A DNA stretch of 28,438 bases from a virus, in IMG/VR virus record IMGVR_UViG_3300027759_000339, positions 1 through 28,438 of that record; one strand, 5' to 3'. The notes under the pieces were generated by a model that saw only the letters and a program-made list of their open reading frames with translations, was not told the DNA's origin and ran no database searches. Each line of letters opens with the position of its first letter. Positions within the stretch are counted from its first letter, which is position 1. The translations under genes were made by a program, and so were the position numbers. This document shows, piece after piece, positions 1-28,438 of the stretch.

Positions 1-108
1 GCCATCATATATGGCCAAGGGGTTTTAATCCAATTGGGTACTTTAAATTGCCAATACATTATGTACCAATGTAAAAAAGAACCAAAGGTAAAAAGTGTAA
101 AGGAATAA
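1..108 (+). CDS. C-terminal end of an unknown protein (partial, open at left edge)
   Basis: Frame 1 is open from the first base to a TAA at 106-108, giving 35 residues that end in a Lys/Val-rich tail (KVKSVKE). The stretch has ordinary protein composition (YGQGVLIQLGTLNCQYIMYQ), and its stop lies 33 bases from the convergent stop of the next gene, as expected of a real gene end. I do not recognise the family. No start lies inside the window, and an internal ATG at codon 21 is unlikely to be the real start. It could still be a chance open frame. Confidence 0.45.
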   Translation, partial: AIIYGQGVLIQLGTLNCQYIMYQCKKEPKVKSVKE

Positions 109-141
109 AATAAATTTAATAATTGTGTTTTATTCATGATA

Positions 142-789
142 TTAAATTTTATATTCGTTGGTTTTTATTTTTTTTAAATCATCTTTTTTTATGATAATTA
201 AATTATTAACTACTTTCCATTTACATCTATCACGTTCTCTTTCAAAACCTTTGACTTCAATATATCTATTTAATTCTATTAGAAAAAAATCGGGAAAATA
301 AAGATGAATTGAATTATTCCACTCATATTCAAATGGTTTTATTTTATTTGTCCATTTGATGTCATTTCTATCTAACCATTTTGCTACTTCCAATTCCCAC
401 GTTCCTTTTAATTTAAATCCATTATATTCTATTATTGGTGTCCTACCACTAACATTTGATGCCGTATAACTTTCAGGATTTTCTAACACCGCTTTTCTCA
501 TTGCAATTTTTAATTTATCTTTTTGTTCGTTTGTCAGTTGTCTACCTTTACTTGCTTTACTTATTTTATTTTTAGTTTCCTCACTAACCACAACAATATA
601 ACCGTTTTCTTTTGCTTTAATATGTTGGTTTGATACTTTAGCTAATCCCATACTCACCCTTTCTTTCCATTTAGAAAGATTAAGATAAGATGGTAAAATT
701 TGTCTATTTGGATTTAATTTACAGAGTCTTTGATGATTTCGTAAACTATTATCATTTTTACATATTTTTTTACAATATACACATTCCAT
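142..789 (-). CDS. Free-standing homing endonuclease, zinc finger + NUMOD3 + PD-(D/E)XK nuclease
   Basis: A 215-residue protein with three visible parts. Residues 3-23 hold a CxxC...H...C zinc-finger-like motif (C3, C6, H19, C23). Residues 69-92 match the NUMOD3 DNA-binding repeat (SEETKNKISKASKGR), a module typical of phage homing endonucleases. The C-terminal half is a Vsr-like PD-(D/E)XK nuclease: a Trp-Glu helix around residues 130-140, then P166-D167, a ten-residue gap, and E178-V-K180, the expected metal-binding set. From family knowledge it should make site-specific breaks that drive its own spread. It is not inside a recognisable split gene, so it looks free-standing. The start gives the intact zinc finger. 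A TATTTATA motif lies 20 bases upstream (809-816). The exact family (Vsr-like or EDxHD-like) is uncertain. Confidence 0.8.
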   Translation of the reverse strand: MECVYCKKICKNDNSLRNHQRLCKLNPNRQILPSYLNLSKWKERVSMGLAKVSNQHIKAKENGYIVVVSEETKNKISKASKGRQLTNEQKDKLKIAMRKAVLENPESYTASNVSGRTPIIEYNGFKLKGTWELEVAKWLDRNDIKWTNKIKPFEYEWNNSIHLYFPDFFLIELNRYIEVKGFERERDRCKWKVVNNLIIIKKDDLKKIKTNEYKI

Positions 790-808
790 GTTTTATTATT
801 TAATTACA

Positions 809-816
809 TATAAATA
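809..816 (-). promoter_or_regulatory. TATTTATA motif upstream of the endonuclease gene
   Basis: Reads TATTTATA on the minus strand, 19 bases before the ATG at 789. It is one of eight exact copies found just upstream of genes in gene direction, and is proposed as a phage promoter element. Confidence 0.4.
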
Positions 817-869
817 TAATAAAATTAAAAAAACGGAGTAGGTGGGTTTAACCATTTAAATAATTATTG

Positions 870-941
870 TGGACCAGGGGAGTTACGATATCCCGACCTT
901 CGAATTATGAGTTCGCTGCTCTTCCTCTGAGCTACAAGTCC
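870..941 (-). tRNA. tRNA-Met (anticodon CAT; could be initiator, elongator or Ile2 type)
   Basis: The reverse strand folds into a 72-base cloverleaf. The acceptor is GGACTTG / CTGGTCC (one T-T mismatch, one G-T), the D arm is GCTC...GAGC, and the anticodon loop is CTCATAA with anticodon CAT. The T arm is GGGAT / CTCCC and the discriminator base is A. CCA is not encoded. The T loop reads ATCGTAA instead of the usual TTCRAAT and the last T-stem pair is mismatched, so it is a somewhat degenerate copy. CAT reads Met, or AUA if the C is modified to lysidine. It lies 52 bases after tRNA-Arg and was probably cut from the same transcript. Confidence 0.85.
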
Positions 942-993
942 ATATCGTTTAATATAACGATAAAATCTGTTATCGTATGTTTCAACGATAATG

Positions 994-1066
994 TGATTCC
1001 GGAGGGATTCGAACCCCCAACTATTTCCTTAGAAGGGAAATGCTCTTCCATTTGAACTACGGAACC
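994..1066 (-). tRNA. tRNA-Arg (anticodon TCT)
   Basis: A 73-base cloverleaf on the minus strand. The acceptor is GGTTCCG / CGGAATC (one G-T), the D arm is GTTC / GAGC, the anticodon stem is TTTCC / GGAAA with loop CTTCTAA (anticodon TCT), and the T arm is GGGGG-TTCGAAT-CCCTC. The discriminator base is A and CCA is not encoded. It reads AGA, the Arg codon that dominates the AT-rich phage genes here, so a codon-supply role is plausible. It sits between the 81-residue membrane protein gene and tRNA-Met. Confidence 0.95.
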
Positions 1067-1105
1067 GATAATGACACTATCGTCTTTGAAAGTTTTATTT
1101 AATCG

Positions 1106-1351
1106 TTATGCCTGACGGCTAATAATTTTACTCTCAAGTTTATCTAAACGTGAATCTAATGTTCTATAAACATCATTGATTACATTTTCACGTTCTCTGT
1201 TTTGTGTTTCAATTTCAAGACCCATAACGGTATGAATTGATTCAATTTCTTTGTTTAGTTTATTCACCCTAACAAAGGCCATGACCGCAACTACCGCAAC
1301 TGCGATAACCACAACCATAGACATTCCTAAAATAAAAGATAGTATATCCAT
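1106..1351 (-). CDS. Small membrane protein with cytoplasmic coiled coil
   Basis: An 81-residue protein. Residues 4-27 form one strongly hydrophobic helix rich in Val/Ala/Ile (VVVIAVAVVAVMAF). The rest (about 30-78) is a charged heptad-like helix (LNKEIESIHTVMGLEIETQ...LDSRLDKLESKI), probably a coiled coil. With no Lys/Arg before the helix and basic residues just after it, the tail most likely faces the cytoplasm. The gene heads a minus-strand unit followed by tRNA-Arg and tRNA-Met, and a host-type promoter lies about 70 bases upstream (1421-1451). It might be a spanin-like or holin-associated protein, but nothing diagnostic is seen, so no function is assigned. Confidence 0.7.
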   Translation of the reverse strand: MDILSFILGMSMVVVIAVAVVAVMAFVRVNKLNKEIESIHTVMGLEIETQNRERENVINDVYRTLDSRLDKLESKIISRQA

Positions 1352-1420
1352 AATTTATATAATATCAAAGAACGATAGTGTCAAAGAACATTTTCACCAC
1401 CTATGTGATGAACTGTTTAG

Positions 1421-1451
1421 CAAATATATGTAAAAGTTTGATTAAAACAAA
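1421..1451 (-). promoter_or_regulatory. Host-type (Bacteroidota) promoter for membrane protein + tRNA operon
   Basis: On the minus strand, TTTG (1448-1451) is followed after exactly 19 bases by TATATTTG (1421-1428). This is the -33 / -7 pair (TTTG and TAnnTTTG) of the main sigma factor of Bacteroidota. It fires toward the 1106-1351 gene and the two tRNAs and leaves a leader of roughly 65 bases. Confidence 0.6.
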
Positions 1452-1453
1452 AA

Positions 1454-1481
1454 ACCCGAACAATTTTTAAGTTGTCCGGGT
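1454..1481. terminator. Bidirectional intrinsic terminator
   Basis: Ten-base arms ACCCGAACAA and TTGTCCGGGT (one mismatch) enclose an 8-base loop, with T-runs on both strands. On the minus strand it ends transcription of the 1502-1921 gene. Its A-rich left flank also overlaps the -33 element of the next minus-strand promoter. Confidence 0.8.
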
Positions 1482-1501
1482 CTTTTTATTTTTGGTTTTT
1501 T

Positions 1502-1921
1502 TTAGAAATTAATCGTCGATAATTTATAAGTTATACCAAGACCCGGTGTAAAACTTGAGCCAACAAGATTACCTATAACCCATATTTTCAGTCCTTCTGA
1601 TTTTAATGGGGCATAACCAATAAAAACATTAGGTTTGTTGACATTACCAACAGGTTGGATACCTGCACCCAACATAAGTTTCTCACTGGCAAACATACGA
1701 ATAACACCGAACTTCATTGTTTTATCGAAACTACCGGTTGATGGGCTAACCATAGGGTCAGCGTCATATTTGAAACCAACATATGCTCCCCATCCTTTTT
1801 TGATGTAACCACCTGTTAAGTAACCATCCATACCCTTATTAGTTGCGGAACCAAATAATTCCTGTGCGTTTGAGGCAAAGCTTATTCCGAGCATTGCGAC
1901 AACAAATAATATTTTTTTCAT
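1502..1921 (-). CDS. Exported small beta-rich outer-membrane-like protein
   Basis: A 139-residue protein, starting at the ATG at 1921. The longer in-frame opening to 2002 adds 27 non-signal residues and overlaps the upstream gene. The signal peptide MKKILFVVAMLGISFASNA ends before Gln, the typical Bacteroidota cut. The mature part alternates hydrophobic and polar residues with many Gly and aromatic residues (GGYIKKGWGAYVGFKYD) and ends in Phe, as expected of outer-membrane strands. It is short for a full barrel, with perhaps six to eight strands. An AATAAATA box (minus strand TATTTATT) lies 14 bases upstream. The terminator at 1454-1481 follows it. Function is unknown; it is one of about a dozen exported proteins in this window. 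Confidence 0.7.
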   Translation of the reverse strand: MKKILFVVAMLGISFASNAQELFGSATNKGMDGYLTGGYIKKGWGAYVGFKYDADPMVSPSTGSFDKTMKFGVIRMFASEKLMLGAGIQPVGNVNKPNVFIGYAPLKSEGLKIWVIGNLVGSSFTPGLGITYKLSTINF

Positions 1922-1952
1922 AATTGTTTTTATTAATAAATATCTTATTTTT

Positions 1953-2300
1953 TTAAAGTGTCTGAATCTTAGGTGGTAACTTATCCAAAGAGTCTTTTTC
2001 AATGATTAGTTTTAACACTTTAATTTTCTTTTTAGTTGATGTTAAATCTAATTTTGCCTTAGCTAATTTATCTTCAGATTTTTTATCTTTTAACCATTTA
2101 GACGCAAAATCTGTTTTACTATCGGCATTTACGTCTTCCCACATTTGTTTGTACTCTAACGCTTTTATCTCAGCCTTAAGTTTATATTCCAACATTAATT
2201 CATTACTTAATTTTTGTTGATAAAAAACCATATCTTGATTTGGCGATGGTCCACCAACCGCAAGTCCAAGCATAATTAAAAGTTCTTTTAAATCTAACAT
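1953..2300 (-). CDS. Unknown small helical protein
   Basis: A 115-residue protein. The N-terminus (about 1-20) is mildly hydrophobic and Gly/Pro-ended (LLIMLGLAVGGPSP) but lacks the Lys-rich start of a signal peptide. Residues 25-105 are Lys/Glu/Leu-rich and predicted helical or coiled coil. It has no family I recognise. The TATTTATA motif on the minus strand (2312-2319) lies 11 bases before the start. The small tail fits either a soluble coiled-coil protein or a protein anchored by a weak N-terminal helix. Confidence 0.65.
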   Translation of the reverse strand: MLDLKELLIMLGLAVGGPSPNQDMVFYQQKLSNELMLEYKLKAEIKALEYKQMWEDVNADSKTDFASKWLKDKKSEDKLAKAKLDLTSTKKKIKVLKLIIEKDSLDKLPPKIQTL

Positions 2301-2311
2301 ATATTTTTTAT

Positions 2312-2319
2312 TATAAATA
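2312..2319 (-). promoter_or_regulatory. TATTTATA motif
   Basis: Exact TATTTATA on the minus strand, 11 bases upstream of the ATG at 2300. Member of the repeated upstream motif described in the findings. Confidence 0.4.
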
Positions 2320-2342
2320 TAAAAATACTGAAAATCAAGTCT

Positions 2343-2531
2343 TTATCTTTTTTTTAATGGTTGGACTTGTCTAAAATAGTATTGATTTCTTAAATGGTAA
2401 CCGTTAATTCCCATTCTATGGTTCGGTCGTAAATTTCTATTCCGTGGATAAAATCTACCGGTTTCTCTTACATAAGTAAAACAACCACTCAAAGTTATCA
2501 TGATAATCAATAATGCGATTGTCTTTTTCAT
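2343..2531 (-). CDS. Small lipoprotein
   Basis: A 62-residue protein with a clear lipobox: basic start MKKT, hydrophobic stretch, then TLSGC with Cys17 as the lipidated residue. The mature part is short, Arg/Asn/Tyr-rich and basic (GRFYPRNRNLRPNHRMG), with no acidic export signal after the Cys. It is therefore more likely periplasm-facing than surface-exposed. It might act as a small Rz1-like outer-membrane spanin, but that class is usually proline-rich and lies next to an Rz partner, which is not evident here. It begins 11 bases after the stop of the 2543-2791 gene, so the two may be cotranscribed. An AATAAATA box overlaps the spacer. Confidence 0.7.
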   Translation of the reverse strand: MKKTIALLIIMITLSGCFTYVRETGRFYPRNRNLRPNHRMGINGYHLRNQYYFRQVQPLKKR

Positions 2532-2542
2532 ATTAATAAATA

Positions 2543-2791
2543 TTACATAAAACCATCTTCACACCAGATGGGAGTTTTATCACCCACATAAGCACCCCTG
2601 ACATTAAAGTCAAAATACTCAATGGCTTCTTCTAATGACATCTCTTCATTTGTAACTAATATCTCAAGACATTTGGTTACAGAATAAATTAATCTCATTG
2701 ATGGTTCTTCAACACCAATTACGGCTTCATCGAATCCGTCAGCTTTAAGAAATTCTTCTTCCTCAAAGTATTCTAATAGTTGTTCTAACAT
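2543..2791 (-). CDS. Small acidic conserved phage protein of unknown function
   Basis: An 82-residue protein starting at the ATG at 2791. The frame stays open upstream to 2884, but those 31 residues are just the translated tRNA-Glu gene, so the upstream start is rejected. The N-terminus is strongly acidic (EQLLEYFEEEEFLKADG). The C-terminal half has the pattern SLEEAIEYFDFNVRGAYVG followed by DKTPIWCEDGF. That layout resembles a small uncharacterised protein I associate with many T4-like phages, recalled from memory and not checked. The gene begins 17 bases after the 3' end of tRNA-Glu, so its mRNA is probably released by tRNA processing. Confidence 0.7.
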   Translation of the reverse strand: MLEQLLEYFEEEEFLKADGFDEAVIGVEEPSMRLIYSVTKCLEILVTNEEMSLEEAIEYFDFNVRGAYVGDKTPIWCEDGFM

Positions 2792-2808
2792 TATATTAAA
2801 TTTATGTG

Positions 2809-2882
2809 TACTCCGCACGGGGCTCGAACCCGTAATCTTCACCGTGAAAGGGTGACGACTTAACCAATTTGTCCAGCGGAGC
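2809..2882 (-). tRNA. tRNA-Glu (anticodon TTC)
   Basis: A 74-base cloverleaf on the minus strand. The acceptor is GCTCCGC / GCGGAGT (one terminal G-T), the D arm is GAC / GTC with a normal loop containing GG, the anticodon stem is TCACC / GGTGA around CTTTCAC (anticodon TTC), and the T arm is ACGGG-TTCGAGC-CCCGT. The discriminator base is A and CCA is not encoded. It is the best-formed tRNA of the window. Glu codons GAA/GAG are heavily used in the acidic structural proteins to the right. Confidence 0.95.
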
Positions 2883-2904
2883 ATTTAAATAATCTAATCA
2901 CGTT

Positions 2905-2972
2905 TGGTGTCATAAGAATCTGAATCTTATATTAATCCCTATTAGGGGACTGTATTAGTTATACGATACACC
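2905..2972 (-). ncRNA. tRNA-like cloverleaf (degenerate tRNA or tRNA-like RNA)
   Basis: Sixty-eight bases on the minus strand, 22 bases before tRNA-Glu. The acceptor-like helix GGTGT / ACACC is followed by a discriminator-like A. A short D-like hairpin is GTAT-AACTA-ATAC. The anticodon-like hairpin is TCCC-CTAATA-GGGA, and a good T arm is TAAGA-TTCAGAT-TCTTA. The last two acceptor pairs do not form, the D loop lacks GG, and the anticodon loop is not a clean seven bases. An outer ACGT/ACGT pairing (2900-2903 with 2975-2978) extends the closing helix. It is either a decayed tRNA or a different structured RNA. Confidence 0.4.
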
Positions 2973-3103
2973 TCACGTAATCAAACTTTTTTAATTTAAT
3001 TTCTATGTTGGCGGCTACATTTCTTCAACTAATTTATAACTAAAATTGTTTAAGTAAAACAAAATTATTTAATAAAAACCACCAGAACTTAAATTAAAAA
3101 ATT

Positions 3104-3293
3104 AACAAGTTTTTTGTTCCCTTTAGAACATCATAACCGGTTTTTACACCGGCGGTTACATTTTCGTATTGGGTTAATTACTCCCCACTTATAGTAACTC
3201 TACCCTCACCGCTCTAATATCGCGCACTCAAGACGGTTATTTAGGACTTATATACCGTGGGGTCACACCACAGTCGTCACTTGTTGGAACAAA
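3104..3293 (-). ncRNA. Candidate structured, pseudoknot-capable non-coding RNA
   Basis: No credible coding frame. Read on the minus strand, the 5' end carries TTTGTTCC (3286-3293) then AACAAGT (3279-3285). The 3' end carries GGAACAAA (3113-3120) then ACTTGTT (3104-3110). Both pairs match perfectly (8 and 7 bases), and their order makes a pseudoknot. Between them lie four hairpins: ACTGTGG/CCACGGT, ACCG/CGGT, GGGT...GTTACT/AGTAAT...ACCC, and TAACCG/CGGTTA. A TATATTTG element (3290-3297) could be the -7 box of its promoter, in which case the transcript would begin near AACAAGT and only the 7-base closing helix would form. A T-run follows the closing helix. No Rfam family recognised by eye. Confidence 0.5.
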
Positions 3294-3335
3294 TATATCA
3301 TAAGTTTTTTAAATAAAAAAATAAAGATAAAAAAA

Positions 3336-3980
3336 CTATATTATTTTGGGGGTTAGTATTCTACCTAATACCCAATTTTCAGGTATTGTATTCCCATTTT
3401 TTAATTTTTTGTTTTCAATACCGTTGGTTATCCAACAAGTACCAAATTGAGAATTGAGATTTCCCTTTTGTTTTATTGAGTTAGCTTCACCGATTTTCTT
3501 TTTTGATTCGTCTCTATGGTGTTTACCTTCAAAACTTTTATTACCTCTTATTTTGTCTAAACACCTTTCTCGATATTCAATATCAGTTTTCATTTTATGT
3601 AAATGAATTTCTCGATATTTTTCTAATCTTGGCAATGCTGACATACCGCCCGCATGAAGAAATTTACGTTTATGCTCTTCACCGCTTAATCCACCACCGC
3701 CACCGGGTTGTAAATTCATCGAATTAGGGTCATTTAAAATATCTTCATTTATTATTTCTTTTTCTCTTTTAATCAATTCTTCTTTAGTTGATAAAAATTC
3801 TAATATTTCCGTTTTAAAATTTTGTTTGCCGTACTTTATAATTGAGCGCTTTAAGTGTGTTCCGCTACCAATGTAACCATCATTAAGATTATCGGTAGAA
3901 TGCATTCCAATATAGTACTTACCATTTATTACGTTTATTGTTTTATAAATGTAGTAATATTGATATATTTTTTTTGACAT
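3336..3980 (-). CDS. GIY-YIG homing endonuclease with NUMOD3-like tail
   Basis: A 214-residue protein. Residues 8-80 are a GIY-YIG nuclease domain: YIYKT at 10-14, KYYIG at 21-25, a Tyr-Gly turn (GYIGSG, 35-40), the basic helix HLKRSIIKYG with the likely catalytic Arg45, and the KREKEII helix carrying the metal-binding Glu. Residues 150-170 resemble NUMOD3 (SFEGKHHRDESKKKIGEANS). The C-terminus contains QFGTCWITNGIENKKL, a DNA-recognition segment common in phage endonucleases of the Seg/Mob type. It is expected to cut DNA site-specifically and spread among related phages. It is free-standing, between the non-coding RNA stretch and the divergent exported-protein operon. No interrupted gene or intron boundary is visible around it. 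Confidence 0.9.
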   Translation of the reverse strand: MSKKIYQYYYIYKTINVINGKYYIGMHSTDNLNDGYIGSGTHLKRSIIKYGKQNFKTEILEFLSTKEELIKREKEIINEDILNDPNSMNLQPGGGGGLSGEEHKRKFLHAGGMSALPRLEKYREIHLHKMKTDIEYRERCLDKIRGNKSFEGKHHRDESKKKIGEANSIKQKGNLNSQFGTCWITNGIENKKLKNGNTIPENWVLGRILTPKII

Positions 3981-4084
3981 AAATCAAAATATACATAATA
4001 AAAAACAAAATACAAAATCTATAATAATTAATAATGTTTTAACACAATTGGTATTTTTTTAATTTCTTAAAGTGATTTGGTACA

Positions 4085-4092
4085 TATTTATA
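4085..4092 (+). promoter_or_regulatory. TATTTATA motif before the exported-protein operon
   Basis: Exact TATTTATA followed by G, 4 bases before the ATG at 4097. If it is a -10-like promoter element, the transcript would be leaderless or nearly so. Confidence 0.45.
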
Positions 4093-4096
4093 GAAT

Positions 4097-4609
4097 ATGA
4101 AAAAAGTACCTCTCTCCACTTTTTTGATACTGGTACTATGTGTACTAATATCTGGTTTTAGTACAGTTGCTCAGACTGTCTGTGTATCAAATGTTGACAA
4201 TAAAATTAAAATAGGAAAGTTTACCGGCAATAGAAATTTTGCTTTCGGGGTAAAAAATATTTTTCAAGAAATATTACAAGATAAAAATTTGGACATTGTG
4301 GAAAGTCCTGAATCTGCCGATTACACAATCAGTGCAGAGATTCTATACTTTGATGTTAATAGAACAAAACGTAACATATCCGTATTTCATTCAGACGTTG
4401 AGGAAACATTGGTTGTTATTCGTGGGGTGATAAAAAACAAAGAAGGAAAGAAGATAAAAGAATATGTGGCTGAAGAATCCAGTACGGAAGTTTCAACATC
4501 AACAATAATAACCGGTGAGGCGAGTGACAAAATAAATCAACAAGCACTATCGTCTTCAATTAAAAAAACATGTCAAACATTAATTAACAAATTAACAGAA
4601 AAACTATGA
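4097..4609 (+). CDS. Exported protein of unknown function, possibly CsgG-like fold
   Basis: A 170-residue protein with a signal peptide (MKKVPLSTFLILVLCVLISG, cut near AQ at 25-26). The mature part starts with a short strand and a helix (FAFGVKNIFQEILQDKN), then ESADYTISAEILYFDVNR, a second strand pair (LVVIRGVIKNKEGKKIKEY) and an amphipathic C-terminal helix. This order resembles the CsgG / GNA1162 type of periplasmic or outer-membrane protein (helix, 'adyti.g.i' strand, strand pair, final helix), but similarity is by eye only. It is the first gene of a tightly coupled operon: its stop overlaps the next start as ATGA. The TATTTATA motif lies 4 bases upstream. Confidence 0.7.
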   Translation: MKKVPLSTFLILVLCVLISGFSTVAQTVCVSNVDNKIKIGKFTGNRNFAFGVKNIFQEILQDKNLDIVESPESADYTISAEILYFDVNRTKRNISVFHSDVEETLVVIRGVIKNKEGKKIKEYVAEESSTEVSTSTIITGEASDKINQQALSSSIKKTCQTLINKLTEKL

Positions 4610-6228
4610 AAAAACTATTAGTATCTCTCTCATTAATACTGATGTCTTTGACATCATTTGGTCAATTGATTATTAACCAAGAAGTAACTAACTCTAAACC
4701 TTATAGGGTTGGTGATACACTAACTGTAAGATATAACGTTGTCAAAGGGACCACTAACCCTAGATACCTTTGGATGCGTTATCAATACTCAAACAAACAC
4801 TTACAAAAATTAGGTGCTACTGTATTCTCACAAGGACAGACCGCACAAAACTTTGAAGCAACTTGGCCAAACTATATGTTTACACAAAATCCTGTAATTG
4901 GAGTTGGTGAGTTGGATAAACAATATGGTTCAACACCTTGGAACTATACCGCAAACAACGATTGGATAGCAAAGCAATTTACAACACAAAGAGCTGATGC
5001 GGTAATTGATGGTTTATGGGCAACTGAGAAGTTTATCTTATTAGAAAACTCAACATATCAAGGAATACACAAATTGGATTTAGCAACAGCAAACGGAACA
5101 AATGATGCGGCAATCACACCAATTGGTTCTCAAGTTCTTCAATTATCATTTGCAGATGCGGATGTAAAACACGTTTCCGCATTTAGAGTAAAGGTAGCAT
5201 ACCCAACTAATTTTGATGTTACTTCATTATCCGTTCTAATTCAACCGTTGAATACAAATGGAACTACTAATTTTACGGCACCACAGATAGCAAAAAAACC
5301 ATTGAATTCAGCGGGAATTGCTGATTTTGAACAATTTAATATTGGTGATAAATTTGGGGTATATATTGTTCCAACTACGGGAGCTTCTTACTTAAATAAT
5401 GTAGTAACTGTTACCGATGCTTATAGAGCATTTTTGGCAGTAACCGATGTTGGATTAAATGGTACATCATCTGTATTTCAATATCCCACAATAGAAAGGG
5501 CAATTGGTAATGTAACAATTGGTGATGGTGATTTTAACAACAATGATGCTTACTATCTATTTGCACATATTTTAGGACAAGATGTTGCTTCAAAAGCAAA
5601 TATAACAAGACAAGGAGCAAACCCATTACAATTTATATCTGTAAAACAATCTGCGTTTCCAACTTTTGCGGCTGCAGCAACCAACAATTCTGTTACTATA
5701 GCATCGGCAAATCAAACGGAATTATTCTCATATGCGTTTAGTGGTGACTTAGACTTCTCTCACTCATCTAATCCGGGTAATCCAATAGTAAATAGTGTGG
5801 GTGGGCAAGGAACAATGAATAGAACAATAGCAAATAAAGGGATATATTCAAATCAATTAGTGGGAACTGCAACATTGAGTTTATCATCTAAAATTGAAAA
5901 TAATAAAGTTATATTAAGTGGTAATTTATCACAAGAAGGATTAGCGGGTTTGGAAGTCATAATGAAATATGACAATTCTAAATTAACATTAGATGGTATT
6001 GTATTTGATGCGGGTGCGTCAATAACTAACTTCTCAACAGATAAAGATGGTAGATTAACATTTGGTTCTATGGACCAAATTAATAAAGCAAGAATCAAAA
6101 CCGGTACACCTTACAAATTAACTTTTACGTCAAACGTTCCATTAACTAATACGGCGGGTTTATTCTACACTGAATTGGCGGATGCTGTTGATGGAAAAGG
6201 AAATAAGATTGGATTAAATGTGGAGTAA
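4606..6228 (+). CDS. Secreted cohesin/dockerin-like surface protein
   Basis: A 540-residue protein. The signal peptide MKKLLVSLSLILMSLTSFG ends before Gln20. Residues about 21-170 form a beta-rich N-terminal domain (PYRVGDTLTVRYNV). A dockerin-like calcium loop lies at 306-324 (GDGDFNNNDAYYLFAHILG). About 420-538 is a cohesin-like beta domain (LEVIMKYDNSKLTLDG ... SMDQINKARIKTGTPYKLTF). The C-terminal 300 residues are paralogous to the next gene product, sharing TDAYRAFL.VTDVGL / GDAYLAFQELSDRGL. Known cohesins and dockerins bind each other with calcium on cell surfaces. Here both types occur in one protein, so self-association or pairing with its neighbour is possible. Start overlaps the previous stop (ATGA) and its stop overlaps the next start (TAATG). 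Confidence 0.75.
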   Translation: MKKLLVSLSLILMSLTSFGQLIINQEVTNSKPYRVGDTLTVRYNVVKGTTNPRYLWMRYQYSNKHLQKLGATVFSQGQTAQNFEATWPNYMFTQNPVIGVGELDKQYGSTPWNYTANNDWIAKQFTTQRADAVIDGLWATEKFILLENSTYQGIHKLDLATANGTNDAAITPIGSQVLQLSFADADVKHVSAFRVKVAYPTNFDVTSLSVLIQPLNTNGTTNFTAPQIAKKPLNSAGIADFEQFNIGDKFGVYIVPTTGASYLNNVVTVTDAYRAFLAVTDVGLNGTSSVFQYPTIERAIGNVTIGDGDFNNNDAYYLFAHILGQDVASKANITRQGANPLQFISVKQSAFPTFAAAATNNSVTIASANQTELFSYAFSGDLDFSHSSNPGNPIVNSVGGQGTMNRTIANKGIYSNQLVGTATLSLSSKIENNKVILSGNLSQEGLAGLEVIMKYDNSKLTLDGIVFDAGASITNFSTDKDGRLTFGSMDQINKARIKTGTPYKLTFTSNVPLTNTAGLFYTELADAVDGKGNKIGLNVE

Positions 6229-8162
6229 TGAGAAAACTGCTTGTTGTAATATTAATATTATTATCCGGTAGTATATCCATAGCACAATCCATTACACAAC
6301 CTGCTGCTAGAAAGTTTGAATTAAACGTAAGTGGGCAGGCGTGTAGTGGATTTGTTTTGAATGGATTTACATCTACTGATGTATTATTGGCATCGATAGG
6401 GTTTATCAATCCACCGGCAGGTACAACATTCAATTTAACCACAACAACGGGATTATCACCCGCATCAGGATTTACTTTAAGTGGTAATAAAAGTAAATTA
6501 GTTTTTACGGGTACAATGGCAAACATAAACAATGCATTGGCAACCTTAAAAATAAATACGGGTGCAACTGCAGGTAGTGTTCAAGTATCGGTTTCTGCAA
6601 CTATAAATCCAACGGGTTTTTATTATAATCCAATCAATGGACACTTTTACAAACCTGTAACATTAGGAGATACATATACAGGAGCAAGAGCAGCATCGTT
6701 ATTATCAACATTCAAAGGGCAAAGAGGTTATTTGGTAACAATTACTTCTGCCGATGAAAATTCTTTTATATTTGTTAATGTTCCCCAAGCTAACATATGG
6801 TTTGCAGCAACCGATGAAGTAACCGATGGAACTTGGGTAATTGATGCAGGACCTGAAAAAGGAACCGTAATGAAAACATCGAATGGGCAAACTGCCGGAA
6901 ACAGACCTGGTGTATATAACAACTGGGCAGGTGGTGAACCCAATGGATACAATCATAGTGAGGATTATGCGGTAACAAACTGGAGTGGTCAATCAACGTG
7001 GAATGATTTATCAAACAATTGGAATAATCCCTATATAATTGAATATGGAACTTGGAGTAATCCCGATTCACAAACATTTACTGATTTCTATTCAGCAAAT
7101 GTAATAAATCCCATAGATGTTCCATCATCAAAAGTTAATTTTTATTTTGGTGGTAATATAAATCCATCTCAATGGTCTATAAAAGCATATACCGCAAATG
7201 GTGTAACTCCTGTTAGTACAACCACGGGTTTAACCTTGGGAACAAATGGCAGTGTAGTTAATACGAGTGATTTTGTTAAAAGTAAAACCGATATGTTTAT
7301 ATACCTATCTAAACTATCATCAACCACATTAACAAATCTATATGGAAGTGTACTAACAATTGGCGATGCTTATTTGGCATTTCAAGAGTTATCCGATAGG
7401 GGATTGACCGGAACTGAAAGTAAAGCATTTACAAGTGGAGTACAATTCTTAAACGGAGATGTTGATGGTAATAATGTATTTAACGAAATAGACTCATATA
7501 AAATACTACAACACGTAATCGGCGGTACTCAAATAGTTTCTACTTGGAGTGAAAGTGATTTATTTAGATTTGTAAAAAAATCTACGTTTGATGGTATAAC
7601 CAAATCAAATTGGGCAACAACAAATACACCATATTCGGCAATTTATCCTTTGGCGGTTAACGCAACTATAAATGATTATGTGTACGATGTGGTGGTGGCA
7701 TTAAAGGGTGATGTAAACCTTTCACATACAATAGCACAAAATACACCGGCGACTCAAAGTACAAATCGCGCCATGAGTTTAACCACACCAATGGAAGTAT
7801 CTACATACGTATTAAGTGAAATGATAGATGGTAAAGTTGTGGTTACTATCAAAGTTAATACATTGGGACAATTACTAAAAGGGATTCAGTTAAAGTTAAA
7901 CTATGATGGTGATATTTTAAAGTACGAAAGTACCGAATATACAACTTCAGGTAATCCTATAAATTTTTCAAATGATATTGGTAACTACATAAGTTTTGGT
8001 TCTTTGATATATAATAGTAATGGACTATTAAATAATAATACAGAATATAAATTAATATTTACACCAAAAGAAACCATAACAAATACAATTGGATTAACAT
8101 CTATCGAAGGAATCGACGCTATAAATGTGGGCGGCTCAACTCTTAAAATTAAAAACTTATAA
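6228..8162 (+). CDS. Secreted C-type lectin + dockerin/cohesin-like surface protein
   Basis: A 644-residue protein. Signal peptide 1-20 (SGSISIAQ). Residues about 35-125 form a beta-domain typical of bacterial adhesins (FTGTMANINNALATLKINTG). Residues 131-274 are a C-type lectin domain with the hallmark GYLVTITSADENSF, NNW, E237-P238-N239 and W258-N259-D260. EPN plus WND is the calcium- and mannose-type binding signature. A dockerin-like loop begins at 410 (GDVDGNNVFNEIDSYKI), and about 510-640 is a cohesin-like domain. Likely role: calcium-dependent binding of a glycan at the host surface or on other cells. It could instead be a virion adhesin, but the signal peptide makes a host-envelope location more likely. 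Coupled at both ends by TAATG overlaps. Confidence 0.85.
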   Translation: MRKLLVVILILLSGSISIAQSITQPAARKFELNVSGQACSGFVLNGFTSTDVLLASIGFINPPAGTTFNLTTTTGLSPASGFTLSGNKSKLVFTGTMANINNALATLKINTGATAGSVQVSVSATINPTGFYYNPINGHFYKPVTLGDTYTGARAASLLSTFKGQRGYLVTITSADENSFIFVNVPQANIWFAATDEVTDGTWVIDAGPEKGTVMKTSNGQTAGNRPGVYNNWAGGEPNGYNHSEDYAVTNWSGQSTWNDLSNNWNNPYIIEYGTWSNPDSQTFTDFYSANVINPIDVPSSKVNFYFGGNINPSQWSIKAYTANGVTPVSTTTGLTLGTNGSVVNTSDFVKSKTDMFIYLSKLSSTTLTNLYGSVLTIGDAYLAFQELSDRGLTGTESKAFTSGVQFLNGDVDGNNVFNEIDSYKILQHVIGGTQIVSTWSESDLFRFVKKSTFDGITKSNWATTNTPYSAIYPLAVNATINDYVYDVVVALKGDVNLSHTIAQNTPATQSTNRAMSLTTPMEVSTYVLSEMIDGKVVVTIKVNTLGQLLKGIQLKLNYDGDILKYESTEYTTSGNPINFSNDIGNYISFGSLIYNSNGLLNNNTEYKLIFTPKETITNTIGLTSIEGIDAINVGGSTLKIKNL

Positions 8163-9055
8163 TGAAAAAGTTAATACTCATATTATTATTACTTTGTGTT
8201 GGATTTGCATCAAACGCTCAGATACAAGTACCTGACACATTACAACTATCACCAAAAGAATTGTTTGGAGAAAGTAGTGATTGGAACAATGTGGGTATAT
8301 TACAATCCTATGTTAATTTTTCAAAAGATATACTTTCATCATCAAACCTTTCGGTAGGTATTATTGGAAGACAGGTATCTACAACCCTTAATTTGGGGTA
8401 CAATAAATCATCTTTGAATGGTCAATGGGGAAATACATTTGCAGTATCAATAAACCCTATATGGAAGTATTATGGTGCGGGTTATGGTTTAAGTAAAAAT
8501 ATAGAAAAAAGAACAACCACATTACAATCATTTTATTCGACCGATTTTGATTTTCAAAAAGATATTACATTATCATTTATAGATGTATTCCGAACTAAAA
8601 AATGGGGAACATTTGGATATAGTTTAACTGCATCAAAAACATTTTGGGGACAATCCGAAGGTGAGTGGGAAGGAAAATATACAGTAGATGCGGATGGTAA
8701 TTTTTTAGATTTAATATACCCAATAGAACCTGCAGCGTCTGAACTTACTTATAGAGGTATGGCGATGTACACATATACATTGAAAACAAAGAGAGTGAAC
8801 ATATCACCACAGATATTTGCAATGAGTGATATATACAAAGTATTCAAAAATGGTGGTACATCCGATTTTTCATACTTTGATGACTTCAATTTGGACTTAT
8901 ATTATGGAGTATCTATGGATTGGAAAATAACTAAAAGATTTGTATTAAACACTAATATCAGATATAATACAACTTGGGATAAATTAAGTGAATCGGTTGG
9001 ATATAAAAAGAGTAACCCAATTCTATTTATGATAGGAACAAACTTTCAATTTTAA
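8162..9055 (+). CDS. Outer-membrane beta-barrel protein
   Basis: A 297-residue protein. The signal peptide MKKLILILLLLCVGFASNA is followed by Gln. The mature part alternates hydrophobic and polar residues with many Gly, Tyr and Trp (TFGYSLTASKTFWGQ) and ends in TNFQF, the terminal aromatic typical of outer-membrane barrels. Length fits about 12-14 strands. The last 120 residues align by eye with the C-terminus of the 13805-15370 protein (ISPQIFAM / LSPQIFVI; WKITKRF / YKISKRF; ILFMIGTNF / NFLIGSRM). It could anchor or export the two cohesin-like proteins encoded just before it. It does not show clear PorP/SprF features. Coupled by TAATG to both neighbours. Confidence 0.75.
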   Translation: MKKLILILLLLCVGFASNAQIQVPDTLQLSPKELFGESSDWNNVGILQSYVNFSKDILSSSNLSVGIIGRQVSTTLNLGYNKSSLNGQWGNTFAVSINPIWKYYGAGYGLSKNIEKRTTTLQSFYSTDFDFQKDITLSFIDVFRTKKWGTFGYSLTASKTFWGQSEGEWEGKYTVDADGNFLDLIYPIEPAASELTYRGMAMYTYTLKTKRVNISPQIFAMSDIYKVFKNGGTSDFSYFDDFNLDLYYGVSMDWKITKRFVLNTNIRYNTTWDKLSESVGYKKSNPILFMIGTNFQF

Positions 9056-9402
9056 TGAAAAATATTAAAATTATTTTTTTATGTTTTATGGTTGGTTTTG
9101 TGATTTCTTGTCAAAACGAGGATATAGTGGAACCGCAAATAATTGATATTTTCAAAGTAGAACAATCCACCTTATCAAACAAAAGTGAAATTCGTTTTAA
9201 TGTAGAAAAAGAGGGAGTGTATATTATAACAATGATAGATAAAAACACCAATCAAGTTATTAGCAGAGAAAAAATAAAATGTGTTATAGGGAATAATAAT
9301 ATAAAAATTTACGCAAAAACAATACCTAGCCGATATTTATATTTAAGGTTGGAGGATAGTTTTAATAATCAATTAGGTAATACAATAATAACAATAAAAT
9401 AA
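9055..9402 (+). CDS. Surface lipoprotein, paralogue of the next gene
   Basis: A 115-residue lipoprotein: hydrophobic start, then VISC with the lipidated Cys19, followed by QNED. Acidic residues at +3/+4 after the Cys match the export signal that sends lipoproteins to the cell surface in Bacteroidota, so surface exposure is inferred. The mature domain is a small beta sandwich (SEIRFNVEKEGVYIITMIDK ... NNNIKIYAKTIP) that aligns with the next product (NVKTENAGTYVVKILN ... NNLLKIYTKALP). The TAATG overlap with the barrel gene means the two are translated together. Function unknown; it probably associates with the barrel or the cohesin-like proteins. Confidence 0.75.
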   Translation: MKNIKIIFLCFMVGFVISCQNEDIVEPQIIDIFKVEQSTLSNKSEIRFNVEKEGVYIITMIDKNTNQVISREKIKCVIGNNNIKIYAKTIPSRYLYLRLEDSFNNQLGNTIITIK

Positions 9403-9416
9403 AAAAAACAAAAAAA

Positions 9417-9788
9417 ATGAAAAAAGTAATTGGATTCTTGATGGTAGTTTTAACAGTAATTAGCTGTAATAGTGAAGACATGTTAGTACCGGCACCAACC
9501 GAAGTAACTGAAAAATTACAAATAATGGGTAACGTAGGAATTAAAGTGGAAACACCATTCGTAAAAGAAGAAGTGGCAATGAACGTAAAAACCGAAAATG
9601 CCGGTACATATGTAGTAAAGATATTAAACATTGCAAATAAGTCAGTATCAAAAGAAGAGGTAACAATAAAAGCAGGAAACAATCTATTAAAGATTTACAC
9701 AAAAGCTTTACCATCTTCAGCATATAGAATTGGTCTATTCGATTTAGAGGGAAACTTACTTGGAATATCAGATTTTAATAAATTATAA
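9417..9788 (+). CDS. Surface lipoprotein, paralogue of the previous gene
   Basis: A 123-residue lipoprotein with lipobox VISC and lipidated Cys17, followed by NSED, again the acidic surface-export pattern. The mature part contains the same small beta domain as the preceding gene (AGTYVVKILNIANKSVSKEE, then GNNLLKIYTKALPSS), so the two are a tandem duplication that has diverged considerably. It lies 14 bases after the previous stop. It has an extremely A-rich leader (AAAAAAAACAAAAAAAATG), the usual initiation context for Bacteroidota, which do not depend on Shine-Dalgarno pairing. It closes the tightly packed operon that starts at 4097. Confidence 0.75.
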   Translation: MKKVIGFLMVVLTVISCNSEDMLVPAPTEVTEKLQIMGNVGIKVETPFVKEEVAMNVKTENAGTYVVKILNIANKSVSKEEVTIKAGNNLLKIYTKALPSSAYRIGLFDLEGNLLGISDFNKL

Positions 9789-9815
9789 AATAAACTAAAA
9801 AAACAAAAAAAGATT

Positions 9816-10130
9816 ATGTCAGAAGAATCACAAAATGAAGGAACAATGTCAGGATTGGTAAAAACACTAATCGGGACAGTTGGCACGATAGTAACGGCAG
9901 GAGGAGCTTGGTTAGGTTCTCAAATGTTCGGTGGTGGTGACCAACCGGCAGCGGCACCTGCAGCGGCACCCGTAATAAACATTACTCAAAATCAAGCACA
10001 ACAACAATCTGCGGGTAAAACTGTAATCATCAACAAAGGTGGTGGACAAGCTGCGCCTGCTCAAGCTACAGCACCAAAACCTAAGAAAAAGGAAGGTGAT
10101 GAGTTTAAGGAAGAAGCACCTAAGTGGTAA
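9816..10130 (+). CDS. Small membrane-associated protein with Ala/Gln-rich tail
   Basis: A 104-residue protein. Residues 11-38 are one Gly/Ala-rich hydrophobic segment (LVKTLIGTVGTIVTAGGAWL). The segment 45-60 is Ala/Pro-rich. A Gln/Asn-rich run follows (INITQNQAQQQ), then a Lys/Pro/Glu-rich tail ending in KW. No signal peptide. It is the first of three small membrane proteins between the surface operon and the coiled-coil gene. This is the kind of cluster in which phages place holin-like genes, but no lysis function can be shown. The leader is again A-rich (CTAAAAAAACAAAAAAAG). Confidence 0.65.
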   Translation: MSEESQNEGTMSGLVKTLIGTVGTIVTAGGAWLGSQMFGGGDQPAAAPAAAPVINITQNQAQQQSAGKTVIINKGGGQAAPAQATAPKPKKKEGDEFKEEAPKW

Positions 10131-10147
10131 TTTAATAAAAACATAAT

Positions 10148-10783
10148 ATGGGACAACAACAAGAAAACACGGGATTTAGAGACCTTCTAAACCAGATGAT
10201 GACTCGCAGATGGAACATGACACTTATTGTGTTGCTAACATTTATGGGTACGGTATTTGGTATCGGTGGAGCTATTGTACTTAAAGCAGAAATTAATGGA
10301 GCTTGGAAAGAATTACTATTATTATTACTTGGAGCCTTTATTGGTTCTTATGGTAAGATTGTAGATTATTGGTTCTCAGATACAGATAAAGATAAAATGT
10401 TAGTTCAAAAGATGGACGAAGAAGACGGTATATCACTTTCAAACACCAACGATAAAGATGGTGAAAGTAAAGCAGCTTATAGTCCAATCGTACCAGAATC
10501 ATTTACAGAAGCAATATCAAATTCACAGTTTGAAAATGAGACTGAATTTATACCCACAGTATCAAAATCGGAAGAAAAACAAACCAAAGTAGGTGTTGAA
10601 GTCGATGAAGATGGTGACGGTAAAATGGATGGTTTAGATTTTAATGGTGATGGAGTAATTGACGAGTATTTTGACCACCGTAATTGTCAACACGTATGGG
10701 GTGACTCAGATGGTGACGGTGATGAAGAATGTCTAATTTGTGGTAAGATAAAAGATATCGATACCACAGATATGGAAGGGTAA
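10148..10783 (+). CDS. Two-helix membrane protein with calcium-loop and zinc-like tail
   Basis: A 211-residue protein. Two membrane helices at about 24-46 (TLIVLLTFMGTVFGIGG) and 54-72 (ELLLLLLGAFIGS) sit behind a short N-terminus. A flexible acidic linker follows. Residues 153-172 hold DxDxDG-type loops (DEDGDGKMDGLDFNGDGVID) like those of EF hands, dockerins or thrombospondin type 3 repeats. The end has a CxH...CxxC cluster (C180, H182, C195, C198) around a second DSDGDGDE loop. Two helices suggest a holin or a membrane sensor. The metal-loop tail is unusual for a holin and might make activity calcium- or zinc-dependent. Family not recognised. It is cotranscribed with the genes at 9816 and 10813. 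Confidence 0.7.
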   Translation: MGQQQENTGFRDLLNQMMTRRWNMTLIVLLTFMGTVFGIGGAIVLKAEINGAWKELLLLLLGAFIGSYGKIVDYWFSDTDKDKMLVQKMDEEDGISLSNTNDKDGESKAAYSPIVPESFTEAISNSQFENETEFIPTVSKSEEKQTKVGVEVDEDGDGKMDGLDFNGDGVIDEYFDHRNCQHVWGDSDGDGDEECLICGKIKDIDTTDMEG

Positions 10784-10812
10784 TAAATAAACAAACACAA
10801 AACACAAATAAT

Positions 10813-11064
10813 ATGAAATTCAAAGAATGGGTAATTGAAATCTTTAAAGATGAAAGAGGTTCAATTTCAGTAAAACCGGTAATCGCAATGATTGGTGCAT
10901 TATTTTTATGCGTTACGATGACGTTAAATTCATTTTCTCACGCAGATTTTGCACCGTCACCTGAATTGGTGAATGCGGTGATGTTGATAACAGGCATTGG
11001 GATGGGTGCCGACACCTTGGATAAGTTCTCACACAAAAAGAAAGAGGACGAAATGGAGGGTTAA
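10813..11064 (+). CDS. Small two-helix membrane protein (holin-like)
   Basis: An 83-residue protein with a charged N-terminus (KEWVIEIFKDERGSISVKP), a first hydrophobic helix at 22-42 (VIAMIGALFLCVTMTL), a short loop and a second helix at about 53-71 (LVNAVMLITGIGMGADTL). A highly charged C-terminus follows (HKKKEDEMEG). Size and layout fit class II holins (two helices, charged tail), but no endolysin gene is visible nearby, so the lysis role is only a suggestion. It is the last gene before the terminator at 11069-11093. The leader is AC-rich (AACAAACACAAAACACAAAT) without a Shine-Dalgarno site. Confidence 0.65.
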   Translation: MKFKEWVIEIFKDERGSISVKPVIAMIGALFLCVTMTLNSFSHADFAPSPELVNAVMLITGIGMGADTLDKFSHKKKEDEMEG

Positions 11065-11068
11065 TAAG

Positions 11069-11093
11069 AAGGGAGATTTATTCTCCCTTTTTT
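11069..11093 (+). terminator. Intrinsic terminator after the membrane-protein genes
   Basis: Perfect 8-base arms AAGGGAGA / TCTCCCTT with loop TTTAT and a T-run, 5 bases after the stop of the 10813 gene. A TATTTATT box (11096-11103) follows 3 bases later, giving a compact stop-and-restart junction. Confidence 0.85.
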
Positions 11094-11095
11094 GA

Positions 11096-11103
11096 TATTT
11101 ATT
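11096..11103 (+). promoter_or_regulatory. TATTTATT, one-mismatch copy of the upstream motif
   Basis: Lies directly behind the terminator and 19 bases before the ATG at 11123. Differs from TATTTATA at the last base. Confidence 0.35.
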
Positions 11104-11122
11104 AGTAAAACAAATTATAAAA

Positions 11123-12304
11123 ATGTCAGAAGAGCAAAAACAAGAAAACGAAGAGAACGGACCCGAGATTGGTTTTAATACCGGTGGTGGTCAAATAACC
11201 GCAGAACCTCAAGAAACTGTAAGTGTTGAGGATGAAGTTTCAGTAAGTGCTGAAATTGAAGGTATAACTTTAACTGCCGAAGCAAGTGCTGAAGCACACG
11301 CAAGTGCGGGTGTTGAAGTTACTGATACATCAGTTGCAGCGACTGCTGAAGTTGGTGTTAGTGCCGAAGCTGGTGTTGGTGCCGAAACAACAATTGGTGA
11401 TGTTGACATTGAAGCGGAAGCTCATGTAAGTGCAGAAGCTGAGGCGTCAGCCAATGCAAGTGCCGGATGGGATGGACATAACGCAAGTGTTACTGCAGAA
11501 GTGGAAGCAGGTGCAAGTGTTGAAGCGGGTGCAAGTGTTAGTGTTGAGGTTGATGGGGTTACAATTACACAAGAAGGTCACGCAGGTGCTGAAGCTGAAG
11601 CATACGCAGGTGGAAGTGCTCAAATCGGTGAAGATGGTGCAAGTGTACATGCGGGAGCGATTGCGGGTGTTAGTGTAGGTGCGGGTGGTTCGACAGGTGC
11701 ATATGACGAAAGTGGTAACGGTGGAAGTGTAGGTGCTGAAGTTAGTATTGGAGCACAAGTTGGTGGTGAGGTTGAGGGTGGTGCAACTATGGAAGACGGT
11801 GTTGCTACAATTGATATTAGTGGTGAAGTAGCGTTAATCGCAGGTGTTGAAATTGATTTGAGTGTTAGTGTTGATACTAAACCAATACAAGAAGCGGCAG
11901 TGGATGCATATGAAGAAAGTGAAAAATTAGCTATACAAGCGGCCGAGGAAGCTGAAAGAATTGCACAAGAACAAGCTGCTGTTGCACAACAAGCGTTAGA
12001 AGACGCAGCAAGAGAAGCCGATAGAATTGCTCAAGAACAAGCTGCTGTTGCACAACAAGCATTAGAAGAAGCGGCAAGAGAAGCTGATAGAATTGCAAGA
12101 GAACAAGCTGCGGCAGCACAAAGAGCTGCAGAAGACGCAGCAAGGGAAGTAGATAGAATTGCAAGAGAACAAGCTGCGGCGGCGCAAAGAGCAGCAGAAG
12201 ATGCGGCAAGAGCAACACAGAAAGCTGCTGAAGATGCAGCAAGAGAAGCTGAAAGAATTGCAAAAGATGTGGGTAGAAAAATGGACCCACGTAGATGGTT
12301 CTAA
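11123..12304 (+). CDS. Repetitive Ala/Glu/Gly-rich fibrous protein with coiled-coil C-terminus
   Basis: A 393-residue protein without signal peptide. Residues about 30-250 are an imperfect repeat rich in Ala, Glu, Val, Ser and Gly with alternating small and beta-prone residues (EAHVSAEAEASANASAG; GASVEAGASVSVEVDG), suggesting a beta-helix or fibre. Residues about 255-385 are helical, with four 22-residue repeats (EADRIAQEQAAVAQQALEDA type). As two 11-residue units each, these suit a long coiled coil. The end is basic (KDVGRKMDPRRWF). Possible roles are a virion fibre or an intracellular scaffold. Absence of a signal peptide argues against export with the neighbouring envelope proteins. The upstream terminator and TATTTATT box suggest its own transcript. 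Confidence 0.75.
   Translation: MSEEQKQENEENGPEIGFNTGGGQITAEPQETVSVEDEVSVSAEIEGITLTAEASAEAHASAGVEVTDTSVAATAEVGVSAEAGVGAETTIGDVDIEAEAHVSAEAEASANASAGWDGHNASVTAEVEAGASVEAGASVSVEVDGVTITQEGHAGAEAEAYAGGSAQIGEDGASVHAGAIAGVSVGAGGSTGAYDESGNGGSVGAEVSIGAQVGGEVEGGATMEDGVATIDISGEVALIAGVEIDLSVSVDTKPIQEAAVDAYEESEKLAIQAAEEAERIAQEQAAVAQQALEDAAREADRIAQEQAAVAQQALEEAAREADRIAREQAAAAQRAAEDAAREVDRIAREQAAAAQRAAEDAARATQKAAEDAAREAERIAKDVGRKMDPRRWF
11948..12211 (+). repeat. Four tandem 66-base repeats (22 residues each)
   Basis: Units start at 11948, 12014, 12080 and 12146, each beginning GAAGCx/GAAGTA and encoding E-A/V-E/D-R-I-A-x-E-Q-A-A. Spacing is exactly 66 bases. Copies 1-2 and 3-4 are the closest pairs. A partial fifth unit follows. 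Confidence 0.9.
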
Positions 12305-12344
12305 AATAAAAAAATATAAATAAGTTTATTTTTATTCTTATTTA

Positions 12345-12364
12345 GGTAGTATTACTACCATTTT
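12345..12364 (+). terminator. Possible weak terminator hairpin
   Basis: GGTAG-TATTA-CTACC followed by ATTTT, 41 bases after the stop of the fibrous protein gene. Five perfect pairs with a short T-run; weaker than the others in this window. Confidence 0.45.
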
Positions 12365-12399
12365 CACACATAGATTGTTTAGAAAATTGAAAAAAATAT

Positions 12400-13119
12400 A
12401 TGAAAAAATTATTAGTATTCTTGTTTGGTGTTTTACTAAGCAATGTTGTGGTCGCTCAAACTGTGGGTTCCACAAAGACAGAACAATATAAAGCATCGTT
12501 TGAAACCGCAATTGACATTTCAAAATATATGGACTATGAAGGACCACAAATTCCTATTCAAATATTAAAATGTGGTATATCCGATGAAATGTATGAAATG
12601 TATCCTGAGTTAAAGGAGAAAAGAGTTGGTCTTGGTGTTGCCAATATTTCAATGGAATATTTGGAAAATCTTAATCGTTTTAAATTTACCGAAGATAAAA
12701 CGGAAATTAAGAATCGTATGGTGAAGCAATTTCAAGCATCTCAAGCAGGTATATCAGAAAACAAATTAGATGGTAGAGGTAAAATTAACTTGGCAAAATA
12801 CTTTGTAACAATTGAATGTTATGATTATTCTGTAAGTGAAGATGAGACTATCAATCTAAAAGATGGTGTTAAGAATATGATGGTTACTCGTTTGGGTCTT
12901 CAAGTTAGATTTACTGACGCAGAAACGGGTGTTGTATTTGGGGCATCAGGATTAGGTGAAGCTAAAACAGTTAGAGAATTAACATTATTATCTGACGCAA
13001 CAGTTGACCCGGTTAAATTTAATCAATCGACAATTTCAATTTCAACAAAGAAAGCACTTGATATTGCATGTGCAAGAATTTTAGATAGAATGATTAAGAA
13101 AGGGATTTTTACAAAGTAA
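12400..13119 (+). CDS. Exported CsgG-like protein (curli-secretion channel family)
   Basis: A 239-residue protein with signal peptide MKKLLVFLFGVLLSNVVVA before Gln20. The mature part follows the CsgG plan: a strand (RVGLGVANISMEYLENLNRF), helix-rich region with TEIKNRMVKQFQ, then AKYFVTIECYDYSV, a long strand (TRLGLQVRFTDAETGVVFGA) matching the CsgG 'lrlvd..tGevl.s' motif, and a final helix (KKALDIACARILDRM). CsgG forms an outer-membrane export pore for curli. Soluble relatives exist, and no lipobox Cys is seen here, unlike E. coli CsgG. CsgG-like genes have been reported in some other T4-like aquatic phages (recalled, not checked). It might act as an outer-membrane pore for the phage's exported proteins or for lysis. 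It is one base from the next start. Confidence 0.65.
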   Translation: MKKLLVFLFGVLLSNVVVAQTVGSTKTEQYKASFETAIDISKYMDYEGPQIPIQILKCGISDEMYEMYPELKEKRVGLGVANISMEYLENLNRFKFTEDKTEIKNRMVKQFQASQAGISENKLDGRGKINLAKYFVTIECYDYSVSEDETINLKDGVKNMMVTRLGLQVRFTDAETGVVFGASGLGEAKTVRELTLLSDATVDPVKFNQSTISISTKKALDIACARILDRMIKKGIFTK

Positions 13120-13120
13120 C

Positions 13121-13642
13121 ATGAAAGTAATTATATTAACAGAATCACAGGTTGACCGTTTAATATCTGAGCAGATATTATTACCTGGAATTTTTGGTGG
13201 TAGTGAAGTACAAAAAACGGCAATAAAAGCTACCGCACAATATCTTAATATGGACCCACATACACGTAATGCGATATTGAGCATTGGTGCCTATTTTATA
13301 CCATATGTTGGTCCCGCATTATCCACGGGTATTCAGGCGTACGATGCGTCACTATATTTAAAAGAAGGTAAAAATAAAGAGGCGGGATTAACATTATTTT
13401 TAATGTGTTTACCTTTAATTGGTTCTGTTGTTCAAAAAATTCCAGGTGTAAAACAATTGGGTACAAAAGGAATGTCATTATTATCTAAAAAGATTATAAG
13501 TAATGGTGCATTATCGCCATTAGAAAATAGTGTTGTATCATCAATTAAATCTAATACAAAGTTAATAGATATTGCAAAACAGCAAATAAATAGTAGATTA
13601 GCCAATGCCGGTTATGATGCAATTGCGAGTGCTAAAAAATAA
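13121..13642 (+). CDS. Hydrophobic, possibly virion-associated protein
   Basis: A 173-residue protein. The N-terminus (MKVIILTESQVDRLI) is of a type that recurs in structural proteins of this phage group. Residues about 48-70 and 88-115 contain hydrophobic, Gly/Pro-rich segments (ILSIGAYFIPYVGPALSTG; LTLFLMCLPLIGSVVQKIPG) separated by YLKEGKNKEAG. This resembles the linker segments that precede toxin domains in polymorphic toxins and also membrane-penetrating virion proteins. A Ser/Lys-rich tail follows. There is no signal peptide. Function is unknown; a virion protein that contacts the membrane is my best guess. It is placed one base after the CsgG-like gene and 9 bases before the small membrane gene. 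Confidence 0.65.
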   Translation: MKVIILTESQVDRLISEQILLPGIFGGSEVQKTAIKATAQYLNMDPHTRNAILSIGAYFIPYVGPALSTGIQAYDASLYLKEGKNKEAGLTLFLMCLPLIGSVVQKIPGVKQLGTKGMSLLSKKIISNGALSPLENSVVSSIKSNTKLIDIAKQQINSRLANAGYDAIASAKK

Positions 13643-13651
13643 ATAAAAATA

Positions 13652-13801
13652 ATGGAAAAATTATATAAAGTATTATCGGGTGCAACATTAACTTTCATTT
13701 TATGTGCGTTAATTTTTGATGGTGTTATGATTTACACTCATTTTTTTAATGAGGAATTAAATAATACTATTATCAATAACATAGATAAAGTAATATATTA
13801 A
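13652..13801 (+). CDS. 49-residue single-helix membrane protein
   Basis: A short gene from ATG 13652 to TAA 13799-13801. The protein has one membrane helix at about 8-29 (LSGATLTFILCALIFDGVMI), a short charged start (MEKLYK) and a polar tail (NEELNNTIINNIDKVIY). It lies 9 bases after the previous stop, in an AATAAAAATA leader context like other genes here. The next gene starts with TTG only three bases after its stop. That arrangement, and the absence of any in-frame ATG for the next gene, suggests this small gene couples translation into the large barrel gene. Function unknown. Confidence 0.65.
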   Translation: MEKLYKVLSGATLTFILCALIFDGVMIYTHFFNEELNNTIINNIDKVIY

Positions 13802-13804
13802 TGA

Positions 13805-15370
13805 TTGAAAAAGTTAAGAAATTTTTTAAGTGTATTATTCATATTTTGTCTAGCTTCCAAGGCTAACGGGCAAACATTTACACAAACGTTTGTGGATAAA
13901 TGTAGCGGTGAGATAAAAATAGCCACAACCACATATGTCAATGGAAGCGCATACGTATCTTTTTATGACCAAATGAGAGTGTTTACCCCCGCGGAAGTAA
14001 CAAGCGGAGTCATGCAAATTTGGTTGCAATCGGTTTATATTGCATATTCAACAACGGGTTGTCCAACAAATCAGGTTGTACAGCAAACGGTTCAACAAAC
14101 AGTTAATCAGGCAGTAGCTGCTGCCGCTCAACAAGCGGCAACGCAGGCGGCAAGTGCAGCCGCGGCTCAAGCAGCAAGTGCGGCAGCTAGTAATGCTGCA
14201 TCATCTGCCGCAAGTAGTGCGGCGTCATCCGCAGCAAGCAACGCTGCATCATCCGCAGCAAGCGGTGCAGCATCGTCAGCAGCAAGTGGTGCAGCTAGTT
14301 CGGCAGCAAGTAGTGCGGCAAGTTCGTCAGCTTCATCTGCGGCAGGTAGTTCAGCAAGTTCGGCAGCATCATCTGCAGCAACACCACCACCTGCGGCGAC
14401 TCCATCATCGTCGAGTAGCTCATCGGCACCGGCGCCATCATCGTCTAACAGTAGTGGTTCATCGTCGGGTTCTTCAGATAATAAAAGCACTTCTTCATCA
14501 TCATCTTCTGAAAGTAAATCTGAGACTAAGAGTGAAACCAAATCGGAAAGTAAATCAGAATCAAAATCTGAGAGTAAATCAGAGGAAAAGAAAGAAGAGT
14601 CTAAATCAGAATCTAAAAAAGAAGAAAAGAAAGAGGAGTCCAAAGAAGAAAAAAAGGAAGAAAAGAAAGAGGAGAAAAAAGAAGAAAAGAAAAAAGAATC
14701 AAAGCAAGCCCCAATAAATCCATTACTAATAGCTTCTGATTTATCAGCCGTACAGACATCGAGTGACCAATGGTCAGCAATTTTGTCAATTGGTGTGAGT
14801 CGTTCTTCATTGATGGGTGATAAAAGTTATTCATTAAATTCAATGACTTGGAGTAATCTTAAACAATTTGCATTGAGTGGTGGTATAACCAAAATGAATT
14901 TAGACGATAAGGGGTCGTTAACTTCTATCAATTCATACTCATTAACTACAGCTTATTTATCTGGTAGTTTAATGGCTTTAGGTGGATTTACCAAAATTAC
15001 GCCAAATCCTAAATTGGGAACTTATGGTTATAATTTGGGTTTAGTTACATTATTATTACAAAATACCGAAGGTGGATATGATGTTAGTTTGAGTAATTCA
15101 TCTGTTGTATTTTGGACTAAACCATATCCACAAAGTAAGAAACTGACATTATCACCACAAATATTTGTAATTCCTCCTGGAATGAATGTTAACACTAAAA
15201 CGGGTGAAGTAACTTATGGTAACAGTATCGGTGTATTAGCGGGTACTTCTGTTGATTATAAAATAAGTAAAAGGTTTGGTTTTAGCTTTAACTATAAAAT
15301 TAACGCATCAACGGCACTTGGAGCGCCCGCATTAAGTAATTTCTTGATAGGCTCAAGAATGATGCTTTAA
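13805..15370 (+). CDS. Outer-membrane barrel on a long Ser/Ala and Lys/Glu stalk (TTG start)
   Basis: A 521-residue protein. The start is TTG because the codon directly before it is TGA; the ATG at 13801 is in another frame. Signal peptide 1-22 ends ASKANG before Gln. Residues 23-100 form a small domain with a Cys pair (C33, C86). Residues 105-235 are almost only Ala and Ser (AASSAASSAASNAASS), followed by about 235-300 of Lys/Glu/Ser repeats (KSESKSESKSEEKKEE). Residues about 305-521 are a beta-barrel with aromatic and Gly-rich strands, homologous by eye to the 8162-9055 barrel. The stalk would form an extended, charged periplasmic or surface linker between the N-terminal domain and the barrel. 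Function unknown. Confidence 0.75.
   Translation: MKKLRNFLSVLFIFCLASKANGQTFTQTFVDKCSGEIKIATTTYVNGSAYVSFYDQMRVFTPAEVTSGVMQIWLQSVYIAYSTTGCPTNQVVQQTVQQTVNQAVAAAAQQAATQAASAAAAQAASAAASNAASSAASSAASSAASNAASSAASGAASSAASGAASSAASSAASSSASSAAGSSASSAASSAATPPPAATPSSSSSSSAPAPSSSNSSGSSSGSSDNKSTSSSSSSESKSETKSETKSESKSESKSESKSEEKKEESKSESKKEEKKEESKEEKKEEKKEEKKEEKKKESKQAPINPLLIASDLSAVQTSSDQWSAILSIGVSRSSLMGDKSYSLNSMTWSNLKQFALSGGITKMNLDDKGSLTSINSYSLTTAYLSGSLMALGGFTKITPNPKLGTYGYNLGLVTLLLQNTEGGYDVSLSNSSVVFWTKPYPQSKKLTLSPQIFVIPPGMNVNTKTGEVTYGNSIGVLAGTSVDYKISKRFGFSFNYKINASTALGAPALSNFLIGSRMML
14117..14704 (+). repeat. Low-complexity coding repeat (Ala/Ser then Lys/Glu/Ser)
   Basis: Degenerate tandem repeats of GCAGCAAGT/GCATCATCT-type codons followed by GAAAAGAAAGAAGAG-type codons. 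Synonymous variation (GCA, GCG, GCC, GCT; AGT, TCA, TCT, TCG) argues that protein composition, not recent slippage alone, is being kept. Local GC is clearly higher in the Ala/Ser part than in the flanks. Confidence 0.85.
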
Positions 15371-15507
15371 GATATCACCTCTTTATCAACCTTTAATGGT
15401 TGTGTGTGTTGCCTTTGTCTTTTAGAGCCGTACTCGGTTGTCATTTTAGAAATTGTGGCACCTAATGAACCACACATAAGAAATAAGATTAATACTAATT
15501 GTAACAT
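15367..15507 (-). CDS. 46-residue single-helix membrane protein
   Basis: The frame is open further to 15567, but the natural start is the ATG at 15507, giving MLQLVLILFLMCGSLGATIS, one hydrophobic helix, then a basic tail (YGSKRQRQHTQPLKVDKEVI). Its stop overlaps the stop of the convergent barrel gene by two bases. Short proteins with one helix and a basic end are common in phages (lysis regulators, small holins), but nothing specific is seen. Confidence is limited by size. Confidence 0.5.
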   Translation of the reverse strand: MLQLVLILFLMCGSLGATISKMTTEYGSKRQRQHTQPLKVDKEVIS

Positions 15508-15645
15508 AATAATTGTGTTTTTTTTATATAAGTATTGTAAAAGTACAAAAAATATATTAAAAAACAAAGAAAAATAGGATTTTATTGATAAGTTAAAAAA
15601 GGTTCTTTATATAATACAATTATTATTTTGGCATAATTTAATTAT

Positions 15646-15894
15646 TTATTTTAATACTACTATTGGAAACGTAATATGTTTTTCTTCCATTTTATTTATT
15701 ATTTCTTCCCAATTTGGATAAACATCTAAAATTATATTTATATGTTCGTATTTATTAAAATCTTCTTCCAATATATGTGTTTCAGTTAAGTCACCGTTTT
15801 CTATTATCGCAACACCAAATAATTTACTTTCAATTAATTCAGAATTTTCGGAATTATTTAAATAAGTTTCAAATGCTTCTAATTTTAGTTCCAT
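15646..15894 (-). CDS. Unknown small acidic protein
   Basis: An 82-residue acidic soluble protein (ELKLEAFETYLNNSENSELI ... LEEDFNKYEHINIILDVYPN ... EEHITFPIVVLK type), with mixed alpha/beta character and no membrane segment or motif I recognise. An exact TATTTATA box on the minus strand (15909-15916) lies 14 bases upstream, and the terminator at 15953-15981 separates it from the previous minus-strand gene, so it is probably its own transcript. Confidence 0.6.
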   Translation of the reverse strand: MELKLEAFETYLNNSENSELIESKLFGVAIIENGDLTETHILEEDFNKYEHINIILDVYPNWEEIINKMEEKHITFPIVVLK

Positions 15895-15908
15895 AATATT
15901 GTTTTTTA

Positions 15909-15916
15909 TATAAATA
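15909..15916 (-). promoter_or_regulatory. TATTTATA motif
   Basis: Exact copy on the minus strand, 14 bases before the ATG at 15894 and 36 bases after the hairpin of the minus-strand terminator at 15953-15981. Confidence 0.4.
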
Positions 15917-15952
15917 TCAACTATGTATCAAAAAGAAGAAAAAAATAAAAAA

Positions 15953-15981
15953 AATCCCCACAACTAAAAGTCGTAGGGATT
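15953..15981 (-). terminator. Intrinsic terminator (minus strand)
   Basis: On the minus strand AATCCCTACGAC pairs with GTTGTGGGGATT (12 pairs including two G-T), loop TTTTA, followed by a long T-run. It ends the unit containing the 16058-16405 and SGNH genes. Confidence 0.85.
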
Positions 15982-15991
15982 CTAAAATTTT

Positions 15992-16013
15992 ATATTAATT
16001 AATTAATTAATAT
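15992..16013. repeat. Perfect 22-base AT palindrome
   Basis: ATATTAATTAA followed by its exact reverse complement; TTAA-rich, just downstream of the 16058 stop and just before the terminator on the minus strand. It could be a protein-binding site or simple AT repeat drift. Confidence 0.5.
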
Positions 16014-16057
16014 GATTGAATTGTACCTCTCTCCTGATACTTTAATAATATATGTAA

Positions 16058-16405
16058 TTATTTTTTAATTGTCAACTCCTGATATAATTTTCTTACATCA
16101 TCACAAATTTCATATTCTTCAATTCCCTCAAAATAAGGAATGATATCTCTTGATAATACGATAGTGTCACTCTTATTAAATTTAAATTCGGTATCCCATT
16201 CTAAACCATGAATAATTGCTTGAATATATAGTGATAGCACCCTTTTCTTACCATCAATGGTAAATCCTTTGAATACCTCAATAATGTTCTCGTATATTGG
16301 TCTTTTGTTTATTGTATAAAAATCGGTAAAGTCTTCATACTCGCCTTTTATGTACATTTTTCTGAATGGTGTTCTTGTTGTCCCTTTGTAAGCCATTTTT
16401 TCCAT
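16058..16405 (-). CDS. Unknown soluble protein
   Basis: A 115-residue protein. I prefer the ATG at 16405, two bases after the stop of the SGNH gene, over 16429, which would overlap that gene by 22 bases. The ATG at 16396 (MAYKG) is also possible. The N-terminus is basic (YKGTTRTPFRKMYIKGEYED). The rest is mixed alpha/beta with VFKGFTIDGKKRVLSLYIQA and an acidic C-terminus (YFEGIEEYEICDDVRKLYQE). No family recognised. It is cotranscribed with the hydrolase gene and ended by the terminator at 15953-15981. Confidence 0.6.
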   Translation of the reverse strand: MEKMAYKGTTRTPFRKMYIKGEYEDFTDFYTINKRPIYENIIEVFKGFTIDGKKRVLSLYIQAIIHGLEWDTEFKFNKSDTIVLSRDIIPYFEGIEEYEICDDVRKLYQELTIKK

Positions 16406-16407
16406 TA

Positions 16408-16989
16408 TTATAAATTTTTTAAAACCCAACTTGAGAACTTTTTGTGTCCTGAGGATTTAAGATGAATGCCGTCTCCTGAATCTTGATATGTTACCGTTGT
16501 GTCCATGGGTACGATTTTACAACCGGTCAATCTTTCTTGCATTTTATTTTGTAATTTAACGTATCTATCACGACATACTTTAGTTACATTATCTGCATAT
16601 ACGGTTTTTCTAATAACCTTATTGGGGTCATAACCGACAATAACAATAACTTCCATTTCATATAAGTTACCTAAGTCAACCATTGATTGTATATTATTGA
16701 TTGTAGTAGACTCTTTTGTGCTCGCAAATGAATCGTTGATACCGCCATATATAACAAGTGTATTATGGTGTGGACCATTTTTCAAATAATTATCTAAAGT
16801 TTTTAACATCCAATCGGTTCTTTTACCTCCTTTTGAAATATTGACATAGCCCATACCCATGCCTTTTGCAACCGTGGATTGCCAACCATTTTGATAACAA
16901 GTAAGACTGTCGCCAATAAATAAAATTCTCACATCCTTCCTTGAAGGAATGTATAAAAATAAAAAAAGTGATATTAATAGTGTTTTCAT
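16408..16989 (-). CDS. Exported SGNH/GDSL-family hydrolase
   Basis: A 193-residue protein from the ATG at 16989; an in-frame ATG 33 bases upstream would add residues that spoil the signal sequence. Residues 1-16 are a short hydrophobic signal or anchor. The SGNH blocks are all present: I, FIGDSLT with nucleophile S28; II, ISKGGKRTDW with G54/G55; III, YGGIND with N85; V, DGIHLKSSGH with D173 and H176. The family cleaves acyl esters, including O-acetyl groups on peptidoglycan and polysaccharides. With an export signal it could deacetylate surface glycans of the host. The preceding lipoprotein gene and a terminator-like hairpin lie just upstream. Confidence 0.85.
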   Translation of the reverse strand: MKTLLISLFLFLYIPSRKDVRILFIGDSLTCYQNGWQSTVAKGMGMGYVNISKGGKRTDWMLKTLDNYLKNGPHHNTLVIYGGINDSFASTKESTTINNIQSMVDLGNLYEMEVIVIVGYDPNKVIRKTVYADNVTKVCRDRYVKLQNKMQERLTGCKIVPMDTTVTYQDSGDGIHLKSSGHKKFSSWVLKNL

Positions 16990-17001
16990 GGTAAAAAATA
17001 T

Positions 17002-17020
17002 GGCCGGCAATATACCGGCC
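17002..17020 (-). terminator. Terminator-like hairpin before the hydrolase gene
   Basis: Perfect GGCCGG / CCGGCC arms with loop TATATTG, followed on the minus strand by ATATTTTTT. It lies 5 bases after the lipoprotein stop and only 12 bases before the hydrolase start, so it may terminate, attenuate or protect the upstream message. Confidence 0.7.
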
Positions 17021-17025
17021 AATTC

Positions 17026-17193
17026 TTATTTTGTTGCAGAACTATCAGCTAAAGCCGTGGTAGAATCTGTTGCAGATACTGCAGTAGTATCAACTGAAAC
17101 TGAGTCTGTTGTTCCTTCTGTGGTAGACTTCGAACCACATGCCGCTAATGTGAACATCACACCAACAGCGAAAACTAAAATTATTTTTTTCAT
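17026..17193 (-). CDS. Small Ser/Thr-rich lipoprotein
   Basis: A 55-residue lipoprotein from ATG 17193 to TAA at 17026. The signal MKKIILVFAVGVMFTLAAC gives a lipidated Cys19. The mature 37 residues are almost entirely Ser, Thr, Ala, Asp and Val (GSKSTTEGTTDSVSVDTTAV), which looks like a flexible, possibly glycosylated tail. There is no acidic run directly after the Cys, so surface export is not predicted. Preceded by a host-type promoter (17201-17231) and followed by the hairpin at 17002-17020. This composition is common in small Bacteroidota lipoproteins, so a host origin is plausible. Function unknown. Confidence 0.75.
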   Translation of the reverse strand: MKKIILVFAVGVMFTLAACGSKSTTEGTTDSVSVDTTAVSATDSTTALADSSATK

Positions 17194-17200
17194 ATATTTT

Positions 17201-17231
17201 TAAATATACGTAAAAAACGTGAGACTTCAAA
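17201..17231 (-). promoter_or_regulatory. Host-type promoter for the small lipoprotein
   Basis: Minus strand TTTG (17228-17231), 19-base spacer, TATATTTA (17201-17208); one mismatch to TAnnTTTG. It ends 7 bases before the ATG, so the transcript would be nearly leaderless. Confidence 0.45.
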
Positions 17232-17243
17232 ATGTCCAATAAA

Positions 17244-17270
17244 AAAACCCCAACGAGTTGCTGGGGTTTT
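17244..17270 (-). terminator. Intrinsic terminator downstream of the Clp ATPase gene
   Basis: Arms AAAACCCCA / TGGGGTTTT (9 perfect pairs), 9-base loop, T-run on the minus strand. About 105 bases of 3' untranslated sequence precede it, with one small hairpin (GTGGA-GTTGAA-TCCGC on the minus strand). Confidence 0.85.
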
Positions 17271-17374
17271 AAGGTCTTTCGGCGGATTCAACTCCACTTA
17301 CTTAAAAAACGAAAAGGTAATCGACAAAGAGAACCTATGAGAATATAAATATATATAAATTCTCAAAAAGTCAA

Positions 17375-19396
17375 TTAATTATCACTATTTTTAGAAATTT
17401 TTATTTCGTTTTCTTCAAAAACTAATGAGATTTCTTCGTTTTCTACAATGTTACCCATTAAAATCTGTTCACTTAGGAAATCTTCACAAAGATTTTGAAT
17501 GATACGTTTCAAAGGACGGGCACCATATTCTTCTTGGGTGTTAAGATTAAAAATTTGGTCAACAACACTTTGTTCAAATGTTATTTTATAACCCTTTTCA
17601 GTTAATCTTGAGTTCAATTTACCTAATTCTACACTAACAATACGTTTTAATGTCTCTTCAGTTAATGAATTGAATAATATGATATCATCAATACGGTTTA
17701 AAAACTCCGGATTAAACTGTTGTTTTAATGACTTTTGAATCATTGACTTTCTAACCTCGTATTTTTGAGTTTCGGATGAAGAAGTTGTAAATCCAACACC
17801 GCCACCAAATTCAGACACCTTTTTAGCGCCAACATTTGAGGTCATAATGATTAAACAATTTGTAAAGTTTACCTTTCTACCAAAAGAATCGGTTAAATGG
17901 CCCTCGTCTAAGATTTGAAGTAAGATATTGAACACATCTTTGTGTGCTTTCTCAATTTCATCAAATAAAATCACCGAGAATGGGTTGTTTTTCACTTTTT
18001 CAGTTAATTGACCACCTTCTTCGTGTCCAACATAACCCGGAGGAGAGCCAATTAAACGAGATACATTGTGACGTTCCATATATTCACTCATATCAACGCG
18101 TATAATCTTATCTGGGTCACCGAAAAGGTTCTCAGCTAATGATTTAGCGAGGAAGGTCTTTCCAACCCCTGTAGAGCCTAAGAAGATGAATGAACCGATA
18201 GGTTTATTGGCATCCTTTATACCGACACGGTTACGGCGAATGGCTTTAGAAATTGAACTAATGGCATCATCTTGACCAATTACCTTGGCCGACAAGGTTT
18301 TTTCCATATTTAAGAGGTTTTGAGTCTCTTTTGCGTCCATTTTAGTGATTGGTACACCGGTCATCTCAGAAACCACAGAATAAACATCATCAATACTAAC
18401 AGGAATTTTATTGTCTTTTTGACTATCCATCCACTTTTTCTTTTCTTCGTCTAATTTCACGGTAATCTTTCTTTCTTCATCACGAAGTTTTGCTGCTTGT
18501 TCGTAAATTTGTTTTTTTACAACATCAAGCTTTTTTTCTTTAATTTCTTCAATCTCTTTCTTCAATTTTTCAATTGATTCAGGAATTTGACTTGAAACGC
18601 GTTTTTCCGCACCTAATTCATCTAAAACATCAATAGCTTTATCGGGAAATTGTCTATCGGTGATATAACGACCCGCTAACTTCACAACAGTTTCAATAAC
18701 ATTATCTTCATAATTTACTTTATGAAAATCTTGATAAGAATTTTGTAAATTTTTAAGAATAGCAATGGTTTCTGATTGAGTTGGTTCCTTTAAGATAACT
18801 TTTTGGAATCTACGTGACAACGCACCATCTTTTTCAATGTGTTTTTTGTATTCATCAAATGTTGTTGCCCCAATACATTGCATTTCACCACGAGCAAGCG
18901 CCGGTTTCATGATATTTGCGGCATCCATAGCACCACTTGCATTACCGGCGCCTACCATAGTATGTAATTCGTCAATAAAGACAATTACGTTAGGTGCATC
19001 TTGTAATTCAGTAAGGATTGCTTTGATTCTTTCCTCAAATTGACCACGATATTTTGTACCGGCGACTAATGAGGTTAAATCTAATGACATAATGCGCTTA
19101 TCTAATAATACAGTTGGGCATTCACCCTTTTGAATCATTAAAGCAAGTTTTTCAACGATTGCGGTTTTACCAACACCGGCATCACCAACAATCACCGCAT
19201 TATTTTTCTTTTTACGTGAAAGAATTTGTGCAATTCGTTTCACTTCTTTCTCTCTACCAATTATAGGGTCAATTTTACCTTCCTCAGCGAGTTTAATTAA
19301 ATCTCGTGAGAAATTATCTAAAATTGGTGTGTTTGAACCCTTTTTGGTTCTCTTTGGGTTGACAGCTGGGCCGTCTTCGAAGAATTCTACAGACAT
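17375..19396 (-). CDS. ClpC/ClpB-type AAA+ unfoldase lacking the N domain
   Basis: A 673-residue protein from the ATG at 19396; a longer frame to 19429 overlaps the promoter. It has two AAA+ rings: Walker A GDAGVGKTA (71-79) with Walker B VIVFIDELHT (D142, E143), and GSTGVGKTF (407-415) with VILFDEIEKA (D479, E480). Arg-finger residues lie at SRR (194-196) and NRID (567-570). The middle domain (about 272-325) is short, as in ClpC, not the long ClpB coil. The usual N-terminal repeat domain is absent. A VGF tripeptide (534-536) sits where ClpC carries its ClpP-docking loop, so it probably feeds host ClpP. It may degrade host factors or help virion assembly. Controlled by the promoter at 19416-19447. 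Confidence 0.9.
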   Translation of the reverse strand: MSVEFFEDGPAVNPKRTKKGSNTPILDNFSRDLIKLAEEGKIDPIIGREKEVKRIAQILSRKKKNNAVIVGDAGVGKTAIVEKLALMIQKGECPTVLLDKRIMSLDLTSLVAGTKYRGQFEERIKAILTELQDAPNVIVFIDELHTMVGAGNASGAMDAANIMKPALARGEMQCIGATTFDEYKKHIEKDGALSRRFQKVILKEPTQSETIAILKNLQNSYQDFHKVNYEDNVIETVVKLAGRYITDRQFPDKAIDVLDELGAEKRVSSQIPESIEKLKKEIEEIKEKKLDVVKKQIYEQAAKLRDEERKITVKLDEEKKKWMDSQKDNKIPVSIDDVYSVVSEMTGVPITKMDAKETQNLLNMEKTLSAKVIGQDDAISSISKAIRRNRVGIKDANKPIGSFIFLGSTGVGKTFLAKSLAENLFGDPDKIIRVDMSEYMERHNVSRLIGSPPGYVGHEEGGQLTEKVKNNPFSVILFDEIEKAHKDVFNILLQILDEGHLTDSFGRKVNFTNCLIIMTSNVGAKKVSEFGGGVGFTTSSSETQKYEVRKSMIQKSLKQQFNPEFLNRIDDIILFNSLTEETLKRIVSVELGKLNSRLTEKGYKITFEQSVVDQIFNLNTQEEYGARPLKRIIQNLCEDFLSEQILMGNIVENEEISLVFEENEIKISKNSDN

Positions 19397-19415
19397 AGTT
19401 ATATTATTTATTAAG

Positions 19416-19447
19416 CAAACATAACACATTCCGTGCTAAGTTCCAAA
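19416..19447 (-). promoter_or_regulatory. Host-type promoter for the Clp ATPase
   Basis: Minus strand TTTG (19444-19447), 20-base spacer, TATGTTTG (19416-19423), a full match to TTTG / TAnnTTTG, 19 bases before the ATG at 19396. Confidence 0.6.
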
Positions 19448-19456
19448 TAAATGTCA

Positions 19457-19496
19457 AAATGTCTAAAAAATGTTTAAAAGTGACGTTTAGACATTT
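19457..19496. promoter_or_regulatory. Inverted repeat, candidate operator between divergent genes
   Basis: Perfect 11-base arms AAATGTCTAAA (19457-19467) and TTTAGACATTT (19486-19496), 18 bases apart. The left side also has ATGTC/TWAA direct repeats at 19451, 19459 and 19470. It lies 9 bases upstream of the -33 box of the Clp promoter and between divergent transcription units. Confidence 0.5.
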
Positions 19497-19533
19497 GATT
19501 TATAATATTACTAAAATCGGGAGTTTTCATTTG

Positions 19534-19541
19534 TATTTATA
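19534..19541 (+). promoter_or_regulatory. TATTTATA motif
   Basis: Exact copy, preceded by TTTG, 13 bases before the ATG at 19555. Confidence 0.4.
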
Positions 19542-19554
19542 ATAAAATCATATC

Positions 19555-19725
19555 ATGAACAAAGAATCAATGAAAAGAAAACATATGGAAGAATCCAATG
19601 TAATTCTACAAAACAGATTGAACAATAAAACACCAGAACCTTTGTTTTCGGGCAACGTAGAAAAAAGTAACCAAAGAAAAGTTATTTTAAAAGATAAATT
19701 ATTAACCCAATTAAAAGGTAAATAA
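19555..19725 (+). CDS. 56-residue basic protein, unknown
   Basis: ATG 19555 to TAA 19723-19725. The product is polar and basic (MNKESMKRKHMEESNVILQN ... QRKVILKDKLLTQLKGK), without hydrophobic segment; helical, possibly nucleic-acid-binding. It opens the rightward head/packaging region, divergent from the Clp gene. The TATTTATA motif lies 13 bases upstream and the inverted repeat further upstream. It carries no known motif; size and an ordinary start context make it a plausible but unproven gene. Confidence 0.55.
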   Translation: MNKESMKRKHMEESNVILQNRLNNKTPEPLFSGNVEKSNQRKVILKDKLLTQLKGK

Positions 19726-19740
19726 TAAAAATTTTTTAGT

Positions 19741-19748
19741 TATATTTG
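19741..19748 (+). promoter_or_regulatory. Possible host-type -7 box (TATATTTG)
   Basis: Full TAnnTTTG match 24 bases before the ATG at 19773, but no clear TTTG at the -33 distance; weaker than the minus-strand promoters. Confidence 0.35.
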
Positions 19749-19772
19749 CAACATACTTAAACAATATAATAT

Positions 19773-20018
19773 ATGGCAATTTTATCTGAAAAAATTAATG
19801 GTAAGTTGATTGATATTGAAATCAATTCAACAAATTTGGTATCGGCATCTTATAATACCGAAAATGAAGATTTATTGGTAACTTTTAAAAACGGTGCTAT
19901 TTATGAGTATAATAACATTCCTTGGAATAAGTTTACCAAATTAAGGTTAGCTGAATCTCAAGGGAAATACTTTAACGAGCATATCGCTAAAGGACATACC
20001 TACAAAAAAGTTAAATGA
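19773..20018 (+). CDS. KTSC-domain protein
   Basis: An 81-residue protein with the KTSC-domain pattern: SASYNTENEDLLVTFKNGAI, then YEYNNIPWNKFTKL, and the C-terminal ESQGKYFNEHIAKGHTYKKV (the domain is named after a Lys-Thr-Ser-Cys-like signature near the end of typical members; here that end reads HTYKKVK). The domain is common in phages and bacteria; its biochemical role is not settled, with nucleic-acid binding suggested. The gene overlaps the next as ATGA, so both are translated together at the left of the packaging module. Confidence 0.8.
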   Translation: MAILSEKINGKLIDIEINSTNLVSASYNTENEDLLVTFKNGAIYEYNNIPWNKFTKLRLAESQGKYFNEHIAKGHTYKKVK

Positions 20019-20773
20019 GTTTATTTGAAGAACTAATTGAGGTTACATCTAAGGATGAGAAAATAGTTAAATCTTTCAAAACAAAAGGTTCACTATCTGG
20101 TGTCATATTTGACAAATCGGGTAGTGAATTTTTTATGCGTGATGAAATTAAAAAACGTTTATTAGAGATTTCAGACAACTTTATTGAGTTTTTAGGTATT
20201 GAGTTTTTTATTCATGATATTGTTCTTACCGGTTCGTTAGCCAATTATAATTGGTCCAATTTTTCAGATGTTGATTTACATATATTAATAGATTTCAAAG
20301 AAACAGACTATAAGTTAGATATTCTTAAAGAGTTTTTTGAATCTAAAAAAAATCTTTGGAATAAAAATCATAATATTAAGATTAAAAAATATGATGTGGA
20401 GTTATATGTTCAAGATGTAGATGAAAAACATTTGTCTTCCGGAGTGTATTCTATATTACATGATAAATGGTTAGTGACACCTGAGAAATCAAATCCAAAA
20501 ATTGATGATAGAAAAATTATTGAAAAGGGTGGGGATTATGCCAAACAAATAGACGATTTAATCTCTAAAAGTAAAGATAGTGAGGATGTGAGTGAAGAGA
20601 TAAATAATTTAAAAGATAAAATAAAGAGATTTAGACAAAGTGGTTTAGATGATGGTGGTGAGTACTCATATGAGAATTTAACCTTCAAATTACTTCGTAG
20701 AAACGGTTACATAGAAAAATTAATTAATTTAAAAAGTAAAGTTGCGGATAAGAAATTATCCATAACACAATAA
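20015..20773 (+). CDS. Nucleotidyltransferase-fold protein
   Basis: A 252-residue protein. Residues 70-95 carry the nucleotidyltransferase signature: G73-S74 (LTGSLANYNW) then S84-D85-V-D87-L (FSDVDLHILI). A third acidic position is offered by D127/E129 in KYDVELYV. This set coordinates metal and NTP in the polymerase-beta-like superfamily. The C-terminal part is a charged helical region (about 185-250) with FKLLRRNGYIEKLINLKSK. Such proteins sit near head genes in several large phages, so it may modify a nucleic acid or protein, or be a structural protein that retained the fold. Overlaps the KTSC gene as ATGA. Confidence 0.75.
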   Translation: MSLFEELIEVTSKDEKIVKSFKTKGSLSGVIFDKSGSEFFMRDEIKKRLLEISDNFIEFLGIEFFIHDIVLTGSLANYNWSNFSDVDLHILIDFKETDYKLDILKEFFESKKNLWNKNHNIKIKKYDVELYVQDVDEKHLSSGVYSILHDKWLVTPEKSNPKIDDRKIIEKGGDYAKQIDDLISKSKDSEDVSEEINNLKDKIKRFRQSGLDDGGEYSYENLTFKLLRRNGYIEKLINLKSKVADKKLSITQ

Positions 20774-20802
20774 AGAACCTTATTTTTTTCCGTATTACAA
20801 TG

Positions 20803-20810
20803 TATTTATA
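20803..20810 (+). promoter_or_regulatory. TATTTATA motif
   Basis: Exact copy followed by GG, 34 bases before the ATG at 20845, in the 71-base gap between the nucleotidyltransferase and acidic-protein genes. Confidence 0.4.
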
Positions 20811-20844
20811 GGATAAGAATAAGTTAATCTAATTTATATAGAAA

Positions 20845-22038
20845 ATGGCAGATTTAAAACCACTTGGTAGTGAGAAGCTTAATGGGGACGACAAATTAAA
20901 AAGAATCCTTGAATTGGCATACTACAAAACCGATAATAAAAAAAACACCGCTAAGGCTGAGATTGTAAAAGAATCAAAAACCGGTGGGGTATATGGTGTC
21001 GTTAAAGAAAAAGACGGATACTATGTTAAAAGAGGATTGAATGAAAATTCTCTTGATTATATTGGAGGAATGTTCATGAAGAACAAAAATAAGTTTTCAT
21101 CATATGCTGAAGCATTTAAACGTCTTGAGTTAATTAAAGGTCAAGAGGAATATCTTAACGAAGCTACAAAATATGTTTTAAAAACTAATAAACCTGCACA
21201 AGAAGAAATGGCAGCACCGGTACCGGCAATTGATGACGCTCCGCCTGCGGATGAGGCGTTACCTCCATTACCACCGGCAGAGGGTGGTGAAGCACCTGCG
21301 GGTGAAGAACCATTACCTGAATTACCTCCAATGGAAGGTGGCGATGATATGGGTGGTGAAGAAGCGCCGGCAGAAAGTAAGCGTTCTGACTACATGGCTG
21401 AAGCTCAAAAACACGCTGGTAGATTAGGTCAAGAACTAAGAGATATTAAAGATAAAATGGAAAGCGATGATATTAAGTACATTCTTAATATGATTATTTC
21501 CGCAGTTGATTTAGACAAATTAGACGATGAAGATATTGAAGACATTGCAGAAAAATTCGAAAGAGATGAAGAACAAGGAGCAGAAGAGGGTGGAGAAGAT
21601 AATTTCGGAGGTGAGGAACCAAGCGGTGAGGAATTACCTGCAGAAGAGCCAATCTCGTCTGATGAAGAATTAGGGGAAGAAGCAAATCCGATGGATGCTT
21701 TAGAAAGTTTTATTAATTCATCTTTTGATGAAGAATATACGAACTTTGATGAAGAAGATTTATCGGGATTGGGTGAAGAGGAAGAGATGTACGAATTAAA
21801 CATTGCGGATTATGCTGATTTAGATGAAGAAGCAATCGACGATAGTATGTTTGACTACAAACCTGATTATGTATCGCCTGAGTTAAGTGGTGAAGATAAA
21901 ATGGAGGAGGAAGTTGAAATGAGTTATGAAATGGCTGATGACGTTGAGGTGGAAGAAGAAGTTGAAATTGATTTAGAAGAAATTAAAAACGAAATTAACA
22001 ATAATATTCACACAACATTATCAAAATATTTTAAGTAA
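20845..22038 (+). CDS. Highly acidic, presumptive structural or scaffold-like protein
   Basis: A 397-residue protein. The N-terminal 115 residues form a defined domain (GGVYGVVKEKDGYYVKRGLN ... FSSYAEAFKRLELIKGQEEY). A Pro/Glu/Gly/Ala-rich linker follows (about 118-180, PPLPPAEGGEAPAG). Then comes a helical acidic part (AEAQKHAGRLGQELRDIKDK) and a very acidic tail (about 235-380). Net charge is strongly negative. Acidic, helical, low-complexity proteins next to portal and terminase are typical of scaffolds or DNA-mimic-like virion proteins, but no homology is claimed. The GC-richer Pro/Ala linker differs from its flanks. It leads the string of genes up to the terminator at 24865. Confidence 0.7.
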   Translation: MADLKPLGSEKLNGDDKLKRILELAYYKTDNKKNTAKAEIVKESKTGGVYGVVKEKDGYYVKRGLNENSLDYIGGMFMKNKNKFSSYAEAFKRLELIKGQEEYLNEATKYVLKTNKPAQEEMAAPVPAIDDAPPADEALPPLPPAEGGEAPAGEEPLPELPPMEGGDDMGGEEAPAESKRSDYMAEAQKHAGRLGQELRDIKDKMESDDIKYILNMIISAVDLDKLDDEDIEDIAEKFERDEEQGAEEGGEDNFGGEEPSGEELPAEEPISSDEELGEEANPMDALESFINSSFDEEYTNFDEEDLSGLGEEEEMYELNIADYADLDEEAIDDSMFDYKPDYVSPELSGEDKMEEEVEMSYEMADDVEVEEEVEIDLEEIKNEINNNIHTTLSKYFK

Positions 22039-22041
22039 ACA

Positions 22042-22440
22042 ATGCACCTCATCTATGTCAACGAAATTGGTTCCGATTATAAGGGTCAAAAACAGTATGA
22101 GTTCATCTTTAGTACAAGTACTGAGATTGACATGGATGAGTGGTTTACAATTCCCGCTTCTTTAGAAGTATCATCAAAATCCCCTGACGTTGAATACGTT
22201 GATACTGTGGGATTATTAAAAGACACAGATTTACAGTTAGAATTAGTTCAAGACTCCGATTATTTTGGAGTCATTGACGCAGTTGACGGTGTTGTGGCTT
22301 TAGCTTGGGAAAAATTTGATATCGATTCGGATGAGGAAAGATTAACATTTAAGTTTGGCGAATCATTTGATAACGTGGTAAAAAAACTAAAATTTAGGAG
22401 TTATCTTCTAATAAAAGAAGAAATAAAATTCAAAGACTAA
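22042..22440 (+). CDS. Unknown protein in the head module
   Basis: A 132-residue acidic mixed alpha/beta protein (LIYVNEIGSDYKGQKQYEF; YVDTVGLLKDTDLQLELVQD; ITKFGESFDNVV-like C-terminus). No membrane segment or motif. Position between the acidic protein and the proline-repeat protein, three bases after one stop and overlapping the next start as TAATG, shows it belongs to the same transcript. Aromatic-rich strands would fit a small virion or assembly protein. Family not recognised. Confidence 0.7.
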   Translation: MHLIYVNEIGSDYKGQKQYEFIFSTSTEIDMDEWFTIPASLEVSSKSPDVEYVDTVGLLKDTDLQLELVQDSDYFGVIDAVDGVVALAWEKFDIDSDEERLTFKFGESFDNVVKKLKFRSYLLIKEEIKFKD

Positions 22441-23294
22441 TGAAAAGAAACGAAATAATTCAAAAACTTATAAACGAAGGATTCTCAGCGAAAACTTTAG
22501 TTAACTTTACAGACAAACAACTTAATGATTTATCATCAAGAATGTTAGGTGAGCAAGGGGCAAGAGGTGCTGTAATCATGAAAAAAGGTTCTAATCCAAC
22601 AGACATAAAAAGAGTAACAGATTCTGGTATGAATGTTGAGTTACGTGAAAAAGAAGAAGGTGGATTAAATGATGTTGACACATTGAAGTCTGATGAAATT
22701 ACTAAAATTTGGAATAACATTAAGGGTGGTGAAGAGCCATCAAGAAAAGAAATGAAATTGGATATCTTCAAACATATGAAGAAACACGATATCACATTGA
22801 ATTCGTTGAAAGAAAAGCATTTGAATGAATCACAGTTGGAAATTAATGAATGGATTGGTAACTTAGCGGAAACAAAATATCACAGTTTCACATCTAAGAA
22901 TGAAATCATGGAATTAATCTCAATGAAATTAAATGAATCGGAGGTTCACGAATTTGGACCGGGCGTAACTACAGGTCATAATGGTATACCTGAGTGGTTT
23001 TCATCTAAAGCTATTAAAAGTAATAGTCCTGCACCAACAATTGCACCGCCAAAAACAAAACCAACTACAAGACCAAAAAGAAGAAACCCGTATCAACCGG
23101 GACCGGGACCAAATCCAAGACCTGATGCAATGTTGGAATTGGATGAAAACAATCCCGCACCAACAATTGCACCTCCAAAGGTTAAACCGGGTAGCAAACC
23201 AAAAAGAAGAAATCCATACCAACCAGGACCGGGACCAAATCCAAGACCTGACGCATTAGTTAAGGAGACTAAATTATCTAAAAAATTAAAATAA
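22440..23294 (+). CDS. Protein with duplicated Pro-rich basic motif, presumptive virion protein
   Basis: A 284-residue protein. The N-terminus (MKRNEIIQKLINEGFSAKTL ... LNDLSSRMLGEQ) is a short helical region of a type that starts several proteins here. A charged helical middle follows. The last 90 residues contain two near-identical 34-residue units, each with PAPTIAPPK, a PKRRNPYQPGPGPNPRP core and ending PDA. The core is Pro- and Arg-rich and unlikely to fold alone; it could bind DNA or thread through a partner. Translation is coupled to the previous gene (TAATG). Likely structural by location; function unknown. Confidence 0.7.
   Translation: MKRNEIIQKLINEGFSAKTLVNFTDKQLNDLSSRMLGEQGARGAVIMKKGSNPTDIKRVTDSGMNVELREKEEGGLNDVDTLKSDEITKIWNNIKGGEEPSRKEMKLDIFKHMKKHDITLNSLKEKHLNESQLEINEWIGNLAETKYHSFTSKNEIMELISMKLNESEVHEFGPGVTTGHNGIPEWFSSKAIKSNSPAPTIAPPKTKPTTRPKRRNPYQPGPGPNPRPDAMLELDENNPAPTIAPPKVKPGSKPKRRNPYQPGPGPNPRPDALVKETKLSKKLK
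23028..23255 (+). repeat. Two 102-base in-frame repeats, 126-base period
   Basis: Copies at 23028-23129 and 23154-23255 share the CCNGCACCAACAATTGCACC start and the AAGAAGAAAYCC...CAAGACCTGA end. They encode the duplicated PAPTIAPP...PRPDA segment and probably arose by tandem duplication followed by third-position changes. Confidence 0.9.
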
Positions 23295-23302
23295 TTTGTA
23301 AA

Positions 23303-24841
23303 ATGAGGATAACTAAAGATAAATTGTTATATTTGGTGAAACAAAATATACAAGAAATGGCAATGGATTTTGATGGTCCCGAAAGACCGGGTGGTGATGT
23401 GGAAAGAGATTTACAAAGAGGCGATACACCTTTAAGTATTGTACCTACACCTGAAACTAATAGAGCTGACCAAAATTTTCTTGAATTACTTGCTTCTGAA
23501 AGATATCGTGAGGTAGTTTCTAAGGTAAGACAAATGACTAATTACCAAGGTCCAATTAGTGGACAAAATGTTGGTCCATTAAGTGCAATGATGATGAATG
23601 CTCATTATAGAATTATGGAGTTGGAATCAGCACACAAAGTGGCGTTACAAGATTTAGCGGTAGAGGTTGTAGTTAAAGAAATGGGTTTACCTGAAAATTA
23701 TCGTGATTATATAAATTTTGTTGTTGAATTAAGTGAACCTTCAACTGAAGGTTTTAAAATGGGCGGGCAAATTTCGCCACCAAAAAAAGATTCACCTCAA
23801 TTAAATGATGATGAATTTAGTGATGAGGAAATTGCAAATATAACACCTGAAAATCGTGAGGTTGAAATGGAGTTATTCCAAGATATTCAAAATGTTGATA
23901 CTACGGAAGAATTAGAAGAATCAAAATTGCGTCTTATTAAAGCAATTATCCAAGGTTCATCAAAAAAAGGTCATTGGATGTATCAATTACTTGGACAAAG
24001 AATAAGAGAGATAACAGGCTCTGATGAATTGTTTAACTTATATGGTATCATGATGTCTGTCAATGATTTAAATTATTGGCAATTTGCTGCAGGTCAATTA
24101 ACGGTTGCTATGCGTAATTCAGTGGCGGGTAGAGTTGACGTTGTAAGACCGACTCAAGGTCAAGATGATGAAGAACCGTTAAATATGGGTGGTGGCGATG
24201 AAGATGAAGAAGATAATGAGGAGGATTTCGATGATGAGATGAATCAAAATCGTGAAGATAAAATTGACCCGACTAAAACTAATATAATTGTAAATGGTGT
24301 TAACTTTCCTGTTTTGATACATGAATGTATGAAAGGTATCGTGAAAATGATTGCAATACAAGGTCAACCTGAAAAGCAAATGTACAAGAAAGTTAGGGAT
24401 AAGCAAGAGTTAATGGAATACGAAATATGGGATTTACGTTTAGGGCCTGCGATTTGGAGAAGGTTATATCAAGCGTTTCCTGAAGAAGTTTTAGAAGAAA
24501 ACAATAGAGAACTTCAGAATTTTGTGATGGGTGAAATTTTTGCATTACCCGCTAAAAAATTCTTAGTATTAATGAAAGAAGTGATGGGTGAAACGCCACG
24601 TGGTAAAAGATTAATCGCATTAATATATGACGGTGTTGTTAAAATGTTAAACGATGAAGATTACGAGGAAGCTATTCAAAGATATGAAAATGAATTGGAT
24701 GATTTCACTAATAGTACTAATGATGACCAATTGTTAAATGATTTAAATAGTATATTTGGTGATAAAGGTTTCACATTAACCAAAGATGATTTAAATGATG
24801 ACGAGGAAAGTGATGAAGACTTTTTAAATCAATTTAAATAA
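23303..24841 (+). CDS. Large conserved-looking head-module protein, unknown
   Basis: A 512-residue protein directly before the terminase. N-terminal amphipathic helix (MRITKDKLLYLVKQNIQEMA) and a Pro/Gly/Asp-rich segment. A helical domain follows (FLELLASERYREVVSKVRQM ... MELESAHKVALQDLAVE). There is an acidic linker at about 290-320 (GGGDEDEEDNEEDFDDE). The C-terminal helical domain contains VNFPVLIHECMKGIVKMI, WDLRLGPAIWRRLYQAF and FALPAKKFLVLMKEVMGE. I associate this C-terminal pattern with an uncharacterised protein next to terminases of large aquatic phages (memory, unchecked). Role is probably in the capsid or packaging; no enzymatic motif is seen. Followed by a strong terminator. Confidence 0.75.
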   Translation: MRITKDKLLYLVKQNIQEMAMDFDGPERPGGDVERDLQRGDTPLSIVPTPETNRADQNFLELLASERYREVVSKVRQMTNYQGPISGQNVGPLSAMMMNAHYRIMELESAHKVALQDLAVEVVVKEMGLPENYRDYINFVVELSEPSTEGFKMGGQISPPKKDSPQLNDDEFSDEEIANITPENREVEMELFQDIQNVDTTEELEESKLRLIKAIIQGSSKKGHWMYQLLGQRIREITGSDELFNLYGIMMSVNDLNYWQFAAGQLTVAMRNSVAGRVDVVRPTQGQDDEEPLNMGGGDEDEEDNEEDFDDEMNQNREDKIDPTKTNIIVNGVNFPVLIHECMKGIVKMIAIQGQPEKQMYKKVRDKQELMEYEIWDLRLGPAIWRRLYQAFPEEVLEENNRELQNFVMGEIFALPAKKFLVLMKEVMGETPRGKRLIALIYDGVVKMLNDEDYEEAIQRYENELDDFTNSTNDDQLLNDLNSIFGDKGFTLTKDDLNDDEESDEDFLNQFK

Positions 24842-24864
24842 TCAAAACATACAGTTTTATTAAG

Positions 24865-24888
24865 AAAGGAGGTTTACCTCCTTTTTTT
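24865..24888 (+). terminator. Intrinsic terminator between head genes and terminase
   Basis: Perfect arms AAAGGAGG / CCTCCTTT, loop TTTA, then four more T. The TATTTATA motif begins at 24890, two bases after the T-run, and the terminase ATG is at 24902. Confidence 0.9.
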
Positions 24889-24889
24889 G

Positions 24890-24897
24890 TATTTATA
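24890..24897 (+). promoter_or_regulatory. TATTTATA motif before the terminase gene
   Basis: Exact copy directly behind the terminator and 4 bases before ATG 24902. A transcript starting just downstream would have essentially no leader. Confidence 0.45.
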
Positions 24898-24901
24898 GTA
24901 T

Positions 24902-26686
24902 ATGAATAGTAAATTAGAACAACTAAAAGAATATGCTCGTATCATTAAAGATACGCCATATGCGTTAAGAACGTATCTACAAACATACGATAACACGCAA
25001 AAGAAATTCGTTCCGATGAACCTATTTCCTGACCAATTACAACTAATTCAGGATTACGAAAATTACAACGAAAATATCACAAAGAAATATCGTCAGGCCG
25101 GTGTTACAACCGTAACTGCCGCTTGGTTATCAAAGAAATTACAATTTGCTAAACCCGAGAATCCTGAAAGAGTTCTTATTATTGCTAATAAGAAGGATAC
25201 CGCTGTAGAGATGGCAAATAAGATTAGAAACTTCTTAGACCAATGGCCTGAATGGATTAATGTGGGATTTTCGCCAGACAAAAACTCTGAAAGTAGATTT
25301 AGATTAAATAACGGTTCGGAAGTTAAAGCTGTTGCAACATCTGCGGATGCACTTCGTGGTTTTACACCAACCGTACTTGTATTTGACGAAGCTGCCTATA
25401 TTGAAGCGGGTGATGATTTTTGGGCAGCATCAATGGCATCCTTATCCACCGGTGGTAAGATTATTCTTATATCAACACCAAATGGTTATGACCCAATTTA
25501 CTATGGTGTGTATGACCAAGCAATTCGTGGCATCAATGATTTCCATATAACAGATTTAAGGTGGTTTAAGGACCCCCGTTATACCAAAGACTTACGATGG
25601 GTCAAATGTCAAGATATATGTCATTACATGTTAAACAGAGAGCAATACGACGATAATGATGTTGTTCTTTATGAGTTTGATATGGACAATTATCAAGAAA
25701 TTGAAGAACAAGGTTATAAACCATATTCATCTTGGTTTGAATCTATGTCTAAAAAGTTCAAATACGATAGACGTAAGATATCACAAGAATTAGAGTGTGA
25801 CTTCTTAGGGTCAGGAGATGGTGTTATACCCGGATTTGTTCAAGAGAATATTTCTAAGAACATGATACGTGTTCCTATTGAAAAATACATGCAAGCTACA
25901 TTGTGGCAATGGAAGGAACCAATTGAGGGTCACCGTTATATTATGGGTGTCGATGTTAGTAGAGGTGATAGTGAAGACTTCTCAGCAATTAATATCATTG
26001 ATTTTGATGAAAGAGAACAAGTACTTGAATATGTGGGTAAAATACCGCCAGATGACTTGGCACAAATTGCATACAAGTGGGGTATAATATATGGTAACTC
26101 ATTTATTGTTATTGATATCACCGGTGGTATGGGTGTTGCCACATCAAGAAAATTACAAGAATTAAATTATAAGAATTTATACATTGACGGTATTAACACT
26201 CAAAACATTTGGGAGTATAATGCTAAAGCGATGGAGAAAATACCAGGACTTAATTTTAACAACAAGAGAACACAGATTGTTGCCGCATTTGAGGAGCAAT
26301 TAAGAAAAGGATTTGCAGTTAGGTCAAGTAGGTTATTAAATGAACTTAATACGTTTGTTTATATGAACGGAAGACCTGACCACATGAAAGGTTCACACGA
26401 TGATGCTATCATGAGTATGTCAATGGCACTATATGCCGGTGATTTATGTTTTAATCAATTACAAAAGACTGAATCGGTTAATAAAGCAATGATTGAATCG
26501 TGGACCATGTCTGAAAGAACATATGAACCACAAAAGTCGTTTTATTCTTATGGTGGGTCTTTTGACCAAATAAGTTCTATGGGTATGGACGGTAATAATT
26601 CAATGTATGGTGGTAATAGCAATCAACAAGCGGGTAGAGAGGCGTACATGGAATATTCGTGGTTATTTAATGGGAGAAGAAAATAA
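24902..26686 (+). CDS. Terminase large subunit (ATPase and nuclease motor of DNA packaging)
   Basis: A 594-residue protein, full length for the gp17 type. The ATPase half has an adenine motif (LFPDQLQLI, 41-49), a P-loop position KYRQAGVTT (62-70) lacking the usual Lys before Thr, Walker B VLVFDEAA (D162, E163) and coupling motif IILISTPNG (187-195). The nuclease half has its acidic triad in IMGVDVSRGD (D351), VIDITGG (D405) and GSHDDAIMS (D500/D501). It cuts concatemeric DNA and drives it through the portal. The portal gene follows after 53 bases. The small terminase subunit is not recognisable in this window. A terminator and TATTTATA motif stand directly upstream. Confidence 0.95.
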   Translation: MNSKLEQLKEYARIIKDTPYALRTYLQTYDNTQKKFVPMNLFPDQLQLIQDYENYNENITKKYRQAGVTTVTAAWLSKKLQFAKPENPERVLIIANKKDTAVEMANKIRNFLDQWPEWINVGFSPDKNSESRFRLNNGSEVKAVATSADALRGFTPTVLVFDEAAYIEAGDDFWAASMASLSTGGKIILISTPNGYDPIYYGVYDQAIRGINDFHITDLRWFKDPRYTKDLRWVKCQDICHYMLNREQYDDNDVVLYEFDMDNYQEIEEQGYKPYSSWFESMSKKFKYDRRKISQELECDFLGSGDGVIPGFVQENISKNMIRVPIEKYMQATLWQWKEPIEGHRYIMGVDVSRGDSEDFSAINIIDFDEREQVLEYVGKIPPDDLAQIAYKWGIIYGNSFIVIDITGGMGVATSRKLQELNYKNLYIDGINTQNIWEYNAKAMEKIPGLNFNNKRTQIVAAFEEQLRKGFAVRSSRLLNELNTFVYMNGRPDHMKGSHDDAIMSMSMALYAGDLCFNQLQKTESVNKAMIESWTMSERTYEPQKSFYSYGGSFDQISSMGMDGNNSMYGGNSNQQAGREAYMEYSWLFNGRRK

Positions 26687-26728
26687 TATTTCAAATCCCA
26701 ATAATTTAGTTTATATTATAAAAAAAAG

Positions 26729-26736
26729 TATTTATA
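26729..26736 (+). promoter_or_regulatory. TATTTATA motif before the portal gene
   Basis: Exact copy, 3 bases before ATG 26740, in a gap of 53 bases after the terminase stop. Confidence 0.45.
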
Positions 26737-26739
26737 TAA

Positions 26740-28438
26740 ATGGCAGAACAAAATTATACAGTTTTCCAAAAATTGACCAAAATGTTTGGATATCCGGGGA
26801 AAACAACTCCCGACCAAGCGCCGTCGTTTAGTTTTTCAAAAGATGAGCTTTTAAAGACCGATAGTAAAGAAGAATATGAAAAAGCGTTATTACAAGCTCA
26901 ACAAAGTCAATATATTGCTGACAAATGGGCTAAACTTGACCAATCATTATATAATCAATCGGTTTATTACGAACCAAATAGATTAGCGGCATATTATGAT
27001 TACGAATCAATGGAATTTACACCGGAGATTTCGGCAGCATTGGATATCTATGCTGAAGAATCAACAACGATGTCTGAAAAGGGTGAGATATTAACAATAT
27101 TCTCTGAATCAACAAGAGTAAAAAATATTCTTTCTGACTTATTCAATAACGTTTTAGATGTTAATACCAACTTACAAATGTGGACCAGAGGTTTGTGTAA
27201 GTATGGAGATAACTTTGTATACTTAAAGATTGACCCTGAAAAAGGTATTATTGGGTGTCAACAATTACCAAATATTGAAATTGAAAGATTAGAAGGTGCA
27301 CCAAGTAAAGTTGCAGGACAAGCAAGAGATATTAAAATGCCGTCACGTGAATTGAGATTTCATTGGAAAAACAAAGATATGGAATTCCAAGCTTGGGAAG
27401 TTGCACACTTTAGAATCTTAGGTGACGATAGAAAATTACCATATGGCACTTCTATGTTAGATAAGATTAGACGTATTTGGAAACAATTACTTCTTGCTGA
27501 AGATGCTATGTTAATTTACAGAACATCAAGGGCACCTGAAAGACGTATTTTTAAAATATTCGTGGGTAACATGGATGATAAAGATATTGAAGCTTATGTA
27601 CAACGTGTTGCAAGTAAATTTAAGAGAGACCAAATATCAGACCCACGTAATGGTCAGGTAGATATGAGATATAATCAAATGTCTGTAGACCAAGATTATT
27701 TTATCCCTGTACGTGACCCCGCTGCTCCAAGTCCAATCGACACATTACCCGGTGCACAGAACTTAGGTGAGATTGCGGATATTGAATACATCCAAAAGAA
27801 ATTATTGGCTGCTTTACGTATACCAAAAGCATTCTTGGGTTTTGAAGAAGTTGTGGGTGAAGGAAAAAGTTTAGCATTAATGGATATTCGCTTTGCTCGT
27901 ACAATTAACAGAATTCAAAAATCTGTAATTCAAGAGTTAAATAAGATTGCATTAGTACATTTATATCTTTTAGGTTTAGAAGATGAATTAAATAATTTTA
28001 CTTTAGGTTTAACTAACCCATCGGCACAATCTGATTTATTGCGTATTGAACAATGGAAAGAAAAGGTAACATTGTATAAAGATGCAACATCTGACCAATC
28101 TCAATTAGGTATTCTACCCGTATCACACACATGGGCTAAGAAAAACATTCTTGGTATGAGCGACTCTGAAGTATTACTTGATTTACAACAACAACGCCTT
28201 GAAAGAGCTGTTGGTTTTGAGTTAATGAACACAAGTCAGTTAATCATTAAACGTTCGGGCATCTTTGATAATGTGGACGCTAAGTACGGTATTCCTGAAG
28301 AGGAGAGAGAGAAAGTTGAAGCAGGAGCTGCGGGCGCTGAAGGTGCCGAAGGTGGAATGGGAATGGATATGGGTGGCGGTGGAGCCGCACCTGCAGAAGC
28401 ACCGGCAGCCGGAGCGGAGCCATTAAGTGAATCTACAT
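26740..28438 (+). CDS. Portal protein, gp20-like (partial, runs off right edge)
   Basis: ATG 26740, with 566 codons in the window and no stop. The gp20-type portal pattern is clear: FTPEISAALDIYAEESTT, then LDKIRRIWKQLLLAEDAMLI, SRAPERRIFKIFVGNM, LLAALRIPKAFLGFEE, and GKSLALMDIRFARTINRIQK. Portals form the twelve-subunit ring at one capsid vertex that holds the tail and docks the terminase. The start is preceded by the TATTTATA motif and not by a Shine-Dalgarno site. The visible C-terminus becomes Gly/Ala/Glu-rich (GAEGAEGGMGMDMGGG), a low-complexity extension also seen in neighbouring acidic proteins. It follows the terminase as in T4-like late gene order. Confidence 0.95.
   Translation, partial: MAEQNYTVFQKLTKMFGYPGKTTPDQAPSFSFSKDELLKTDSKEEYEKALLQAQQSQYIADKWAKLDQSLYNQSVYYEPNRLAAYYDYESMEFTPEISAALDIYAEESTTMSEKGEILTIFSESTRVKNILSDLFNNVLDVNTNLQMWTRGLCKYGDNFVYLKIDPEKGIIGCQQLPNIEIERLEGAPSKVAGQARDIKMPSRELRFHWKNKDMEFQAWEVAHFRILGDDRKLPYGTSMLDKIRRIWKQLLLAEDAMLIYRTSRAPERRIFKIFVGNMDDKDIEAYVQRVASKFKRDQISDPRNGQVDMRYNQMSVDQDYFIPVRDPAAPSPIDTLPGAQNLGEIADIEYIQKKLLAALRIPKAFLGFEEVVGEGKSLALMDIRFARTINRIQKSVIQELNKIALVHLYLLGLEDELNNFTLGLTNPSAQSDLLRIEQWKEKVTLYKDATSDQSQLGILPVSHTWAKKNILGMSDSEVLLDLQQQRLERAVGFELMNTSQLIIKRSGIFDNVDAKYGIPEEEREKVEAGAAGAEGAEGGMGMDMGGGGAAPAEAPAAGAEPLSEST

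Follow-up and report, generated by a model that had tools for sequence, protein, structure and literature searches.

A conserved phage cassette of proteins predicted to be exported

What use does a large myovirus have for a run of genes whose products all carry export signals? The question is raised by a 28,438-base viral record (IMG/VR IMGVR_UViG_3300027759_000339; the whole stretch is called the window here), which contains a T4-type terminase gene at 24902 and a T4-type portal gene at 26740 and is therefore a piece of a large myovirus genome. Our analysis gives good support to a phage cassette for surface display that includes a lectin, and we think it probable that its products form a glycan-binding complex on the outside of the infected Bacteroidota cell.

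The original prediction, made from the sequence alone, described an operon of six consecutive genes between 4097 and 9788, each encoding a signal-peptide or lipobox protein, with overlaps at four of the five junctions. All six open reading frames are present (Table 1), all six products begin with a signal sequence, and the last two have a lipobox. One junction is a 4-nt overlap (ATGA), three are 1-nt overlaps (TAATG), and the fifth is a gap of 14 nt. The proposed limits were too narrow, as the conserved unit reaches about 15370.

Table 1. Coordinates of cassette genes, domains and motifs in the window
Feature	Position	Strand	Basis or remark
Promoter-like element TATTTATA	4085..4092	+	12 nt ahead of the first start codon
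Signal-peptide protein, relative of YajG/TraT-type envelope proteins	4097..4609	+	In nearly all cassettes, either leading or relocated
Secreted protein, degenerate dockerin-like region, C-terminal cohesin (about 5881-6225)	4606..6228	+	Homology to the 6228 cohesin
Secreted lectin protein: N-domain, C-type lectin domain, dockerin loop, cohesin	6228..8162	+	Lectin_C, AlphaFold2, Foldseek
C-type lectin domain (CTLD); EPN 6936-6944, WND 6999-7007	6612..7052	+	Invariant site residues
Dockerin-type calcium loop DVDGNNVFNEID	7458..7493	+	Residues 411-422 of the 6228 product; canonical
Cohesin domain of the lectin protein	7791..8159	+	Foldseek, alignments; not in T9SS-tail relatives
Predicted outer-membrane barrel, variable member	8162..9055	+	Homology to the C-terminus of the 13805 product
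Lipoprotein, acidic after the lipobox (C-QNEDI), DUF3244/T9SS-tail-like domain	9055..9402	+	Pfam matches of the family
Second lipoprotein of the same family (C-NSEDM)	9417..9788	+	Weak Por_Secre_tail match (0.0024)
Small protein without signal peptide, possible membrane segment, core member	9816..10130	+	In nearly all cassettes with visible flanks
Predicted inner-membrane protein, DxDGDG repeats and CxxC-type tail	10148..10783	+	Hydropathy; most, not all, cassettes
Small predicted membrane protein, placement less consistent	10813..11064	+	Cassette comparison
CsgG-fold protein, most conserved cassette member	12400..13119	+	AlphaFold2 (mean pLDDT 77); PDB fold matches
Secreted protein, long Ala/Ser/Lys/Glu-rich stretch, predicted C-terminal barrel	13805..15370	+	Cassette comparison

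When gene order was compared in other phage genomes, as the original prediction had suggested, conserved content and a broadly kept order were found in about 200 related viral loci, which excludes chance. These loci were chosen by similarity and include near copies; they come from scans with the 6228 product, the 12400 family and gp017 of Flavobacterium phage immuto (40, 80 and 80 loci, a few of which share contigs). The cassette is common, with at least 590 confirmed relatives from a scan with one member. Naming families by the start of the gene in the window, the order is the 4097 family, the cohesin/dockerin protein, the lectin, an optional 8162 barrel, the lipoproteins, 9816, 10148, 10813, 12400 and 13805; elsewhere, 13805 is followed by the lectin gene and in some cases by the 4097 gene as well. 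No cassette protein had an informative match in PHROGs.

A cellular origin of the genes was considered and rejected. The A3 profile was found in only one of 60 genomes drawn from the family of G001, a MAG already holding a phage-like contig, and a genome scan with the CsgG-fold family matched two MAG contigs only. Together with the type IX secretion system (T9SS) sorting tails of relatives and the Flavobacterium host of immuto, these two contigs point to Bacteroidota as the host phylum, and the cassette is probably carried by large T4-like viruses that infect aquatic Bacteroidota.

Lectin, cohesin and dockerin modules

The lectin domain claimed by the original prediction, with intact EPN and WND residues, is borne out by several lines of evidence. 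The 6228 product scores 24.3 bits against Pfam Lectin_C (cut-off 22.6), its profile matches solved C-type lectins (E 6e-11), and its AlphaFold2 model (mean pLDDT 82) matches both CTLDs (4wqq, E 6.5e-8, TMt 0.72) and cohesins in Foldseek. Residues E237, P238, N239, E245, W258, N259 and D260 are unchanged across 46 lectin homologues, and the CTLD is the most conserved domain, with a mean pairwise identity of 0.71. In mannose-binding protein the E-to-E spacing is 8, equal to that of the 6228 CTLD. The fold and the EPN/WND calcium-site residues are shared with animal C-type lectins such as CEL-I, mannose-binding protein and CD23; unlike these, the 6228 lectin is viral and is joined to dockerin and cohesin modules. 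We predict calcium-dependent sugar binding by the domain. One lineage's lectin protein (L157:6695-8386) has a Laminin_G_3 (ConA-like) domain besides the C-type lectin domain.

Cohesin-like domains had been proposed for both the 4606 and the 6228 products, and the predicted fold and intermediate homologues bear this out. The C-terminal halves of the two proteins are homologous (E 5e-15), and their cohesin domains align in hhalign at 99.1%. Although a Pfam scan of the window proteins gave no Cohesin match, intermediates reach that family: L049, a homologue of the 4606 product, scores 24.5 against a cut-off of 24.1, and immuto gp015 scores 36.7 bits. The predicted structure of the 6228 product matches solved cohesins in Foldseek (2jh2, E 4.4e-6; also 2xdh and 2w1n). 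A cohesin fold thus holds for the 6228 product at the level of the model and extends to the 4606 product by homology; a PDB sequence search with the 4606-family profile found no match.

A dockerin-like calcium loop had also been described as common to both proteins, and here the picture is mixed, the loop being canonical in the 6228 product and degenerate in the 4606 product. All 46 lectin homologues in the alignment have the loop pattern, as do almost all lectins of the immuto type. Lectin proteins have one canonical loop, the second having shrunk to a GDVN-like remnant, and with half of a classical dockerin clear, docking to a cohesin may not happen. The original prediction envisaged self-chaining through a cohesin and a dockerin in each protein. 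That arrangement is seen in the window's clade, whereas the majority of relatives have the lectin and dockerin on one protein and the cohesin on another that ends in a T9SS sorting domain, so docking between proteins fits better.

Two probable alternative surface anchors

The C-terminus of the cohesin protein divides the relatives into two types. Por_Secre_tail exceeds the Pfam cut-off in the 4606 homologues of L023, L029 and L036 and in immuto gp015, and was not found in the window proteins by the Pfam scan. Loci of the tail type have a lectin protein without cohesin and no lipoprotein, whereas the window's clade lacks the sorting domain and has one or two small lipoproteins instead. Among 126 distinct loci, 55 have a tail only, 68 have lipoproteins only, none has both, and three have neither; of the exceptions, L053 and L106 end near the cassette, and the third is L143. 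At L143:6946-7671, tblastn finds full-length, one-frame homology to the cohesin protein and the ORF is 136 aa, which indicates an internal stop (a pseudogene or a sequencing error).

In 69 loci, the cohesins without a tail equal the lipoproteins in number. Written as cohesin/dockerin proteins, T9SS tails and lipoproteins, the combinations are (2,0,2) in 42 loci, (1,0,1) in 16, (2,1,0) in 10, and (1,0,0) once, in immuto, where the 243-residue cohesin-tail protein was shorter than the length filter allowed. Each of three tail-bearing phage records has exactly one sorting tail, and four lipoprotein-type records of 111-336 kb have none. On the gene tree, supported branches force at least five switches of anchor type, a count that depends on a quickly built tree whose branches are long and whose search was not completed. 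The mutual exclusion of tail and lipoproteins suggests that they do the same job, probably surface anchoring. A tblastn search of named phages with the L029 sorting domain at E 0.1 gave no match, but it was insensitive and missed immuto as well.

The lipoproteins themselves may be distant kin of T9SS tails, a relationship that their Pfam matches suggest weakly: in the family (A8), 16 of 48 members match DUF3244 (best 2.9e-5) and four of 48 match Por_Secre_tail (best 0.0014). PDB sequence searches with lipoprotein profiles gave weak matches only, beginning at the signal sequence. The acidic stretch after the lipobox cysteine of the window lipoproteins is similar to the lipoprotein export signal SDDFE of F. 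johnsoniae (PMC5080379). Family-wide, a strict acidic pattern occurs in 23 of 64 and 0 of 17 distinct N-termini.

Conserved predicted envelope proteins

Homologues of the 12400 product are 52-95% identical. When its model was compared with the PDB, each of the top 21 matches was a CsgG or curli complex (best E 1.4e-6); TM reached about 0.5, the rmsd was about 10 Å, and the likeness is one of fold only. Pfam did not match the family to CsgG, and profile comparison showed no similarity to the CsgG of HTVC008M; for this reason we call the predicted structure CsgG-fold and not CsgG; a PDB sequence search with the family profile found nothing. A 13805 homologue adjoins or shortly follows the 12400 homologue in nearly all cassettes. 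The outer-membrane barrel proposed for the 8162 product is plausible from its signal sequence, terminal F and homology to the 13805 product, although it has no library match and its barrel is a deduction. As for the 4097 family, five of 10 homologues match Pfam Lipoprotein_16 (best 3.5e-6), and profile comparison detected no relationship with the 12400 family (6.9%).

A probable glycan-binding surface complex and its possible purposes

Read from the computed domains, conservation, sorting domains and mutual exclusion of anchors, the cassette would export its main proteins, dock them through cohesin and dockerin and bind glycans at the cell surface. The C-type lectin protein, by its dockerin loop, would be held by the cohesin protein. 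In most relatives, the cohesin protein would reach the surface through the host T9SS by means of its C-terminal sorting domain; in the window's clade, it might do so along with the small surface lipoproteins that replace this domain. The CsgG-fold outer-membrane protein, the barrel protein and the small inner-membrane proteins would form the conserved envelope part. The infected cell might be altered as a result, with changed adhesion partners or changed entry of other phages. The fuller version of this proposal is tentative, and we put it at somewhat below even chances: Bacteroidota phages would export their own cohesin by the host T9SS and use a cohesin-dockerin bond to fasten a phage C-type lectin to it, making a sugar-binding coat, with lipoproteins in place of the sorting domain in one clade.

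What such a coat is for is a matter of guesswork, with a change of adhesion (the capture of neighbours) and the masking of receptor glycans about equal; both are purposes inside surface display and not alternatives to it. Receptor masking or superinfection exclusion, in which the lectin would hide a glycan receptor on the infected cell and its debris from other phages or from the phage's own progeny, seems rather unlikely as the sole purpose. The lectin is surface-directed and the 4097 product weakly resembles TraT, the surface-exclusion protein of F-type plasmids (E 0.0016), but that match, at 18.6 bits, lies far under the 31-bit cut-off, and the lectin site is invariant in diverse phages while receptors usually differ by host. 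Alternatively, a sticky infected cell might keep neighbours or particles close to the site of lysis, as in the "sibling capture" proposed for pelagimyophage curli genes (PMC7029224). The combination of a CsgG fold with exported glycan-binding modules is in keeping with this, as are the PA14 and curlin repeats of HTVC008M and the second lectin-like domain of the L157 lineage; the CsgG-bearing phage Melnitz, however, gave no clumping (PMC9004378), and capture likewise strikes us as rather unlikely.

Two further explanations were weighed. The CsgG-fold protein and barrels might open the outer membrane during lysis, following the pinholin idea (PMC9004378), while the surface proteins would regulate this step. 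Of the 55 loci whose cassette is flanked by 3 kb or more on each side, 29 have an endolysin homologue no more than 3 kb away, and the cassette holds small membrane proteins. In L029, the endolysin homologue is a neighbour of the cassette with PG_binding_1 and GH19 domains and without a dockerin; an endolysin homologue of that type was not found in the window. A lysis device would also leave the lectin, cohesin, dockerin and T9SS tails unexplained, and we regard it as improbable. It is more doubtful still that these are virion or tail-fibre parts that bind host glycans. CTLD folds are known in phage receptor-binding proteins, yet the main products differ from cytoplasmically assembled proteins in bearing signal sequences, lipoboxes or, among relatives, T9SS tails, and immuto has its own tail fibre and spike genes distant from the cassette. 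The original reading, an exported phage operon for surface proteins that combines lectin, cohesin and dockerin modules with probable surface lipoproteins, is supported over an ordinary tail-fibre module.

Comparison with known systems

The statement that no phage system of this composition had been described was too strong. Immutovirus immuto (Flavobacterium phage vB_FspM_immuto, NC_055915), a cultured isolate, has a version of the cassette that is annotated gene by gene, two of its genes already bearing the names "lectin C-type" and "cohesin domain-containing". Its gp013 is a lectin-dockerin protein, gp015 a cohesin with a T9SS tail, gp016 a 9816 homologue, gp017 a 12400 homologue (54% identity), gp018 13805-like and gp019 4097-like; it differs from the window in having the lectin and cohesin on separate proteins, a T9SS tail and no lipoproteins. 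The immuto cassette occupies 10.5-16.4 kb beside replication genes, far from the genes for head, tail and spike, which lie at 97-149 kb. In the literature searched, we found no paper describing the immuto genes as a system and no earlier report of either a phage T9SS substrate or a phage cohesin-dockerin system. If our proposal is true, the cassette would be an example of a phage supplying a T9SS substrate and of viral cohesin-dockerin docking, and the virus could alter the infected cell's adhesion or its admission of other phages. The cultured phage and its Flavobacterium host make this directly testable.

The curli (type VIII) pore genes csgF and csgG of pelagimyophages and Melnitz are likewise found in T4-like aquatic phages, with a CsgG-type pore beside exported modules. 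There, Pfam identifies a true CsgG at 180 bits and CsgF is present too, in contrast to the 12400 family, and no cohesin, dockerin, CTLD or T9SS tail has been reported there. In the SAR11 phage HTVC008M, CsgF, CsgG and a protein with PA14 and curlin repeats share one operon, which may be a parallel, by analogy, of a possible glycan-binding module beside a CsgG pore. The latter protein, gp018 (L212:10638-11963), is annotated as hypothetical and adjoins csgF/csgG; published work, in contrast, describes pelagimyophages as without curli subunits. Roles proposed for the phage curli genes also include lysis timing (PMC9004378) and uptake. Should our reading be correct, the export or mounting of glycan-binding modules would be a concrete candidate answer to why aquatic T4-like phages have CsgG-type pores.

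Cellulosomal cohesin-dockerin pairs share the cohesin fold, the dockerin-type calcium loop and, as in many relatives, the separation onto different proteins. They differ in that the cassette has one canonical loop and not two, has no enzymes, is phage-borne and is known here from sequences and models. A cellulosome combines a scaffoldin with dockerin-bearing enzymes, and no glycoside hydrolase was found among the conserved cassette members scanned. Type A substrates of the Bacteroidota T9SS have the N-terminal signal peptide and C-terminal Por_Secre_tail shared by many relatives; here, by contrast, the substrates would be phage-encoded, and the window proteins are tail-less.

Expression class and genome context

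The element TATTTATA precedes not only the first cassette gene but also the terminase gene (by 12 nt) and the portal gene (by 11 nt). In the window it lies close upstream of several gene starts (4085-4092, 19534-19541, 20803-20810, 24890-24897 and 26729-26736). Among 8-mers over-represented upstream of genes in related contigs, ATATTTAT (107 of 917) and TATTTATA (106 of 917, against 7.0 expected) lead, at about 15-16 fold. For relatives of the 4097 gene alone, TATTTATA is found upstream of 11 of 49, against about 1.8 expected, a modest enrichment that we attribute to uncertain starts. It is likely a phage promoter element, and its distribution hints that the cassette and packaging genes may belong to one promoter class.

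Three minus-strand tRNA genes lie at 870-941, 994-1066 and 2809-2882; ARAGORN and Rfam identify Arg (tct) and Glu (ttc) genes, and the one at 870-941 was found by Rfam only. Within the cassette region, 11123-12304 encodes a low-complexity, repetitive Ala/Val/Glu-rich protein that only a few close relatives share. The product of 13121-13642 begins with MKVIILTESQVDRLISEQ, and like N-termini are found on a few unrelated proteins of relatives (four in all), possibly as a targeting leader.
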